A program made the position numbers and the translations under genes. Below are positions 1 to 64,000 of a stretch of 64,000 nucleotides of DNA, in pieces. The DNA comes from Parapedobacter pyrenivorans (lineage in GTDB: Bacteria > Bacteroidota > Bacteroidia > Sphingobacteriales > Sphingobacteriaceae): the NCBI RefSeq assembly GCF_014636865.1, contig NZ_BMER01000001.1, positions 2,220,718-2,284,717 of the forward strand, in the 5' to 3' direction. The notes beneath the pieces were generated by a model. It was given only the letters and a program-made list of their open reading frames with translations, was not told the DNA's origin and made no database searches. Numbering within the stretch: position 1 is the first letter of the stretch; every line of letters begins with the position of its first letter.

Positions 1-112
1 CAATGGTATTATCGATCGGTCCACCATAAGTTATTCACACGGCGGCTGTATTGTGGATATCTATTCCTTGCGGATTGTGCGTATGGTCATAACGCCTAGC
101 GAAGATGGGAGC

Positions 113-120
113 TAGTTTTG
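113..120 (+). promoter_or_regulatory. TAnnTTTG -7 box upstream of nrdD
   Basis: TAGTTTTG matches the Bacteroidota -7 consensus TAnnTTTG. It lies 20 bases before the chosen nrdD ATG at 141, so transcription would begin just downstream and leave a short leader. No convincing -33 TTG is seen at the usual spacing. Confidence 0.5.
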
Positions 121-140
121 TATATGCAAATGTTTTATAT

Positions 141-2264
141 ATGGAAAAATATGTCATCAAACGAAGCGGGGCCTATGAGTCGTTCAAGCCTTACAAGATA
201 AGCGATGCCATAAAAAAGGCATTCGAAAGTGTATCCCAGCAGCCGGAGGGAGCGGTGTACAACGCCGTGATGGAGTTGCTGGCACATCAAGATACGTGGG
301 CCGTGGAGGAAATACAGGATTATATCGAGAAAGTGCTCCACCATCGGCAGCACTTTGAAGTGATGCGTTCCTTCATGCTGTATCGGCATACGCGGAAACT
401 CCAGCGCGAACACCTGTATGGGTTAAGTGAAGCCACGACGTATATCGATAGCTCGCAAACCATTGAAGAGTATATCGGCAGGACCGATTGGCGCATCAAT
501 GCTAACGCGAACGTTTCTTACTCCAGTGCCGGGCTCGTGAACAATACCGCGGGAAAAGTAATAGCCAATTATTGGTTAGACAAGGTGTATAGCAAGGAGG
601 AGGGGTATGCACATCGGAATGGCGATATCCATATCCACGATTTGGATTGCCTGACGGGCTATTGTGCCGGATGGAGCCTGCGCGTATTGCTCAATGAGGG
701 TTTCAACGGCGTACGCGGACGGGTAGAAAGCCGGCCGCCATCCCATTTTCGCGCGGCATTGGGGCAGCTAGCTAATTTCCTAGGCATCTTACAGAGTGAA
801 TGGGCCGGGGCACAGGCATTTAGTTCGTTTGATACGTACTTGGCGCCCTACGTGTTTAAGGATCAATTACCCTTTCGCGAGGTATTGAAGGCCATCCGCA
901 GTTTCGTATATAATGTCAATGTGCCGGCGCGCTGGGGCCAGTCGCCATTCACGAATATTACGCTGGATTGGAATGTGCCGGAGGATCTGAAGGAACAGGT
1001 ACCGACAAAAGGGGATGCCCACCTCTTCACGGGTTTGAAGGACGAGGAATTGATCCAACTTGCCCAACAGCGCGGCGTGACTGCGTTGGAAGACCTATGC
1101 TATAAACATTTTCAGCCGGAAATGGACATGATAAACAAGGCGTATTATATCGTCATGACAGAAGGCGACGCCAACGGGCAACCGTTTACGTTTCCCATTC
1201 CAACAGTCAACATTACCGAAGATTTCGACTGGGAGAGTGAAAATGCGCTGTTGCTCTTTGAGAATACGGCCAAAATCGGGTCTTCTTATTTCCAGAACTT
1301 CGTCGGAAGCCAGTATTTGCTGGACGCGTCGGGCAACCGAGTGGAAAATCCCGAGGCGTATAAGCCCAACGCAGTACGAAGCATGTGCTGTCGGTTGCAG
1401 CTCGATTTGCGGGAATTGTTGAAGCGGGGAAACGGATTGTTCGGCAGTGCTGAAATGACTGGAAGCATCGGCGTTGTGACGATCAATATGGCGCGTCTGG
1501 GCTACCTGTACAAAGGCGATGAGACCGGATTGTACCGGCGATTGGACCATTGGTTGGCTATCGCGAAATCGACGTTGGAGAAGAAGCGGAAATTTGTCCA
1601 GGATTTGTATGATCGTGGCTTGTATCCCTATACCAAGCGTTATTTGTCGCATTTCCGTAACCATTTCTCCACGATCGGTGTCAATGGTACGAATGAAATG
1701 ATCCGGAATTTTTCAGCGGATCGCGCCGATATTGTCTCCGAAGGCGGAATCACTTTCGCCACTGCCATCCTCGAACATATCCGCATGCGCATGCGGGAAT
1801 TCCAGGAAGATACGGGCAATCTGTATAACCTGGAGGCCACGCCAGCCGAAGGCACAACATACCGTTTTGCCAAGGAAGACAAGAAGCGCTTTCGGGAGAT
1901 CCTGCAAGCGGGGCAAGGCGAGAACATTTACTATACCAATAGTTCGCAGTTGCCCGTAGACTATACCGAAGACCCGTTTGAAGCCCTGCTTTTGCAGGAC
2001 GATTTGCAATGCAAGTACACCGGAGGCACGGTGTTGCACTTGTATATGAGTGAGCGCATCAGCTCGCCGGAAGCCTGTCGGAATTTCGTGCGTACAGTAA
2101 TCAATAACTTCAAACTGCCTTATATCACCGTTACGCCGGTATTCAGTATTTGTCCTAAACACGGGTATCTCGATGGCGAGCATACGTATTGCCCGAAATG
2201 CGATGACTTGATTTTAACAACTTATCAAAATTTAGTATGTGATGAATATACAACAGCAACATGA
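141..2264 (+). CDS. nrdD: Anaerobic (class III) ribonucleoside-triphosphate reductase, large part without the glycyl-radical loop
   Basis: Class III ribonucleotide reductase making deoxyribonucleotides without oxygen. The product is 707 residues. An ATP-cone covers about residues 1-95, beginning MEKYVIKRSG, which is why the ATG at 141 is preferred to one at 105. The catalytic barrel follows, with a cysteine pair at 416-417 (SMCCRLQLD). A zinc-type element with C671 (CPKH), C684 and C687 (CPKC) sits near the end. The frame then stops after about 20 unconserved residues, before the glycyl-radical loop that normally completes NrdD. That loop (RVMGYHRP) is present in the +1 frame from 2242. The activase gene follows. 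What is seen is a split or frameshifted gene. Whether this is natural or a sequence error cannot be settled here. Confidence 0.93.
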   Translation: MEKYVIKRSGAYESFKPYKISDAIKKAFESVSQQPEGAVYNAVMELLAHQDTWAVEEIQDYIEKVLHHRQHFEVMRSFMLYRHTRKLQREHLYGLSEATTYIDSSQTIEEYIGRTDWRINANANVSYSSAGLVNNTAGKVIANYWLDKVYSKEEGYAHRNGDIHIHDLDCLTGYCAGWSLRVLLNEGFNGVRGRVESRPPSHFRAALGQLANFLGILQSEWAGAQAFSSFDTYLAPYVFKDQLPFREVLKAIRSFVYNVNVPARWGQSPFTNITLDWNVPEDLKEQVPTKGDAHLFTGLKDEELIQLAQQRGVTALEDLCYKHFQPEMDMINKAYYIVMTEGDANGQPFTFPIPTVNITEDFDWESENALLLFENTAKIGSSYFQNFVGSQYLLDASGNRVENPEAYKPNAVRSMCCRLQLDLRELLKRGNGLFGSAEMTGSIGVVTINMARLGYLYKGDETGLYRRLDHWLAIAKSTLEKKRKFVQDLYDRGLYPYTKRYLSHFRNHFSTIGVNGTNEMIRNFSADRADIVSEGGITFATAILEHIRMRMREFQEDTGNLYNLEATPAEGTTYRFAKEDKKRFREILQAGQGENIYYTNSSQLPVDYTEDPFEALLLQDDLQCKYTGGTVLHLYMSERISSPEACRNFVRTVINNFKLPYITVTPVFSICPKHGYLDGEHTYCPKCDDLILTTYQNLVCDEYTTAT

Positions 2265-2424
2265 CCTGATATTGCAGCAATATCAGGAAAAACGTAACAA
2301 ATGTTTGGTTTACACCCGGGTGATGGGCTACCACCGCCCCGTAGAGAGTTTCAATGTCGGAAAGAAAGGGGAGCATCGGCAACGCACGCATTTTACCGAA
2401 AGAAGTGCCAACGCCCATCTATAG
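2242..2424 (+). CDS. Glycyl-radical C-terminal domain of anaerobic ribonucleotide reductase, encoded as a separate 60-residue ORF
   Basis: This small frame encodes the missing end of NrdD. It contains KCLVYTRVMGYHRPVESFN followed by GKKGEH, the conserved finger loop of class III reductases; G29 is the expected radical glycine. It has its own ATG at 2242 and overlaps the end of the large NrdD frame by 23 bases, an arrangement compatible with translational coupling. An in-frame TAG at 2233-2235 means the frame cannot be extended upstream as it stands. Its end overlaps nrdG. Alternatives are a real single-gene frameshift mutation, a programmed +1 frameshift between 2236 and 2261, or a sequencing indel. 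The domain identity is firm; its existence as a free polypeptide is inference. Confidence 0.75.
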   Translation: MNIQQQHDLILQQYQEKRNKCLVYTRVMGYHRPVESFNVGKKGEHRQRTHFTERSANAHL

Positions 2425-3082
2425 CATTACCCCGTTTACATTATTGGATTACCCAGGCAAAACAGCCTGCATTCTTTGGTTTGCAGGCTGTAATATGCGT
2501 TGTACATATTGTTACAATCCGGATATCGTGTTGGGTAAAGGCGTTGTGTCCATAATGGAGGCACTAACGTTTCTCCGGTCGCGCAAAGGATTATTGCAGG
2601 GTATAGTGTTGAGTGGGGGGGAATGTACCTTGCATCCCACGGTTTTCCCGTTGCTTGAAACGGCCAAGGAATATGGTTTTGACGTGAAGATAGACACAAA
2701 CGGTTCGCGGCCAAAGGTGCTGGAAAGGCTGATTGCCCGCCGACTTGTCGATTACATCGCCCTTGATTTCAAGGCGCTGGAACATCGCTATCAGGCAATT
2801 ACCGAATCGACGCTATTTCCCGAATTCGCCGAGAGCCTGTCGTTGCTCAATTGCTCCAGCGTGCCGTTTGAGCTACGTACCACGGTACACAGTGAATTGA
2901 TTACACGCGATGACCTGCGGGCGATGGTCGGCTTCCTACAGCAGCATGCATATAGCGGCCCATATTATATACAGCATTATGTAAACGGCGTGCCTGTGCT
3001 TGGCAAGTTATGTCGGTCCATAAAATATGCGCATTTTTCGGAGCTATCGGTCGATGGCATAGCGGTGGTGGAGCGCGGCTAA
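2354..3082 (+). CDS. nrdG: Anaerobic ribonucleotide reductase activating protein (radical SAM)
   Basis: Radical-SAM activase that would install the glycyl radical on NrdD, using S-adenosylmethionine and a 4Fe-4S cluster. The cluster motif CxxxCxxC is visible as CNMRCTYC (C46, C50, C53) within LWFAGCNMRCTYCYNPD, and a SAM-binding SGGECTLHP segment follows. The sequence type resembles the NrdG2 subgroup rather than the short E. coli NrdG. The ATG at 2354 gives 242 residues and overlaps the radical-domain ORF by 71 bases. A GTG at 2405 (residue 18) would give 225 residues and a 20-base overlap, and conserved sequence begins only after it, so the start is uncertain. Tight overlap with the two upstream frames indicates one operon. 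Confidence 0.9.
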   Translation: MSERKGSIGNARILPKEVPTPIYSITPFTLLDYPGKTACILWFAGCNMRCTYCYNPDIVLGKGVVSIMEALTFLRSRKGLLQGIVLSGGECTLHPTVFPLLETAKEYGFDVKIDTNGSRPKVLERLIARRLVDYIALDFKALEHRYQAITESTLFPEFAESLSLLNCSSVPFELRTTVHSELITRDDLRAMVGFLQQHAYSGPYYIQHYVNGVPVLGKLCRSIKYAHFSELSVDGIAVVERG

Positions 3083-3085
3083 AAA

Positions 3086-3124
3086 AAAAGCCCCAACTAC
3101 CTTTAGGGTGCTGGGGCTGTTTAT
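3086..3124. terminator. Bidirectional terminator between nrdG and carB
   Basis: The arms AGCCCCA (3089-3095) and TGGGGCT (3112-3118) can pair. An A-run precedes them (3081-3089), which reads as a T-run on the minus strand, and a short T-rich tail follows on the plus strand. The site lies between the convergent nrdG and carB stops. Confidence 0.75.
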
Positions 3125-3141
3125 ATTGTTAAGATGGGCTT

Positions 3142-5958
3142 TTACTTGCTCAGGTACATTGACTTCTTTGCAACCATTTCCCTGAAAAACGGGTCGTCCA
3201 AATCCTTGATGAAACGAATGGCCTCCCCAGTGGATTTCATCTCGGGACCGAGCTGTTTATCAACATCCGGGAATTTATCGAACGAAAATATCGGCTCTTT
3301 AATAGCATAGCCTTTCAGTTTACGCGCGATGGTAAAGTCTTTCAGCTTATTGGTACCGAGCATGACCTTGGTGGCGATATTTACGTAGGGGACATCATAG
3401 GCCTTGGCAATGAAGGGAACGGTCCGGGAAGCCCTTGGATTGGCCTCGATGACGTATACCTTTTCATCCTTTATGGCAAACTGGATGTTGAGTAGACCAC
3501 GTACGTTAAGTGCCTTGGCAAGCTTGATGGTATATTCCGCCATTTTTTCCTGCACATTTTCAGACAGACTGAATGGTGGGAGCACGGCACTTGAGTCGCC
3601 GGAATGGATTCCCGCAGGTTCGATATGCTCCATCATTCCAATGATGTGCACATCGTCACCGTCACTGATAGAATCAGATTCGGCCTCTTCGGCGCGGTCG
3701 AGGAAATGATCGATGAGCACGCGGTTACCCGGCAGGTTGCGCAGCAGTTTCACAACCGCCGTCTCGAGTTCTTCGTCATTGATAACGATGCTCATGCGTT
3801 CGCCGCCAAGTACATAGCTTGGCCGTACGAGCACAGGATAACCTACATTCTTGGCCACCTCGAGCGCTTCTTCGGCACTTTCCGCTACGCCGTATTTTGG
3901 GTAGGGGATATCCAGTGATTTAAGCAGGTCGGAGAAACGGCCGCGGTCTTCCGCTAGATCCATATCCTGGAAGGACGTACCGATAATCCGGATACCGTTG
4001 GATTCGAGCTGCTCAGCCATCTTCAATGCGGTCTGTCCACCCAGTTGAACGATTACCCCCACCGGTTTTTCCAGTTCGATGATTTCACGTACGTGCTCCC
4101 AATAGACCGGCTCGAAATAGAGCTTGTCGGCCATGTTGAAATCGGTGGATACCGTTTCAGGATTGCAATTGACCATGATGGACTCGTAGCCGGCTTCTTT
4201 AGCAGCTAACAGGCCATGTACACAGGAATAGTCGAATTCGATGCCTTGGCCAATCCGGTTGGGACCCGATCCGAGTACAATGATTTTCTTCCTATCGGAT
4301 GCGATCGATTCGTTTTCTTCTTCAAAAGTCGAGTAGTAGTAGGGTGTTTGCGCTGGAAACTCGGCAGCGCAGGTATCTACCATCTTGTATACCCTTCGGA
4401 TACCCAGCTCCTTGCGTCGGTTATAAACCTCATCTTCGGTTACATTGCCGAGCAGCCACGCTATTTGTTCATCGGAGTACCCCTTTTGTTTCAATGTAAT
4501 GAAGAAATCCTTGGGGATGTTGTTCAGTTGATAACGCCGTAATTCAGTTTCTAAGGTTACCAACTCCTGGATTTGCTGTAAGAACCATTTATCGATGTGG
4601 GTTGCTTTGCGAATAGATTCCAGTGGGACGCCAAGCTCAAACGCATCCTTGATGTGGAAGAGGCGATCACTGCTCGGGTGTTCGAGGCTATACATGATTT
4701 CCTCCAGATTGCGTAATTGTTTGCCGTCGGCGCCGAGGCCATGGCGACCGATTTCTAAGCTCTGGCAGGCCTTCTGCAATGCTTCGATGAAGGTACGGCC
4801 GATGGCCATCACTTCGCCGACCGACTTCATCTGTAGCCCGAGTTCGCGGTTGGCACCCTTGAACTTTGCAAAATTCCAACGGGGCACTTTCACAATCACA
4901 TAATCGAGCGTGGGCTCAAAATAGGCCGACGTGGTTTTCGTAATCTGATTTTCGATTTCATCCAAGTTGTAGCCGATCGCGAGCTTCGATGCAATCTTGG
5001 CGATAGGGTACCCGGTTGCTTTGGAAGCCAATGCAGATGAGCGTGACACCCGTGGGTTGATTTCGATGGCGATAATATCTTCATTTTCCGGGTTGACGGA
5101 AAACTGTACGTTGCATCCACCGGCGAAATTACCGATAGCGCGCATCATTTTAATGGCTTGGTTGCGCATCTCCTGGTAGCAGCGGTCGCTCAAGGTCATA
5201 CCGGGTGCTACGGTAATGGAGTCGCCAGTATGGATACCCATCGGATCAAAGTTTTCGATGGTACAGATGATGATGACATTGTCATTACCATCACGCAGCA
5301 ACTCCAACTCGAATTCTTTCCAGCCTAATACCGCTTGTTCTACCAACACTTCGTGGGTAGGCGATGCCTGCAACCCGCGACTGAGCGCGGCTTCGAAATC
5401 TTCTTTTTTATGCACAAAGCCGCCGCCGGTACCACCCAGGGTGTACGATGGGCGGATCACCAATGGAAATCCGATATTCTGGGCCGCCTCTTTGCCCTCA
5501 AGGAATGAGTTCGCTATTTTTGAAGGAGCTACGCCGACACCGATATCGACCATCAATTGACGGAATGCTTCCCGGTTTTCGGTTTTTTCAATGGCGGCCA
5601 CATCCACACCGATAACCTGGACATTGTATTTTTCCCAAATTCCCCGTTCGGATGCCTCAATGCACAAGTTAAGTGCGGTCTGCCCACCCATGGTGGGAAG
5701 TACAGCATCTATTTGCTGTTCCTGTAGGATTTGTTCAATACTTTCGCAAGTCAAAGGCAGTAAGTACACATGGTCGGCAATCACCTTGTCGGTCATGATG
5801 GTCGCCGGATTGGAGTTGATGATGGATACTTCGATCCCTTCCTCCTTGAGCGAGAGGGCAGCCTGTGACCCCGAATAGTCAAATTCACAGGCCTGTCCGA
5901 TGACGATGGGACCTGAACCGATAATTAAAACCGAATTGATGGAAGTGTTTCTGGGCAT
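3142..5958 (-). CDS. carB: Carbamoyl-phosphate synthase large subunit, short form without the C-terminal allosteric domain
   Basis: Makes carbamoyl phosphate from bicarbonate, ATP and ammonia for pyrimidine and arginine synthesis, working with a CarA subunit not seen in this window. Two homologous ATP-grasp halves are visible, starting near [14 protein letters not shown] and [14 protein letters not shown], each with the family signature EFDYS. The ATG at 5958 (MPRNTSINS) gives 938 residues. A longer frame reaching 6066 is rejected because it would run into the likely promoter at 6064-6071. E. coli CarB has about 1073 residues; here the protein ends soon after [11 protein letters not shown], so the MGS-like domain that binds UMP and ornithine is absent. 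About 940 residues is, as far as I know, usual in Bacteroidota. Confidence 0.95.
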
Positions 5959-6003
5959 TATATGGTGAAAAACGTTAATAATTTTCAACGATACGCTTGA
6001 TGT

Positions 6004-6055
6004 CAAAACAGCGGGAAAGCCTGGGATAAATCGGGAGGATATTCCGACTGTTTTG
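6004..6055 (-). promoter_or_regulatory. Inverted repeat in the carB 5' leader
   Basis: CAAAACAG (6004-6011) and CTGTTTTG (6048-6055) are perfect 8-base inverted copies 36 bases apart. Both fall in the roughly 100-base leader implied by the promoter at 6064-6071 and the start codon at 5958. They could close a leader hairpin or be a divided protein site. No known riboswitch is recognised. Confidence 0.4.
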
Positions 6056-6063
6056 TCGGAGTG

Positions 6064-6071
6064 CAAAGGTA
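6064..6071 (-). promoter_or_regulatory. TAnnTTTG -7 box of carB
   Basis: On the minus strand the bases read TACCTTTG. The box lies about 105 bases before the carB ATG, which implies a long untranslated leader. No clear -33 element was found. Confidence 0.5.
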
Positions 6072-6184
6072 TGTTTTTTTCATGTAATAATTGGTTAATA
6101 ATTTCAGATAACAGTTTAATCTGTATTAAGCCCTTTTTCCACTACCTGTTTTTAGGTATTTTTTCTTATTTGTTTAAATAATTT

Positions 6185-6213
6185 TTTGCTAACCAAGGAA
6201 TGTTTTACTTTTG
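6185..6213 (+). promoter_or_regulatory. Promoter of the small outer-membrane protein gene
   Basis: TTTG at 6185-6188 and TACTTTTG at 6206-6213 match the -33 and -7 elements with a 17-base spacer. The ATG at 6242 follows 28 bases later, after an A-rich leader. Confidence 0.6.
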
Positions 6214-6241
6214 GGCGTTGAAAAATCAAAAAGATAAAACT

Positions 6242-6745
6242 ATGAAAATTAAATTGACATTAATGGCTGTATTTGCGGCATTCGCATTGACAGCGTCTGC
6301 ACAGACTGATTACAAAAACTCCATCGGTCTGCGTCTCGGTTCCGGTTATTATGATGTTGTTGCTGCTGCTTTCAAGACATTTATCAGCCAACCGGCCGCG
6401 TTGGAGTTTGATTTAGGTGTCCGTCCCTATTCCGTAGGTGGAATGAAATGGACAAACCTTTCCTTGTCTGGAGCTTATCAACACCATTTCCCTATTGGTG
6501 ATATTGAAGGATTCAAATGGTTCGTAGGCGGTGGTCTCGTCTTATCTAACACGTTTTCTGATTTTGATGACAGGAGCGGATTTAATGCTGGTATTTTCCC
6601 TACAGGAGGTGTGGATTACAAGTTGAAAAACGCACCTTTTGCTTTTTCGGCTGATATCCGGCCTACAATAACGATTGTAAGTGGCTATGACTACTACAAT
6701 AGCTTCTATGCGAACGGTGGCTTAACGGCTCGCTACGTATTTTAG
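6242..6745 (+). CDS. Small outer-membrane beta-barrel-like protein, function unknown
   Basis: A 167-residue secreted protein. The ATG at 6242 is chosen because it begins a clear signal peptide (MKIKLTLMAVFAAFALTASAQ, cleavage expected after ASA) and follows an A-rich stretch; an earlier GTG/ATG would add a non-signal segment. The mature part has alternating hydrophobic and polar residues with many Gly, Tyr and Phe (NSIGLRLGSGYYDVV, FKWFVGGGLVLS) and ends in aromatic YVF, which is usual for small Bacteroidota outer-membrane barrels. It stands alone, with its own promoter and terminator. No specific ligand or role can be assigned. Confidence 0.8.
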   Translation: MKIKLTLMAVFAAFALTASAQTDYKNSIGLRLGSGYYDVVAAAFKTFISQPAALEFDLGVRPYSVGGMKWTNLSLSGAYQHHFPIGDIEGFKWFVGGGLVLSNTFSDFDDRSGFNAGIFPTGGVDYKLKNAPFAFSADIRPTITIVSGYDYYNSFYANGGLTARYVF

Positions 6746-6769
6746 TAAGCGGTTTATTCCGTAAAGTAA

Positions 6770-6803
6770 TTGCCATTGGTTGAAGAAGCCAATGGCAATT
6801 TTT
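6770..6803 (+). terminator. Rho-independent terminator after the outer-membrane protein gene
   Basis: A perfect 10-bp stem, TTGCCATTGG (6770-6779) with CCAATGGCAA (6789-6798), has a 9-base loop and is followed by five T (6799-6803). Confidence 0.9.
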
Positions 6804-6810
6804 ATGTTTG
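6803..6810 (+). promoter_or_regulatory. TAnnTTTG -7 box directly before the NadR-like kinase
   Basis: TATGTTTG begins on the last T of the preceding terminator. A TTG at 6780-6782 is 20 bases upstream. Only three bases separate the box from the ATG at 6814, which suggests a leaderless or near-leaderless transcript. Confidence 0.5.
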
Positions 6811-6813
6811 TAG

Positions 6814-7368
6814 ATGGTGAAACGTGAAAATCAGTTGATCAAAATAGCGGTTGTGGGCCCCGAGTCGACGGGTAAATCGACTGTCGGCGAACGCTTAGCC
6901 CGGGATTACGACACCGTATGCGTACCGGAATATGCGCGTGAATATTGCCGCAACCTCAATCGGGAATATACGCAACAGGATGAAATGAATATGTTTTATG
7001 GGCAATTGGCACTAGAGCGGAGCCTCATGCCCCTGGCTCAGCATAACCTCCTGATCTGCGACACGATGTTCCTTACCATCAAGATTTGGTGCGATCACCT
7101 CTTTGGATACACGCCCGAAGAGGTACATGAGGCATTGAAAATACAGCAATATGATTTTTTTCTATTGATGGACATTGACCTGCCTTGGGAGGATGACCCC
7201 ATGCGTGATTTTCCGCAGTTGAGGAAGCATTTCATGCAGGTATGGCATCACGAATTACAGGCAATCGATGCCAAGTATGAAGTCATATCCGGGTTGGGAG
7301 CGGATAGATTTCAGAACGCTTTGGGAGCCGTTCAGCAATACCTGTCAAGTAAAAAAAGCCGCGGATAG
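6814..7368 (+). CDS. NadR-like P-loop kinase (probable nicotinamide riboside kinase domain)
   Basis: A 184-residue single-domain P-loop kinase. The Walker A motif GPESTGKST lies near residues 15-23. It is followed by VPEYAREY, a segment typical of the ribosylnicotinamide kinase domain of NadR, and by LICDTMFLTIKIW, a Walker B/lid region of the same family. The protein lacks the DNA-binding and adenylyltransferase domains of enterobacterial NadR, so it would act as a stand-alone cytoplasmic kinase phosphorylating nicotinamide riboside for NAD salvage. The substrate is inferred from family resemblance. The stop codon (7366-7368) lies in the loop of the terminator used by the opposing ahcY gene. 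Confidence 0.8.
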   Translation: MVKRENQLIKIAVVGPESTGKSTVGERLARDYDTVCVPEYAREYCRNLNREYTQQDEMNMFYGQLALERSLMPLAQHNLLICDTMFLTIKIWCDHLFGYTPEEVHEALKIQQYDFFLLMDIDLPWEDDPMRDFPQLRKHFMQVWHHELQAIDAKYEVISGLGADRFQNALGAVQQYLSSKKSRG

Positions 7369-7373
7369 CGGCT
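7351..7373 (-). terminator. Terminator of ahcY
   Basis: AGCCGC (7357-7362) pairs with GCGGCT (7368-7373). Read on the minus strand the hairpin is followed by a run of T (A-run 7351-7357). It overlaps the end of the opposing kinase gene. Confidence 0.8.
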
Positions 7374-7406
7374 CTCTCATTAAATTTTGCAGCCAGTATC
7401 TGGGGC

Positions 7407-8723
7407 TTAATACCGGTAGTGCTCCGGCTTGTACGGACCTTCTACCGGAACGCCGATATATTCGGCTTGATGACTATCCAGTGTATCCAACTCCACACCA
7501 ATTTTGGCGAGGTGCAGCCGGGCTACTTTTTCGTCGAGGAATTTGGGAAGCGTATATACTTTATTCTCGTAGTTTTCGCTGTTGGCCCACAACTCAATTT
7601 GAGCAAGCGTCTGGTTGGTGAACGAATTACTCATTACGAAAGAGGGATGTCCGGTGGCGCAACCCAAGTTAACCAAACGACCCTCCGCCAATAGGATGAC
7701 GTCTTTGCCATCAATGGTATATTTATCTACCTGAGGTTTGATTTCCACTTTGGTGTGCCCGTAATTGTTGTTGAGCCAGGCCACGTCGATCTCATTGTCG
7801 AAATGGCCAATGTTGCAGACCACGGCTTTGTCTTTCATGGCTTTGAAGTGGTCGCCGCGAACGATGTCTCGGTTACCAGTAGTCGTTACGACAATGTCGG
7901 CTTCTTTGACCGCCGTAGCGAATTTCTTCACTTCATAGCCTTCCATGGCAGCTTGTAATGCGCAGATTGGATCGATTTCGGTAACGATGACACGTACGCC
8001 GGCGCTGCTTAGCGATTCGGCGGAACCTTTGCCTACGTCTCCATATCCCGCAACTACGGCAACCTTTCCAGCTAGCATGAGATCCGTAGCCCGGCGGATG
8101 GCGTCAACCAGCGATTCGCGGCATCCATACTTGTTGTCAAATTTGGATTTGGTGACCGAGTCATTCACATTGATAGCCGGAAGATGCAAGGTGCCGTTTT
8201 TCATGCGCTCATACAGCCGGTGCACGCCGGTTGTGGTTTCTTCGGAAAGCCCTTTGATTCCGTCGATCAATTCGGGGTATTTATCAAAGACCATGTTGGT
8301 GAGGTCGCCACCATCGTCTAAGATCATATTGAGCGGCTGGCGCTCTTCGCCGAAGAACAGTGTCTGCTCGATACACCAGTTAAACTCGTCCTCACTCATG
8401 CCCTTCCAAGCATATACCGGTATGCCTGCAGCGGCAATCGCTGCAGCAGCGTGGTCTTGCGTGGAAAAGATATTGCAGGAAGACCAAGTAACGTCGGCAC
8501 CCAGTTCAATAAGTGTTTCGATGAGCACGGCCGTTTGAATGGTCATGTGCAGGCAGCCTGCAATGCGGGCTCCCTTCAAAGGCTTTGAGGCCCCAAACTC
8601 TTCCCGCAGGGCCATGAGGCCGGGCATTTCGGCTTCGGCCAGTTCAATTTCCTTACGGCCCCATTCGGCGAGGCTGATATCCTTTACTTTATACGGAGTG
8701 TAAGCGGTGTCTATTGATGACAT
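7407..8723 (-). CDS. ahcY: Adenosylhomocysteinase (S-adenosyl-L-homocysteine hydrolase)
   Basis: Cytosolic enzyme that splits S-adenosylhomocysteine into adenosine and homocysteine, removing the inhibitory product of methyltransferases. The 438-residue length is normal for the family. Signatures seen: an N-terminal substrate region ([19 protein letters not shown]), the [15 protein letters not shown] segment, the conserved [18 protein letters not shown] stretch, and the NAD-binding Rossmann motif [16 protein letters not shown]. The C-terminus ends in the conserved PYKPEHYRY, whose Lys and Tyr contribute to cofactor binding in this family. It is a single gene with its own promoter and terminator, divergent from the bacilliredoxin gene. 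Confidence 0.97.
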
Positions 8724-8755
8724 GGTATAATAAACTTATATGAATAAATCGACGA

Positions 8756-8788
8756 CAAAGATACAGCTTTAGCAGCGGATTTTCCAAA
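8756..8788 (-). promoter_or_regulatory. ahcY promoter
   Basis: On the minus strand TTTG (8785-8788) and TATCTTTG (8756-8763) are separated by 21 bases. Both elements fit the Bacteroidota consensus. The leader would be about 30 bases. Confidence 0.7.
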
Positions 8789-8930
8789 TCGGGATATTTG
8801 GCTGGCCGTGATATTGTTCGGTCAGCAACGCTTGGATTGGCTGCGCAGGTTCTTCTCCTACCGTATTACAGGGAAAAACCGGAGGATAGTCCCCTAAGAT
8901 ACGAGTGATATCAAGTTGTCCTTCAATTAA

Positions 8931-9008
8931 TATCCAGTATCTATACAGTACTAAAAGCTGGATAAATACTGAAGATATACTGGGTATATACTGGAGATAT
9001 ACTGGATA
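8931..9008. repeat. 11-bp-period direct repeat with flanking inverted copy
   Basis: ATATACTGG occurs three times exactly 11 bases apart (8975-8983, 8986-8994, 8997-9005). TATCCAGTAT at 8931-8940 is the reverse complement of ATACTGGATA at 8999-9008. The period equals about one helical turn, so all copies face the same side of the DNA. No function is known to me. Confidence 0.7.
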
Positions 9009-9137
9009 CGAACAGGATGAGTAGAGGGCAGGAACTACATCAGCGATGCAGCGCATTCTTGGGATTCATCGCGACCTTTAGGAAAATTTTAAACTAGGTG
9101 GTTTCATAGAATTCTGACATTTCAGTGAGGCGCTACA

Positions 9138-9169
9138 TTTGCGAAGCGCGCTATATTGCTGTATCTTTG
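9138..9169 (+). promoter_or_regulatory. Bacilliredoxin gene promoter
   Basis: TTTG (9138-9141) and TATCTTTG (9162-9169) are separated by 20 bases. The ATG at 9208 follows, with AGGA about 10 bases before it. Confidence 0.7.
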
Positions 9170-9207
9170 CTGAAATTTTAATTAAACAAACAGAAAGGAC
9201 TAATACC

Positions 9208-9618
9208 ATGTATCCCGAATACCTTGTAGCGCCGATGCGCAAAGAACTGACTGACGTTGGTTTTGAAGAACTAAAAACCCCCGAAGAAGTTGATACAATA
9301 ATCAAACAGCCGGGAACTGTGTTTGTAGTGGTTAATTCCGTATGCGGTTGTGCTGCTGCCAATGCTCGCCCGGCTGCAGTCGCGGCGGTAAAAAATGAAA
9401 AGCATCCGGATAAGATCGTTACCGTTTTTGCTGGTATGGAAAAAGATGCGGTTGACAAGGCTCGTGCCTATATGCTGCCTTACCCGCCTTCGTCGCCGGC
9501 TATGGCCTTGTTTAAAGACGGAAAATTGGTGCACATGATTGAACGGCACCAGATCGAAGGACGTCCTGCCCAAATGATTGCCGATAATTTATTGGCTGCA
9601 TTTGACGAGTATTGCTAA
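9208..9618 (+). CDS. BrxA/BrxB-family bacilliredoxin (YphP/YqiW-like)
   Basis: A 136-residue thioredoxin-fold protein. The family's CGC active site is seen in NSVCGCAAANARPA (C46 and C48), followed by AGMEKDAVDKAR and the cis-Pro-type segment YPPSSPAMALFKDG. In Firmicutes such proteins remove bacillithiol from protein cysteines. Whether this organism makes bacillithiol cannot be seen here, so a general disulfide-reductase role is the safer statement. The start at 9208 (MYPEYLVAP) matches the family N-terminus; an earlier ATG at 9139 lies before the -7 box and is rejected. It is monocistronic. Confidence 0.92.
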   Translation: MYPEYLVAPMRKELTDVGFEELKTPEEVDTIIKQPGTVFVVVNSVCGCAAANARPAAVAAVKNEKHPDKIVTVFAGMEKDAVDKARAYMLPYPPSSPAMALFKDGKLVHMIERHQIEGRPAQMIADNLLAAFDEYC

Positions 9619-9635
9619 TTTTTGATTTTTTAATT

Positions 9636-9678
9636 CCAAAAAGAAAGCCGGTGCACATTGCACCGGCTTTCTTTTTGG
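9636..9678. terminator. Bidirectional terminator between the bacilliredoxin gene and htrA
   Basis: A perfect 20-bp stem (9636-9655 with 9659-9678) has a 3-base loop, with A-rich and T-rich outer arms, so it can stop transcription from both sides. It is the strongest hairpin in the window. Confidence 0.95.
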
Positions 9679-9696
9679 CCTGAAGGCAAAACAAGA

Positions 9697-11277
9697 TCAA
9701 TACTCAATTGGTATCCGCAGTTCCACTCGGCTACCACGCTGCGGTACACCCACCACATGTATGATTCCCCGTTCGGAATTGGCGAGTGCGGATTCCACAT
9801 CATCGGCGCTGTTTACTGCCTGCCCATTAATGTGTGTGATAACCAATCCGCGTTGTACATTAAAGTAGTCAAACAATCCGCCTTGGTGCACTTGAGTAAC
9901 TACCACACCGGAAGAAATTCCCAATTCCTTCTTCTTAGCATTATCTGCCGGTACAAAACCAGCACCCAATTTGTTGTAGATTTCGGTGGCACTACGTTTT
10001 GCTTCGCTATCGGCTTCATCTGCCTTCTCAGCTGAACTCGTGTCTTCTTTCAGGGTGACGGTTACATCGCGTTCCTTACCTTCGCGTTTGTAGGTCAATT
10101 TTACCTTATCGCCTGGCCGCAACCTGTAAATACGTTCTTGTAGATCCGATGAGGAGGCGATGAGGCGGCCATCCAACTTCGTGATGATGTCGCCTTCTTT
10201 GAGTCCGGCCTCTTTTGCAGCGCCTCCGTCAACCACATCAATTACATACAGGCCGTTTACATCGTTTATTTCCAGTTCCTTGGCCGCTGCAGGGCTGAGT
10301 TCCCTGAACGTAATGCCAATCAGGCCGCGTTTAACCCGGCCGAATTTGATGAAATCATCGGCAATCTTTTTTACTAGATTGACAGGCACAGCGAAACCAT
10401 AACCTGCGTAGGTGCCCGTTGGCGTCATAATATTGGAATTGATGCCAATAAGCTCACCGCTTGCATTGACCAATGGACCACCGCTGTTTCCCTTATTGAT
10501 GACGGCATCTGTTTGGATAAATGATTCAACGGCGGTATTAACCATCGGTTCCTCATCCGACTGCGGATAACCGCCACCACGTTGTTGGTATTGCCTTTGC
10601 TGCAATTCGCGCGCAATGATGCCCGTGGAACGCCCGGTTGCGCTGACAATGCCCGCGGTTACGGTCGATTCCAAGCCCAGGGGGTAGCCAACGGCTAGTA
10701 CCCACTCGCCGATACGCACTTCGTCGGAATTGCCAAATCGCACGAAGGGAAGGCCTTTTTCGTTGATTTTGATTAAGGCAAGGTCGGTGTTTGGATCACG
10801 CCCTATGATTTTAGCTTCAACGACACGTTTGTTTGTCAGTTGCACTTCTATTTTGTTCGCGTCTACGACAACATGGTTGTTCGTAACGATATAGCCGTCT
10901 TCCGAAATGATGACGCCAGACCCGGTGGCCTGTGCAGGCGGTTGCGAACGCTGCGGCTGTTGCTGCCGAGGCATCCCAAAAAACTCCTCAAATAAATCCA
11001 TGGGGCTCCCACCACCATAGCCCCTTGAACCGGATCGTCCCGGATAAGTAGTGGTGATGTGGACCACCGCCGGCGCTACCATAGCCGCCGCTTGGGTGAA
11101 ATCCGGATTTCCGGTTGAGGATACGACTTCAGGCACTGGATTATTTGCGTAATGCAGTTGTTGCCTTTCCTCGAATGACATTTTCTGCTCCTGTTTGCTT
11201 TCAAACAGTTTATAACCGCCTACAGCTATCAAGCCGCCTACCAGCGCGGTCAGTAATGTTAATCCTAATTTTTTCAT
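9697..11277 (-). CDS. degP: HtrA/DegP (Do-family) periplasmic serine protease
   Basis: Envelope quality-control protease and chaperone. The ATG at 11277 (MKKLGLTLLTALVGGL) begins a signal/anchor segment; a further ATG four codons upstream is less likely. The trypsin-like domain carries the triad H135 (YIVTNNHVVV), D165 (NTDLALIKI) and S265 (NKGNSGGPLVN). Two PDZ domains follow; the first includes GLYVIDVVDGGAAKEAGLKEGD, and the second GVVVTQVHQGGLFDYFNVQRG. A Gly/Gln/Pro-rich linker (about residues 85-120) precedes the core, resembling the LA loop. At 526 residues it is slightly longer than E. coli DegP. It is monocistronic, with a well-formed promoter. Confidence 0.95.
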   Translation of the reverse strand: MKKLGLTLLTALVGGLIAVGGYKLFESKQEQKMSFEERQQLHYANNPVPEVVSSTGNPDFTQAAAMVAPAVVHITTTYPGRSGSRGYGGGSPMDLFEEFFGMPRQQQPQRSQPPAQATGSGVIISEDGYIVTNNHVVVDANKIEVQLTNKRVVEAKIIGRDPNTDLALIKINEKGLPFVRFGNSDEVRIGEWVLAVGYPLGLESTVTAGIVSATGRSTGIIARELQQRQYQQRGGGYPQSDEEPMVNTAVESFIQTDAVINKGNSGGPLVNASGELIGINSNIMTPTGTYAGYGFAVPVNLVKKIADDFIKFGRVKRGLIGITFRELSPAAAKELEINDVNGLYVIDVVDGGAAKEAGLKEGDIITKLDGRLIASSSDLQERIYRLRPGDKVKLTYKREGKERDVTVTLKEDTSSAEKADEADSEAKRSATEIYNKLGAGFVPADNAKKKELGISSGVVVTQVHQGGLFDYFNVQRGLVITHINGQAVNSADDVESALANSERGIIHVVGVPQRGSRVELRIPIEY

Positions 11278-11329
11278 GATAATTTCCAATCGTTATAAGT
11301 CGAGCAATCTTTACTGTGAAAAGATTGTT

Positions 11330-11362
11330 CAAATGTAATACCATTTAACCTGCTAAAGCAAA
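11330..11362 (-). promoter_or_regulatory. htrA/degP promoter
   Basis: On the minus strand TTTG (11359-11362) and TACATTTG (11330-11337) are separated by 21 bases. The leader would be about 50 bases. Confidence 0.7.
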
Positions 11363-11451
11363 TGGAAAGGCCCGTTTTTCTGTTAAATAATGTTAAAGTA
11401 AGCAGGTGAGCGGTGCAGGATTCCCGTGCTGAATTATTGAAAGGATATCAT

Positions 11452-11459
11452 TACCTTTG
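11452..11459 (+). promoter_or_regulatory. TAnnTTTG -7 box of the dapF-atp operon
   Basis: TACCTTTG lies 20 bases before the dapF start. A TTG at 11437-11439 is closer than the usual spacing, so the -33 element is uncertain. Confidence 0.5.
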
Positions 11460-11479
11460 GGGCGTTAATGGGGGAAGAT

Positions 11480-12274
11480 ATGGTAACGCATACATTTTAT
11501 AAATACCAGGGAGCAGGCAATGATTTCGTTGTCATTGACAACCGCAACGGGCTGTTTGACAGTGGGAATGTGGATTTAGTGGAGCATCTCTGTGACAGGC
11601 GGTTTGGAATCGGCGCTGATGGTTTGATGTTGTTGCAGGATGTGGCTGACCATGATTTTGAAATGGTATACTTCAACGCGGATGGCCGCCAAGGGAGCAT
11701 GTGTGGCAATGGTGGGCGGTGTATCGTGGCCTTCGCGCGCGACCTGAAAATTATAGACAGAGAGGCTGACTTTTTGGCAGTGGACGGCGTACACCATGCC
11801 CAGGTGCACGGCCAGGCAGGCTGGATAAGCCTGCAGATGAACGACGTCGACCTGATCGAACAGGATGGTGATGCGTATATATTGAACACCGGCTCACCGC
11901 ATTATGTAAAACTGGTAAGTAAGAATACCCTTGTAAATTTCGCGGTAGTGGAGGAAGGCCGAAAAATACGTTATAGTCATGCTTATCGTGACGGAGGAAT
12001 CAATGTGAATTTTGTGGAAGTGGATGGGGACGGCTATCACTTGCGCACTTACGAACGAGGGGTTGAGGACGAAACATTGGCTTGCGGTACCGGAGCGACA
12101 GCCGCTGCGTTGGCCGTGGCGTGGCACAATGGCGTAGATGGCGTATTCCAGACGCCCATCCGAGTGCAAGGGGGGAACCTCACTATTCGTTTCGTCAAGG
12201 AGGGAATGCGCTTTACCCGTGTTTTTTTGGAGGGACCTGCAACATTTGTTTTCAAGGGCGAAATAGCTTGGTAG
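11480..12274 (+). CDS. dapF: Diaminopimelate epimerase
   Basis: Converts LL- to meso-diaminopimelate for lysine and peptidoglycan synthesis. The product is 264 residues. The two active-site cysteines are visible: C75 in SMCGNGGRC and C202 in LACGTGATAAALA. The N-terminal FYKYQGAGNDFVVID is the family signature. The ATG at 11480 is preferred to 11468 because a purine-rich GGGGGAAG stretch directly precedes it. It is the first gene of what appears to be a long operon: the next ATG follows its stop after three bases, then the atp genes. Confidence 0.96.
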   Translation: MVTHTFYKYQGAGNDFVVIDNRNGLFDSGNVDLVEHLCDRRFGIGADGLMLLQDVADHDFEMVYFNADGRQGSMCGNGGRCIVAFARDLKIIDREADFLAVDGVHHAQVHGQAGWISLQMNDVDLIEQDGDAYILNTGSPHYVKLVSKNTLVNFAVVEEGRKIRYSHAYRDGGINVNFVEVDGDGYHLRTYERGVEDETLACGTGATAAALAVAWHNGVDGVFQTPIRVQGGNLTIRFVKEGMRFTRVFLEGPATFVFKGEIAW

Positions 12275-12277
12275 TTG

Positions 12278-12667
12278 ATGACGTTACTTCGTTTTTCCGT
12301 ATATTTTCTCGGATTTGCATCGCTGGTGGCATGCTCGGCCATTGTGCTGCAATTTTTTTTGGCTGGTCAGCCAGTACTGAGCCCTTATTTCTGGTTACTT
12401 TTCGTAGTGATTGCAATCACTACGTTTGTCGCTTACCTATTGAGCGACCTGGGTATCCGGCGGGGGGGCGAACTGTCCATTTTTAGCCTGATTGGAGGGC
12501 TTTTCCTCAAGCTGTTTGGCTGTTTGGCCGTAGTTGCGATACTGATAATAAAATATCCTGAAAATAAGATGCTTACGGCTATTAACTTTTTTTCGTTATA
12601 TTTCTTGTTTACGGTCTTTGAAGTTATATGTTTGTTGCGTAACTTGCGCGACCAAAATCAGACGTAA
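12278..12667 (+). CDS. Small four-helix membrane protein upstream of atpB
   Basis: A 129-residue protein with four predicted hydrophobic helices (around YFLGFASLVACSAIVLQFF, FWLLFVVIAITTFVAYLL, GLFLKLFGCLAVVAILII and FSLYFLFTVFEVICLL). It starts three bases after the dapF stop and ends 14 bases before atpB. Its position matches where AtpI-type assembly/Mg-transport proteins are found in other atp operons, and the size is similar, but no signature sequence allows a firm assignment. It is probably co-transcribed with the ATP synthase genes; a role in c-ring assembly is inference only. Confidence 0.75.
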   Translation: MTLLRFSVYFLGFASLVACSAIVLQFFLAGQPVLSPYFWLLFVVIAITTFVAYLLSDLGIRRGGELSIFSLIGGLFLKLFGCLAVVAILIIKYPENKMLTAINFFSLYFLFTVFEVICLLRNLRDQNQT

Positions 12668-12681
12668 AAAATTGGGAATAG

Positions 12682-13764
12682 ATGGATTTTAGGCACTTTT
12701 TCGACTCAAAAAAAATCAGCTTCATTGCAATTTTCGCCGTTTTAACAACCTTTTCTGTTGCGCAAACTGCAGATTCCGCTACTGTTGCTACCGCAGCAGC
12801 AAGCCATGGGGCACATGGTGACGAAAAATTTGAGCCCACTAAAGTGATCATGGAGCACATCAGCGATGCGCACGACTGGCACCTTTGGGGGCATACCTCC
12901 ATACCACTCCCTATTATCCTGTACACGGATAACGGACTGGAATTTTTCCTCTCTTCCCAATTTCATCATGGTGAGCAGGATTACGTAGGTAAATACTATA
13001 CCTACCGGTTGGTAGATAAAAAGAAAATCCAGGTTGTGAATGCAGCTGGGGCAGTAGATGAAGCTGCATCGAAAAAAGTATGGGATTTTTCTATCACGAA
13101 AAATGTGGCATCCATGTTCCTATCCGTGATTATATTGGTGTTGCTTTTTTCGTCAGTGGCCCGCGCATACAAAAAGCGGGATGGCAAGGCACCCAAGGGG
13201 TTTCAGTCGTTTATCGAACCGATTATCCTTTTTGTGCGGGATGATATTGCCCGCCCTAATATCGGGCATACCTATGCGCGTTTCATGCCGCTGCTGTTGA
13301 CAATTTTCTTTTTCATTTGGTTTAACAACCTGTTGGGGCTTATCCCAATTTTTCCGGGCGCGGCGAATGTTACGGGAAACATAGCCGTTACGTTCGTGTT
13401 GGCGTTTGTCGTCTTGATCGTAGTCAATATCAATGGCAACAAGTATTATTGGAAACATATCCTATTGCCTGACGTGCCGTGGTGGCTGTACCCGATCATG
13501 ATTCCAGTAGAGCTGGTCGGCGTGATATCGAAGCCATTTGCGTTGATGATTCGTTTGTTTGCCAATATTACGGCGGGGCACATCATTATCTTGAGCTTGA
13601 TTTCGTTGATATTCGTATTCCAGTCTTTGGCGATAGCTCCGATTTCACTGGCATTCGTATTGTTTATGAATGTGCTGGAATTATTGGTGGCTGCATTGCA
13701 GGCTTTTATTTTTACCCTACTTACTGCCCTGTTTATCGGTATGGCGGTAGAGGAACATCATTGA
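12682..13764 (+). CDS. atpB: F0F1 ATP synthase subunit a
   Basis: The membrane stator subunit that forms the proton half-channels against the c-ring. The essential arginine is in LMIRLFANITAGH near the C-terminus, and the conserved FFFIWFNNLLGLIP and AFIFTLLTALFIGMAVEEHH segments are present. At 360 residues it is about 90 longer than E. coli subunit a. The extra part is N-terminal, begins with a signal-like stretch (SFIAIFAVLTTFSVAQ) and is His/Asp-rich, as in other Bacteroidota homologues. The atpE gene follows after 45 bases. Confidence 0.96.
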   Translation: MDFRHFFDSKKISFIAIFAVLTTFSVAQTADSATVATAAASHGAHGDEKFEPTKVIMEHISDAHDWHLWGHTSIPLPIILYTDNGLEFFLSSQFHHGEQDYVGKYYTYRLVDKKKIQVVNAAGAVDEAASKKVWDFSITKNVASMFLSVIILVLLFSSVARAYKKRDGKAPKGFQSFIEPIILFVRDDIARPNIGHTYARFMPLLLTIFFFIWFNNLLGLIPIFPGAANVTGNIAVTFVLAFVVLIVVNINGNKYYWKHILLPDVPWWLYPIMIPVELVGVISKPFALMIRLFANITAGHIIILSLISLIFVFQSLAIAPISLAFVLFMNVLELLVAALQAFIFTLLTALFIGMAVEEHH

Positions 13765-13797
13765 GTTGTACAGCAATATAATATTAATATACATTAA

Positions 13798-14025
<228 letters not shown>

Positions 14026-14039
14026 GGTTTACTGAAAAA

Positions 14040-14082
14040 AAGGCTGGACGCCTGACGGTTGGTCTGGTGTCCGGCCTTCTTT
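14040..14082 (+). terminator. Attenuator-like hairpin between atpE and atpF
   Basis: A 13-bp stem pairs 14040-14052 with 14066-14078, with two G-T wobbles and a 13-base loop. Only a short TCTTT tail follows. It is weaker than a full terminator and lies inside the operon, so partial read-through is expected. Confidence 0.6.
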
Positions 14083-14115
14083 AACACGAAATCAGATTTA
14101 AGACAACATACGTAT

Positions 14116-14616
14116 ATGAATTTTGATATTGGTAATCCGAGTTACGGATTGGTATTTTGGACACTGATTGCATTTTTGCTGCTGTTGGTTCTTTTGAAGA
14201 AATTTGCATGGAAGCCCATCATGGAGGCCATCGGCGAACGGGAACGATCCATCGAAGACGCGTTGGCGTCCGCTGAGAAGGCGAAGGAAGAAATGGCACG
14301 CCTCACCAACGAGAACGAGCAGTTGCTGAAGCAAGCCCGTGCCGAACGTGATGTCATCCTGAAGGAAGCGAAGGAACTGAAGGATCAATTGGTAGCGGAT
14401 GCCAAAGTGCTCGCCCAAACCGAAGGTGCGAAACTAATTGAACAGGCCCGAAGCGAAATTGAGGACCAAAAGAAAAGGGCATTGGCTGAAGTGAAAAGCC
14501 AGGTTTCGTCACTTTCATTGGAGATAGCCCGTAAGGTGCTCCAAAAAGAGTTTGAAAGCGAACAGAAGCAGGAGGCATTGGTGGCTGACTTGCTGAAGGA
14601 CGTGAAGTTGAATTAA
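14116..14616 (+). CDS. atpF: F0F1 ATP synthase subunit b
   Basis: Peripheral stalk subunit of 166 residues. One N-terminal membrane helix (YGLVFWTLIAFLLLLVLLKKF) is followed by a long charged helix rich in Ala, Glu and Lys (EDALASAEKAKEEMARL and beyond), the family's architecture. The ATG at 14116 (MNFDIGNPS) is chosen because the alternative upstream codon at 14059 falls in the hairpin and gives no plausible N-terminus. It lies between atpE and atpH. Confidence 0.95.
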   Translation: MNFDIGNPSYGLVFWTLIAFLLLLVLLKKFAWKPIMEAIGERERSIEDALASAEKAKEEMARLTNENEQLLKQARAERDVILKEAKELKDQLVADAKVLAQTEGAKLIEQARSEIEDQKKRALAEVKSQVSSLSLEIARKVLQKEFESEQKQEALVADLLKDVKLN

Positions 14617-14644
14617 CTTGCCCGGAAACTAACTGCATAACGAT

Positions 14645-15193
14645 ATGTCGGAGTTTAAAGTTGCGTCGCGATATGCCAAGTCACTGATCGATTTGGCACA
14701 GGAGCAGGGAAACCTGGAAGTGGTGAAACAGGATATGGATCAATTTGTAGCCGTTTTGTATGCCAACAAGGAACTGCAAGCCGTGCTCAAGAATCCCATT
14801 ATGAAGCAGGATAAAAAGCGTAATATCCTGGATGCGTTGTTTGCGCAACGAATCCATCCGTCCATCACGGCTTTTTTCCACATCATGGTGCGAAAGGGAC
14901 GTGCTGGTATCCTGTACGCAACTGCGCGCGAATTCGTCCGGGAATACAACGAAGTGAAAGGCATCGTACATGCTACGGTCGTTTCAGCAGTTGCGCTTTC
15001 CCCGAAAAATCTAGATGCCCTGCAGCGCGTGATAGCGAGCGAGATCAATGCGGCGGTGATCCTACAAAATACGGTAGATCCATCGCTGATCGGTGGATTC
15101 ATTGTAAAGGTGGGCGATAAGCAAGTTGATGCCAGTATAACAGGTAAGCTGAAGAAGCTGGAGCGTCACTTTGAAACGCAGGTGGTGAATTGA
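14645..15193 (+). CDS. atpH: F0F1 ATP synthase subunit delta
   Basis: A 182-residue OSCP/delta subunit joining the peripheral stalk to the alpha3-beta3 head. Family features are the N-terminal helical part (VASRYAKSLIDLAQEQG) and the C-terminal DPSLIGGFIVKVGDKQVDASITGKL segment. The gene sits between atpF and atpA, with 28 and 39 base gaps. Confidence 0.95.
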   Translation: MSEFKVASRYAKSLIDLAQEQGNLEVVKQDMDQFVAVLYANKELQAVLKNPIMKQDKKRNILDALFAQRIHPSITAFFHIMVRKGRAGILYATAREFVREYNEVKGIVHATVVSAVALSPKNLDALQRVIASEINAAVILQNTVDPSLIGGFIVKVGDKQVDASITGKLKKLERHFETQVVN

Positions 15194-15232
15194 GTATAGC
15201 AAATAATAAAAGAAACCCCTAATACAGATAAA

Positions 15233-16807
15233 ATGATAGAGGTAAGACCCGATGAAGTATCGGCAATTTTAAGAGAACAATTGTCGGGCTTCAAATCAGA
15301 AGCTGAGCTTGAAGAAGTAGGTACCGTATTGCAGATAGGCGACGGTATTGCGCGGATATACGGCTTAACGAAAGTCCAGTCTGGCGAGCTGGTTGAATTT
15401 GATAACGGATTGCAAGGCATCGTATTGAATCTTGAAGAAGATAACGTGGGTGTGGTATTGCTCGGGCAGTCTGATGAGATTAAGGAGGGAGACACCATCA
15501 AACGTACCCGCCGTATCGCTTCCATCAAAGTAGGCGAGGGCATGCTGGGCCGCGTGGTGAATACGCTAGGTCAGCCTATAGATGGCAAGGGGCCTATCAT
15601 TGGCGAGACCTACGAGATGCCGATTGAGCGCAAGGCACCGGGGGTAATTTACCGTCAGCCAGTAAACGAGCCGTTGCAGACAGGTATTAAAGCGATTGAT
15701 GCGATGATCCCGATTGGTCGAGGCCAGCGGGAGTTGGTAATCGGTGACCGCCAAACGGGAAAGACAGCCGTTTGTATCGATACCATCATCAACCAAAAGG
15801 AATTTTACGATGCTGGAGAGCCAGTATTTTGTATTTATGTGGCCGTTGGGCAAAAAAATTCGACCGTCGCCAATATCGTCCGTACTTTGGAGGAAAACGG
15901 AGCGATGCCTTATACCATTGTGGTAGCGGCCTCCGCTGCCGATCCAGCACCTATGCAATTCTATGCGCCGATGGCGGGTGCCGCCATTGGGGAGTTTTTT
16001 AGGGATACAGGTCGCCCGGCATTGATTATTTATGATGACTTATCGAAGCAGGCGGTCGCTTATCGCGAAGTATCGTTGCTGCTCCGCCGGCCGCCGGGTC
16101 GCGAGGCTTATCCGGGTGACGTATTTTACCTGCACAGCCGCCTATTGGAGCGTGCCGCTAAAATCAATGGATCTGATGCCATTGCCCAGAAGATGAACGA
16201 TTTGCCGGAATCCATCAAAGGACTTGTCAAGGGGGGCGGATCATTGACGGCACTGCCTATCATCGAGACGCAAGCTGGGGACGTATCGGCTTATATTCCG
16301 ACCAACGTAATTTCCATTACGGACGGACAGATATTTTTGGAGTCCAACCTGTTCAACGCTGGGGTGCGACCGGCGATCAACGTGGGCATCTCGGTATCGC
16401 GTGTGGGCGGTAACGCACAAATCAAATCCATGAAAAAAGTTGCCGGTACGCTGAAGTTGGATCAGGCACAATACCGCGAATTGGAAGCGTTCTCTAAGTT
16501 CGGTTCCGATCTCGATGCGGCTACCAAAGCCGTGCTGGATAAGGGCGTACGTAACGTGGAAATCCTGAAACAGCTTCAGTTTTCACCCGTGTCTGTTGAA
16601 AAGCAGGTTGCAATTATTTACGCCGGCGTAAAAGGGTTATTCCGCAGTGTTCCGGTAAACCAAGTGAAAGCGTTTGAAGCCGAGTACCTCCAGCAATTGG
16701 AACAGCGTCATCCGGAAGTATTGAAGGCCTTGAAGGAAGGGAAATTCAATGACGAACTTACGGGTGTACTGGACAAGGTTGCGAAGGAATTGGCAGATAA
16801 GTATTAA
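15233..16807 (+). CDS. atpA: F0F1 ATP synthase subunit alpha
   Basis: Non-catalytic nucleotide-binding subunit of the F1 head, 524 residues. Seen: N-terminal beta-barrel ([13 protein letters not shown]), Walker A (GDRQTGKTA), [27 protein letters not shown], and the alpha-subunit signature [14 protein letters not shown]. The gene encoding the catalytic beta subunit does not follow; atpG comes next, so atpD and atpC must be elsewhere, as in other Bacteroidota. Confidence 0.97.
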
Positions 16808-16822
16808 TCGTTGGACAACTGC

Positions 16823-16846
16823 GTGTCTAAAGTCTAGTGTCTAAAG
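16823..16846 (+). repeat. Short direct repeat between atpA and atpG
   Basis: GTGTCTAAAG is present twice (16823-16832 and 16837-16846) with a 14-base period, ending just before the atpG ATG at 16848. It probably arose by local duplication; a role in ribosome access is possible but unsupported. Confidence 0.6.
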
Positions 16847-16847
16847 A

Positions 16848-17732
16848 ATGGCAAATTTAAAAGAGGTAAGGAACCGGATTGCATCGGTTACTTCTACACA
16901 GCAAATAACGAAAGCCATGAAAATGGTTTCGGCAGCCAAGCTTAAGCGGGCAACGAATGCCATTGTGCAATTACGCCCATACGCGGAAAAGCTGCGCGAA
17001 ATTTTGGCCAATGTATCTGCCAGTGTGGAAGGCGGTGCTTCCCCTTATATTGTCGACCGTAAACCTAACAAGGTGTTGGTGGTGGTGATCGCCTCCAATC
17101 GGGGACTGGCTGGGGCATTTAATGCAAACGTGATTAAAGCGGCCAATCAGCTGATTGCTGAACGGTATGGCGAACAGCTGCGCGCTGGGAACGTGAGTAT
17201 CGTAGGTATCGGAAAAAGAGCACAAGACTACTACCTTAGACGGCAATATCAGGTAATAGGCGACAATAGTGAACTGTTCGCAGCGCTCAACTTCGAAAAT
17301 ACGTCGAAAGTTACCGAGGCTATCATGACGGCATTTGCCGATGGCACGTATGATCGGGTGGAATTGGTTTATAACCGATTCCGGAATGCCGCAGTACAAA
17401 TTTTGACTACCGAACAATTATTGCCTCTGCTTCCGACTAAAGTGGAAGCCGAGCAACTTAGTGTTGAAGTGGATTACATCATTGAGCCCACCAAGGAGAA
17501 GATTATCGAAGAGTTGATCCCCAAGGCTATCAAGGTACAGTTGTATAAGGCAGTATTGGATTCACATGCATCCGAACATGGCGCACGGATGACGGCAATG
17601 GATAAGGCCACCGACAATGCCGGGGAATTGTTGAAATCACTTAAATTATCTTACAACCAGGCTAGGCAGGCCGCTATCACGACCGAACTTACTGAAATTG
17701 TAAGCGGGGCGGCGGCGTTGTCCAATGGATAG
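16848..17732 (+). CDS. atpG: F0F1 ATP synthase subunit gamma
   Basis: Rotor shaft subunit, 294 residues. The N-terminal helix EVRNRIASVTSTQQITKAMKMVSAAKL and the C-terminal helix with ARMTAMDKATDNAGEL and NQARQAAITTELTEIVSGAAAL are the conserved coiled-coil ends; the Rossmann-like middle starts near VLVVVIASNRGLAGAFN. It is the last gene of the atp operon here; a strong terminator follows at 17753. Confidence 0.96.
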   Translation: MANLKEVRNRIASVTSTQQITKAMKMVSAAKLKRATNAIVQLRPYAEKLREILANVSASVEGGASPYIVDRKPNKVLVVVIASNRGLAGAFNANVIKAANQLIAERYGEQLRAGNVSIVGIGKRAQDYYLRRQYQVIGDNSELFAALNFENTSKVTEAIMTAFADGTYDRVELVYNRFRNAAVQILTTEQLLPLLPTKVEAEQLSVEVDYIIEPTKEKIIEELIPKAIKVQLYKAVLDSHASEHGARMTAMDKATDNAGELLKSLKLSYNQARQAAITTELTEIVSGAAALSNG

Positions 17733-17752
17733 ATTAGTCACTGATATCAGTT

Positions 17753-17783
17753 AAAAAGGACACTTGTTGTCCTTTTTGTTTTT
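17753..17783 (+). terminator. Terminator of the atp operon
   Basis: AAAAAGGACA (17753-17762) pairs with TGTCCTTTTT (17768-17777) across a 5-base loop, followed by GTTTTT. Confidence 0.9.
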
Positions 17784-17846
17784 ATAGACATTACCGGCAG
17801 TTAAAATACCTATCACTAGGTATGTGTTTTTGATAAACAAATCCCC

Positions 17847-17854
17847 TATATTTG
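17847..17854 (+). promoter_or_regulatory. TAnnTTTG -7 box upstream of the dehydratase gene
   Basis: TATATTTG matches the consensus. TTTG at 17829-17832 is 14 bases upstream, shorter than usual, so only the -7 element is well supported. Confidence 0.4.
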
Positions 17855-18037
17855 TGTTGTTTATATCACAGGGCTGATAATGGCCCTTTGGCAAGGTTAT
17901 TGAGTGGTTGGAATCATAGCGTGTTGGTGACTGTTTTGGTCTGTGATTGTCAATTGTCAAACACCTGACTGTAGCAAAAGGTGGATTGAACCCGTTTGAT
18001 TAGTTGTTGGTGGATGCGGCTACATTATCTAGCTTAC

Positions 18038-19978
18038 ATGAAAGAACTTATACTTCGCTTCAAAACAGTACCTCGGTGGGCAATACTATTGTTGGATTTG
18101 TTCATATTAACTTGGTCCTTTACGCTTTCGTATTTTATAGCCAAGCAATTTAATTTTCACGAAATCATCCGCGGTCATTTTTTTATCTATACCGCAATTT
18201 ACAGTGGTATCGCCCTGCCGGTGTTTTTCTTGATGCGCATACATACCGGATTGATCCGTTATTCGGATACGCGCGACATGTTAAAGATATTCTCCGCTAT
18301 GGTCATTACTTCCGTAGCGTATATCATGGTAGCCTATTTAATCCTTGGGCCTCTTGTGAATATCAGGGATGGTGAATTGGGCCTGGTGATGCTGATCAAT
18401 TTTTTTATTGCGACATCGCTGCTGATTATGTTGCGCATCACGGTGAAAAGTATCTATTTCATGCTGATGCGGAAAGCACGCGACGTGGATACGGTGCGGG
18501 TATTGATTTATGGAGCAGATCAGAACGCGGTCATGGCTAAGCAGGCACTGGAGAACAGTACAGAGTCTAAATTCATTATCATCGGCTTCATTGATACGAA
18601 TCGGAGCAAGTTGAATAGTTATATCGAACGGAAGCGGGTGTACCACGTGAAGGATCTTCCGGCTTTGAAGGACCGATATTCCATCGATCAAATGATATTC
18701 GTAAAAGACCATTTGGGCAGCAGGGATAAGAAAGTGATCGTTGAACGTTGTCTGCGGTTGGGGATTAAGGTATTGACCGTACCGCCCGCGTCGGAGTGGA
18801 TCTCGGGCAGGTTGCGTTTGCAGCAGATCAAGAACCTCCGCATCGAGGATCTGTTGCAGCGTGCACCGATTAAGATTAACAATGATAAAATCTGTGACGA
18901 CCTTTGTGGTAAACGCATTTTGATTACGGGTGCCGCTGGTTCAATCGGCTCTGAGATTGTGCGTCAGATATTGCGTTACGAGCCTCAGATGCTGGTGCTT
19001 TGCGATCAGGCGGAATCACCCATGCACGAGATACAATTGGAGATAGAAGAGAAATTCCCCAATTGCCATGCGGTAGTGGCCATTGCCGATATCCGTAACC
19101 TGGAGCGGATGCACCAGATTTTCAATGACTATCGACCCGAATTGGTGTACCATGCGGCGGCATATAAGCACGTACCAATGATGGAGCGTAACCCCGGTGA
19201 AGCGGTAAGTACCAATGTTGGGGGTACGAAGAATGTCGCTGACCTGTCCGTTCTTTTCGGAGTGAAGAAATTTGTCATGATTTCCACGGATAAGGCGGTG
19301 AACCCGACCAATGTGATGGGGGCATCGAAGCGTATCGCAGAGATTTATACGCAGAGCCTTGATGGTCAACAGTCCGTACAATTGATCGATACTGCCACCG
19401 GAACGAGTAAAATGGTGAAGGGGACGCGTTTTATTACTACACGGTTCGGCAACGTGCTGGGGTCCAACGGCTCGGTGATACCGCGTTTCAGGGCGCAGAT
19501 TGAAAAGGGTGGGCCATTGACGGTAACACATCCAGAAATCACCCGCTACTTCATGACCATACCCGAGGCTGTGCAGTTGGTGCTGGAGGCGGGCACCATG
19601 GGCAATGGTGGTGAGATTTATGTGTTTGACATGGGTAAGCCCGTGAAAATTGTGGATTTAGCCAGGAAGATGATTCAGCTAGCTGGGTTGAAGCCGGATA
19701 AGGATGTAGAGATTACCTATACCGGTTTACGCAGTGGTGAAAAGTTGTTTGAGGAATTGCTGAATGATGGTGAAAAGGTGCTGCCTACGCACCATGATAA
19801 GATCCACATTGCCCGCGTCAATTCGATGGACTATGAGTATGCAAAACGCGTGATCTATGAGTTGGTCGCGTTGAATGAACGAAAAAACAGCAGCGGGGTG
19901 GTCCGTAAAATGAAGGAAATCGTTCCTGAGTTTGTCAGTAAAAACTCGCCGTTCGAAGCATTGGATTCGGTTGGTTAG
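18038..19978 (+). CDS. Membrane-anchored nucleotide-sugar 4,6-dehydratase/epimerase (WbpM/CapD/FlaA1-like)
   Basis: A 646-residue polysaccharide-biosynthesis protein. Four membrane helices occupy about residues 15-150. A CoA-binding-like Rossmann segment follows (VRVLIYGADQNAVMAKQAL), then the SDR catalytic domain with TGAAGSIGSEIVRQIL. The active site has ISTDKAVNPTN and VMGASK, i.e. Met in place of the usual Tyr of YxxxK, as in WbpM-type UDP-GlcNAc 4,6-dehydratases. It would make a UDP-4-keto-6-deoxy sugar for surface polysaccharide. It lies alone, 28 kb from the exopolysaccharide cluster. The start at 18038 (MKELILRFK) is preferred to an upstream GTG/ATG. Its TAG stop abuts the stop of the opposing fabH. 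The exact product sugar is not known. Confidence 0.9.
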   Translation: MKELILRFKTVPRWAILLLDLFILTWSFTLSYFIAKQFNFHEIIRGHFFIYTAIYSGIALPVFFLMRIHTGLIRYSDTRDMLKIFSAMVITSVAYIMVAYLILGPLVNIRDGELGLVMLINFFIATSLLIMLRITVKSIYFMLMRKARDVDTVRVLIYGADQNAVMAKQALENSTESKFIIIGFIDTNRSKLNSYIERKRVYHVKDLPALKDRYSIDQMIFVKDHLGSRDKKVIVERCLRLGIKVLTVPPASEWISGRLRLQQIKNLRIEDLLQRAPIKINNDKICDDLCGKRILITGAAGSIGSEIVRQILRYEPQMLVLCDQAESPMHEIQLEIEEKFPNCHAVVAIADIRNLERMHQIFNDYRPELVYHAAAYKHVPMMERNPGEAVSTNVGGTKNVADLSVLFGVKKFVMISTDKAVNPTNVMGASKRIAEIYTQSLDGQQSVQLIDTATGTSKMVKGTRFITTRFGNVLGSNGSVIPRFRAQIEKGGPLTVTHPEITRYFMTIPEAVQLVLEAGTMGNGGEIYVFDMGKPVKIVDLARKMIQLAGLKPDKDVEITYTGLRSGEKLFEELLNDGEKVLPTHHDKIHIARVNSMDYEYAKRVIYELVALNERKNSSGVVRKMKEIVPEFVSKNSPFEALDSVG

Positions 19979-21025
19979 CTACCACCTGATCAATGCGCTC
20001 GCCCAAGTAAACCCCGAACCGAATGCGGCAAGGCAGACAAGATCATTGTCTTTGATTTTTCCTGCTTCCCACGCCTCACATAACGCAATCGGAACCGATG
20101 CAGCCGTAGTGTTTCCATATTTTTGGATATTGTTGAACACTTGATTGTCCGTTAGTCCCAGTAATTTTTGAACATATTGGCTAATGCGTAAGTTGGCTTG
20201 ATGTGGGATCAGTAAATCAATGTCTTTCTCCGAAAGGCCGTTGGCAGCCAGTGCTTCTTTAATGACTTCTGGGAATTTGACGACAGCCTTTTTGAATACC
20301 GCCGGGCCGTCCATATAGGGCAATGCAGCACCACTTTCCAATTGCTCGCTAGTCAGGAAAAGACCGCCCAGCTCCTGGTCTGGAAAAGCGGGTTTATCTT
20401 TTATCCATTTGTTGGCGTGTGCGCCTGGATAGTACATAGCCAGTAGCTCAGCATCCGCACCGTTGCTGTGAAGATGGGTGCTAAGAATGCCGTTGCCTTT
20501 TTCTTGTGTGGGTTGGAGTACCACTGCACCCGCGCCATCACCAAAAATAACCGATACGTTACGACTGCGCGTCTCGAAGTCCATGGCGAAAGAGTGCTTT
20601 TCGCTGCCTACAACCAATATGTTCTTGTACATGCCGGTTTTGATAAACTGGTCGGCTACGGACAATGCATAGATAAATCCAGAGCACTGGTTGCGTACAT
20701 CCAAGGCGCCGATTTCATTCATGTCCATTTCACGCTGCAGCAATACGCCGCATCCCGGGAAATAATAATCGGGACTTAATGTGGCAAATACAATAAAGTC
20801 GATATCCCGGGCCGTAGTGCCTGCCCGCTCAATGGCAATGTTCGCCGCTTCGATGGCCATCGTGGTAGTGGTCTCTTCATTGCGGTCGGCAAAGCGACGC
20901 TCACGTATACCTGTCCGCTCCTGAATCCATTCATCGCTGGTATCCATAAACCGGGTTAAATCCGTATTGGTGTATACGCGATCGGGAACGTAATATCCGA
21001 TGCCTGCTATCTTGGATTGGTACAT
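19979..21025 (-). CDS. fabH: 3-oxoacyl-ACP synthase III (KAS III)
   Basis: Condensing enzyme that starts fatty-acid synthesis from acyl-CoA and malonyl-ACP. The triad is visible: C114 (RNQCSGFIYAL), H275 (LLIPHQANLR) and N305 (KYGNTTAAS). The N-terminus KIAGIGYYVPDRVYTN and the C-terminal GSGFTWASALIRW are family signatures. The ATG at 21025 (MYQSKIAGIG) gives a normal 348 residues; an extension to 21124 adds a non-homologous stretch and is rejected. It is convergent with the dehydratase gene with no intergenic base, and divergent from clpS. Bacteroidota often have more than one FabH, so this may be a specialised copy. Confidence 0.94.
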   Translation of the reverse strand: MYQSKIAGIGYYVPDRVYTNTDLTRFMDTSDEWIQERTGIRERRFADRNEETTTTMAIEAANIAIERAGTTARDIDFIVFATLSPDYYFPGCGVLLQREMDMNEIGALDVRNQCSGFIYALSVADQFIKTGMYKNILVVGSEKHSFAMDFETRSRNVSVIFGDGAGAVVLQPTQEKGNGILSTHLHSNGADAELLAMYYPGAHANKWIKDKPAFPDQELGGLFLTSEQLESGAALPYMDGPAVFKKAVVKFPEVIKEALAANGLSEKDIDLLIPHQANLRISQYVQKLLGLTDNQVFNNIQKYGNTTAASVPIALCEAWEAGKIKDNDLVCLAAFGSGFTWASALIRW

Positions 21026-21146
21026 ACAAAAATTTTTAAGTCGGGGCACCCTATGGTACCTTATGCAATTGTACGGAAATTTTAGATAAGGACGTAAGTT
21101 TCGTCTTTGAAGCTTGTCATTCAACGGCCGATGAGTGATCGATAAC

Positions 21147-21177
21147 TTGCTTTTATATGCAAGTTTATCTAATTTTG
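21147..21177 (+). promoter_or_regulatory. clpS promoter, probably leaderless
   Basis: TTG (21147-21149) and TAATTTTG (21170-21177) are separated by 20 bases. The ATG at 21183 begins only six bases after the box, close to the expected transcription start. Confidence 0.6.
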
Positions 21178-21182
21178 CGGTT

Positions 21183-21464
21183 ATGACGGTCGAAACGCAG
21201 GAAGAAACCTATACGATTGACGAAGTATTGGCCGCAGCCACACCGGGCCACCGATTGATTCTTTGGAACGACGATACCAATACATTTGAACATGTGATCA
21301 ACTGCCTGATGAAGCACCTCCAATATACGGCGGATGAAGCGGAGGATATTGCATGGAAGGTACATACAAAAGGAAAGTGTGCGGTATTGGAAGGAAGCTA
21401 TACCGAGGTGGAGGTGTACCGGAAGATACTTAAATCCGAAGGGCTTACAGTGAGTGTGGACTAA
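21183..21464 (+). CDS. clpS: ATP-dependent Clp protease adaptor ClpS
   Basis: A 93-residue adaptor that delivers N-degron substrates to ClpAP-type protease. The core LILWNDDTNTFEHVINCLMKHLQYTADEAEDIAWKVH matches the family: the NDD(x)N(T)F/H element binds N-terminal residues and the KGKCAVLEGSYTEVEVYRKIL end is conserved. The ATG at 21183 (MTVETQEE) is used because the promoter lies just before it; an upstream codon at 21135 precedes the promoter. It is divergent from fabH and followed after 137 bases by the receptor gene. The clpA partner is not in the window. Confidence 0.93.
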   Translation: MTVETQEETYTIDEVLAAATPGHRLILWNDDTNTFEHVINCLMKHLQYTADEAEDIAWKVHTKGKCAVLEGSYTEVEVYRKILKSEGLTVSVD

Positions 21465-21601
21465 AAATGGCCGATGAAGGTAACAATGTACGCGAAGCAG
21501 CGCCCAGGCTGTAATAAAGCGGTTACCATCGATAAACGATTGCAATAAAAGCACAATCTTTGCGGCCAAATATTCAGATACTATTTATTAAGAGCAAACC
21601 G

Positions 21602-24082
21602 ATGAGTTTTATACGGCAGGTAAGGATTGGATACGTTGTTTTATTAATGGCTTTGGTGTTGCCCCTGGGTACATGGGCGCAAGAAAAGGGGATATCGATA
21701 TCGACCGTGGTTGTCGATGAAGTGTCAAAAGAACCTGTTGGGTTTGCCAGTGCCGCGCTGTTAGATCAAGCATCTAAATCTTACATCAAAGGAATGCAGA
21801 CTGTAGATGACGGGAAGATATTGTTTACGGATGTGGCACCCGGTGTGTATGCGATCCGGGTTACCTATGTGGGTTACGAAAGCTATTTGAAGGAACACAT
21901 CGTCGTGGAAGCGGGTAAGAACATGAGCATAGATGAAATCTTGCTCGAACCTTCGGGCGAGCTGCTTGAGGAAGTCGTTGTAGAGGGGACTCCGCCCGCA
22001 ATGGAAATGGGTATCGACCGCAAAATTTTCAATGTGGCACAAAGTACATTGAGTGTTGGTGGGACAGCTACCGACCTGTTGGCCAACGTTCCTTCTTTAC
22101 AGGTTGATATGGACGGTACGGTGAGTTTGCGCGGATCTAGTAGTGTACGTATTTTAATCAATGGTCGGGAGTCGGCGCTGGCTGGAAGTGATGTGACCCA
22201 GTTTCTTCAGTCTTTACCCGCCAATGCAGTGGAGCGTATAGAGGTAGTGACAAACCCTTCATCAAAATATGACGCCGAAGGGCAATCAGGCATCATCAAT
22301 ATCGTATTGAAGAAAAATACCTACTTGGGCTTTAATGGATCGGTTAATGTCTCTGGAGGTTCATACAACAACTACATGGCTGGCGCTAACCTGAATTTTC
22401 GCAATCGAAACTTCAACTATTATGGTGGTTATACGTTCAATCGGCGGAATATGGTTGGTGATGGCGTGAACAACACCGAATTGTTGAGCAATAATAGCCT
22501 GACCAACAACGTCAGTGAAAGCGAAAGGCTTGGCCTTAACCACAGTATACAGCTTGGCGCAGACTATTATCTTGGCGAGAAGACGCTTATCGGGATAGCC
22601 GGTAACCTTAGCCTCCGCGGCAATGAACGCAACGAAGATCTATTTTACCGCTACATCAACCATCCACAACTGTCAGGAAATAGCAGTCGATATTCCAGGC
22701 AGGATGAAGATGATCTTGGCTATGAGGTGGCGCTAGATATAAAACGCAGCTTCCAACGTGAAGGAGAAGAACTGCTGGCTAACATTGCTTTCGGATATGA
22801 CGGTGAAGAGGGAGTAAATAGGTTTAACCAAGATTATACAACACCACCTACGGGACTGTACGAGCGTATGAGACTGAATGATACGGAGGAAGATGGTCGG
22901 AATATCAATATTCAGCTGGACTATGTTCGGCCATTTGGCGATAATCACAAGTTTGAGGCCGGTTATCGGACCATTATCCGCGGCAGTTTAGAGAGTCAAT
23001 ATTCACAGGTAGATTCGACCAATGGACTCCTCCCGGACTATCAGGTGAGCAATGACTTCGATATGACCAGCAGTGTACATGCCCTGTATGCTAACTATCA
23101 AAATAAATTGACGGACAAATTGGGTTATCAGGTAGGGCTTCGTGCCGAACAGGCTTATCTCGATACCGAGCTGGGATTGCTTACTCCGGGGCTGCCGGAA
23201 GACGAGCGTAATGTAACCGGGAGGTTGGATTATTTTCGCTTATATCCCAGTGTGTTTCTTACGCAAGAATTTGGAAATAAGAACCAGCTTCAATTGAGTT
23301 ACACACGGCGGGTGAGCCGTCCACGGGGTTGGCAGGTCAACCCCTTTGTGGATGTTTCGGACAACCTGAACCATCGACAAGGTAATCCAAACCTACTACC
23401 GGAAGATATCCATTCGTTTGAGCTAGGCTATACGAAAACTTGGCCTTCCTTATTAATTACTTCTTCCGTTTACCATCGCATCGTTAACGACGTTGCCCAG
23501 CCCATTATCCAGGAAGTGGATGAAAACACCGGCGTTACGCTGATGCAGTGGCAAAATATCAGCCGCAACGAATCGACTGGTTTGGAGTTGATTTCGCGGA
23601 TTGATCTGTCAAAGAAATGGGATGTCATGGCCAATCTGAATGCTTTCCATACGCGTTTTCAGGGCAGTGAAGCGTTTGATATCGCGGCATCCAAGGGATT
23701 TAGCTGGAACGCCAACGCAACGACGAACTATCGTTTTACGCCGTTACTGTCATTACAAGCCCGGTTTGAGTATCAAGCGCCGCGCATCTGGGCACAAGGC
23801 AAGGGAATCGAAAATTATGTGATCGATGCCGGGCTGAAGTTGGATGTATTGAACCGAAAGGGCAGCGTGATGTTCAACGCCCGTGACCTCTTGAACCAAC
23901 GGCGTTTCGGGGGCTATACGACCAGTAATGGTGTATACCGATATTTTGAGCATCGTTGGATGCGTAGAACATTTATGCTATCTTTCAACTATCGTTTCGG
24001 CAATCAGAGCCTGAAGCGCGAGGATAGAAAGCAAAACCAGGGAACAGAGGGGTATGAGGGCGGCGGCGAACAGCAATACTAG
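21602..24082 (+). CDS. TonB-type outer-membrane receptor, OMP beta-barrel family with carboxypeptidase-like regulatory domain
   Basis: An 826-residue outer-membrane protein. A signal peptide (MSFIRQVRIGYVVLLMALVLPLGTWAQ) is followed by a carboxypeptidase-D regulatory-like domain (about residues 30-115; VVVDEVSKEPVGFASAALLD), a plug-like region (LPANAVERIEVVTNPSSKYDAEGQSGIINIVLKK) and a long barrel with many aromatic strands ending in TFMLSFNYRFG. This order is typical of the OMP_b-brl_3 receptors of Bacteroidota. No partner SusD is present, so it is not a SusC-type porter; the substrate is unknown. A near-consensus AATCTTTG precedes it. The last residues (QNQGTEGYEGGGEQQY) form a polar tail. 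Confidence 0.88.
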   Translation: MSFIRQVRIGYVVLLMALVLPLGTWAQEKGISISTVVVDEVSKEPVGFASAALLDQASKSYIKGMQTVDDGKILFTDVAPGVYAIRVTYVGYESYLKEHIVVEAGKNMSIDEILLEPSGELLEEVVVEGTPPAMEMGIDRKIFNVAQSTLSVGGTATDLLANVPSLQVDMDGTVSLRGSSSVRILINGRESALAGSDVTQFLQSLPANAVERIEVVTNPSSKYDAEGQSGIINIVLKKNTYLGFNGSVNVSGGSYNNYMAGANLNFRNRNFNYYGGYTFNRRNMVGDGVNNTELLSNNSLTNNVSESERLGLNHSIQLGADYYLGEKTLIGIAGNLSLRGNERNEDLFYRYINHPQLSGNSSRYSRQDEDDLGYEVALDIKRSFQREGEELLANIAFGYDGEEGVNRFNQDYTTPPTGLYERMRLNDTEEDGRNINIQLDYVRPFGDNHKFEAGYRTIIRGSLESQYSQVDSTNGLLPDYQVSNDFDMTSSVHALYANYQNKLTDKLGYQVGLRAEQAYLDTELGLLTPGLPEDERNVTGRLDYFRLYPSVFLTQEFGNKNQLQLSYTRRVSRPRGWQVNPFVDVSDNLNHRQGNPNLLPEDIHSFELGYTKTWPSLLITSSVYHRIVNDVAQPIIQEVDENTGVTLMQWQNISRNESTGLELISRIDLSKKWDVMANLNAFHTRFQGSEAFDIAASKGFSWNANATTNYRFTPLLSLQARFEYQAPRIWAQGKGIENYVIDAGLKLDVLNRKGSVMFNARDLLNQRRFGGYTTSNGVYRYFEHRWMRRTFMLSFNYRFGNQSLKREDRKQNQGTEGYEGGGEQQY

Positions 24083-24104
24083 CTTTTGACCTATAGCGCC
24101 CTGT

Positions 24105-24806
24105 TTAGAATAGTCGCCGGAGCTCGTCCAATGTACGGATACTTCGCTTGACGTCAGGCGGTATATCGGTTTCATTGGGGTTGAAATAGATGGCATCCAT
24201 GCCTACCTGCTGTGCGCCCCGGATATCTGCATCGAGGCTATCGCCAATCATTACGCTATGTGAGATTGCGGTATTGGCGTTGGCAACGGCATAGTGGAAA
24301 ATCTGCGGATGGGGCTTGTGGAAACCCACCACTTCGGAGATTACGATGGTAGAAAAGTACTTTTTCAGATCGCATTTCGTAACCTTGCATTCAGCCGCGT
24401 CACCAAACCCGTTTGAAATGAGATGCAACACGTATTTTTCCTGTAAATAGCCGAGCGTCTCGTGCGCATGGGGAAAGAGGTGCGTCTTTTGTGGGCATAA
24501 CCGCAAATAGTCTTCTTCAAAAGCCGTAGGAAACCACTTTGGGTCTATCCCCAATTCCCGGAAAGTATCAGCAAAGCGGGCCTCGCGGAGTTCGGATTTT
24601 GTGATTTGGCCGTGATGGTAGAGTGCCCATAGGCGGTGGTTGTTGCGATTGTACGTTTCGATGAACAGCGCCGCGGAACCGATCCCGAAATTGCTGAATC
24701 GGTACGTGTCAAACAGTTCCATCAGGGTTTCCGAGGCGTTTTTTTCGAAGTCCCAGATGGTGTGATCCAAATCAAAGAAGATGTCTTTTTTGCCGGTGCA
24801 ATGCAT
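24105..24806 (-). CDS. HAD-superfamily hydrolase, YjjG-like noncanonical nucleotidase
   Basis: A 233-residue HAD phosphatase. The nucleophile motif I is FFDLDHTIWDF, motif II is LISNGF, motif III includes the Lys in VGFHKPHP, and motif IV is MIGDSLDADIRGA. The inserted helical cap and overall length match YjjG-type 5'-nucleotidases acting on noncanonical pyrimidine nucleotides; the exact substrate is inferred. The gene lies 14 bases beyond the GH5 gene in the same direction, so read-through from the mannan locus is possible, but a TATCTTTG box at 24812-24819 suggests its own, probably leaderless, promoter. Confidence 0.88.
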   Translation of the reverse strand: MHCTGKKDIFFDLDHTIWDFEKNASETLMELFDTYRFSNFGIGSAALFIETYNRNNHRLWALYHHGQITKSELREARFADTFRELGIDPKWFPTAFEEDYLRLCPQKTHLFPHAHETLGYLQEKYVLHLISNGFGDAAECKVTKCDLKKYFSTIVISEVVGFHKPHPQIFHYAVANANTAISHSVMIGDSLDADIRGAQQVGMDAIYFNPNETDIPPDVKRSIRTLDELRRLF

Positions 24807-24811
24807 CGGGG

Positions 24812-24819
24812 CAAAGATA
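24812..24819 (-). promoter_or_regulatory. TAnnTTTG -7 box before the HAD gene
   Basis: On the minus strand the bases read TATCTTTG, in the 14-base gap after the GH5 gene. Five bases separate the box from the HAD start codon, which would make the transcript leaderless. No clear -33 element was found. Confidence 0.45.
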
Positions 24820-24820
24820 G

Positions 24821-25819
24821 CTATTTTGGGGGAGTATTGAGTTTCCGTAATTGATGGCGGATATATTTTCCGGCCGGCGTCAACTGATCTTGTCTCCAGT
24901 TTCCGGTGTCGGGTGCACCGGGCTTGAGGATTGCCGTTGTCTCTTTTTTATCGGTAATGTTCCAGTTTGCCCAGCTTAGTTTGCGTTCTTCCATCCAGGT
25001 CATCCAGGCTGCTGTTTTTTCGGTGTCGAATACGCCATCGCCATTCGACTCACCGACACCCCATTCCGTGACGAACAATGGAAGTCCGTTTTTGAGGGCA
25101 GTCTCTGCTTTTTTCCGGAGATTTTCCTGATGATGTGGATCGCTGGCGTAAAAATGGAAGGAATAGGCAATGTTGTCGTAGTCCGTGATGGGATCGTTGG
25201 CCGTCAGATCGACATCTTGACACCAATGAGGGCTTCCCACTACAATGAGGTTTTCGGTATCGTATTTTCGGATTTCTTCAATGACGGCTAAGGAATAGGC
25301 TTTGATGATAGGCCAGGATTGCTGTTCGGGCTCATTCCATATTTCGTAGATCACATTCGGTGTGCCGGCATACAGACGAGCCATATGTGCAAAGAAGTCC
25401 TTGGCTTGTGCGAGGTTTTTATCGGCATTGTGATCATGCCAGTCGATAATCACATAAATCCCTCTTTTTATGGCGCGTGCGGTAAGCTGCCTGACCAATG
25501 CAGCCTGCTCATCCGGCTGTTGCAGGTATCCCCCATCGGGCTCAATGGCCATCGATAACCGGATAAGAGAAACGTTGAAATCATCTACCAACCAGTCGAC
25601 TACCTCGCTATTATAATATTTCTTTCCACCCCATATGCTCCATGAGAAGCTGATTCCACGCAGCTGCGGGGGGGCACCGTGCTGGTCGACTATGCGATTG
25701 CCCATTGTTTTCAAGAACCCGTGCCGTTCAACTGGTGTGTGGAACTCTTGACTACCAGTTTGACAGGTGGACACTGTAACACAGCACATCAGATAAATTA
25801 GGAGATATAAGGCTTTCAT
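24821..25819 (-). CDS. GH5-family endo-glycanase lipoprotein (beta-glucanase/mannanase type)
   Basis: A 332-residue secreted glycoside hydrolase family 5 enzyme. The acid/base glutamate is E163 (YEIWNEPEQ) and the nucleophile E252 (FVTEWGVGE); IIDWHDH and AYSFHFYA are further family motifs. The N-terminus VSTCQTG places a lipobox cysteine at residue 19, so surface anchoring is likely. The sequence resembles the Cel5A-like subfamily (LRGISFSWSIWGGKKYYN), whose members mostly cut beta-1,4-glucan; within this locus it would suit the glucose-containing backbone of glucomannan. It is the last gene of the SusC-led transcription unit. Subfamily and substrate are inferred. Confidence 0.9.
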   Translation of the reverse strand: MKALYLLIYLMCCVTVSTCQTGSQEFHTPVERHGFLKTMGNRIVDQHGAPPQLRGISFSWSIWGGKKYYNSEVVDWLVDDFNVSLIRLSMAIEPDGGYLQQPDEQAALVRQLTARAIKRGIYVIIDWHDHNADKNLAQAKDFFAHMARLYAGTPNVIYEIWNEPEQQSWPIIKAYSLAVIEEIRKYDTENLIVVGSPHWCQDVDLTANDPITDYDNIAYSFHFYASDPHHQENLRKKAETALKNGLPLFVTEWGVGESNGDGVFDTEKTAAWMTWMEERKLSWANWNITDKKETTAILKPGAPDTGNWRQDQLTPAGKYIRHQLRKLNTPPK

Positions 25820-25851
25820 GATTAGCGGAATTGAATGGTTATTTTGGTCAT

Positions 25852-27087
25852 TTATGGAATTTTATAGATCTCCGGCATTTCGTCGCCGAAAAGTATATAA
25901 TCATTGTTTTTGAAAGAAACAAAGTCTGCTTCGGCAGGATGCCCTTTGTGTGGCGTCCAAAAGCCATCTTTTCGGTTGGCCCATACGAGCACATAGGCAA
26001 CCGCCAGTTCGTGATGTTGGAGTGCCTTTAGTAATACTTGGGTGTACCAGTCATTTTGTGTCAGGTTTAACAGTCCGGTTTCTGTTACTGCGGCAAGTTT
26101 ATTTCTCTTTTTGGCATAATCGGAGATGATTTTGAACTTATTGGCCGCCTCGACTACGGTCGAAGCTGATTGGAGATCCCAATAATTATCGGTGCCGATC
26201 AAATCAACGTATTCATCGCCCGGATACCGCTGTAGAAGCTCCGGTTCGGAATTGAAATTACGATCGGGTGACCACGCATACAGGAAATTATGGACACCAA
26301 GCTCGTCTCGTAAATAGGTGACCGTAAATTGGTAAAGTTGCTTGTATTCCGCAACGGTACAGTGTGCACGGCCCCACCAAAACCAATCCCCGTCAAATTC
26401 ATGGAACGGCCGAAAAATAACGGGAACCAATTTACCATCAGTCCCGACGAGTGTTTTTGCATAGTCAGCAATTGTTCGTAAGGACATTTTATACACGTCA
26501 TGATTGCTACCTCCCGGTAGTATATTGTACACGGCTTTGACAGGCGAATCATCCCAATAGAAGGAGCCTTTGGACACGGGATTGTCATAGTGCCAGCTAT
26601 ACGTGTTGACGCCGCCTCTATTGTACGCATCAATCGTCAGTTGCCGGGCGATTTCTTTTTCATAGACGAACCACCCATGGTCGGGCTCAAAGAACCCCGC
26701 GATGTGGTTGAAATCATGTCCATACACCGAGGGATAAGCGCCAGTAACGGTCTTGACATCTGATTTTTCATTTGAAACCATGGCCAAATGCTGTTCATTG
26801 GCCCATTCCGTGGCGTTATCATCGACTCCCCGCTTTGTGGCGTCTTGGTGGCCGAAGAGCGTATGCTCTTCCGCTATTTTTTTCAAGTTATAGAAGAGCG
26901 CCGTAGTTGCGTCGGTCGCGCTTTTGTCTGCCAAGCCCTGCCTGATTTCATCCAGTGTAGGGGGAGGCACTTCCGGAGCTGGCGGTGTCTGTTCTTCTGC
27001 TACGACTGAATCTTTGTTGCATGCCAAACCAACAAGGAGTAGCCATGTAAATCCGATATACAAAAGATAGTCGTGTTTTCGTGCCAT
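25852..27087 (-). CDS. GH26 endo-beta-1,4-mannanase, lipoprotein
   Basis: A 411-residue family 26 mannanase. The acid/base glutamate is E230 (FRPFHEFDGDWFWWG) and the nucleophile E336 (AAVTETG). The N-terminal hydrophobic segment ends at C23 (VGLACNKD), followed by a Glu/Pro-rich linker (residues 28-45), which suggests a lipid-anchored enzyme displayed at the surface. The His and Trp residues of the substrate groove (SWHYDNP) are typical of the family. It lies between the IPT-domain glycan-binding protein and the GH5 gene. It would make the first cuts in mannan before SusCD uptake, whereas the other GH26 (39038-40141) looks periplasmic. Confidence 0.93.
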   Translation of the reverse strand: MARKHDYLLYIGFTWLLLVGLACNKDSVVAEEQTPPAPEVPPPTLDEIRQGLADKSATDATTALFYNLKKIAEEHTLFGHQDATKRGVDDNATEWANEQHLAMVSNEKSDVKTVTGAYPSVYGHDFNHIAGFFEPDHGWFVYEKEIARQLTIDAYNRGGVNTYSWHYDNPVSKGSFYWDDSPVKAVYNILPGGSNHDVYKMSLRTIADYAKTLVGTDGKLVPVIFRPFHEFDGDWFWWGRAHCTVAEYKQLYQFTVTYLRDELGVHNFLYAWSPDRNFNSEPELLQRYPGDEYVDLIGTDNYWDLQSASTVVEAANKFKIISDYAKKRNKLAAVTETGLLNLTQNDWYTQVLLKALQHHELAVAYVLVWANRKDGFWTPHKGHPAEADFVSFKNNDYILFGDEMPEIYKIP

Positions 27088-27097
27088 ATGTATTGTC

Positions 27098-28636
27098 CTA
27101 CCTTAGCCCGACATGATCTACATATATGGTGCCGGACCAACCTTGATCCTGGAATATTAGATCCTTCAACTCGTCTGAAATGCCCAGGTCAGCTTTGGAT
27201 AGTTTAAACTCCACCCATTCCCCTTCTACAATCGTGATGGTATGCGGTGCTCCCCATTGTTCGTTTGCAATAACGTTAATCTTTAGTCCGCCTGTGCCGG
27301 GTGTACCGAAAATAGAGAAGACAATCTCGGTATAGGGCAATGTGGACACACTACCGCCGCCAAATCGCAAACCACCGTACGTGCCGTCGTACCCCTTTTT
27401 GATTGTCATGGAACCATCGCGCACGTTTTCAGTATTATTGAAGTCGACCGTTCCGTTCCAACCCCAATCTCCCCAGCTATTTACAATGGCATCTGCATAG
27501 ATTGCGTAACCAAGTGGGGCCAAGGGCGGTAAATCACCAACAATGTTCAAGCTGATTGTCGATTCAACGTCAATCAATGGATGAGTGACAAGGGTGACGG
27601 TACCTTTATTTGTGGTCTCGGGGACAGCTAATACCAATTCGGTGTCGGATTGCTTGATGAATTCGGTGATTGCGTTATCCGTTCCTTTAAACAATACGCC
27701 CTTGACGAGATTTAATTCGGTGCCGACGATTGTCAACTCAGCACCACGTGCTACGGGATTGGGGTTAAAGGCGGTGACTGTAGGCAGTACAACAGCCAAA
27801 GCTTCTTCGCTCGCTACAGATACTCCTGAGAACGACATCACCGCAATATTGCCGTTGTTGGCGCCGTTCGGTACCGTAATAACAAGTTGTGTTTCGGATT
27901 GACTGACAAATTCGGTAACGGCCTCGTCAAGTCCAGTAAATGTTACGCCTTCCACGAGATCCAAGTCGCTGCCGGTAATCGTCAGTTCACTGCCGTGTCG
28001 CACCGGAATGGGCGTGAGTGCGGATATCGTGGGCAATATAACAGTTAGTGGTTCTTCACTTTCCAGTTCGATAGGTTCGGTGCCTCCGCATGAGAAGACA
28101 AGCGGGCCAGTCTTTGCTTCAAGCGGTACACGGACGACCAACTCCGTGCGCGATTGACTTTCAAAGGTTTCCATGATTGCGCCGCCTTCAAAGGTTACCG
28201 CAGATATCCAGTTGAGGTATTCGCCAACGATGGTGATCGTTGCGCCGGGTTTGACCGTTTCGGTAATCGAGGAGATTTCAACCGGTACCTCGAGATTAAG
28301 GGGCGACTTCGACACAATATCCCCGGTTGGCGTTTTCAGCGTAACGGGGCCATGTTCGGCATCGATGGGAACAGTAATTACGATCAGTTCGGTGGTCTGC
28401 TCGATAAAAGCACTGCTCGCTACACTGGCACCAGTGAGGTCGATGGCAGTTACCTTATCCAGGTTGTTGCCGATAAAGCGGATCTGTTCACCATGCGTTG
28501 CGCCCGCCGGACCGAAACTCAGCAGTTCAACTGTGGTTGAAGGCGCTTCAGTTTTCTTGCAGGAAACGAACGCAATAAGCAGGGTGTAACTTGCCAGCAC
28601 CGCAAATGTAAGCCTGATATCAGATTTCAGTTTCAT
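27098..28636 (-). CDS. Surface glycan-binding lipoprotein with four IPT/TIG repeats and a C-terminal carbohydrate-binding-like domain
   Basis: A 512-residue lipoprotein (lipobox cysteine C26 in IAFVSCKK). Four Ig-like IPT/TIG repeats of about 80 residues follow in tandem (roughly residues 36-370). Each has a proline or glycine turn then a GxxLTIxG strand and ends in xLVxxVP (IRFIGNNLDKVTAIDL, ITIVGEYLNWISAVTF, LTITGSDLDLVEGVTF, LTIVGTELNLVKGVLF). The last 140 residues form a distinct beta-rich domain with many Trp and Gly (NSWGDWGWNGTVDF, DQGWSGTIYVDHVGLR), which looks like a carbohydrate-binding module. The position behind SusD fits a SusE/SGBP role: holding mannan at the cell surface. Ligand specificity is inferred from neighbours. 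Confidence 0.85.
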   Translation of the reverse strand: MKLKSDIRLTFAVLASYTLLIAFVSCKKTEAPSTTVELLSFGPAGATHGEQIRFIGNNLDKVTAIDLTGASVASSAFIEQTTELIVITVPIDAEHGPVTLKTPTGDIVSKSPLNLEVPVEISSITETVKPGATITIVGEYLNWISAVTFEGGAIMETFESQSRTELVVRVPLEAKTGPLVFSCGGTEPIELESEEPLTVILPTISALTPIPVRHGSELTITGSDLDLVEGVTFTGLDEAVTEFVSQSETQLVITVPNGANNGNIAVMSFSGVSVASEEALAVVLPTVTAFNPNPVARGAELTIVGTELNLVKGVLFKGTDNAITEFIKQSDTELVLAVPETTNKGTVTLVTHPLIDVESTISLNIVGDLPPLAPLGYAIYADAIVNSWGDWGWNGTVDFNNTENVRDGSMTIKKGYDGTYGGLRFGGGSVSTLPYTEIVFSIFGTPGTGGLKINVIANEQWGAPHTITIVEGEWVEFKLSKADLGISDELKDLIFQDQGWSGTIYVDHVGLR

Positions 28637-28659
28637 TGTCTTTTTGTTTTAGGCCTATT

Positions 28660-29823
28660 TCAATTTTTATTTTCGTCCACTTTGGGCACAATCCTGAAAT
28701 TGTCGAATGCGATATCACACTCCCAATCGCCCGGACCATGAATCAAAATCCGTGTCCAATAGCCATTGGGATTGACTGTCGGTGTGACCCCCAAGTCTTT
28801 GTAGCTTTTGCTGATGGCTTCATAGGGTATGCTTACCGTCTGCCATTGGCCCTTGGTATCGAAAGGCGGGGCCCATTGATAAGCGTCGTTGACTTCACTT
28901 GGGAGACCGAAGTTGAACTTGATCATGTTGTTGTTGTAAGGTTTGAGGGTATTGACTTCGAATTTCAAGTAGTAATTCTCCGGTTTAAGGATGGCTTCAT
29001 CGGGTATGTTTTTACTGATGTCGCCCATGGCATCGGCAGGGCCACCGGCCACCTCTGTCCATGCCCAAGCGCCAATGGTACGGGTGACACGGATGTAGTT
29101 GCCGTTGATGGTTGGCGGATCACCCGCTGCCGGTTGACTGACTACGAAGGCGGCATTCCACCAACCGGTAAACGGATCACTGCTAAGGATGATGTTGCGG
29201 TTGTCTCTAAACCAGAAATCAGACGGGGTCTGCCCAAAATTACTGGCCACGGTGATGGGGCCTGGTTCAGCACCCGACGGGACCCGCACTTGGAGGATAT
29301 CGTCTTCAACGGAAACCAGTTCGCCAATTGCGCCACCGGTAAACGTAACGGTGAGGGGCTCGTAGAAATAGTTACCCCTTATGATGGCGACTTCGCCCGG
29401 CAAGGCATACTCATTGTTGATGGAATTAACAAAGGGTTCGCTAATCTGCACTTCAAATTCATGTTCCAAGGTATTCCCTTTAGCAAAAACAATTTTCATT
29501 CGGTTGGTGATATCCAATGGAACCTGACTAGGCACACTGACCAGTATCGTTGTGTTGGTAATGTATGTGGTGGTCAACACGGCTTGCTGGTCATTAAACC
29601 AGATTTCGCGGGCATCGCCGAGATTCTCTCCAATGATGGCAATGAGATTGCCTTGCCCGGCGCCGATCAAAAGCGAATCTGCGGATAGCGGATCAGTGAT
29701 CCGTACGTACCTGATCCGGGGGTTACCGTTATTGGGAAGGATGTCTTCAGAACATGACGTATAGCTCCCTGTCATTGCAGTAGCAAGCGTAAGAAACAGT
29801 AGTTGTTTATATATCGATTTCAT
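28660..29823 (-). CDS. Surface glycan-binding protein (SGBP-B-like)
   Basis: A 387-residue lipoprotein with a lipobox at GSYTSCSED. Two IPT-like Ig domains (LIAIIGENLGDAREIWFND; VAIIRGNYFYEPLTVTF) precede a C-terminal beta-sandwich of about 170 residues rich in Trp and Tyr (SDPFTGWWNAAF, GAWAWTEVAG, GPGDWECDIAFDNFRIVP). This order matches the glycan-binding surface proteins encoded behind SusD in other polysaccharide loci, such as the xyloglucan SGBP-B type. It would help capture mannan together with SusD and the following four-IPT protein. Family membership is fairly secure; the ligand is inferred. Confidence 0.87.
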   Translation of the reverse strand: MKSIYKQLLFLTLATAMTGSYTSCSEDILPNNGNPRIRYVRITDPLSADSLLIGAGQGNLIAIIGENLGDAREIWFNDQQAVLTTTYITNTTILVSVPSQVPLDITNRMKIVFAKGNTLEHEFEVQISEPFVNSINNEYALPGEVAIIRGNYFYEPLTVTFTGGAIGELVSVEDDILQVRVPSGAEPGPITVASNFGQTPSDFWFRDNRNIILSSDPFTGWWNAAFVVSQPAAGDPPTINGNYIRVTRTIGAWAWTEVAGGPADAMGDISKNIPDEAILKPENYYLKFEVNTLKPYNNNMIKFNFGLPSEVNDAYQWAPPFDTKGQWQTVSIPYEAISKSYKDLGVTPTVNPNGYWTRILIHGPGDWECDIAFDNFRIVPKVDENKN

Positions 29824-29844
29824 TTTCTTTCGGTTTAATAGTCT

Positions 29845-31521
29845 TTACTTTTTGACATAATCCACGGGTGGTTTCCGCAAGTTGGGCGCCTGGCTCAACT
29901 CGGCGGTAGGGATTGGCAAGAGAAAGTTTCCGGAATTGGCATCGATGTTTCTTGTATCGGAATCAACCCATGGCGTTTTCGTAAATGTCCACGAAGTGGG
30001 ATTCGGGAATTGGTCGGGCCCGACAAAGAATTTCTCGCGGTCTTGCTCATTCAGGATCTCATAGGCTTTGGCAGCATTGTAATAATGGAGGCTGACCAAA
30101 TCGTACCAAGCCATGCCTTCCATGGCAAACTCGATGATGCGTTCCTTGAAAATCACATCCGAGGTGAGCGGATCTTCGAAGGCCGGTAATCCTGACCGGG
30201 TGTGTACTTTATTGAAATATTCGAGTGCGGTAGCGTCTGTGGTAGCGGCGTTGTTGCCTAGTACGGCTTCGGCATAAATGAGGTACATTTCTGCCAAGCG
30301 TTGCATATAGGTGTCATGTCCGTAGTTCTGGGATGCTGCTTGGCCGTCCGTATCTTCTGCTTTGCCGGTAACGTATTTCTTGATAGAAATGAAATTGACG
30401 TCCGTGCCAGTGAGCGGAAATACGAGTTCTTGCGAGCCGCCCGGTATACTCTGCGTGATTTCGGGATAATGTGCTCCCGGCAACATGAAGGTTGCCTTCA
30501 GCCGTTGGTCGAGAGTTCGACCCTCCATACCCGTTTCAGTAATTGTTATACCGTCATATAAAGACATCATCCACCACGTAGCACCCTTATCACCACCCCA
30601 GCCGTCTCCATTGGCGATATCACCGCTGTAAGCCAGGTATGCCGGGGTGGAATTTTGTGTGCCCCAGGCACCGGGCGAGAATGCCCATTGCAGTGAAAAT
30701 AGCGACTCGGCATTGTTATCGTAGGGATAAAGAAACAAATCGGCGTAGTTGGTCAGCAACGACGCACCACTGAGGCTGATTACGCGATCGGCATAGTATT
30801 TTGCGCTATCGAGAAAAACCTGGTTGCGATTGCCTGACCCTCCAGACCCTACACCAGCACGGGTCAAGTAAAAGCGGGCTAACATCCCTTCTGCCGACCA
30901 TTTGGTGATTCTTCCGGGACGGAGGGGTTCGTCTGGAAGGTCTAACGCGACAGCCCGCATTTCGTCGGTAATGAATTTCCATACGCTTTCGGGCGTATTT
31001 CGCTGGATAGTGGTATCTGACAGGAGCGTGAGATTGTTCTCTATAATCGGCACAGCCCCCCAATTCATGACCAAGAAACGGTAGGCGAGTGCCCGCATAA
31101 ACCGGGCCTCTGCAATAGCAAAGCTTTTTATAGAGGGCGAAACCGCTGAACCTGCATAAGTTTGGATATTTTGAATGGCCAGATTGGACTGGCCAACTAC
31201 AATAAAGAAGGCACGCCATGCCGCGCCGTTCTCAGGTGTATCTCCCGTCGTGTTAAAAAGCACGTTGCCCCGGTCATTGTAAGCCGAATATGCGGTTCCG
31301 GCACGGAAATCGCCCAGGTTATACGAAGCTTTGTCGTTGTAATCAAACCATACTTTGCTGTAGAGCAGCGCGGTAGCAGCCAGCACTTGGTCGTCTGTCT
31401 GATAAAAGTTGGCATCAACAATGGCGTCAGTAGGTGGTTTTTCTAGGAAGTTCTTGTTGCATGAAGAAAGCGCCGATAGGAAGATAATCAGTGCTATAGG
31501 AATATGTTTGGTGTGTATCAT
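29845..31521 (-). CDS. SusD/RagB-family nutrient-binding outer-membrane lipoprotein
   Basis: A 558-residue SusD-type lid protein. The lipobox is SALSSCNKNFLEKPP, with the NFLEKPPTD start common to the family. The helical TPR-like N-terminal half (FARMRALAYRFLVMNWGAVPII) and the C-terminal RAGLPAFEDPL and ERIIEFAMEGMAWYDLV segments are family hallmarks. It forms a lidded transporter with the SusC protein encoded 12 bases upstream in the transcript. In this locus the cargo should be manno-oligosaccharides. Confidence 0.95.
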   Translation of the reverse strand: MIHTKHIPIALIIFLSALSSCNKNFLEKPPTDAIVDANFYQTDDQVLAATALLYSKVWFDYNDKASYNLGDFRAGTAYSAYNDRGNVLFNTTGDTPENGAAWRAFFIVVGQSNLAIQNIQTYAGSAVSPSIKSFAIAEARFMRALAYRFLVMNWGAVPIIENNLTLLSDTTIQRNTPESVWKFITDEMRAVALDLPDEPLRPGRITKWSAEGMLARFYLTRAGVGSGGSGNRNQVFLDSAKYYADRVISLSGASLLTNYADLFLYPYDNNAESLFSLQWAFSPGAWGTQNSTPAYLAYSGDIANGDGWGGDKGATWWMMSLYDGITITETGMEGRTLDQRLKATFMLPGAHYPEITQSIPGGSQELVFPLTGTDVNFISIKKYVTGKAEDTDGQAASQNYGHDTYMQRLAEMYLIYAEAVLGNNAATTDATALEYFNKVHTRSGLPAFEDPLTSDVIFKERIIEFAMEGMAWYDLVSLHYYNAAKAYEILNEQDREKFFVGPDQFPNPTSWTFTKTPWVDSDTRNIDANSGNFLLPIPTAELSQAPNLRKPPVDYVKK

Positions 31522-31532
31522 GATCGTTGTGT

Positions 31533-34500
31533 TTAAAAACTTAACCCTAAACTGAATGAGTAGATGGGGGTGAGGGGATAACGGCCGTAATCCAAGCCGA
31601 TAGCTTGGTTTGCATTGCTCGCATCCCGACCGATATACGCACCAACCTCAGGGTCAAATCCGGAATATCGAGTAAACGTAGCCACGTTTTGGGCACTAAA
31701 GGAAACCCGTACACTTTGCAGAACCTTCTGCTTGGCGAGTAGCGAGGCTGGCAGATTGTAGCCGAAGGTGATGTTTTTGATACGGATATAGGAGCCGTCT
31801 TCCACCCATTTGTCGGTATGGCGTGCATAGTTCCCATTGGGGCCGAGTGAAATCCGTGCTACATTGGTGTTTGGATTTTCGAGCCTCACAGCGCCGTCAT
31901 CACCTGTGGTAGGCCGAGCATAATCCATGGCGTGCAACATCAGGTTCCGGCTGAGATTAATGTTGTTTGGATTGGAGTTTACTCGGGCAATGTAGTTATA
32001 GATGTCGTTTCCGAATGCGCCGGTAAGTAGAAAGCTCAGGTCGAATCCCTTGTAAGAAAATGAGTTCGTGAAACCTGCAAAGAGTTTGGGGTACGGATTG
32101 CCGATATAAGTCTGATCGTGGACATCAATGATGCCGTCGGGTGTCCCTTCGGGACCACTGATATCTTTGAATTTGACATCACCTACCCAGATATTAGCTT
32201 CATTGGTTGGCAACCGGTTACCATTGTTGTCTGCTGGTACGGCGCTGTCGTTGATCTCATCCACCGATTGGAAGATGCCGTCCTCCATGTAGCCAAGGAA
32301 TTGCCAAGGCGCGACGCCGACCACCGACTGCTGCGTCCAATCCTGCATCCACCAGGAAGTCCGGTTTATTTGAGCGGCATCGGAATAGAATTTTTCGATC
32401 GTCGTCTTAAATCCGGAAACATTGAAATTGGTTTCCCACGTAAAGTGTTCGTTTCTGATATTCGTTGTGTTTATCGTAACCCCCCATCCTTTGTTCTGCA
32501 ACGCGCCAATATTCACTTGCGGTGCGGCTACGGCGCCTGTGCCATTGGTACCCATATACCAGGGCAATGGATTCTCCATCAATAGGTTGTCGGTGTTTTT
32601 GATGTAATAGTCTGCTTCCAGCTGAATGCGATTTTGAAGGAAGCCAAGATTTAATCCGAAGTTGTAAGTGAGTGTTTCCTCCCACTGCAAGGCCGGATTG
32701 TTATACCTGCTGGGTAAGAAGCCGGTACCTGTAGGTGTTGCCCCAGGCGACATGGGGGAGTAGATGTATCCGCTCCCGCCTTGGTTTCCGGTGGTTCCGG
32801 TTTCAAACCTTAATTTTAATTCGCTGATTCCGGGGATATTGAAAAATTCTTCTTGGGATACCCGCCAAGCTGCGGATATGGAAGGAAATATACCCCATTT
32901 ATTATCCTGACCGAAATTAACAGAGCCATCGCTTCGAATGGTGCCGGAAATGATGTACCGATCGGCATAGTTGTAATTGATCCTACCCAAGTATGACTCC
33001 ATTGCCCATTCGCCCGAGCCGCCGTTGGCCGATGCCGTCAACGGATCCCCCGCTTCCAGGTCGAGGATGTCATTGGTGAGGAAGCCGGTTCGTCTTCCGC
33101 CCAGGTTCTTCCAGTTGGATGCCTGCGACTCATGGGTAACCATCACGTTGATTTGATGCTTGCCCAGTTGCTTGTTGTATTCGAGTAGTTGATTCCAATT
33201 CCAATAGGTGTTGAGATTGGCCCTGCTTTGCAGGGAAGCGGTGGCATTTTCAGCCCAGCCGATTTTATAGACGGGAATGTAATATGCCGAATTGGAAAAA
33301 CCGAAATTAGTGTTAAATGATGACCTGAATTCGAGTCCTTCGATAATTTTGATGCCCAAATTGATTCCGCCGATAAATTGTCTCCTGATCAGGTTATTGG
33401 TGGTCAGACTGGCGATAGCTAAGGGATTTACCGGAGCGAAAATATTGGCACCGTTGTTTTCGTCGCCACCTCCCCAAGAACCATCCAGGTTCTTGACCGG
33501 GATTTGCGGAGTCAATTGCAACGCATTCGAAATGATATTTTCTTGACTGGTGGTGAGGTTTTCGTCCGTCTGACTGAAGCTAAGGTTGGTGCCTAGTGAA
33601 AGCCAGTCCCGGGGTTTGGTGTCGATATTTAGTCGCGTGCCGTAGCGATCGAATCCGGACCCTGCAGCAACGCCTTGTTGATTGAGGTATTCGCCCGAAA
33701 GGTAATAGGTGGTCTTCTCATTTCCACCGCTGAGGCTCAATTGGTGTTTGTGCATCGGTGCATTGTTGAACAATTCCCCCTGCCAGTCCGTACCCGTGCC
33801 CAATAGCGAGGGGTCGAGGAACTCGAGGGGCGTTTCACCGCCAGCAATATCATGGTACTCGTTGACCATCTGCGCGTACTGACGCAAGTTCATAACTGCC
33901 ATTCGCGGTGGGCCGGTTTGGATGGTATATTGCCCGCCGTAATCAATCTTTGTCTGCCCTGCTTTGCCGCGCTTGGTAGTGATCAATAGTACCCCGTTGG
34001 TAGCTCTTGATCCATAAATGGCGGTGGCGGAAGGTCCTTGTAATACTTGGATATCCTCAATATCGGCAGGATTTAGGCCTGCGAGAGGATTGGAGGAGCT
34101 TTGTTCACCAAAGGCCACCGCCTGACCCGCAATTTGTACACCATCGATGACATACAGCGGTTCATTGGTGCCATTGATGGAGTTTATGCCTCTGATATTC
34201 ACCGATATCCCGCCTCCCGGCTGACCCGAATTTTGAGTAATGTAAACGCCCGCTGCTCGGCCTTGGATGGCTTGCTCAATTGTAGTGTTTATCGTTTTTC
34301 CGATGTCTTCTGCGGTAACCGTGGTTTGTGCACTGGTGAGATTACCGCGTTTATTGGTGCCGTATCCTACGACAACCACCTCTTCCAAAGAAGATGTTGC
34401 GCTGAGCAATATCACATTAACGATATTGCGGTCTCTCACCGCTTCTTCCATGGTTTCCATACCCAGGTAGGAGAATACAAGTGTGACGTCTCCAGGCGGT

Positions 34501-34709
34501 ACCGCCAGCCGGTAACTGCCGTCGTCCGCTGTGGAAGTTGATTGTGTTTGGCCTTTTACGTTGACCGAAACGCCGGATAGGGCCGCTCCGGCTTCGCTTG
34601 TCACCCTTCCGCTTACCTGCCGTTGATTATTTCCTTGCCCCATTGTATGGTGGGCGATACTAAGGATCAAGACAAGTAGCTTTGCCTTTTTTAATAAATG
34701 TGGAATCAT
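31533..34709 (-). CDS. SusC/RagA-family TonB-linked outer-membrane transporter
   Basis: A 1058-residue SusC porter. A signal peptide (ending near HHTMGQ) is followed by a carboxypeptidase-D-like domain (VSGRVTSEAGAALSGVSVNVKG), a TonB box-like EEVVVVGYGT, the plug with GRAAGVYITQNSGQPGGG and NIRGINSINGTNEPLYVIDG, and a long barrel ending in YSFSLGLSF. It imports oligosaccharides released at the surface, using TonB energy and the SusD lid. It is the first gene of the second transcription unit; a TACTTTTG box and a shared regulatory element lie in the 102 bases before it. Confidence 0.96.
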   Translation of the reverse strand: MIPHLLKKAKLLVLILSIAHHTMGQGNNQRQVSGRVTSEAGAALSGVSVNVKGQTQSTSTADDGSYRLAVPPGDVTLVFSYLGMETMEEAVRDRNIVNVILLSATSSLEEVVVVGYGTNKRGNLTSAQTTVTAEDIGKTINTTIEQAIQGRAAGVYITQNSGQPGGGISVNIRGINSINGTNEPLYVIDGVQIAGQAVAFGEQSSSNPLAGLNPADIEDIQVLQGPSATAIYGSRATNGVLLITTKRGKAGQTKIDYGGQYTIQTGPPRMAVMNLRQYAQMVNEYHDIAGGETPLEFLDPSLLGTGTDWQGELFNNAPMHKHQLSLSGGNEKTTYYLSGEYLNQQGVAAGSGFDRYGTRLNIDTKPRDWLSLGTNLSFSQTDENLTTSQENIISNALQLTPQIPVKNLDGSWGGGDENNGANIFAPVNPLAIASLTTNNLIRRQFIGGINLGIKIIEGLEFRSSFNTNFGFSNSAYYIPVYKIGWAENATASLQSRANLNTYWNWNQLLEYNKQLGKHQINVMVTHESQASNWKNLGGRRTGFLTNDILDLEAGDPLTASANGGSGEWAMESYLGRINYNYADRYIISGTIRSDGSVNFGQDNKWGIFPSISAAWRVSQEEFFNIPGISELKLRFETGTTGNQGGSGYIYSPMSPGATPTGTGFLPSRYNNPALQWEETLTYNFGLNLGFLQNRIQLEADYYIKNTDNLLMENPLPWYMGTNGTGAVAAPQVNIGALQNKGWGVTINTTNIRNEHFTWETNFNVSGFKTTIEKFYSDAAQINRTSWWMQDWTQQSVVGVAPWQFLGYMEDGIFQSVDEINDSAVPADNNGNRLPTNEANIWVGDVKFKDISGPEGTPDGIIDVHDQTYIGNPYPKLFAGFTNSFSYKGFDLSFLLTGAFGNDIYNYIARVNSNPNNINLSRNLMLHAMDYARPTTGDDGAVRLENPNTNVARISLGPNGNYARHTDKWVEDGSYIRIKNITFGYNLPASLLAKQKVLQSVRVSFSAQNVATFTRYSGFDPEVGAYIGRDASNANQAIGLDYGRYPLTPIYSFSLGLSF

Positions 34710-34738
34710 AAGGTTAAAAATTGGTCGTTAAACAACAT

Positions 34739-34746
34739 CAAAAGTA
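34739..34746 (-). promoter_or_regulatory. TAnnTTTG -7 box of the SusC operon
   Basis: On the minus strand the bases read TACTTTTG, about 30 bases before the susC start codon. No -33 TTTG is present at the usual place; the shared element described next takes that position, which suggests activator dependence. Confidence 0.6.
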
Positions 34747-34767
34747 GTCGGGTCGCTGAAAATATAT

Positions 34768-34801
34768 TAATACTTTTTTAACATATTGTTATGAAATTCA
34801 T
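34768..34801 (-). promoter_or_regulatory. Putative activator site shared with the mannanase promoter (copy 1)
   Basis: Written on the plus strand, TAATACTTTTTTA is followed by a CAT and an ATGAA. It aligns without gaps to 40202-40235, with about 28 of 34 bases identical. It starts 21 bases from the -7 box on the upstream side. The obvious candidate binder is the AraC-family protein at 40375-41250. Confidence 0.6.
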
Positions 34802-34811
34802 CCTATTGCGG

Positions 34812-36017
34812 TTAGCCCATTAATTGCATGAGCTGTAGACAGCACCTACTGTTGTGGTACGGGCATTTCCAAAACCCCGCTTTGTCTTCATATACGATGA
34901 TTTGCCCGGTTTCATCCCGCCCCCAGTGCCATTCGCCATGCTGATGGTCGATGAGGTAATCGGTGATGTATTGCCACGAGCGCGCGGCAGACGCTATATA
35001 TCGGTTATCCCCCGACAATAACCCCGCACGGTAGAATCCTACCACAGCCTCAGCTTGGACCCACCAATGTTTTTCCGCGTTCAGCTGGTTGGTGATGGGA
35101 TTCAATTCGTAGGGCAACGCGCCGGATTCATCAACCCACTCCAGGCTTGCATGGGCTAACCGTAGGCATAAGCTGCGCACGGTGTCCGTAACCTGCCCGC
35201 CATGGATAGCCTGCGATGCTTCGCAAATCAGCCAAGATGCTTCAATATCGTGACCAAAAGATTGGAGCGATGATTTTGATTGCCACTGCTCATCAAAAAA
35301 TAAGCGCAGATGACCGTGATCAGTTATAAAATGTTGTTCGAAAAGCTGTAAAATGCCGGCAATCCGTTGTTTCAACGTATCATTTGGCCATATCGTGTAT
35401 AGATTGGTATAAGCCTCCAGGATATGGAGGTGGGTGTTGAGTGTCTTCTTTTCGTTGTCGTCCTTCGCACTCAGCCTCAATTGATTCGTTGGGGTCCAAT
35501 CCCTATGGAATGCTTCGATATATCCGCCGTGCTGCCTATCCAGGCTATATTGCTCGATGCATTGGTATAACTGCTTGGCCTGCGCCAGCACGGTAGGATC
35601 CGCATTGATTTTGTAATACTCGGCCAATCCATAAATGGTGAATGCAATGGCATAGATTTGCTTGCGGCTGTCTGCAGCGCTTCCATCGGGTTGTAGCGAC
35701 CAATATACACCACCATACTCCGGATCGACAAAATGCTGCCGGATGTACCTGTAGGCGGTATTGGCCATTTTTAGGTAATGCGGCGTAGCTGCGTGAAGAT
35801 AGCCCGCAGAAAAGGCCCAGAGGATTCGCGCATACATGACTGAGCCAGCGGGGGCCTCGTTATACGCTCGATTTGCAACGTCTACTTTCGGGTGAAAGCG
35901 AGCGTTGGTGTTGTCGAAGACGACCCTACCCCAATACGCTAGGATACGATGGAGTTCCGTTTCAAATTCCACGCCCTTGAGCTGGTACGGCTTTATCTTG
36001 TCGCTCGATACGTTCAT
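34812..36017 (-). CDS. AGE-family cellobiose/mannobiose 2-epimerase
   Basis: A 401-residue alpha/alpha-barrel epimerase of the N-acylglucosamine 2-epimerase superfamily. Catalytic-type histidines and neighbouring family motifs are visible: TLNTHLHILEAYTNLY, SFGHDIEASWL, KHWWVQAEAVVGF and the C-terminal GFWKCPYHNSRCCLQ. Cellobiose 2-epimerases interconvert beta-1,4-mannobiose and mannosylglucose, the substrate of the phosphorylase encoded just upstream in the transcript. The start at 36017 overlaps the GH130 gene by 56 bases, which suggests translational coupling; a later start would cut into conserved sequence. It would act in the cytoplasm (no signal peptide). Confidence 0.92.
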   Translation of the reverse strand: MNVSSDKIKPYQLKGVEFETELHRILAYWGRVVFDNTNARFHPKVDVANRAYNEAPAGSVMYARILWAFSAGYLHAATPHYLKMANTAYRYIRQHFVDPEYGGVYWSLQPDGSAADSRKQIYAIAFTIYGLAEYYKINADPTVLAQAKQLYQCIEQYSLDRQHGGYIEAFHRDWTPTNQLRLSAKDDNEKKTLNTHLHILEAYTNLYTIWPNDTLKQRIAGILQLFEQHFITDHGHLRLFFDEQWQSKSSLQSFGHDIEASWLICEASQAIHGGQVTDTVRSLCLRLAHASLEWVDESGALPYELNPITNQLNAEKHWWVQAEAVVGFYRAGLLSGDNRYIASAARSWQYITDYLIDHQHGEWHWGRDETGQIIVYEDKAGFWKCPYHNSRCCLQLMQLMG

Positions 36018-37185
36018 TTTTTTCAGTCAGTTTTTTGATTTTTTCCACAGATAAAGCAGAGTAGAACCCGTCTTCAGGTGTGTTTTTAACGTAATCCAAC
36101 AATTGTGCTATGGAACTCAGGGCTACATGCATACGGGTATCTGATGATGCATAGTAAATATATACCTTTCCATCGTCATCTGCCACCCAGCCATTGCAGA
36201 AAACTACATTGGATACGTCGCCGATGCGTTCGTCACCCTCGGGAGCCAAGAAATATCCGGCCGGCTTATGGGTGATTTTGGTAACATCTGCCAAATCGGT
36301 CATAAATAGGTAAAGTACATACCGTAAACCCGCTGCTGTATGCCGTACACCGTGTGCCAGGTGCAGCCAGCCTTCCGCTGTTTTTAGTGGTGTGGGGCCC
36401 TGACCGTTCTTGGCTTCATAAACGGTGTGATACTTTTTGGCGTGTATCAGCAGCTCTTCGTCCACAATCGCATTTTCCATACTGTGGGTTAGCGCGAAGG
36501 CAATGCCACCGCCTTTCCCGGTTTCAATGAAACCATCCTGGGGGCGAGTATAGAGCGCATATTTTCCATCAACGAATTCGGGATGAAGTACGACATTGCG
36601 TTGCTGCGGAGACTTGGTTTTCAGGTCGGGGAGGCGTTCCCAATGGACGATGTCTCGGGAGCGCATGATCCCGCATTGTGCTATTGCTGCAGATTGGTCG
36701 GATTCGGGTACTGTTGTGTCGCGCCGTTCGGTGCAGAAAAGGCCGTACACCCAGCCGTCTTGGTGGCTGGTAAGTCGGACATCATACACATTGGTGTCAG
36801 GTTCTTCGATTTGCGGGATGCTGATGGGATATTTCCAAAAGCGGAAGTTGTCGATGCCGTTCGGACTTTCGGCAATTGCAAAAAAAGATTTACGGTCTGT
36901 AGCTTCTACCCGGACCATCAGGAGGTAGCGACCCTCCCATTTGATCGCACCTGCATTGAATGTGGCATTGATACCGATACGCTGCATGAGAAAGGGGTTG
37001 GTGTGCGGATCGAAATCATATTGCCATGTCAAGGGCGCATGCGCGGCGGTAAGTACAGGATGTCTGAATCGCGTAAATACGCCGTTATCTGGCCACACGG
37101 CTTCATTCTTCTGAACAAGCAGCGCCTCGTGCTGCTTCATGAGTGCAGTTTTTTTTGCCTCGAAATCGGTTATTGACAGTGACAC
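35962..37185 (-). CDS. GH130 4-O-beta-D-mannosyl-D-glucose phosphorylase
   Basis: A 407-residue inverting phosphorylase that splits mannosylglucose with phosphate into mannose 1-phosphate and glucose. GH130 subfamily 1 features are seen: NPFLMQRIGINATFNAGAI, YLLMVRVEATDRKSFFA, EPDTNVYDVRLTSHQDGWVYGLFCTERRD, QRNVVLHPEFV and GQGPTPLKTAEGWLHLAHGV. It has no signal peptide. The order mannanase, symporter, phosphorylase, epimerase contains the same set of four genes as the Bacteroides fragilis mannan pathway described for mannosylglucose phosphorylase, and this context supports the substrate. Confidence 0.93.
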   Translation of the reverse strand: MSLSITDFEAKKTALMKQHEALLVQKNEAVWPDNGVFTRFRHPVLTAAHAPLTWQYDFDPHTNPFLMQRIGINATFNAGAIKWEGRYLLMVRVEATDRKSFFAIAESPNGIDNFRFWKYPISIPQIEEPDTNVYDVRLTSHQDGWVYGLFCTERRDTTVPESDQSAAIAQCGIMRSRDIVHWERLPDLKTKSPQQRNVVLHPEFVDGKYALYTRPQDGFIETGKGGGIAFALTHSMENAIVDEELLIHAKKYHTVYEAKNGQGPTPLKTAEGWLHLAHGVRHTAAGLRYVLYLFMTDLADVTKITHKPAGYFLAPEGDERIGDVSNVVFCNGWVADDDGKVYIYYASSDTRMHVALSSIAQLLDYVKNTPEDGFYSALSVEKIKKLTEKNERIERQDKAVPAQGRGI

Positions 37186-37204
37186 AATTGTTATCTTGAG
37201 ATCG

Positions 37205-39031
37205 TTAATTTTCTAGTTTGTTCCACCATGTTTTTTTGAGGGTAATGACTACGGCAACTAAAATCAATAGGGTAACCAGTAGTTCGGTTTCCATCATCAA
37301 TACGAGGTACATCGGCAAAATGGTGAGGCACAACTGCCCGATAATACCCAATATGACGTTGAACAGGTCCCTGGGGAGATTTTTATTTGGCGTAAAACCA
37401 GGCGTTTCTGCAAGGACCATCAGTTGGATGGGTTTCCAAAATCCCCAAGGTTTTACCGTACGGTAAAATTTCTTGAGCACTTCGGTATCGGTGGGTTTGG
37501 TGCATAGCGAGCCGATGATCGCGCCGGCCAATGAAAGTACAAAAAGCAAAGGGAAGTAATATAAATCCAAAAAATCGAATAGCAGCGGGAAAACCAGTGC
37601 TGGTATGATGCCGGCTAGCATTCCCCAGAAAAAGCCGGATGCATTGAACCGCCACCAGTACCATTTCAGCATGTTGGCTGCTATATACCCGCCATATAGC
37701 GCGGATACAATCCACTGCAATACGCTGTTGACATCCTCAGCAAAAAAGCCAAGTGTGATGCCAATCATTGCGATGATGACACCTGCCATATAATTGGTGT
37801 TTCGGATGGCCCTATTTGACGCGTTAGGTTTGACGTATTTGAGATAGATATCGTTGGTGAAGTAGGCTTGAGCAGCATTGAGTGTACCAGCGAACGTGCC
37901 CATGAAAGCGGCCATCAATCCGGCTAGCAGGAGTCCCATCAATCCGACTGGGACAAACTGGAGGATGGCCGAAGGTAGTATTTTTTCGAAGTCGACACCG
38001 GATGAAGAAGCCAGATCGAGTTGTTCGTAATATAAAAGACCCAATACAGCAAAGCCGATGACCATGGCATACCGGATAGGCAGCAAGACGACCGACACTA
38101 ACCCACTCATCTTCGCCGCATCCTTCGGAGATTTTGTCGATAGGATTTTTTGCATGTCATAATTGGGTGCCGGTCCGGCGAGGCTGGCAAAAATACCCTT
38201 GAAGAGCATCATCATGAAAAACACGGTAAACAGGTCAAACCCGTCGCTACGGATCTTGTCATTTACCTCGTCGATGATGCCCGTCCAGTTCAAGTCATCT
38301 AGAGTCTGTCCGAAAAAGGGTGAGAACCAACCATCGGGAACATGAAGCGGTGTGATAGCTAAGTGTTGCGAAGCAATGACGGCCACAACGATGGCCGCGG
38401 CCGACATGATGATGTATTTAATGACGTCACCGATGACGATACTGGTCATGCCACCCAAGATGGCATAGAACATCGTAAGTACGCAAAAGACCACGCCATA
38501 AAAATGGGGTACGTAGGGTGGAGCGACCGTAAATGGAAGGTATGGTTCGATACTAGCCCACGGGATGAATATTTCTACAAATTTGCCCAGCCCCACAAAT
38601 CCATATGCCAGGAACCCAAAGCAACTGATCAATGCAAATATGACTACGATCGTGTGTGAGGCCATTACACCAGATCCCTTGGTGCCAAAGCGGGTAGCCA
38701 GCCATTCAGCGCCGGTGGTTACATTGCTTCGCCGCAGCCATACCGATAAATACATCATCAGAAAAATCTGGTTAAATACGGGCCACAACCAGGGAATCCA
38801 AATGCTTTTCATGCCGTATACGAACGCAAGTGTAACCATCCACATCGTACCCGATATATCGAACATATCTGAGGCATTTGACATGCCTAACATATACCAG
38901 GGCAATTTTTTACCTCCTAGTAAATAGGATTCTTTATCGCGTTGGGCCCGGTTTTTAAGCAAAATCCCCAATACAATCATCGCAATCAGATAAACGAGGA
39001 TGACAACAATGTCAATGGTCTGGAGCTTCAT
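37205..39031 (-). CDS. Sodium:solute symporter (SSS family), probable mannobiose transporter
   Basis: A 608-residue inner-membrane protein with about 14 hydrophobic helices, starting with IDIVVILVYLIAMIVLGILL and containing the family core GGKKLPWYMLGMSNASDMFDISG, GVVFCVLTMFYAILGGMTSIVIGDVIKYIIM and GLLLAGLMAAFMGTFAGTLNAAQAYFTNDIY. It lies between the periplasmic mannanase and the phosphorylase genes. It should carry the mannobiose released in the periplasm into the cytoplasm, driven by sodium. The family is secure; the substrate is inferred from context. Confidence 0.9.
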   Translation of the reverse strand: MKLQTIDIVVILVYLIAMIVLGILLKNRAQRDKESYLLGGKKLPWYMLGMSNASDMFDISGTMWMVTLAFVYGMKSIWIPWLWPVFNQIFLMMYLSVWLRRSNVTTGAEWLATRFGTKGSGVMASHTIVVIFALISCFGFLAYGFVGLGKFVEIFIPWASIEPYLPFTVAPPYVPHFYGVVFCVLTMFYAILGGMTSIVIGDVIKYIIMSAAAIVVAVIASQHLAITPLHVPDGWFSPFFGQTLDDLNWTGIIDEVNDKIRSDGFDLFTVFFMMMLFKGIFASLAGPAPNYDMQKILSTKSPKDAAKMSGLVSVVLLPIRYAMVIGFAVLGLLYYEQLDLASSSGVDFEKILPSAILQFVPVGLMGLLLAGLMAAFMGTFAGTLNAAQAYFTNDIYLKYVKPNASNRAIRNTNYMAGVIIAMIGITLGFFAEDVNSVLQWIVSALYGGYIAANMLKWYWWRFNASGFFWGMLAGIIPALVFPLLFDFLDLYYFPLLFVLSLAGAIIGSLCTKPTDTEVLKKFYRTVKPWGFWKPIQLMVLAETPGFTPNKNLPRDLFNVILGIIGQLCLTILPMYLVLMMETELLVTLLILVAVVITLKKTWWNKLEN

Positions 39032-39037
39032 ATAAGG

Positions 39038-40141
39038 CTATGGTTTGGTTGGTTGATAAATGTGCAGTGACGTCAACCCATCCTCAAACAGTATAGTTTG
39101 CAGCCTGTAGAATTCCCTGAAATCTTCTGCTGCCGGGTGTGTGGGATAGGGCACATAATAATGGTTGGGGCGATTGATGGCATTACGCCACAACAGCACC
39201 CAAGCAATAGGATATTCTTTTATCGTTGGATAGAGCACTTGTGTGAACCATTTGGGGTTGGGGATTTGCTCGTATCCAGTTTCGGTAATGGCGGGAACTT
39301 TGTTTCGGTCTGCAGCAATCTTGGTAAGGATACGCAGACTACTAACCATGCGGTCCTTATATGACAATTCGTTACCCATACAATAATCGTCAAACCCAAC
39401 AATATCTACGTAGTCGTCTCCTGGGTAGCGTTCCAGATAATTTGCTTCGGTAACGATGGTGCTGCTGGAATAGGCCATAAGCAGGTTTTTCAACCCGCTT
39501 TCGTTTCTCAGATAGTCGGCGGTATACTGCCACAATGCAATATACTCTTGTGGCGTACAGAAAGCTGCGCCCCACCAAAACCAACTGCCTGTATGTTCGT
39601 GGAACGGCCTGAAAATGATTGGTACCGGCGTTCCGTCTGCTGTTTTTAGGCTGCTGAAAAAAACAGCCAAACGACGCAGATAGTCATTGAGCGTGTCGTG
39701 ATGTTTGCCGCCGGGGAGTATTTCGCTGACACTGTATCTTGTTGTATCCCAAGCGCTGCTTCCATTGACCGGATTGGTTGAATGCCAACTGACGGTATTG
39801 ATGCCCCCACGTTCGTAAGCTTCGATCATGCGAGTGCGCATCGAATCGAAGGAGACGTTATCTAAATTAGAGCTTTTACCGATTTCGAGATGCCCCACAT
39901 CCCAGCCGTACACCGCCGGGTATGAACCTGTCGTGCTTTTTACGTCGGACTTCCCCGGTTCGGCAGACCAGTCGACCCCATAGGCCGTGGCATCCTGATG
40001 CCCCAAGAGGATGTGCTTTCCACTTATCGTTTTAAGGGCATTTAGCAAAGCCGCTGTCTGTGGTGTCAGGTCAGCTACTGCAGCTTGCGCAACCATGCAA
40101 CAAACAATAAGCGAAAAACGAGCTTTTTCGGTGATCTTCAT
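39038..40141 (-). CDS. GH26 mannanase with cleavable signal peptide (mannobiose-releasing type)
   Basis: A 367-residue family 26 enzyme. The acid/base glutamate is E182 (FRPFHEHTGSWFWWG) and the nucleophile E287 (PAITETGYE). A plain signal peptide (MKITEKARFSLIVCCMVAQAAVA, cleavage after AVA) with no lipobox suggests a soluble periplasmic protein. It is the first gene of the transcription unit that also encodes the symporter, phosphorylase and epimerase, so its product is probably mannobiose, as for ManA of the Bacteroides fragilis pathway. It differs clearly from the lipoprotein GH26 encoded at 25852-27087, so the two probably act in sequence. Mannobiose as product is inference. Confidence 0.92.
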   Translation of the reverse strand: MKITEKARFSLIVCCMVAQAAVADLTPQTAALLNALKTISGKHILLGHQDATAYGVDWSAEPGKSDVKSTTGSYPAVYGWDVGHLEIGKSSNLDNVSFDSMRTRMIEAYERGGINTVSWHSTNPVNGSSAWDTTRYSVSEILPGGKHHDTLNDYLRRLAVFFSSLKTADGTPVPIIFRPFHEHTGSWFWWGAAFCTPQEYIALWQYTADYLRNESGLKNLLMAYSSSTIVTEANYLERYPGDDYVDIVGFDDYCMGNELSYKDRMVSSLRILTKIAADRNKVPAITETGYEQIPNPKWFTQVLYPTIKEYPIAWVLLWRNAINRPNHYYVPYPTHPAAEDFREFYRLQTILFEDGLTSLHIYQPTKP

Positions 40142-40171
40142 AATCGGTCAACAATGGTTTATGTACAAAAG

Positions 40172-40179
40172 CAAACATA
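40172..40179 (-). promoter_or_regulatory. TAnnTTTG -7 box of the mannanase-symporter operon
   Basis: On the minus strand the bases read TATGTTTG, 30 bases before the mannanase start. There is no -33 TTTG at normal spacing. The geometry matches the susC promoter. Confidence 0.6.
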
Positions 40180-40201
40180 CGGGATGTCCGTCTTTCGAAA
40201 G

Positions 40202-40235
40202 TAATACTTTTTTAGCATTTTATAATGAACTTCTT
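40202..40235 (-). promoter_or_regulatory. Putative activator site shared with the susC promoter (copy 2)
   Basis: Written on the plus strand, TAATACTTTTTTA is followed by GCAT and, seven bases on, ATGAA. It aligns gap-free with 34768-34801. It begins 22 bases from the -7 box, against 21 at the other copy. Confidence 0.6.
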
Positions 40236-40341
40236 GCAGTTGGCTGCAGGACGACTTCAATTACACCATTCATTTCATTTATTGGTCGATTGTTTTTTTG
40301 TTGTTGTATAGTATTATTTTTACATTTCGTCTTTTTGTTTG

Positions 40342-40349
40342 TAAGTTTG
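40342..40349 (+). promoter_or_regulatory. TAnnTTTG -7 box of the AraC-type regulator gene
   Basis: TAAGTTTG matches the consensus and lies 26 bases before the ATG at 40375. No -33 element is clear in this T-rich stretch. Confidence 0.5.
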
Positions 40350-40374
40350 TATTACCGATTATCAGAAATACGCC

Positions 40375-41250
40375 ATGAACCAGCGAATCACGAGAGAAGT
40401 AACACCGCTTACCGATAGCGATTGCTTCACCTTATTCTGGCGGGTGAAGAACCATTTTGATTTTCCCTTGCATTATCACGATGAATATGAGCTCAACCTG
40501 ATACTCAACGCCAAAGGTGCAAAACGTATAGTGGGCGACCACGTAGCTCGCATCGATGATGTGGAATTGGTGCTGGTAGGATCGAACCTCTACCACGGTT
40601 GGTTTGACGATGCATGCGACAATAGGCAAATCACCGAAGTGACGATCCAATTCCACCGTAAGCTGTTTGGCGAGGAGTTTCTCCATAAAAACCAGCTGAA
40701 TTTTATCCGTAATATGTTCGATAAATCGCAACAAGGTATCCTATTTACTCGTGAAACGGTTCTTGCACTTAAAGACCGGCTTATTGACCTTAAGGACAAA
40801 GTGGGTTTTGATTCAGTTCTGGAATTAATGGCGATCCTGCATCGACTCTCGCAGTCTGATGGGATCCGAATGCTGAGCAGCGTGGGGTTTGACGACCATC
40901 ATGCACAATCGAATAGCCGTCGTATTGTGAAAGTTTTTGAATACTTGAACGCGCACTACCAAGAGCCGATTACGTTGGCGGATATAGCTGCAGCTGCCAA
41001 CATGCACGAGGCATCATTCAGTAGATTTGTGAAGAAAAGTACCGGCAAGACATTCATCGACAGTTTGAACGAAATCCGTTTGGGACATGCTACGCGGCTA
41101 CTGATAGATACCAGTCAAACCATTGCGGAAATCGCTTATGGCTGTGGATTTAATAACATTTCGAATTTCAATAGGATATTCAAACGGAAAAAGAACTGTA
41201 CACCTAAGGAGTTCCGTGACAATTTCTCTGGGGCAAGGGTGTATATTTAG
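40375..41250 (+). CDS. AraC-family transcriptional regulator, probable mannan-locus regulator
   Basis: A 291-residue regulator. An N-terminal cupin-like sensor (HYHDEYELNLILNAKGAKRIVGD) is followed by a C-terminal double helix-turn-helix of the AraC type (about residues 187-285: ITLADIAAAANMHEASFSRFVKKSTGKTF, then IAEIAYGCGFNNISNFNRIFKRKKNCTPKEFRD). It is divergent from the mannanase operon with a 233-base region between. It is the only one-component regulator near the locus and no SusR or hybrid two-component sensor is present, so it is the best candidate for recognising mannobiose or mannosylglucose and binding the shared sites at 34768 and 40202. That role is inference. Confidence 0.9.
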   Translation: MNQRITREVTPLTDSDCFTLFWRVKNHFDFPLHYHDEYELNLILNAKGAKRIVGDHVARIDDVELVLVGSNLYHGWFDDACDNRQITEVTIQFHRKLFGEEFLHKNQLNFIRNMFDKSQQGILFTRETVLALKDRLIDLKDKVGFDSVLELMAILHRLSQSDGIRMLSSVGFDDHHAQSNSRRIVKVFEYLNAHYQEPITLADIAAAANMHEASFSRFVKKSTGKTFIDSLNEIRLGHATRLLIDTSQTIAEIAYGCGFNNISNFNRIFKRKKNCTPKEFRDNFSGARVYI

Positions 41251-41311
41251 CTGCATTCTCATGCCTTGGTCAAAATGTCCAGAAGCCTATCCGTCAATCC
41301 GTTGAAATTGG

Positions 41312-41319
41312 TACTTTTG
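41312..41319 (+). promoter_or_regulatory. TAnnTTTG -7 box of the histidine kinase operon
   Basis: TACTTTTG lies 21 bases before the kinase ATG at 41341. No -33 element at normal distance was found. Confidence 0.5.
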
Positions 41320-41340
41320 TATGATTATTGATTTTATGGT

Positions 41341-42249
41341 ATGCGGAAGCCTTTAGTGCTGTTTTATTTCCTTGTTTTTTACGCCACTGCGCAATTGATA
41401 TGGTGGGGAGTATTGCTTATTGAGGCTCAGCCTGATAGGAAGGTGATGATTATCGGTGAGGGCATTTTCTTCATGCTTATCTTTGTGGTGGGAGCGCTAA
41501 AGTTGAAAAAGGCATTTGTACGCGAACACAAAATACAGCAACAGCAGCAGAATTTTCTTTTGGCTGTAACCCATGAGCTCAAATCGCCGCTTGCTTCCAT
41601 TAAGTTGGCGATCCAAACCATCCTCAAAAGAGATTTGCGCGAAGAGCAGCGTAATCAATTCCTTTCCAACTCCCTGAAGGATATCGAGCGGTTGGATGAT
41701 TTGGTGGGCAATGTATTGATTGCAACGAAATTGGAAAATTTGCGTTATAATTTTCCAAAAGAGAATATTGATTTAAGCGAATTAGTGAAAAGCGTCGCTG
41801 GAAGGCTGCAAATCCATTCCTGTACAACGCAGGTAATCAAAACCGAGCTGCAACCGGCCATTCAGATAGAAGGAGATCGTTTTGCGATTACTAATGTGGT
41901 GACGAATTTAATTGAAAACGCGGTGAAATATTCCCCGCCATGTGCGCATGTGGTGATAAAGCTCGCCAGCGAGCAGGGCAATATCGTATTTAGCGTGGCT
42001 GACCATGGCATCGGGATAGCGGATAATGAAAAAAGGTTGATCTTCAATAAATTTTATCGGGTGGGCAATGAAGATACCCGAAAAACCAAGGGAACTGGTC
42101 TGGGGTTGTATATTGTAAAAACGGTATTGGAAAGACATCGTGCACAGATCAGGGTAAAAGACAATATCCCTTCGGGAAGTATTTTTGAAGTTGTATTTCC
42201 GTTAACCAATACCGCTTTTTTGGCGGCAGCGGAGAGATCGATAAAGTAA
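41341..42249 (+). CDS. Membrane sensor histidine kinase
   Basis: A 302-residue kinase. Two N-terminal membrane helices (LVLFYFLVFYATAQLIWWGVLL and GEGIFFMLIFVVGALKL) have only a short loop between them, so it has almost no periplasmic sensor domain. The dimerisation box has H78 (AVTHELKSPLASIK); the ATPase domain shows the N box (NLIENAVKYS), G1 (DHGIGIADNE), the F box (IFNKFYRV) and G2 (GTGLGLYIVK). The response regulator gene follows after 24 bases. The signal is unknown; the small sensor suggests detection inside the membrane or through a partner protein. Confidence 0.92.
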   Translation: MRKPLVLFYFLVFYATAQLIWWGVLLIEAQPDRKVMIIGEGIFFMLIFVVGALKLKKAFVREHKIQQQQQNFLLAVTHELKSPLASIKLAIQTILKRDLREEQRNQFLSNSLKDIERLDDLVGNVLIATKLENLRYNFPKENIDLSELVKSVAGRLQIHSCTTQVIKTELQPAIQIEGDRFAITNVVTNLIENAVKYSPPCAHVVIKLASEQGNIVFSVADHGIGIADNEKRLIFNKFYRVGNEDTRKTKGTGLGLYIVKTVLERHRAQIRVKDNIPSGSIFEVVFPLTNTAFLAAAERSIK

Positions 42250-42273
42250 CTTTATCTAAGTTTAATAACTATT

Positions 42274-42987
42274 ATGCAACAAACTAAGCAACGCATTTTA
42301 TTGGTAGAGGATGAGGAGCACCTGCTGGATGCGATTAAACTCAACCTCGAACTGGAGGGTTATCGGGTATCGACCGCGACTGATGGAAAAAAGGCCTTAA
42401 AAATATTTAAGGAAGAACGATTCAATCTGGTGATACTGGATGTGATGATACCGGAAATCGATGGATTTCAAGTGGCGGAAACCATACGGTTGCAAAATAC
42501 CGAAGTGCCTATCATGTTCCTGACGGCCAAAAACAGTAGTGAGGACCGTATCACCGGTCTCAAAAAAGGGGCAGATGACTACCTTGTTAAGCCCTTCAAT
42601 CTGGAAGAGCTGATTCTCCGCGTGGGAATACTGGTGCGCCGGGGGATGAAGGGAGATGATCTCAAGGAACTCAATTCCTACCAGATAGGTGACAAAACCA
42701 TCTACTTTAATTCTTTTGAATTACACCATGCAGATGGCTCGGTGACTTCGTTGACAAAGAAGGAAACCATGCTGCTTAAGCTGCTCGTTGAACGGCGCAA
42801 TGAGGCCGTCTCGCGGGAACAGATTTTGGAGACGGTCTGGAATTACGATGTGTACCCATCTACACGTACCATTGACAACTTTATCCTAACTTTCAGAAAG
42901 TACTTTGAACCCGATCAAAAACATCCGGTATACTTTCATTCGATCCGTGGTGTAGGTTATAAATTTACGGACAACCACGCTTCATGA
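42274..42987 (+). CDS. OmpR/PhoB-family response regulator
   Basis: A 237-residue regulator. The receiver domain has the acidic pocket (VEDEE), phospho-acceptor D56 (LVILDVMIPEIDG), T84 (FLTAKN) and K106 (DYLVKPF). The winged-helix DNA-binding domain follows (about residues 140-235), with LTKKETMLLKLLVERRNEAVSREQIL, STRTIDNFILTFRKYF and the final RGVGYKF. It is paired with the histidine kinase upstream, and its stop overlaps the next gene by four bases (ATGA). Target genes are unknown. Confidence 0.94.
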   Translation: MQQTKQRILLVEDEEHLLDAIKLNLELEGYRVSTATDGKKALKIFKEERFNLVILDVMIPEIDGFQVAETIRLQNTEVPIMFLTAKNSSEDRITGLKKGADDYLVKPFNLEELILRVGILVRRGMKGDDLKELNSYQIGDKTIYFNSFELHHADGSVTSLTKKETMLLKLLVERRNEAVSREQILETVWNYDVYPSTRTIDNFILTFRKYFEPDQKHPVYFHSIRGVGYKFTDNHAS

Positions 42988-43499
42988 TGACTTCCAAAGC
43001 ACGTGCCATTGTATTGGTGCTTGCATTTATTTCACTGGTATGGGCGGTTTATATACAAGCTTACCAGATTGCAGTGTTGGTTGGGGGCGCGATAGGGTAC
43101 TTGGTATGGAGTCACTACCGCGAAGGCACCATCTTCCTTGCTACCCAAGCTTTTCAGAAAAAAGACTATGATCGTGTGAGGAAGTTGCTTGCGGATATCA
43201 AGAAGCCCGACTACCTCCGTAAGGGACGGCGTAACTATTATGAGTTTATGAGCGGTAACCTCGCGTTGAAGGCTGAAGACTATGACGCAGCCGAACGGCA
43301 TTTCCAGATTGCGTCTCGATTGCCGTTCCGGAGGCCGAATGATAAGGCCATCGTTTTGGTGAACTTGGCTAATATCAATCTCCGGAAGCAGGATTTTGAA
43401 CGCGTACGGGCTTATATCGCCCTTGCCCGTAAATTAGAAGTAACGTCTCGCGTGGCACAGATTATTAATAAAATTGAAAACGAAATACCTAAGAAGTAA
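42984..43499 (+). CDS. Membrane-anchored TPR-like protein, unknown function
   Basis: A 171-residue protein with two N-terminal membrane helices (AIVLVLAFISLVWAVYIQAY and QIAVLVGGAIGYLVW) and a helical C-terminal part with tetratricopeptide-like pairs (DRVRKLLADIKKPDYLRKGRRNYYEF; LKAEDYDAAERHFQIASRLPF; VLVNLANINLRKQDFERVRAYIALARKLE). The start codon overlaps the stop of the response-regulator gene (ATGA), so it is translated in concert with it; hemE begins three bases after its stop. Its place in the operon suggests a link with the two-component system or with haem synthesis, but nothing shows which. Confidence 0.82.
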   Translation: MMTSKARAIVLVLAFISLVWAVYIQAYQIAVLVGGAIGYLVWSHYREGTIFLATQAFQKKDYDRVRKLLADIKKPDYLRKGRRNYYEFMSGNLALKAEDYDAAERHFQIASRLPFRRPNDKAIVLVNLANINLRKQDFERVRAYIALARKLEVTSRVAQIINKIENEIPKK

Positions 43500-43502
43500 C
43501 GA

Positions 43503-44540
43503 GTGACTAACAATTTACAAAACGATTTGCTGATCCGTGCTGCATTTTCGCAGCCGATCCCGCGCCCCCCGGTGTGGATGATGCGCCAGGCTGGCCGGTT
43601 TATGAAAGAATACTGGGCCATCAAAAACAAATACTCATTTCTCGAAATGTGTAAGACCCCAGAAATCGCTGCGGATGTGACCATGCTTCCCGTGGATTTG
43701 TTGGGCGTGGATGCGGCGATTCTATTTTCGGATATCCTGGTCACTGCCGAGGCAATGGGCGGGAAGCTGAGCTTCGAACAAGGCGTTGGGCCTTTGTTTG
43801 CCAATCCGGTACGCACATGGGATGACGCCGAAGCATTGCGTACCGATGTGTTGGGTGAGCTGCAATATGTAGGTGATGCTATTCGTGTCATTCAACAACG
43901 TTTGCAGGGGCGTATTCCACTCATCGGGTTTGCAGGTGCACCGTTCACCGTGTTGAGCTACCTTGTAGAAGGCGGTTCTTCGCGTGATTTTAAACGTACA
44001 AAGTTGTTGCTCAACAACGAACCCGAAATGGCGCATCTTATTTTGCAGAAAATCGCCGATGTAACGATCGATTACCTCAATATGCAGATAACTGCCGGGG
44101 TTAATGCAATTCAGCTGTTCGATAGCTGGGCACAGGCACTGTCGTGGAATGACTATCGGACATTTGCCCATACCTATAATACCCAAATTATTTCCAAACT
44201 CCATAGAAAGGATATCCCTGTCATTTCATTCTGTAAGGGAAGTTCGGTATTCGCTCCACTGATGGCGGAGGCCGGCCCTGACGTAGTGTCTGTAGATTGG
44301 AATGCGGATTTGCGCAACATCAAAGATAGCCTGCCGCATGGGGTAGCGGTGCAAGGCAACCTGGATCCCTTTGTGCTTTACGCTGACAAAAAGGTAATCA
44401 AAGAGAAAATCCTGTATTTATTTGAGCGTATGCGGGGGCAGGAAGGCTTTGTCTTCAATTTGGGGCACGGTATTATGCCGGATATACCTTTTGATAATGT
44501 AAAGCATGCTATCGAGGTAGTGAAGGAATTTAATTATTAA
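43503..44540 (+). CDS. hemE: Uroporphyrinogen decarboxylase
   Basis: Converts uroporphyrinogen III to coproporphyrinogen III in haem synthesis. The 345-residue protein carries the N-terminal signature PPVWMMRQAGRFMKEYW and the second motif GFAGAPFTVLSYLVEGG. Substrate-binding positions are visible in DILVTAEAMGG and LFDSWAQALSW. Translation appears to begin at GTG (43503), three bases after the preceding stop; the next in-frame ATG would remove the signature. The haem gene hemJ follows after one base. Confidence 0.96.
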   Translation: MTNNLQNDLLIRAAFSQPIPRPPVWMMRQAGRFMKEYWAIKNKYSFLEMCKTPEIAADVTMLPVDLLGVDAAILFSDILVTAEAMGGKLSFEQGVGPLFANPVRTWDDAEALRTDVLGELQYVGDAIRVIQQRLQGRIPLIGFAGAPFTVLSYLVEGGSSRDFKRTKLLLNNEPEMAHLILQKIADVTIDYLNMQITAGVNAIQLFDSWAQALSWNDYRTFAHTYNTQIISKLHRKDIPVISFCKGSSVFAPLMAEAGPDVVSVDWNADLRNIKDSLPHGVAVQGNLDPFVLYADKKVIKEKILYLFERMRGQEGFVFNLGHGIMPDIPFDNVKHAIEVVKEFNY

Positions 44541-44541
44541 G

Positions 44542-45078
44542 ATGCTTTATCTCTACGCCAAGGCACTGCACATCATCTTCGTCATTACGTGGATGGCGGG
44601 GCTGTTTTATATGGTGCGGTTATTTATCTACCATACGGAAGCGAGGCGGCGACCTGCTGAGGTCTATCAGATCTTGCACGAAGAATATATCAAAAATGAA
44701 CGACTGCTCTGGTGGATCATCGCAACGCCGTCCATGTACCTGGCCGTTGCTGCTGGGGCGGTAATGCTCTATATTAACCCAGCGTGGCTGCAAGCTCCGT
44801 GGATGCATGTGAAGCTGATGTTTGTGCTCGGGCTGATCGTGTACCATTTTATTTGCCAGCGAATCATGTACACGCTGAAGGGGGGAGGGAATAAATGGAC
44901 CTCGATTCAATTAAGGCTTTGGAATGAATTGGCTACCGTGTTGATGTTTGCTATTGTCTTTTTGGTCGTGTTAAAGAATGCGGTGAATTGGGTTTATGGG
45001 GTGCTCGGTCTCATCCTGTTTTCTGTGATGCTTATGGTTGCCGTAAAATGGTATAAGAAAGTCAGGGAGCGCACCTAA
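44542..45078 (+). CDS. hemJ: Protoporphyrinogen IX oxidase HemJ-like membrane protein
   Basis: A 178-residue inner-membrane protein with about four helices. The N-terminal KALHIIFVITWMAGLFYMVRLFIYH carries the conserved His of the HemJ/UPF0093 family, and the following segments (WMHVKLMFVLGLIVYHF) hold the conserved His/Lys pair. HemJ performs the last oxidation before protohaem in bacteria lacking HemG/HemY. The link to hemE, one base upstream, supports the assignment. Its stop codon overlaps that of the opposing gabD by three bases. Confidence 0.9.
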   Translation: MLYLYAKALHIIFVITWMAGLFYMVRLFIYHTEARRRPAEVYQILHEEYIKNERLLWWIIATPSMYLAVAAGAVMLYINPAWLQAPWMHVKLMFVLGLIVYHFICQRIMYTLKGGGNKWTSIQLRLWNELATVLMFAIVFLVVLKNAVNWVYGVLGLILFSVMLMVAVKWYKKVRERT

Positions 45079-46505
45079 CCGCCGAAACATAGGTATTTCA
45101 GTTCCGTATATTCGTCAAGCCCATGTTTTGATCCTTCGCGACCAATACCGGATTGTTTGATGCCACCGAATGGCGCCATGGCGTTTGAGACGAGTCCGGT
45201 ATTGATCCCAACCATGCCGGCTTCGAGTTGCTCGGATACCCGCCAGCATCGATTCACATCGGTACTGTAAAAATAGGAGGCCAAGCCAAACTCGGTATCA
45301 TTGGCCATTGCGATGCCTTCGTCTTCCCTTTGGAAGCGGAATAGGGCGCATATCGGGCCGAATGTCTCTTCACGGGCAATCAATGATGAGGGGTTAACGT
45401 CTGCCAAAACGGTCGGCTGATAGAACAACCCTTTTTTTGCCTTGCCACCGGCGAGCAGTTTTGCGCCATTTGCGATTGCATCTTTTACGTGTACGATTAC
45501 CTTGTCCAGTCCGTCTTGATTAATCAGCGGCCCCACCTGTACGCCTTCATCAAGGCCGTTCCCTATTTTCAGTTTCTTTACTGCCGACGTCAGTTTTTTG
45601 GCGAAACTATCGAATACCTTATCCTGTATGAAAAAGCGGTTGACAGCCACGCAGGTTTGACCTGAATTGCGGAATTTACCGGTTATCGCTCCCGCGACGG
45701 CAGCGTTAATATCGGCATCGTCGAAAACGATAAACGGGGCATTTCCACCCAGTTCGAACGATACCCTTTTGATAGTAGTGGCCGCTTGGGCCATCAGTGA
45801 GCGCCCGACTTCCGTAGATCCTGTGAACGAGATTTTGCGTACCCGATCGTTGGTTGCAAGCTCTTCTCCCATACCTTTGCTGTCTTTTCCCGTAATCACA
45901 TTGAACACACCGGGAGGAAAACCCGCCTCATGGGCTAGCTTGGCTACCGCTAATGCGGTAAGGGGTGTCTGGGACGCTGGCCGCAAAATGACTGTGCAAC
46001 CAATAGCCAGCGCGGGTGCTACTTTGCGGGTGATCATGGCGAGCGGAAAATTCCATGGTGTTATTGCGGCCACCACTCCCACAGGCTGACGGATGGTGAC
46101 GAGCCGCTGGCTTGTCTTTGGTGCCGGTATGGTCTCGCCATATGCCCGCTTGGCCTCTTCGGCAAACCATGCTACGAAGGAAGCACCGTAATCCACTTCG
46201 GCCAGGCTTTCTGCCAGCGGTTTGCCGCTCTCCATGGTCATGATGCGGGCGATATCCTGTTTGTTCGCGATGATGAGATCATACCACTTGCGTACCTTAT
46301 CGCTCCTTGTGGTTACTTCGGTATCTCGCCATGCCGGCCATGCTTTATGGGCGTGGTTGATCGCTTTGCGGCACTCCGCTACGCCGAGATCGGCTACGGA
46401 AGCGATGGTTTCTCCTGTGGCGGGATTGATGACATTGAAGGTCTTGCGGCCTTTAATGAATTTGCCGTTGAGGTAAGCCTGTCGCAGGATCAGATTTTTA
46501 TTCAT
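45075..46505 (-). CDS. gabD: NAD(P)-dependent succinate-semialdehyde dehydrogenase family protein
   Basis: A 476-residue aldehyde dehydrogenase oxidising succinate semialdehyde or a similar short aldehyde. Catalytic residues are E251 (SFELGGNAPF) and C285 (NSGQTCVAVNRF); FTGSTEVGRSL and TPWNFPLAMITRK are family motifs. The residue normally a lysine that binds the cofactor ribose (KPASQTP in E. coli GabD) is R175 here (LRPASQTP). Similar sequence runs to the C-terminus (FGGIKQSGIGREGSKHGLDEYTELKY). Monocistronic; a hairpin lies in its leader. No gabT or glutamate decarboxylase is nearby, so the physiological substrate is not fixed. Confidence 0.9.
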   Translation of the reverse strand: MNKNLILRQAYLNGKFIKGRKTFNVINPATGETIASVADLGVAECRKAINHAHKAWPAWRDTEVTTRSDKVRKWYDLIIANKQDIARIMTMESGKPLAESLAEVDYGASFVAWFAEEAKRAYGETIPAPKTSQRLVTIRQPVGVVAAITPWNFPLAMITRKVAPALAIGCTVILRPASQTPLTALAVAKLAHEAGFPPGVFNVITGKDSKGMGEELATNDRVRKISFTGSTEVGRSLMAQAATTIKRVSFELGGNAPFIVFDDADINAAVAGAITGKFRNSGQTCVAVNRFFIQDKVFDSFAKKLTSAVKKLKIGNGLDEGVQVGPLINQDGLDKVIVHVKDAIANGAKLLAGGKAKKGLFYQPTVLADVNPSSLIAREETFGPICALFRFQREDEGIAMANDTEFGLASYFYSTDVNRCWRVSEQLEAGMVGINTGLVSNAMAPFGGIKQSGIGREGSKHGLDEYTELKYLCFGG

Positions 46506-46544
46506 ATGGACGTATGTAATGGCATGTTGTGAATTAACAGTCTA

Positions 46545-46569
46545 TCCCAGCGAATGTTTTCCGCTGGGA
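46545..46569. repeat. Perfect inverted repeat in the gabD-flippase intergenic region
   Basis: TCCCAGCG (46545-46552) and CGCTGGGA (46562-46569) form an 8-bp stem with a 9-base loop. There is no T-run, so it is not a standard terminator. It lies downstream of the likely gabD -7 box (46584-46591), i.e. in the gabD leader, and could be an operator or leader hairpin. Confidence 0.6.
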
Positions 46570-46583
46570 ATGCCTGCAATACT

Positions 46584-46591
46584 CAAATTTA
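46584..46591 (-). promoter_or_regulatory. TAnnTTTG -7 box of gabD
   Basis: On the minus strand the bases read TAAATTTG, about 80 bases before the gabD start. No -33 element was identified. Confidence 0.4.
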
Positions 46592-46640
46592 ACAAAATAA
46601 ACGTTTTCTTTGCAGAACTTTTAGTCTTTAAGCCCACGTA

Positions 46641-48182
46641 TTGAAACGTAAAACGGTCATATTATTCATTCTTCGATTTACCAAATTGGCTTTTTCGGTA
46701 GTGGGGTTATCGCTCGCGGCCAAGTATTTTGGTATTTCGCTTGATCGCGATATGTGGCTAATCGCCCTGAACTGCATTGTGGTGGTGAATTTGGCGATTT
46801 GGGGGCCGATCAATGAGACATTCAGAGCAAAGTTTGTCATACTCCGGGAAGAGCAAGGTGAGACAAAGGTACTGGCCAGGGCTCGATCCCTTTTGGCCGT
46901 TACGATGGTCATCTCGTTGTTTTTGGTTGGTTGTATTGTTGCTTTCCCGTATCCAATAGCCCGTTTGCTGGCCCCTGCCTATAATACAGACCAGATAAAC
47001 GCATTGGTAATGATGCTTTTGATTGTCGCTCCCTCTCTGCTGTTTGATCAATTCAGCCAATTGGGCATCAGCATCCTCAATGCCTATGACTCTTTTTTCG
47101 TTCCCGAAATATCGAATTGCATAGCTGCATTGGTGAATATACTAAGCATGGTATTATTGGCACCCCATATCGGTATCTATGCGTTGGCGGTGTCTTACTA
47201 TATTGGACTGGTATTGATGCTTTCACTTATCGCATACCAAATCCGCTCGCGGAAGATTCCTGTTTTTTTTAGCTTCCGCCATATCAATTTGGCTGATTTT
47301 AAGCCTTTTTTCGTCTATGCATTGCCATTCTTCATCCCTTATTTTTTTATTCAGGTCAATTTTCTTGTTGAGAAGTCATTGGGTAATATCTTGGGGGAGG
47401 GCGTCGTTTCCATTTTGGACTATTCACGTAAATTTGTAGATATACCCATAAACGTATTGACCAGCGTGCTGCTTACTATGCTTGTACCCGTGCTTTCCGC
47501 TCATTATGCGAAACGGGACACGGCCGGCTTTTTGCGGGATTTTAGGCAGATATATCAATTCGGATTATTGATCGTGACCGCACTGATCGCTTTTTTCTGT
47601 TCATCCGGCGTAGAACTGATCGGATTGATTCTGTACCATAAAGGGCAGCTATCTCATGACGCAATAGTCAGAATCAGCACGTTATCCAATTATTACGCCT
47701 GGTCTGCATTAATCACGTTTATTTATATCATCTTTGGCTTGGCACTGCTGGCTACAAATAAGGGAAAGATATATGCTTTTTTTGGCGTGATTGCTCAACT
47801 GATCATGATTGGATTGAATTTCATATACTATCGTTCGTTCGGCGCTTTTACCTTTCCGCTTTCTTTCATTATAGCGCATAGTTTTTCGGCTATTGCATTA
47901 TTTAGCTGCTTTCCCTATAATCGACGCATACTTTTGGTCACCACAGTGAAATATGCGTTTTATTTAGCGCTTGTGATCACCGGGATTTATTTGCTCGATG
48001 ATCTTCTAGCTGATCACCCAAACGAATTCATTACCCTAGCGGTAAATGGCTGTTTGATCGTGATGCTTATGTTGATATTTTTGTTCGTATTGCGTTTGGA
48101 GGAACGGTTATTTATTAGTACGTATTGGCGAAAATTGCTTCGAGTAGTGAGAAAGCACAAATCAAATGCAAGGGAGGATTGA
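46641..48182 (+). CDS. Lipid-linked oligosaccharide flippase (MurJ/Wzx-like, MVF superfamily)
   Basis: A 513-residue inner-membrane protein with about 14 hydrophobic helices. The N-terminal part (LAAKYFGISLDRDMWLIALN, then GPINETFRAKFV) and the internal DYSRKFVDIPINVLTSVLLTMLVPVLS resemble MurJ/MviN-type flippases found in exopolysaccharide clusters. It appears to start with TTG at 46641, since no ATG occurs before the first helix. It is the first gene of the polysaccharide cluster and would move undecaprenyl-linked repeat units to the periplasmic face. The choice between MurJ-like and Wzx is not certain. Confidence 0.85.
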   Translation: MKRKTVILFILRFTKLAFSVVGLSLAAKYFGISLDRDMWLIALNCIVVVNLAIWGPINETFRAKFVILREEQGETKVLARARSLLAVTMVISLFLVGCIVAFPYPIARLLAPAYNTDQINALVMMLLIVAPSLLFDQFSQLGISILNAYDSFFVPEISNCIAALVNILSMVLLAPHIGIYALAVSYYIGLVLMLSLIAYQIRSRKIPVFFSFRHINLADFKPFFVYALPFFIPYFFIQVNFLVEKSLGNILGEGVVSILDYSRKFVDIPINVLTSVLLTMLVPVLSAHYAKRDTAGFLRDFRQIYQFGLLIVTALIAFFCSSGVELIGLILYHKGQLSHDAIVRISTLSNYYAWSALITFIYIIFGLALLATNKGKIYAFFGVIAQLIMIGLNFIYYRSFGAFTFPLSFIIAHSFSAIALFSCFPYNRRILLVTTVKYAFYLALVITGIYLLDDLLADHPNEFITLAVNGCLIVMLMLIFLFVLRLEERLFISTYWRKLLRVVRKHKSNARED

Positions 48183-48188
48183 CGTTTT

Positions 48189-49085
48189 ATGGAGCGTGTA
48201 TCGGTGTCCTTTATCATTGTCAATTTCCGTACTGCGGATCTGGTGCTTCGTTGTATCCAATCTATTCGGAAACATACCAAGGAACTTTCCTACGAGGTTA
48301 TCGTGGTAGACAATGCCTCTGGCGACGATTCCGCGGAAAAACTTGGTGACTTGCCGGGAATTACATTTATCGCAAATCCGAACAATGTGGGTTTTGGTGG
48401 TGCTAACAATCAAGGTGCAAAATTTGCGCGTGGTAGGTATTTCTTTTTCCTCAATCCGGATACGTTACTATTGACTGATGCTGCGCGTTATTTCACCGAT
48501 TTTATGAATGACTCGGCGAATATTGGAGTGGGTTGTTGTGGAGGGGATTTGTTGGACGAAGCGATGGAAAGGCAGGTTTCTTACGGTAATTTCCCCTCAC
48601 TTCGAGGAGTGATTTTTGAGCTGGGCCTTCATCGTTTCTTTCGGCGGAATTTCGAAAAACAGCTTTCGATAGGGGTTAAAAACGAGGGCGGTGAGATGAA
48701 AGTGGTCGATTATATATCAGGTGCCGATATGTTTGTTAGAAGGGAAGTGTTCAAACAGCTTGGGGGATTTGATGAAGATTTTTTCCTTTACTTTGAAGAA
48801 ACAGAGTTTGCGTATCGGATGAAAGAGGCTGGTTATTATTCGGTACTTTTACCTGAAGTTCAAATTATACATCTCGAAGGGGGATCTCACCAAATAACCG
48901 GACGTATAAACCTTGGAAAGTCGAAATACTTTGAATCTAGTCGACTTAAATTTTTCAAAAAGACCAAAGGCAGCGCAACGGCAATGTTGGTCAAGACGCT
49001 GTTGGCATCACAAGCCATCGGTAGAGCTTGCCTGCATTGGGATAGTCATTACCTTAAACTATTTCGTATAATTGTAAGATCCTGA
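48189..49085 (+). CDS. Family 2 glycosyltransferase (rhamnosyltransferase-like)
   Basis: A 298-residue GT-A transferase. The nucleotide-binding start VSVSFIIVNFRTADLVLRCIQSI, the VIVVDNASGDDSAE segment and the metal-binding FFLNPDTLLL are clear. Later FDEDFFLYFEETEFAYRMKEAGY is typical of dTDP-rhamnose-type transferases (WbbL-like), though the sugar cannot be fixed. It lies six bases after the flippase gene within the cluster. Cytoplasmic side of the membrane; it adds one sugar to the repeat unit. Confidence 0.88.
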   Translation: MERVSVSFIIVNFRTADLVLRCIQSIRKHTKELSYEVIVVDNASGDDSAEKLGDLPGITFIANPNNVGFGGANNQGAKFARGRYFFFLNPDTLLLTDAARYFTDFMNDSANIGVGCCGGDLLDEAMERQVSYGNFPSLRGVIFELGLHRFFRRNFEKQLSIGVKNEGGEMKVVDYISGADMFVRREVFKQLGGFDEDFFLYFEETEFAYRMKEAGYYSVLLPEVQIIHLEGGSHQITGRINLGKSKYFESSRLKFFKKTKGSATAMLVKTLLASQAIGRACLHWDSHYLKLFRIIVRS

Positions 49086-49097
49086 GTTATTAATGGC

Positions 49098-50213
49098 ATG
49101 AAGAGAATTCTGTTGGTATTCGGTACCCGTCCTGAAGCTATCAAAATGGCACCTGTTATTAAAGCCTTCGCTCAATACAGCTCATCTGTTGAGGTAGGGA
49201 TTTGTGTGACGGCTCAGCACCGTCAAATGCTGGATAAGGTGCTGGATTTTTTTTCGATAAAGCCTCAATTTGATCTTAATGTAATGCGTGAAGGTCAGAG
49301 CTTGTTTAGACTGACTGCGGATATCATTGTGGGGATGGAGCAAATCTTAAAGACTTTCTGTCCACATTTCGTGTTGGTGCATGGCGATACGACGACATCA
49401 TTGGCAGCGTCGTTAGCTGCCTTTTATGCCCAGATTCCGGTGGGGCACGTAGAAGCCGGTCTTCGAACGTATCATCGATATGAACCTTTTCCTGAAGAAG
49501 TAAACCGGCAATTGACGAGCAGAATCGCATCTTATCATTTTGCACCAACTGAAACAGCAAGAGAAAACCTATTGAGCGAATCTGTGTCCGATGACTCCGT
49601 TTTTGTGACGGGAAATACCGTAATTGACGCGTTGTATTGGGCTAAGGAAATGCTAACCGATTACAGGGATTCGGAGATTTCGATGTTGCAGACTTTGGTA
49701 ATTCCTGGGAAGAAAAATATTTTAGTAACGGCACATCGCCGGGAAAACCTTGGAGAAGGATTGCGAAATATTTGTAAGGCATTGCTTCAGATTGCCTCAT
49801 ATCCCGATGTTCAAATCATATTTCCAGTACATCTGAATCCTGTAGTGCGACAGACGGTACATCAATATCTGGGAGGCAACGAAAAAATTACGCTGATCGA
49901 GCCGCTGGGATATCCTGCCTTCACATGGCTGATGCTCAACTCCTATTTGATTATAACCGATAGTGGGGGGATACAAGAAGAAGCACCAGGACTGGGAAAA
50001 CCCGTGCTGGTGATGCGGGATTTCTCCGAACGGCCAGAAGCCATAGAAGCCGGCTCAGTAAAGTTGGTGGGAACTGACAACGAGGTTATTTACCGAGCGG
50101 TAAAAGATTTACTTGATGGGGGAGAAGGCTATCAACGGATGGCCACGAGGTCGCATGTTTATGGCGATGGAAAAAGCGCTGAGCGCATTGCCGAAATCAT
50201 TTTGAATTTGTAG
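49098..50213 (+). CDS. wecB: UDP-N-acetylglucosamine 2-epimerase (non-hydrolysing)
   Basis: Interconverts UDP-GlcNAc and UDP-ManNAc. The 371-residue protein shows the family signatures FGTRPEAIKMAPVI, VHGDTTTSLAASLAAFY, HVEAGLRTYHRYEPFPEEVNR, VTAHRRENLGEGL and TDSGGIQEEAPGLGKPVLVMR. The presence of this gene suggests that the repeat unit contains ManNAc or a derivative; a UDP-ManNAc dehydrogenase (wecC) is not in the window. It sits 12 bases after the preceding transferase gene. Confidence 0.95.
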   Translation: MKRILLVFGTRPEAIKMAPVIKAFAQYSSSVEVGICVTAQHRQMLDKVLDFFSIKPQFDLNVMREGQSLFRLTADIIVGMEQILKTFCPHFVLVHGDTTTSLAASLAAFYAQIPVGHVEAGLRTYHRYEPFPEEVNRQLTSRIASYHFAPTETARENLLSESVSDDSVFVTGNTVIDALYWAKEMLTDYRDSEISMLQTLVIPGKKNILVTAHRRENLGEGLRNICKALLQIASYPDVQIIFPVHLNPVVRQTVHQYLGGNEKITLIEPLGYPAFTWLMLNSYLIITDSGGIQEEAPGLGKPVLVMRDFSERPEAIEAGSVKLVGTDNEVIYRAVKDLLDGGEGYQRMATRSHVYGDGKSAERIAEIILNL

Positions 50214-50223
50214 CGGATTTTCG

Positions 50224-51282
50224 ATGTTGTTTTTAGCCGATTTTCCTGATGAAAGCAGGCGTCACGAAGGGATGTCCCAGCGAATGATCGCCATAGATAG
50301 CTTATGCGAACAAGAGCATCGTACTTACCTCTTTGTTTCCTATAGGTTGTACTGGCGTATGGAAACGCGCCGTATCTCCCACAACGCGACACAATATCGA
50401 TGTAACATGTTCAAACACTTTTTCCTGATCAGCAGACTATTGAGGCAGGCGGATATCCTATATTTCCATTCTGTAATCAATGTATTGCCCCTCTTGCCGT
50501 TTTTGTGCTTTATCCGGAAGCAATCACAGGTGGTGCTTGATGCTCATGGAGTGGTGCCCGAAGAGCTTCTGCATACAGGGAAGACGATGAAGGGTAAATT
50601 ATATCAACTTGCGGAACGCTCGATTTTCGGTCGTGTCAATAAGGTAATTACGGTGTCCGATGCGATGGCGGTACATTTTAGCCGTAAATACCCCAGATGG
50701 GATAAGTCTTACCTGAAGTATCCAATATTACCCTCACATATCAGTGTAGCCGACTTGTCAAATATAAGGGAGCTTGGAGATGAACAAACGCATGTGTTAT
50801 ATAGTGGTAATCTCCAAGCGTGGCAAAATATAGACTTGATGATTCGTCTTATCAAAAATAACCGTTCAGCCGGTATACAATATACCATTATGACAGGGCA
50901 ACCGGTCGAAATGACAGCGCGGTTGGCCGCAGAAGGTATTCGTGTAGGTGACGGGATAGCCGTGTTAACCGTGTCGCCCAATGAATTACAACGCTATTAT
51001 CGAAAGGCGCATTATGGCTTTATATTGCGGGATGATATGTTGATCAATCGCGTTGCCTGTCCGACCAAATTAGTCGAGTACCTTTATTACGGAATTATTC
51101 CTATTGTGAAGAGCAGTAAAATAGGCGATTTTAAAGAAATGGGATATGAGTATGTTAGCTGTGAGAATTTATCCGATGGTTTACCGGCAAGGAAAAGCCA
51201 CATCAACGCCGAGCTGGTATCGCGGTATATGGCAGAAACCACAGGTTTGGATTTCAAGAAATTAATTGGTCGTGAACGCTAG
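50224..51282 (+). CDS. Glycosyltransferase, GT-B fold (family 4-like)
   Basis: A 352-residue protein with the two-domain GT-B layout. The N-terminal part has a donor-side Rossmann-like segment (QSQVVLDAHGVVPEELL) and KVITVSDAMAVHF. The C-terminal part has HVLYSGNLQAWQNIDLMIRLI, VSPNELQRYYRKAHYGFILRDD and PTKLVEYLYYGIIPIV, where the E of the EX7E-like region lies. The exact family and sugar are not clear. It overlaps the next gene. Confidence 0.82.
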   Translation: MLFLADFPDESRRHEGMSQRMIAIDSLCEQEHRTYLFVSYRLYWRMETRRISHNATQYRCNMFKHFFLISRLLRQADILYFHSVINVLPLLPFLCFIRKQSQVVLDAHGVVPEELLHTGKTMKGKLYQLAERSIFGRVNKVITVSDAMAVHFSRKYPRWDKSYLKYPILPSHISVADLSNIRELGDEQTHVLYSGNLQAWQNIDLMIRLIKNNRSAGIQYTIMTGQPVEMTARLAAEGIRVGDGIAVLTVSPNELQRYYRKAHYGFILRDDMLINRVACPTKLVEYLYYGIIPIVKSSKIGDFKEMGYEYVSCENLSDGLPARKSHINAELVSRYMAETTGLDFKKLIGRER

Positions 51283-52189
51283 CCCGTTAGTAACTATATT
51301 GATGGCCACCTTCAATGGCGAAGCCTACTTGAAAGCGCAGCTTGATTCGTTGATTGGGCAGACTTACAAATCTTGGCAGCTCATCGTTCATGATGATGGT
51401 TCGACGGACCACACGTTAGCTATACTTTCGGAATACCAAACCTTAGATTCCCGGATTGTAGTGATGGCAGACGCCGTGAGTGGTTTGGGAGCAACGGGTA
51501 ACTTTCTCCATCTTATAAACCGTGCTCATGGAGCGCTATACATGTTCTGTGATCAAGATGATATCTGGTTGGAAAATAAAGTGGCGGTTATGGTGGAGGC
51601 CATTAAAGACCGCGAGGGGCCGATGCTGGTTTACGCAAATGCCTATTTTTATAAAGACGGCTCCGTTGTAAAGCAAAAGGCAACATTGATACATCCAAGT
51701 ACATTACGCAATTTTCTGTTTTTCAATTCAGGCATACAGGGTTGTTCCATAATCATGAATGCGCAATTGGTAGACCTATTGCGCCCGTTTCCGTCAGTTC
51801 TGGCAATGCATGATCATTTGTTTACACTTGGCGCCATATCATTGGGTAAGATCTTTTATGTAGATGAAATTTTGATGTGGTATAGGCAACATAAAGGGAA
51901 TGTTTCAGGACATCAACAGCTGGGCATTTATGCGCGGATAGCGAGTTTCTTCAAACGGGGCAAGCCCGTGATGAGCCAATATCATTACAAAGCAAATCGA
52001 GCATTTTATGAACGTTATTTCGAAAAGCTGGAGCCGAGGAGCAGATCGATATTTCGGGCATATTTCCAATATGGTGAAAGTAATTCGCGTTTGAAGAGGG
52101 CTTTCATCATTCTAAAATATGGATTTTCCTTAGGAAATAAGAAAGGTGTGCTATTTTTGAAGACGCTCATCCGTAAACCGATGGGCTGA
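51272..52189 (+). CDS. Family 2 glycosyltransferase
   Basis: A 305-residue GT-A transferase. PLVTILMATFNGEAYLKAQLDSLIGQ, IVHDDGSTDHTLAIL and the FCDQDDIWL element (DxD-type) are typical of family 2 enzymes related to rhamnosyl- and other O-antigen transferases. There is no ATG at the N-terminus: GTG at 51272 is preferred, TTG at 51266 being the alternative. The start overlaps the end of the preceding gene by 11 bases. Acceptor and donor are unknown. Confidence 0.86.
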   Translation: MNASPLVTILMATFNGEAYLKAQLDSLIGQTYKSWQLIVHDDGSTDHTLAILSEYQTLDSRIVVMADAVSGLGATGNFLHLINRAHGALYMFCDQDDIWLENKVAVMVEAIKDREGPMLVYANAYFYKDGSVVKQKATLIHPSTLRNFLFFNSGIQGCSIIMNAQLVDLLRPFPSVLAMHDHLFTLGAISLGKIFYVDEILMWYRQHKGNVSGHQQLGIYARIASFFKRGKPVMSQYHYKANRAFYERYFEKLEPRSRSIFRAYFQYGESNSRLKRAFIILKYGFSLGNKKGVLFLKTLIRKPMG

Positions 52190-52207
52190 AAGGATAGGCT
52201 ATTACTG

Positions 52208-53107
52208 ATGGAAACGACCGTGATTACCATTTTTACCCCCACGTATAACAGAGGATCACATCTCGCAAAGTTGTATGAAAGTATCAAGCAACAGCGTTAC
52301 CATGGATTTGAATGGATAATAGTGGATGATGGGAGTGAGGATGGCACCGGCAAATTAGTGGAAGGCTTCCAAGCTGAAGGAAAGGTTGAAATACAGTATT
52401 TTTTCCAGCAAAACGCCGGGAAGCATATAGCAATCAACAGGGGAGTAAAGGCGGCGAAGGGAGAATTATTTTTCATTGTTGATAGCGATGACCTCTTGAT
52501 GGCGGATTCATTGCAAATCATCAATGAAGCTTGGCGGGAGCTGTATGCGGCGAATAAGGCTAAGGGATTTGCGGGTATTTGCGGATTGCGTTGTTTTCAA
52601 AACGGCAAAGTAATCGGTGGTGAGGTAGCGTACCAAACGTTAGATGTTTCGATGTTGGACTATAGGTACCGATACGGGTATAAAGGGGATAAAGCGGAGG
52701 TTTTTATTACGAATATTCTGTCGCGCTACCCCTTTCCAGCCTTAACTGGCGAAACTTTTTGTACGGAAGGACTAGTTTGGAACAGAATTGGCCGATCTTA
52801 CAAGATGAGGTTTATCAATAAAGGGCTGTATGTTACCGAGTACCTTAATGACGGATTGAGTGCCAAATCATTTCAACTTCGTAAAAAAAGTCCGACTTAT
52901 GCGATGCTTTTTTATTCGGAACTACTGAATACACCGGGTATATCGTTGCGTTATAAACTACGGGCAGCTTTGAATTTTTGGAGGTTTGCGATTTATGACC
53001 GGAGGCATTCGTTGATTGAAAAGCAACGCCAAATAAGGCAGCTTTGGGCATTGTGTTTTCTTCCTGCTAGTTATTTTTTATATTGTCTTGAAAGTTTGAA
53101 AAAGTAA
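52208..53107 (+). CDS. Family 2 glycosyltransferase
   Basis: A 299-residue GT-A transferase. The N-terminal TVITIFTPTYNRGSHLAKLYESI, IIVDDGSEDGTGKLV and AINRGVKAAKGELFFIVDSDD are the family hallmarks, with DSDD as the metal site. The C-terminal part (SLRYKLRAALNFWRFAIYDRR) is basic and probably membrane-associated. Same operon as the neighbours; donor sugar not known. Confidence 0.86.
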   Translation: METTVITIFTPTYNRGSHLAKLYESIKQQRYHGFEWIIVDDGSEDGTGKLVEGFQAEGKVEIQYFFQQNAGKHIAINRGVKAAKGELFFIVDSDDLLMADSLQIINEAWRELYAANKAKGFAGICGLRCFQNGKVIGGEVAYQTLDVSMLDYRYRYGYKGDKAEVFITNILSRYPFPALTGETFCTEGLVWNRIGRSYKMRFINKGLYVTEYLNDGLSAKSFQLRKKSPTYAMLFYSELLNTPGISLRYKLRAALNFWRFAIYDRRHSLIEKQRQIRQLWALCFLPASYFLYCLESLKK

Positions 53108-53123
53108 AGCTTCATCGAATCGA

Positions 53124-54197
53124 ATGGCGGTATACTATTTACTTGTATCCATAGCATTTTTACTTTGCGCGTTTGATTTTGTAAACGGCAAGGTAATCCG
53201 TCTCTCGGTTTATTCGAGTTTTTGTTTGTTTTTGGTGCTATTCGTCGGTTTGCGGTCAATTGGAGTTGACAATGATAGCAGAAATTACGAAGATGCGTTT
53301 GATATTGCAGGAAGTATACCATGGATTGATTTACTCACGGGCAATTATGATGAATCCATGGAACGAGGGTATCTTTTACTCAATAAAGTAATTTACGCTA
53401 CGGATGGGAATGTGCATGTGGTTTTTCTAATCATGGCGATATTAACCGGATTTGTCAATTTCACCTTGATTTTCCAGAAGAGTCCATTCCCATTTACTTC
53501 ACTGTTGATCTATGTGTGCTTTTTTTACTTTTATCGTGATTTTACGCAAATCCGATATGCACTTTCGGCTGGAATAGGGCTTTGGGCAATTTTTATGTTT
53601 ATTGAGGCGAAGTACGTCAAATGCCTGCTTTTGGTGTTTTTTGCAGTGTTTTTCCATAGTGCGGTACTTGTTGTGATTTTTTTCATGTTGGCTTATCTTG
53701 TTGTGAGGAACGGATGGTTTTTGTTTTTTCTGCCGATTGCGGGTTTGGTGTTGGGCTTTTACAATCCGACAATGAAGCTATTCGAATTGGGGGGGCTACC
53801 GCCGACACTATCCAATTACGTTATGCAAGATGAGTTTGGTCGTGGCGGATACCTTGTTTCTATTTTGGCGCAGTTGGTTATGTTGGGTTTGCTGGTTTTT
53901 AGAGAGAACCTGGCCAGTTATTATTCGAATCGGGCGATAGATGTGTTATACGCTTGCTTGGCTTGGGCGTCTTTTATAAATCTGATGTTCATTTCGTTTG
54001 CAATTATGCAACGGTTATCTTCGCTTCTGTTTGGTGCGATGCTTTTTGCCATGCCTTATCTTTTCAGGGTATGGGAGCAAAAGCGAGAAGAGCAGTCTTT
54101 AGCGTTATTATTGCGTTTTACCTTTCTCGTGTTTGTCTTTTATTACGGGATGAATATGATTGATATCAACCTTATGCGACCTTATTCCGTATTTTGA
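53124..54197 (+). CDS. EpsG-like membrane protein, probable exopolysaccharide polymerase (Wzy role)
   Basis: A 357-residue polytopic membrane protein with about ten helices. The start YLLVSIAFLLCAFDFVNG and the VGLRSIGVDNDSRNYEDAF segment match the EpsG family, in which a GxRxxxVDxD-type motif precedes the second helix. Such proteins take the place of Wzy in joining repeat units. The coding sequence is visibly richer in A and T than its neighbours, which suggests exchange of this strain-variable gene. The polymerase role is family-based inference. Confidence 0.82.
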   Translation: MAVYYLLVSIAFLLCAFDFVNGKVIRLSVYSSFCLFLVLFVGLRSIGVDNDSRNYEDAFDIAGSIPWIDLLTGNYDESMERGYLLLNKVIYATDGNVHVVFLIMAILTGFVNFTLIFQKSPFPFTSLLIYVCFFYFYRDFTQIRYALSAGIGLWAIFMFIEAKYVKCLLLVFFAVFFHSAVLVVIFFMLAYLVVRNGWFLFFLPIAGLVLGFYNPTMKLFELGGLPPTLSNYVMQDEFGRGGYLVSILAQLVMLGLLVFRENLASYYSNRAIDVLYACLAWASFINLMFISFAIMQRLSSLLFGAMLFAMPYLFRVWEQKREEQSLALLLRFTFLVFVFYYGMNMIDINLMRPYSVF

Positions 54198-54214
54198 CTA
54201 TTTAGACGCTAACG

Positions 54215-54973
54215 ATGACGGAAGAAAAAAATATAATACCCAAGATAATACATTATTGCTGGCTAAGTGATGATCCCTATCCCGATCTCATCCAGAAGTG
54301 TTTGGATAGCTGGAAAGAAAAATTGGTTGACTATGAATTATGTCGTTGGGATATCGAAACATCGCCGAAAGTTCCTTGGATAAGTGAGGCATATGAAAGC
54401 AAAAAATATGCTTTTGCTGCCGATTATGTTAGATTTTATGCGTTATACCATGTCGGCGGAATTTATTTGGATGCTGATGTGGAGGTCTTTAAGTCTTTTG
54501 ATTCATTATTAGTTAATAGATCCTTTATCGGATATGATTATGTGGGTGATATTGAAGCAGCGGTAATAGGTGCAGAAAAGGGTACTGAGTGGGTTAAAAA
54601 TTGCTTAGATGCTTATAAGGATAGAAGTTTTTTAGCGGAGATCCAGCATCTCAATATGTCCACGGTGCCGCTTTTGATTGGCAAGGTATTCGAGGAGCGT
54701 TTCAATATCGCTAACAACAACAGGGGAACACCTCATAGCAATGATGAGATTGCCGTTTTTCCTTTTTATTATTTTTCACCCAAAAGCATATTTTCCAAGA
54801 GTTATGATATTAAGGAAGAAACTGTTTGTGTTCACCATTTTGAAGGAAAATGGGTGGAAAAGACACCGTTGTTAACCATCAAATATCTAATTCATAGGTC
54901 CGTTATATTGGTGTTTGGGCAACAAGGGCATAATATATTGATTAAGATGGTCAGGAAATGGAGGACAAAATAG
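54215..54973 (+). CDS. Capsular polysaccharide glycosyltransferase (GT32/OCH1-like DxD type)
   Basis: A 252-residue transferase. IPKIIHYCWLSDDPYPDLIQKCLDSWK at the N-terminus and KYAFAADYVRFYALYHVGGIYLDADVEVFKS, with the DxD motif (DAD), are the signature of the sugar-binding GT32/DXD family common in capsule clusters. Like the preceding gene it is AT-rich by eye. It would transfer one sugar of the repeat unit; donor and linkage cannot be read. Confidence 0.88.
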   Translation: MTEEKNIIPKIIHYCWLSDDPYPDLIQKCLDSWKEKLVDYELCRWDIETSPKVPWISEAYESKKYAFAADYVRFYALYHVGGIYLDADVEVFKSFDSLLVNRSFIGYDYVGDIEAAVIGAEKGTEWVKNCLDAYKDRSFLAEIQHLNMSTVPLLIGKVFEERFNIANNNRGTPHSNDEIAVFPFYYFSPKSIFSKSYDIKEETVCVHHFEGKWVEKTPLLTIKYLIHRSVILVFGQQGHNILIKMVRKWRTK

Positions 54974-54974
54974 T

Positions 54975-56132
54975 ATGTGTATGAATGCGCTTAAAATTTG
55001 CCTTGTTTCAAACACTGCGTGGAGTTTCGTGCGCTTTCGAACAGATGTTATCACTTCACTGGTAAAGGCGAATCATGAGGTGTTATTATTGGCACCTGAA
55101 GACGAGTTTGCCGGGCAACTGGTATCGTTGGGTGCGCGGGTCATTCTATTGAAATCGCTGTCCCGTAAAGGGCTCAACCCGGTAAAGGATATGATGCTTT
55201 ATTGGGAATTCAGGCGTATCTATGCGACGGAAAAACCTGACGTGATCATACAATATACTATCAAGCCAAATATCTACAGCACTTTGGCTGCGCGGCATTA
55301 CAAGATACCTACCATCGCTGTCGTGACGGGGCTTGGATATGCGTTCATTAATAAGGGGTTCGTTACCTTTGTAGCTCGGAAACTGTATCGATCGGCTTTT
55401 CGTAAGGCAAACCGAGTTTGGTTCCTCAATCATGATGATTTCGATTTTTTTGTAACGCGTAGATTGGTAAATCGGCAGAAAGCGTTGATAATTCCTGGTG
55501 AAGGGATAAATTGTTTGGATACCTTTAATCCCGAATTGGTTACGGTGGATGGCGAGGGTTCATTGACATTCAAGTTCTTATTTATCGGCAGGCTGCTGTA
55601 CGACAAGGGAATAGCGGAATATGTCGCTGCGGGTAGGCAGATTAAAATGAAGTACCCAAATGTAACATTCTCTATTGTGGGGTACTTAAACGTAGATAAT
55701 CCTACCGCGGTGCAAGAGTCAGAATTGGATACTTGGGTGCAGGAAGGATGGGTAAGCTATCTAGGTGCCGTGACGGATGTTCGCCCGGTTATAGCAAATT
55801 GTGATTGTGTTGTACTTCCATCGTATCGGGAAGGGATGTCTACTACTTTGCAGGAGAGTGCGGCTATGTCTAAGCCTTTGATAGCAACTAATATAGCTGG
55901 GTGCAAAGAATTGATTGATGATGGAAGGAGTGGTTTTTTATGTCACGTAAAAGATGTTGACAGTCTGGTGTCGTGTATGGAGCGGATGATTAATCTCACA
56001 CCGACCGAGCGGCAGTCGATGGGGCAAAACGGGAGAGACAAAATGATAGCGGAATATTCGATTGCCCGGGTTATTTCCATTTACAGTGAAACGATCGCGG
56101 AAATCTCACGGTTTAAAGACCGTCCCCAGTAA
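54975..56132 (+). CDS. Family 4 glycosyltransferase
   Basis: A 385-residue GT-B transferase. The N-terminal ICLVSNTAWSFVRFRTDVITSL and IAVVTGLGYAFINKG define the acceptor side. The C-terminal FKFLFIGRLLYDKGIAEYV and VVLPSYREGMSTTLQESAAMSKPLIATNIAGCKELI contain the EX7E motif of family 4. The best resemblance is to PglA-like GalNAc/galactosyl transferases, but this is not firm. It begins one base after the preceding stop (ATG 54975, alternative 54981). It is the last transferase of the cluster; about 110 bases separate it from the export gene. Confidence 0.88.
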   Translation: MCMNALKICLVSNTAWSFVRFRTDVITSLVKANHEVLLLAPEDEFAGQLVSLGARVILLKSLSRKGLNPVKDMMLYWEFRRIYATEKPDVIIQYTIKPNIYSTLAARHYKIPTIAVVTGLGYAFINKGFVTFVARKLYRSAFRKANRVWFLNHDDFDFFVTRRLVNRQKALIIPGEGINCLDTFNPELVTVDGEGSLTFKFLFIGRLLYDKGIAEYVAAGRQIKMKYPNVTFSIVGYLNVDNPTAVQESELDTWVQEGWVSYLGAVTDVRPVIANCDCVVLPSYREGMSTTLQESAAMSKPLIATNIAGCKELIDDGRSGFLCHVKDVDSLVSCMERMINLTPTERQSMGQNGRDKMIAEYSIARVISIYSETIAEISRFKDRPQ

Positions 56133-56242
56133 TAGCTCAAATAGGTGTGGGAAATAGCGAGACTCTTATATGCAAAGTAAGAAAAAAACAGTTTATTTGT
56201 GGTAACTAAGAATAATGAATATTATTTTAAGGATTTAATTGA

Positions 56243-58762
56243 ATGCATATCGGGTTGATGAAGTATAGATTTTTTTATTTTGCCAGTATTCTTGTATTGG
56301 TTTTTGTTGGTTTGCTTGGAAGCCCAAGTTTGGGACAAAGCATTAATTCTTCAGACCTCTCCACGATCCGTGTAGATGACTTGTCAGACGATCAGATCCG
56401 TACTTATCTTCAGCAGGCTGAGTCCTCAGGACTAAGTGAGAGTCAAATGGAAATTGTTGCGTTGGAGCGGGGGATGCCTCAGGCTGAAATCCAAAAACTA
56501 AGGGAAAGGATAGCGCGCTTGAATGGAACCGCAGAACGGCAAAGCACGACCCCGTTTACGAGGAGAGACACCGAGCGGCGTGTGGTTGATACGCTGTTTG
56601 CCCCTAGTAAAAGCGATACGACAACTTCCGACTCGTCGAGCGACGCTCCTTTGCGCGTATTTGGGTCCGCTTTGTTTCAAGGCGCAACTCCGGTATTCCA
56701 ACCTGATTTGCGCATTGCGACGCCCCGTAATTATATAATTGGGCCCGGCGACCAGATTTTAATTGATATTTATGGAAAATCTGAAGAGGCACACACCTTA
56801 TCCGTTACTCCCGAAGGTACCATCAATATCCCGTATATTGGCATTGTCCCACTGGCAGGGATGACCATTGAACAAGCTACGGCGCGTATCGAGTCACGCC
56901 TATCGACGGTTTACTCGGCAATACGGAGCGGAGATACGAAAGTAAGTGTGGCATTGGGAAATATTCGTAGCATCCAGGTGACCATAACGGGCGAAGTTAC
57001 CCAACCGGGCTCGTACACATTGCCTTCTGTTGCCACCGTGTTCAATGCATTGTATTCTTCAGGTGGTCCTACGGAAAACGGTTCATTTAGAGCGATCAAC
57101 CTAATTCGGAATGGCAAAGTAATCGCGACCCTTGATATTTATGATATCTTGATGAATGGGTTCTTTTCAGAAAATGTCCGTTTGGAAGATCAGGATATTC
57201 TGATGATTCCACCCTACCAGAATCGGGTAGAAATCAGTGGGGAAGTAAAACGTCCGGCTATTTTTGAATTGAAGGATGGCGAGTCTTTCGAAAAGCTGTT
57301 AACGTATGCTGGTGGTTTCACGGAGGATGCTTACCGAGCTCGGATCAAAGTCACCAAGCGGACAGCTAAAGAACAACGGATTGAGGATGTTTTAAGTAGC
57401 CAGTATGCGCACTATGAACCGCAAACGGGGGATAAATACAAAGTGGGCCGCGTCTTAAACCGGTTTGAAAATAGGGTGGTTATCGAAGGGGCCGTGTTTC
57501 GCCCGGGCGAGTACGAGCTGAGTCCCGGACTGACCTTATCCATGTTGATCAAAAAGGCAGATGGATTAAAAGAGGACGCCTTTTTAAGCCGGGGTTATAT
57601 CCTCCGTTTGAAGGATGACATGCAGAAAGAGCAATTATCATTCAATGTATCCGGCATCGTTGCAGGTACGACACCGGATGTGGAGTTGAAGCGAGAGGAT
57701 ATTATCACCATTTCTTCGATTTTCGATTTGCGCGAGCAATATACCGTAGACATTGATGGAGAGATTCGGTCGCCGGGGCAATTTACTTATGCAGAAGGCA
57801 TGACATTGCAGGATCTCATTATGCAGGCGGGCGGATTTAGGGAGAGTGCCACGGGCAATCGTATTGAGGTTTCAAGGCGTGTACAGAACGCCGATGTGCT
57901 TTCACAATCTGCTCAAATCGCCGATGTATTTCAGGTTTTTGCCGATAAGGGACTAAGCAAGGAGGATCAGGATTTTGTATTGATGCCATTTGATAAAGTG
58001 GTGGTACGCACCGCTACAGGGTATGAAACACAAAAGACAATACGGATAGAAGGAGAGGTGCTTTATCCCGGTCTCTATACCATCGTCAGTAAAGACGAGC
58101 GGATATCGGACATTGTCAAACGGGCAGGTGGTTTTACTCCGTTTGCCTACGTGGAGGGTGCATCGCTGAAGCGAGGGGGGACGCTGGATTCAACGAAAGC
58201 CGCAGAAACAGGTGCGGAAAAAGCCGAGAAAGAACTCCGTAAACAGGATGAATACAATCGGATGCTTGCATTAAGACAATTGCAGAGTGACGCAAATACG
58301 TTTAATGAAGTGAACATAAGTAGAAACATCAACAATGAATTCGTAGGGATAAATCTGGAACGCATTATTAAAAGGCCGGGGCGACGAGGCGACCTGATTT
58401 TAGCAGATGGGGATATTATTCGGATACCCAAAGAATTACAGACCGTCAAAATTTCAGGTGAAGTGCTGGCGCCTTCTACAGCTGTATATGGACCTTCAAA
58501 AGGGTTTAAGCAATATATTTCGCAGGCAGGAGGTTTTTCATCACGCGCATTGCGAAAAAGTGCTTACGTATTGTATGCAAATGGATCGGTGAAAAGCACG
58601 AATCGATTTCTGTTTTTCAATAACTATCCACCAATTAAGCCGGGCGCAGAAATTTTTGTACCTCAAAGGGAAGTAAGGATACCGATGAGTCCTCAACAGT
58701 GGCTGGGGATCAGTACGGGTGCCGCTTCTCTCGCAGCGATTATATTGACAATGCTGCGTTAA
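56243..58762 (+). CDS. Polysaccharide export outer-membrane protein with six SLBB repeats (Wza-like)
   Basis: An 839-residue export protein. A signal/anchor segment (YFFASILVLV-type helix, about residues 9-30) is followed by a charged coiled region, then a polysaccharide-export (PES) domain from ATPRNYIIGPGDQILIDIYG, and six SLBB domains. The SLBB starts are ITGEVTQPGSY, ISGEVKRPAIF, IEGAVFRPGEY, IDGEIRSPGQF, IEGEVLYPGLY and ISGEVLAPSTA. A C-terminal helix (WLGISTGAASLAAIILTML) crosses a membrane. E. coli Wza has about 380 residues and fewer repeats. The ATG at 56243 has AAGGA nine bases upstream. It forms the envelope-spanning exit for the polysaccharide with the next protein. Confidence 0.92.
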   Translation: MHIGLMKYRFFYFASILVLVFVGLLGSPSLGQSINSSDLSTIRVDDLSDDQIRTYLQQAESSGLSESQMEIVALERGMPQAEIQKLRERIARLNGTAERQSTTPFTRRDTERRVVDTLFAPSKSDTTTSDSSSDAPLRVFGSALFQGATPVFQPDLRIATPRNYIIGPGDQILIDIYGKSEEAHTLSVTPEGTINIPYIGIVPLAGMTIEQATARIESRLSTVYSAIRSGDTKVSVALGNIRSIQVTITGEVTQPGSYTLPSVATVFNALYSSGGPTENGSFRAINLIRNGKVIATLDIYDILMNGFFSENVRLEDQDILMIPPYQNRVEISGEVKRPAIFELKDGESFEKLLTYAGGFTEDAYRARIKVTKRTAKEQRIEDVLSSQYAHYEPQTGDKYKVGRVLNRFENRVVIEGAVFRPGEYELSPGLTLSMLIKKADGLKEDAFLSRGYILRLKDDMQKEQLSFNVSGIVAGTTPDVELKREDIITISSIFDLREQYTVDIDGEIRSPGQFTYAEGMTLQDLIMQAGGFRESATGNRIEVSRRVQNADVLSQSAQIADVFQVFADKGLSKEDQDFVLMPFDKVVVRTATGYETQKTIRIEGEVLYPGLYTIVSKDERISDIVKRAGGFTPFAYVEGASLKRGGTLDSTKAAETGAEKAEKELRKQDEYNRMLALRQLQSDANTFNEVNISRNINNEFVGINLERIIKRPGRRGDLILADGDIIRIPKELQTVKISGEVLAPSTAVYGPSKGFKQYISQAGGFSSRALRKSAYVLYANGSVKSTNRFLFFNNYPPIKPGAEIFVPQREVRIPMSPQQWLGISTGAASLAAIILTMLR

Positions 58763-58778
58763 CTAGTCTGAAGATAAC

Positions 58779-59873
58779 ATGGTGGATAACAATATCAGGA
58801 CTGTCCGGAAGCAAGATGAGGGAGTCAGTTTAAAGGATGTGATTGTAAAGATAGCCGAATGGGTTCGGTATCTATGGAGTAAATGGGTGATTATATTGAT
58901 CGTTGCGCTTTTAGGCGCCAGCCTCGGCCTTTTTTATTCAATATTTAAGAAAATAAACTATACAGCCACGCTGAGCTTTGTGATGGAAGAGCAGAGCACA
59001 CCATCAGGCGGGCTAGGAGCTGCCATGGGCATAGCGGCACAATTCGGATTCAATCTGGGTGGTATTGGCGGGTCAGGAGGGTTCTTTCAAGGCGACAACA
59101 TTATGGAATTCCTTAAATCCCGTTCCATGATTGATAAAACATTGCTTACTGAAATGGAAATTGACGGAAAGCAGGAGCTATTGGTTAATCGCTATATCGA
59201 ATATAATAACCTTAGGGAAAAATGGGCCGAAAAAGAGCATCTGGCGAATATCCAATTTAGCGACACGACCGGTTTTTTTTTACAGGATAGTTTGATGGCA
59301 AGGTTCTATAGAAACATTTTAGACGGTAATTTGGTAATTGAAAAACCAGATAAGAAACTTAATATTATCGCGATTAAGATGGAAACGCGGGACGAGGTTT
59401 TTTCTAAAGCTTTTGCCGAAACGTTGATCAGAAATGCATCTGATTTCTACATCCAGACGCGAACGCAAAAGGCCCAGGAAAATTTGGCAGTACTTACCCA
59501 CCAGGTTGATTCGGTGCGCAAGGAACTTAATCAAGCCATAAGTGGGGTGGCTGCAGCCACGGATGCCAATCCGAGCCCCAACAAGGCATTCCAAAGTCTC
59601 CGTGTCGGATCGCAATTGCGGACCGTGGATGTACAGGCAAATACCGCCATATTAACAGAACTGGTGAAGAATCAGGAGTTGGCCAAAATTACCTTACGGA
59701 ACGAGAAGCCGGTAATACAAGTGTTGGACAGACCTATTCTACCCCTTGAAAATGACCGCCTTGGGAAAGCCAAAGCCATTGTAATCGGTGGTCTATTGGG
59801 TGGTTTCTTGATTTGTTTGGTACTATTGGTGAAGCGGCTTTTACGCCAGGTCATGGACGCGGATCCTTCATGA
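58779..59873 (+). CDS. Wzz/chain-length determinant-family protein
   Basis: A 364-residue inner-membrane polysaccharide co-polymerase. Helix 1 ([26 protein letters not shown]) and helix 2 ([18 protein letters not shown]) enclose a periplasmic part with a Gly-rich stretch ([26 protein letters not shown]) and a coiled-coil region ([30 protein letters not shown]). The PxxP-type end ([13 protein letters not shown]) is family-typical. There is no Wzc kinase domain. It starts 16 bases after the export gene. Its last 23 bases overlap ribBA on the other strand. Confidence 0.9.
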
Positions 59874-61071
59874 TGGTATGTCCCATCCGATCTCGCTTGG
59901 CACGCAAATACTGTTCATTGTAAGGGTTTGACTCGATTTCGATAGGGACATTTTCGACGATTTCCAGACCATAGCCAACTAAGCCTGCGCGCTTGGTGGG
60001 ATTGTTGCTCATCAAGCGCATTTTGGTGACGCCAAGATCCCTTAATATTTGAGCCCCAATACCATAGTCGCGATGATCCGGTTTAAAGCCCAATTCCAAA
60101 TTTGCATCTACGGTATCCAAGCCATTTTCCTGCAAGTTATAGGCATGCAGTTTATTAACGAGCCCGATACCCCTGCCTTCCTGATTCATATAAACAACGA
60201 CTCCCTTTCCTTCCTCTTCGATCATCTGCATAGCGCGATGGAGTTGGGGTCCGCAATCGCAACGGCAGGACCCAAATATATCTCCCGTAACGCAGGAGCT
60301 ATGTACTCGTACCAATATGGGTTCGTCCTGAGCCCATTCGCCTTTGTAAAGGGCAATATGTTGTTCACCTGTGTTTTTCTGCGTATAGGCCATTAAATTA
60401 AATTGACCCCATTTCGTTGGTAGATTTACCGATACTTCCCTAGTAATCAAGGTGTCCTTGGCGAGTCGGTATTCAATCAGATCCTGAATGGAGATAATTT
60501 TCAGATCAAAATGACTGGCCACCTGCATCAGGTCGGGTAGTCGCGCCATTTCTCCATCGTCTTTGAGGATTTCAACCAAAACGCCAGCAGATTCGAAGCC
60601 CGCAAGCCGAGCGAGATCAACCGCAGCCTCCGTGTGCCCAGCGCGCCGAAGTACCCCGCCATCTTTGGCAATTAACGGGAAGATATGCCCTGGCCGTCCA
60701 AGCTCCTCAGGCTTGATGTCGGGATTGATGAGTGCTTTGATGGTTTTTGATCGATCCGAAGCCGAAATCCCAGTGGTAGTACCATAGCCTTGCAGGTCTA
60801 CGGATACCGTAAAGTTGGTTTCGTAGACAGCCGTATTGTTTCCCACCATCAGGTTTAGATCGAGCGCTTTGCATCGCTCTTCGGTAAGGGGGACACAAAC
60901 CAATCCACGGCCATGACTGGCCATAAAGTTGATTATTTCGGGTGTCGCGTTACGTGCGGCCGTTACGAAGTCGCCTTCATTTTCGCGGTCTTCATCGTCT
61001 ACTACGATAACTACCTTTCCCAACTTTATATCCCTAATCGCTTCTTCAATCGTATTTAATTTCACGCTCAT
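59851..61071 (-). CDS. ribBA: Bifunctional 3,4-dihydroxy-2-butanone-4-phosphate synthase / GTP cyclohydrolase II
   Basis: A 406-residue fusion starting both branches of riboflavin synthesis. The N-terminal half has the DHBP synthase signature [16 protein letters not shown] and [16 protein letters not shown]. The C-terminal half, from about residue 205, has the GTP cyclohydrolase II zinc site [17 protein letters not shown] and [33 protein letters not shown]. It is monocistronic; its end overlaps the convergent Wzz-like gene by 23 bases. No FMN riboswitch was recognised in the short leader. Confidence 0.96.
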
Positions 61072-61095
61072 TTAACAGGCTTTTATATCACAATG

Positions 61096-61103
61096 CAAAG
61101 GTA
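61096..61103 (-). promoter_or_regulatory. TAnnTTTG -7 box of ribBA
   Basis: On the minus strand the bases read TACCTTTG, in the 38-base gap between the permease gene and ribBA. A TTG on the minus strand (61119-61121) is 15 bases further, shorter than usual. Confidence 0.5.
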
Positions 61104-61109
61104 CACTAC

Positions 61110-62621
61110 TTATGAAGACAACGTATAATCGTCATGTAAAGATTTACTTGGATGCGTAGCCTTCTTATTACCGATGCCAAATCGGGCCTTTATCCAATTC
61201 AACGTTTTTTCAGCCTTGATCCGATACTGCTCAATATCGAACAGCGCAGAGTCTGTGGCGGCTTTATAAGTAAGGAAGATAGCTAGCGGCGACAGAATAA
61301 AAATGGCCATCCACATGCCCCAAAATGTATCGATATTGCCCTCCTTTGCAGACTTCTCGCTAACGGTGGAGATGATATGGTAAATGAGGAAAAAGATAAT
61401 GGCGACAACGACGGGCAATCCCAGCCCCCCCTTACGGATAATTGCCCCTAATGGCGCGCCGATGCAAAATAGTAAAAGGCAGGAGACAGCTAGCGTAAAT
61501 TTGCGTTGGAATTCGACGTTATAGAGTATGTCCTTATTGCGATAAAACTCGTCCTCATTGGCTTTTAGGTTAAGTACATCTTTGATATAACGCACTTGGT
61601 TCATGGCGTTGCTTATTGCTGTTGTCCGTTTTTCTTTGGGTATTGCTGCGGTGAAATTCTGATTGTACGTGATGGCATTCCCAATCGCAATAGTACTATC
61701 CTTTACTTTGTAATAGTCATTGAAATAGTAATAATAGGATTTTATTTCGCGGAGCACGGTGTTTCGGAGGCTATCCATCTGAATGGCATTGGAATCGGTG
61801 TAATGCCTTAGCTGCTTCAAGTTGAGCATGGCGTGATGACTCTTAAACAAATTCTCGTCTGTGCGCTTCATTTGGAAGGCCGACATGTCGAACTTCTGTT
61901 CGGTCTCCTCGAAATAAAACCGCGTGAACTGCTGTCGGGGGTTATATACACGGGCGTTTCGGGCCCTGCTGTCCTCGTAACGTACACCATCTTTAAGCTT
62001 AAGTATCATGGTGTTGTTGTCGGGAGAGTTATAAATGAATCCTTCTTCAGCTAATAACACATTATTCGCTGTAGTACTTGATTTATGATCATAGATCATA
62101 AGGTCATAAAGGATTTTTCCATCCTTGCTTTTTCCCTTTGCCCGGATGGAATATCCCGGAATGGTATTGTTGAAGATACCGGGTTTGATAAGGAAATCTG
62201 CCTGTTTTATTCGAACATCGTATAATAGAGAACCCATTTTGAGATTGACCACGGGCAGAATATAATCGCTGAAAAGGAATGCTCCGCCACTAAATAATCC
62301 GACAAGGATGAACAACGGAGACATGGCTTTCCGTAGGGAGACCCCTGCGGCTTTGATGGCCACCAATTCATAGCTTTCGCCCAAATTGCCAAAGGTCATA
62401 ATCGATGAAAGCAACATGGATAGCGGCATAGCCATGGATATCTGCACCGCGGATTGGTAGGCCAGTAATTCCAAGATAACGTACCACTCGAACCCTTTCC
62501 CTATCAAATCATCGATATACTTGAAGAGGAAAAGCATAAGGAGCACGAACATCACAATGAAAAAGGTGACGATGAACGGCCTGATAAATGATTTCAGGAT
62601 AAGAATATGGATTTTTTTCAT
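61110..62621 (-). CDS. LptF/LptG-family lipopolysaccharide export permease
   Basis: A 503-residue permease of the YjgP/YjgQ family, part of the ABC machine that extracts LPS from the inner membrane. N-terminal helices (SFIRPFIVTFFIVMFVLLMLFLFKYID and SAVQISMAMPLSMLLSSIMTFGNLGESYELVAIKAAGVSL) hold the coupling segment. A periplasmic beta-rich domain follows, then helices near the C-terminus (LAVSCLLLFCIGAPLGAIIRKGGLGLPVVVAIIFFLIYH). The start at 62621 (MKKIHILIL) is preferred to an earlier one. Only one such gene is present here. It may be co-oriented with ribBA, but ribBA has its own -7 box. Confidence 0.9.
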   Translation of the reverse strand: MKKIHILILKSFIRPFIVTFFIVMFVLLMLFLFKYIDDLIGKGFEWYVILELLAYQSAVQISMAMPLSMLLSSIMTFGNLGESYELVAIKAAGVSLRKAMSPLFILVGLFSGGAFLFSDYILPVVNLKMGSLLYDVRIKQADFLIKPGIFNNTIPGYSIRAKGKSKDGKILYDLMIYDHKSSTTANNVLLAEEGFIYNSPDNNTMILKLKDGVRYEDSRARNARVYNPRQQFTRFYFEETEQKFDMSAFQMKRTDENLFKSHHAMLNLKQLRHYTDSNAIQMDSLRNTVLREIKSYYYYFNDYYKVKDSTIAIGNAITYNQNFTAAIPKEKRTTAISNAMNQVRYIKDVLNLKANEDEFYRNKDILYNVEFQRKFTLAVSCLLLFCIGAPLGAIIRKGGLGLPVVVAIIFFLIYHIISTVSEKSAKEGNIDTFWGMWMAIFILSPLAIFLTYKAATDSALFDIEQYRIKAEKTLNWIKARFGIGNKKATHPSKSLHDDYTLSS

Positions 62622-62650
62622 CGACAAGTACCGCAAAACTACCTTATGTA

Positions 62651-62658
62651 CAAAGGTA
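62651..62658 (-). promoter_or_regulatory. TAnnTTTG -7 box of the LPS permease gene
   Basis: On the minus strand the bases read TACCTTTG, 29 bases before the permease start, in the gap after the START-like gene. Confidence 0.5.
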
Positions 62659-62665
62659 GTATTTT

Positions 62666-63043
62666 TTAGGCACCTATCACGCTTTGGAGGTATTCTATCT
62701 GGTTATCCCAGATTAACCTGCGGTCGCCGAGGATTTCCTCTCGCGCAAAATCAGTGATTGCCAAGGCTACGTCATTGGTGAGCTCATCCTGTACGATTTC
62801 CATCTCAAAATGATAGGGTTCGTCATCGAGCCATTTGTATTTCACCAATTTATTTTCTTTCAGGCTGATAAGCTTGGCAGTATGTTGTTCGTCGTCCCAA
62901 CTAAACTCATAAATGCCATCCTTGTATGTTACATCGTCTGCAAACCATTGCGCCAATGCATTGGGCTCATGCAAGAAGGAAAATAAGATTTTTGGTGAGG
63001 ACTTGATTTCGTATTCCAAATGGAATTTGATTTTTTCTGCCAT
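62666..63043 (-). CDS. START-like/SRPBCC domain protein of Bacteroidota
   Basis: A 125-residue protein of the START/SRPBCC ligand-binding fold. The N-terminal FHLEYEIKSSPKILFSFLHEPNALAQWFADDV resembles AHSA1-type domains, with LVKYKWLDDEPYHFEMEI as a central strand pair. Such small proteins are common and uncharacterised in Bacteroidota. It lies 22 bases upstream of the LPS permease gene in the same direction, but a promoter box between them allows separate expression. No ligand can be named. Confidence 0.82.
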   Translation of the reverse strand: MAEKIKFHLEYEIKSSPKILFSFLHEPNALAQWFADDVTYKDGIYEFSWDDEQHTAKLISLKENKLVKYKWLDDEPYHFEMEIVQDELTNDVALAITDFAREEILGDRRLIWDNQIEYLQSVIGA

Positions 63044-63116
63044 GCCAATGAAGATAGTAATAATTTGCGTTTGTTGTTCTTTATTAACTTTTTTTCTAAA
63101 GAAAGGGAAAATAAAC

Positions 63117-63124
63117 TATATTTG
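63117..63124 (+). promoter_or_regulatory. TAnnTTTG -7 box of tRNA-Met
   Basis: TATATTTG lies 14 bases before the tRNA. It matches the consensus; no -33 element is clear. Confidence 0.5.
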
Positions 63125-63138
63125 CAAACTAATTTTTT

Positions 63139-63212
63139 GGCGGGGTAGCTCAGATGGTTAGAGCGTAGGATTCATAACCCTAAGGTCGGCAGTTCGATCC
63201 TGCTCCCCGCTA
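63139..63212 (+). tRNA. tRNA-Met (anticodon CAT)
   Basis: A cloverleaf can be drawn. The acceptor stem is GGCGGGG with CCCCGCT (first pair G-T), the D-arm begins TAGCTCAG, the anticodon loop TTCATAA has CAT at 63173-63175, and the T-loop is TTCGATC. CCA is not encoded. Without an initiator-type anticodon stem of three G-C pairs, it is taken as elongator Met, though a lysidine-modified Ile tRNA cannot be ruled out from sequence alone. Confidence 0.93.
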
Positions 63213-63216
63213 CGAG

Positions 63217-63242
63217 ACCGGCACATAATGTGTCGGTTTTTC
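63217..63242 (+). terminator. Terminator after tRNA-Met
   Basis: ACCGGCACA (63217-63225) pairs with TGTGTCGGT (63229-63237), with one G-T pair and a 3-base loop, then a run of T. Confidence 0.85.
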
Positions 63243-63255
63243 TATTTAGTAGCGT

Positions 63256-63263
63256 TAGGTTTG
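63256..63263 (+). promoter_or_regulatory. TAnnTTTG -7 box upstream of the TSUP permease frame
   Basis: TAGGTTTG matches the consensus, about 90 bases before the open frame of the permease. The -33 element is not evident. Confidence 0.35.
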
Positions 63264-63354
63264 CCGCCACATAAACCTTATTTTTGCCCAGGTTATCCAG
63301 CAACTATTGGATGGCTGAAAGGGAGGTGTTACCGTTGGCAACGGGTTAAACTAA

Positions 63355-64000
63355 GCAGTAATCGACTTTATCACAATATATACGGTATTAGTTATTTTCT
63401 TGGCGACCTTGGTCCGGTCTATTTTCGGATTCGGTGAATCGCTTATCGCGGTACCACTGTTAGCGTTTTACCTGCCCATTGAAATTGCGGTGCCAGTTTC
63501 GGTGTTAGTATCCGTTGCGGTAGCAGGGGTTGTTGTTGCCCAAGATTGGCGAAAGATTCATTACAAGAGCGCTGGATGGTTGGTGCTTTTTTCCATGTTG
63601 GGTATACCAGTGGGACTTTGGTTGCTGACAAGTGTGGAAGAGCAATGGGTAAAAGCATTACTGGCAGTGGTCATCATCGGATTTTCACTTTACTCGCTAT
63701 TTGGACGGGGCATAACGCTCGAAACCGATACTAAATTTGGACTATTCCTTTGCGGGCTATTAGCAGGTGTGTTTGGCGGTGCGTACGGGCTTAATGGACC
63801 TCCTTTGGTTGTCTATGGTGCCATGCGGCGTTGGTCTGCACAGCATTTCAGAGCTACACTGCAAGGCTACTTTCTTCCGGCGAGTCTAATGGGCATGATT
63901 GGCTATTGGATAAACGGACTATGGGTGGCCGAGGTTACCTCGCTTTTCCTTTGGAGCCTACCGGCTGTCTTCTTGGCTACTTTTTTGGGGAGGGCGGTCA
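63355..64000 (+). CDS. TSUP-family (TauE/SafE-like) permease, cut by window end
   Basis: The open frame runs from after a stop at 63352-63354 to the window edge without a stop. It encodes a polytopic membrane protein. FLATLVRSIFGFGESLIAV is the glycine-rich first helix typical of TauE/SafE-type sulfite/organosulfonate exporters, and GGAYGLNGPPLVVYGA is the second repeat motif. No ATG or GTG occurs before the first motif; the first standard start is TTG at 63400, inside helix 1, so the true start is unclear (rare start codon, or an upstream frameshift). The ion carried is unknown. Confidence 0.8.

What the first reader, a model, noticed from the sequence alone, without database searches (positions are those of the whole stretch)
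2190..2424. Glycyl-radical domain of anaerobic ribonucleotide reductase encoded as a separate overlapping 60-residue ORF
The large nrdD frame stops at 2264, shortly after the zinc-type CPKC element and before the radical loop. The loop (RVMGYHRPVESFN and GKKGEH) is intact in the +1 frame, which has its own ATG at 2242 overlapping the large frame by 23 bases. A free radical-bearing polypeptide that docks on the barrel would parallel YfiD/GrcA, which repairs pyruvate formate-lyase. A mutation, programmed +1 shift or sequencing indel are the competing explanations; the full conservation of the small frame argues against old decay.
Basis: partly seen in the sequence, partly recalled or inferred. 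Interest (0 to 1): 0.75.

Follow-up and report, generated by a model that had tools for sequence, protein, structure and literature searches.

The report
Anaerobic RNR with separate radical subunit
In this bacterium and many of its relatives, the oxygen-free enzyme that makes DNA building blocks seems to carry its essential radical on a separate tiny protein instead of at the end of one long chain, and virus-like DNA often carries the gene for the tiny protein alone, which suggests a swappable radical part.

Summary
The class III ribonucleotide reductase (NrdD) frame at 141-2264 ends just after its zinc element; the radical-glycine segment is a separate 60-codon gene, 2242-2424, overlapping it by 23 nt. 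It is not a frameshift, sequencing error or decay. I found the same split in 101 distinct loci: small-ORF starts in all three relative frames, 66 overlapping nrdD, 35 separated, one by a whole unrelated frame. It also occurs in Campylobacterota and Proteobacteria plasmids (e.g. Cupriavidus necator H16), where NCBI mostly names the small ORF 'nrdD'. Both ORFs are under purifying selection. One close relative has a fused gene nested among split ones, probably a re-fusion. The large chain's predicted fold matches solved class III enzymes up to just before their radical glycine. Best explanation: an obligate two-chain NrdD whose small subunit carries the glycyl radical and docks in trans. Docking, activity and repair are inferred, not shown. 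All 30 split genomes tested have an oxygen-respiration oxidase (confounded by descent). In 47 of 50 virus or plasmid records searched the small gene occurs without an NrdD core, a candidate 'spare part'. Ten searches of the held library found no paper describing either arrangement; the 1999 C. necator paper is not held.

The parts
141..2264 (+). nrdD large ORF (707 aa from ATG 141; 719 aa from ATG 105): ATP-cone, barrel, zinc element, ending before the radical loop
   Evidence: AF2 model of the unmodified chain matches class III RNR structures
1386..1391 (+). two adjacent cysteines of the SMCCR motif, kept in the large chain
   Evidence: sequence; both invariant in the 29 aligned large chains. 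The related SCCR motif of T. maritima NrdD is discussed in PMC4493059 (passages)
2151..2201 (+). zinc-type element CPKHGYLDGEHTYCPKC at the end of the large chain
   Evidence: sequence; its three cysteines and first histidine invariant in the 29 aligned large chains
2202..2261 (+). extra C-terminal tail of the large chain after CxxC (median 17 residues in 99 of 101 relatives; the natural fusion L136 has 3 residues between CxxC and the KC of the loop); possible docking helix
   Evidence: helix 685-706 in the AF2 model, low confidence
2242..2424 (+). small ORF (60 aa): separate radical subunit, N-terminal extension of 19 residues + KCLVYTRVMGYHRP radical loop + GKKGEH tail
2326..2328 (+). codon of the radical glycine (RVM-G-YHRP)
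   Evidence: sequence; place by alignment to NRDD/NF006126 profiles; that this glycine of the motif bears the radical is recalled
2242..2264 (+). 23-nt overlap of small ORF start and large ORF stop; likely translational coupling
   Evidence: overlap in 66 of 101 unique split loci
2354..3082 (+). nrdG radical-SAM activase (TIGR02495 NrdG2), overlapping the small ORF by 71 nt

Best explanation
This is an obligate two-chain class III ribonucleotide reductase. The large chain carries the ATP-cone, the catalytic barrel with its cysteines and the zinc element. The 60-residue small chain carries the radical glycine loop and the C-terminal tail. Likely cycle: both are made from one mRNA by coupled translation; the small chain docks with its loop inside the barrel; NrdG (next gene) makes the glycyl radical on the loop; the loop passes the radical to the active-site cysteine. 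If oxygen cleaves the small chain at the glycine, only a 60-residue subunit must be replaced instead of a 700-residue one. Shown here: two genes, their conservation, selection, spread and the likely fold of the large chain. Inferred: coupling, docking, activation in trans, repair by exchange.
For: Complementary halves of one family profile. Same split in L002-L006 and in 101 unique loci, start frames 68/18/15, 66 overlaps and 35 gaps. A 463-codon unrelated frame between the parts in L061; 199 nt between stop and ATG in L004. Purifying selection on both. Natural fusion L136 nested in split rows: 99/95 with L137, two further starred nodes, and AU p 0.034 against the split Bacteroidota being a clade without it (similar with one more row). 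It lacks both the large tail and the small N-extension, as expected if these replace the covalent link. The AF2 model of the large chain aligns to T. maritima NrdD up to residue 616-617 in 5 of 6 rows, to P. copri up to 674-676 in 6 of 7 rows (707 in the other), to T4 up to 567-576 in 5 of 5; their radical glycines are 621, 711 (papers) and 580 (recalled). Each of the 30 split genomes tested showed one match only in these searches, and the window's genome has one NrdD and no PF01228 enzyme. In C. necator H16 the plasmid NrdD is split, and NrdDG is told to be essential for full denitrification there (passage of PMC2864759). 30 of 30 split genomes tested have COX1 and class I NrdB; of 21 fused ones other than G063, 4 have COX1 above cut-off and 2 NrdB.
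Against: No expression, binding or activity data. The oxygen association is confounded by descent (the split Bacteroidota are one group) and I tested 30 of 46 split genomes. The re-fused G063 has the same oxidase and NrdB, and fused Acidiphilium and Actinomyces genes lie inside the proteobacterial split clade, so both forms are viable and the benefit is unproven. AU p 0.034 is modest and the clade was named after seeing a tree.
Confidence: 0.86

Rival explanations
1. Programmed +1 frameshift that yields one fused chain.
For: In the window and 68 of 101 unique loci the small frame is +1 relative to the large one. A stable hairpin lies just after the stop (z -3.0 for the region), and in the window it exceeds synonymous shuffles (z -2.8).
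Against: 33 of 101 loci have another frame or the same frame behind a stop; 35 have a gap, one with an inserted frame. Over 96 loci the hairpin signal is absent: mean z -0.34, 8 below -2 against synonymous shuffles.
Confidence: 0.04
2. Sequencing indel or recent mutation that broke an intact nrdD.
For: A break near the end of a gene is the usual look of an indel.
Against: Independent assemblies of many species share it; selection on the small frame; annotated as a separate ORF in complete plasmids.
Confidence: 0.01
3. The small chain is a YfiD-like spare part, and the large chain is not its main partner or is inactive.
For: Size and content resemble a stand-alone glycyl radical cofactor; orphan copies exist in virus and plasmid records.
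Against: No other NrdD or PF01228 glycyl radical enzyme found in the genome; the small ORF does not match PF01228 at E 1e-3; the large chain keeps its cysteines and zinc element and is under strong selection.
Confidence: 0.06
4. The two chains are joined after translation, by protein ligation or trans-splicing.
For: Would explain two genes for one enzyme.
Against: No intein or other splicing family among the matches of either ORF in Pfam (E <= 1e-3) or NCBIfam (E <= 1).
Confidence: 0.02

Closest known systems
Fused class III RNR, NrdD (T4, T. maritima, P. copri; NF006126/PRK08270)
   Same: Same domains in the same order, same cysteines, zinc element and radical loop; NrdG next door.
   Different: The radical loop and C-tail are a separate gene; the large chain has an added tail and the small chain an added N-terminal extension.
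YfiD/GrcA and T4 Y06I spare-part proteins for pyruvate formate-lyase (PMC8683613, passages read)
   Same: Stand-alone polypeptide with the radical glycine, expected to dock on a barrel lacking it.
   Different: Other family (no PF01228 match); here it is the only radical chain of the operon, not a replacement. The virus and plasmid orphans are closer to Y06I.
Split class II RNR NrdJa/NrdJb (PMC9669993 and PMC4860495, passages read)
   Same: An RNR divided into two chains.
   Different: Another class, another cut point, no glycyl radical.
Phage split RNR genes: introns, inteins, Aeh1 nrdA-a/nrdA-b, phiAS4 nrdD fragments (PMC3653736, passages read)
   Same: RNR genes in pieces; Aeh1 is told to have a functional nrdA from two genes.
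   Different: Those breaks are tied to introns, inteins or homing endonucleases or are sporadic; this one lies at one place and recurs across three phyla.

Membership tests
Class III ribonucleotide reductase NrdD | NRDD catalytic domain and ATP-cone | tested here: met
   PF13597 E 5.8e-161, PF03477 E 6.6e-17, NF006126 1075 bits against a cut-off of 548
Class III ribonucleotide reductase NrdD | C-terminal radical glycine loop in the same polypeptide | tested here: not met
   loop lies in the separate ORF 2242-2424; so 'NrdD' holds for the pair, not for either chain alone
Class III ribonucleotide reductase NrdD | fold of the catalytic chain | tested here: met
Class III ribonucleotide reductase NrdD | dedicated radical-SAM activase NrdG beside it | tested here: met
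   TIGR02495 186 bits, cut-off 131
Class III ribonucleotide reductase NrdD | glycyl radical and NTP reduction | not testable with these tools
   needs protein work
Autonomous glycyl radical cofactor (YfiD/GrcA) | PF01228 Gly_radical domain | tested here: not met
   small ORF matches only NRDD at E <= 1e-3 in Pfam; no PF01228 match in the genome at E <= 1e-3
Autonomous glycyl radical cofactor (YfiD/GrcA) | an intact radical enzyme of the same kind elsewhere, for which it is a spare | tested here: not met
   one NF006126 match in the genome, ending at profile 649 of 684; one A1 match
Programmed frameshift gene | fixed relative frame and overlap across relatives | tested here: not met
   offsets 68/18/15 and 35 gaps among 101 loci

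The most novel reading that the evidence does not exclude
The NrdD radical loop is a free-standing, exchangeable subunit family. In aerobic and denitrifying bacteria it is the regular second subunit of NrdD, replaced when oxygen cleaves it; phages and plasmids carry the same subunit alone to re-arm the host's NrdD during infection, the NrdD counterpart of T4 Y06I for pyruvate formate-lyase.
Probability: 0.45. Interest if true: 0.88.

Novelty: new variant of a known kind. Interest (0 to 1): 0.75.

Why it matters
In the glycyl radical enzymes described in the passages I saw, the radical glycine and the catalytic barrel belong to one chain; PMC8683613 says that YfiD and Y06I are the only validated separate radical parts and asks whether other enzymes have them. 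A natural two-chain NrdD would answer that from genomes and gives a direct test: the radical could be made, cleaved and replaced on a 60-residue piece that can be labelled, mutated and titrated on its own. It also explains why annotations list two RNR genes before nrdG in such bacteria, and it warns that a 700-aa NrdD without a radical glycine need not be truncated or dead.

Tried and rejected
Junction hairpin (2265-2287): strong in the window (z -2.8), but not in the set: mean z -0.34 over 96 loci, 8 below -2. Programmed frameshift, indel, decay: see rivals. Small ORF profile against PDB sequences: no match at E <= 1. INPHARED phages with the window's small ORF: no match at 1e-5; with the L195 orphan, 2 records at 0.01. 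MAFFT placed the small chains wrongly when mixed with large ones (A3), so these rows were dropped. Conservation of the loop core is partly circular for the same reason, and so is the motif of the 53 virus loci, which were found by it. Tail lengths were read from the last 30 residues, so longer tails are not counted (L032 and L085). My script called 6 plasmid loci 'FUSED' (L225, L229, L230, L231, L233, L234) because GC-rich DNA leaves the small frame open for over 200 codons; their large chains end at a stop, and 5 of the 6 are annotated as two ORFs (L233 has no annotation). In Thiothrix (L235) the large chain itself is in two pieces. The first AU test also held Sulfuricurvum out of the clade; I repeated it without that row. 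For the tree I used 60 of the 129 or more NrdD rows then held. Literature: 10 searches, search listings, and passages of 12 papers; no paper was read whole. Siedow et al. 1999 on the C. necator enzyme is not held, so an earlier remark on the small ORF there, or in RNRdb, cannot be excluded. Pseudomonas aeruginosa NrdD: length recalled as 675 aa, not tested.

Full report
WHAT IS THERE. The large frame runs to the TGA at 2262-2264 and the radical segment is in the +1 frame, ATG 2242 to stop 2424. Pfam and NCBIfam models of NrdD are divided between the two ORFs almost without loss. NrdG follows at 2354-3082 and overlaps the small ORF.

IT IS A SEPARATE GENE, NOT A BROKEN ONE. Of 41 genomes in the first search 6 have this NrdD (window included), and all 6 are split. 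In P. indicus 199 nt lie between the large stop and the small ATG. With a profile of the small ORF (A1), 34 of 399 family genomes match: 33 have a short separate frame (58-99 codons), 1 a fused one (G063, 738). In a phylum sample 21 of 395 match: 10 with short frames (56-92), 11 with fused ones (714-805) at much weaker scores. With the large chain in a class sample 30 of 395 match: 11 at 73% identity or more, all split when read; of the other 19 (39% or less) 10 are other, fused NrdD forms and 9 match only in the N-terminal, ATP-cone part. The genome-contig scan gave 587 confirmed loci, of which the best 80 were kept: 79 are split with the large chain upstream, and the last (L097, at a contig end) has a short frame and no large chain on the piece held. 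Over the 140 loci then held and the window, 128 are split, 12 fused (L125-L136), 1 is L097. The 128 are 101 distinct ones: relative frame 1/2/0 in 68/18/15, overlap in 66, gap in 35. In L061 (Flavobacteriaceae bacterium UBA7684) the 1412 nt between them hold an open frame of 463 codons, by eye a secreted protein. No fixed frame, overlap or signal is shared, so recoding cannot be the general mechanism.

BOTH PARTS ARE KEPT BY SELECTION. Among five Parapedobacter species dN/dS is 0.02-0.06 in codons 9-37 of the small ORF (outside the overlaps; 7 of 10 pairs), 0.06-0.14 over the whole small ORF, and 0.02-0.04 in the large ORF (6 of 10 pairs); the other pairs are saturated.

HOW FAR IT SPREADS. 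Complete plasmids give 124 records with a relative of the large chain; of these I read 14 regions. The small ORF is separate in 11: Sulfuricurvum kujiense (70% identity to the window's large chain), C. necator H16, Sulfuricystis, Shinella, Azospira, Bradyrhizobium, Cereibacter, C. metallidurans, Paracoccus, Thiothrix and Aquabacterium. It is fused in Acidiphilium, Actinomyces and Geoalkalibacter. The small ORF is named 'nrdD' in 8 of the 11; it is 'hypothetical protein' in Paracoccus and has no listed gene in Cereibacter and C. metallidurans. So the ORF is visible in annotation. The C. metallidurans paper lists nrdD and nrdG as Rmet_5137 and Rmet_5139, skipping the number between them, without comment in the passages I saw.

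HISTORY. A 60-row tree of the chain without its radical part (quick method; 46 split, 11 fused, 3 outgroup) puts the fused forms of other classes of the phylum and Geoalkalibacter in one clade. The split forms lie together but for one viral row (L210, long branch, place unsure). Fused Acidiphilium and Actinomyces lie unresolved inside the proteobacterial split clade, and fused G063 inside the split Sphingobacteriaceae. The fewest changes between split and fused, outgroup left out, are 3. A careful 27-row tree and a 26-row one without Sulfuricurvum both give G063 + split L137 99/95 and two further starred nodes around them. Holding the 21 split Bacteroidota together without G063 costs 8.0 log units, AU p 0.034 (18.3 and 0.031 when Sulfuricurvum was also held out). 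I read G063 as a re-fusion. It has three residues between CxxC and the KC of the loop, while split relatives have a tail of 11-26 residues on the large chain (99 of 101; the other two are longer) and 15-45 residues before the loop on the small one. This is what one expects if the two added stretches take the place of the peptide bond.

OXYGEN. I took 30 of the 46 genomes seen to be split and 22 fused ones. All 30 have heme-copper oxidase (PF00115) above cut-off and class I NrdB (PF00268); so has the re-fused G063; of the other 21 fused genomes 4 and 2 have them. This fits a repairable radical part in cells that meet oxygen, but descent confounds it. Denitrification genes lie beside split nrdD in C. 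necator (nitric oxide reductase), Shinella (nosL) and Sulfuricurvum (NnrS, napA). A short PF00115 frame, by length likely norB, lies within 10 kb in 5 of the 30 genomes (G480, G679, G972, G980, G1097; my reading of the coordinates).

ORPHANS. A scan of IMG/VR with A1 gave 53 loci, all with the loop in a frame of 48-166 codons. Of 50 whole records searched with PF13597 (48 of these virus records and two Allochromatium plasmids), 2 hold an NrdD core (G1128, G1155), 47 hold only the last segment of the profile (from 482 or 508 in three, 527 or later in the rest; G1127 has a further 15-bit match to 503-529), and 1 gave no match at 0.001. The records run from 4 to 183 kb and may be fragments or contain host DNA. 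In most of the 8 virus pieces whose ORFs I listed and in the Allochromatium vinosum plasmid the neighbours look phage-like to me (virus genes judged by eye, no family scan). One archaeal virus, ANMV-1, carries a 144-aa protein with such an end. PHROG 4132 (unknown function) is the best match of the 5 small ORFs tested. These look like spare radical parts for the host's enzyme.

WHAT IS NEW. Split RNRs of class I and II, intron-broken phage nrdD genes and the PFL spare parts are known (passages). In the ten searches of the held library I found no account of an NrdD with its radical loop as a regular separate subunit, nor of orphan NrdD loops in phages. Most subscription papers are not held, among them Siedow et al. 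1999.

Noticed in passing
L169-L221 (IMG/VR), L237, L238 (Allochromatium plasmids): Stand-alone NrdD radical-loop genes without any NrdD core in 47 of 50 whole records searched; candidates for phage- and plasmid-borne spare radical parts.
   Followed up: partly
L214, L215, L216, L217, L219: In the small ORFs of these virus contigs a TGA stands where relatives have the glycine of NxGKK, as if UGA were read as glycine (the code recalled for Gracilibacteria/SR1).
   Followed up: partly
L136 (G063, same family), 728-738 aa frame: A fused NrdD nested in split relatives, with only EDT between CxxC and KCLVYT: likely natural re-fusion.
   Followed up: yes
L061:2597-4009: An unrelated, by eye secreted, 463-codon frame between nrdD and its radical subunit gene.
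   Followed up: partly
L239 (ANMV-1 archaeal virus), 4680-5114: 144-aa protein annotated as anaerobic RNR with only the radical loop at its end; N-terminal part unidentified.
   Followed up: no
window 2354-2424: nrdG overlaps the small ORF by 71 nt in another frame, so a 60-codon gene is overlapped at both ends.
   Followed up: no
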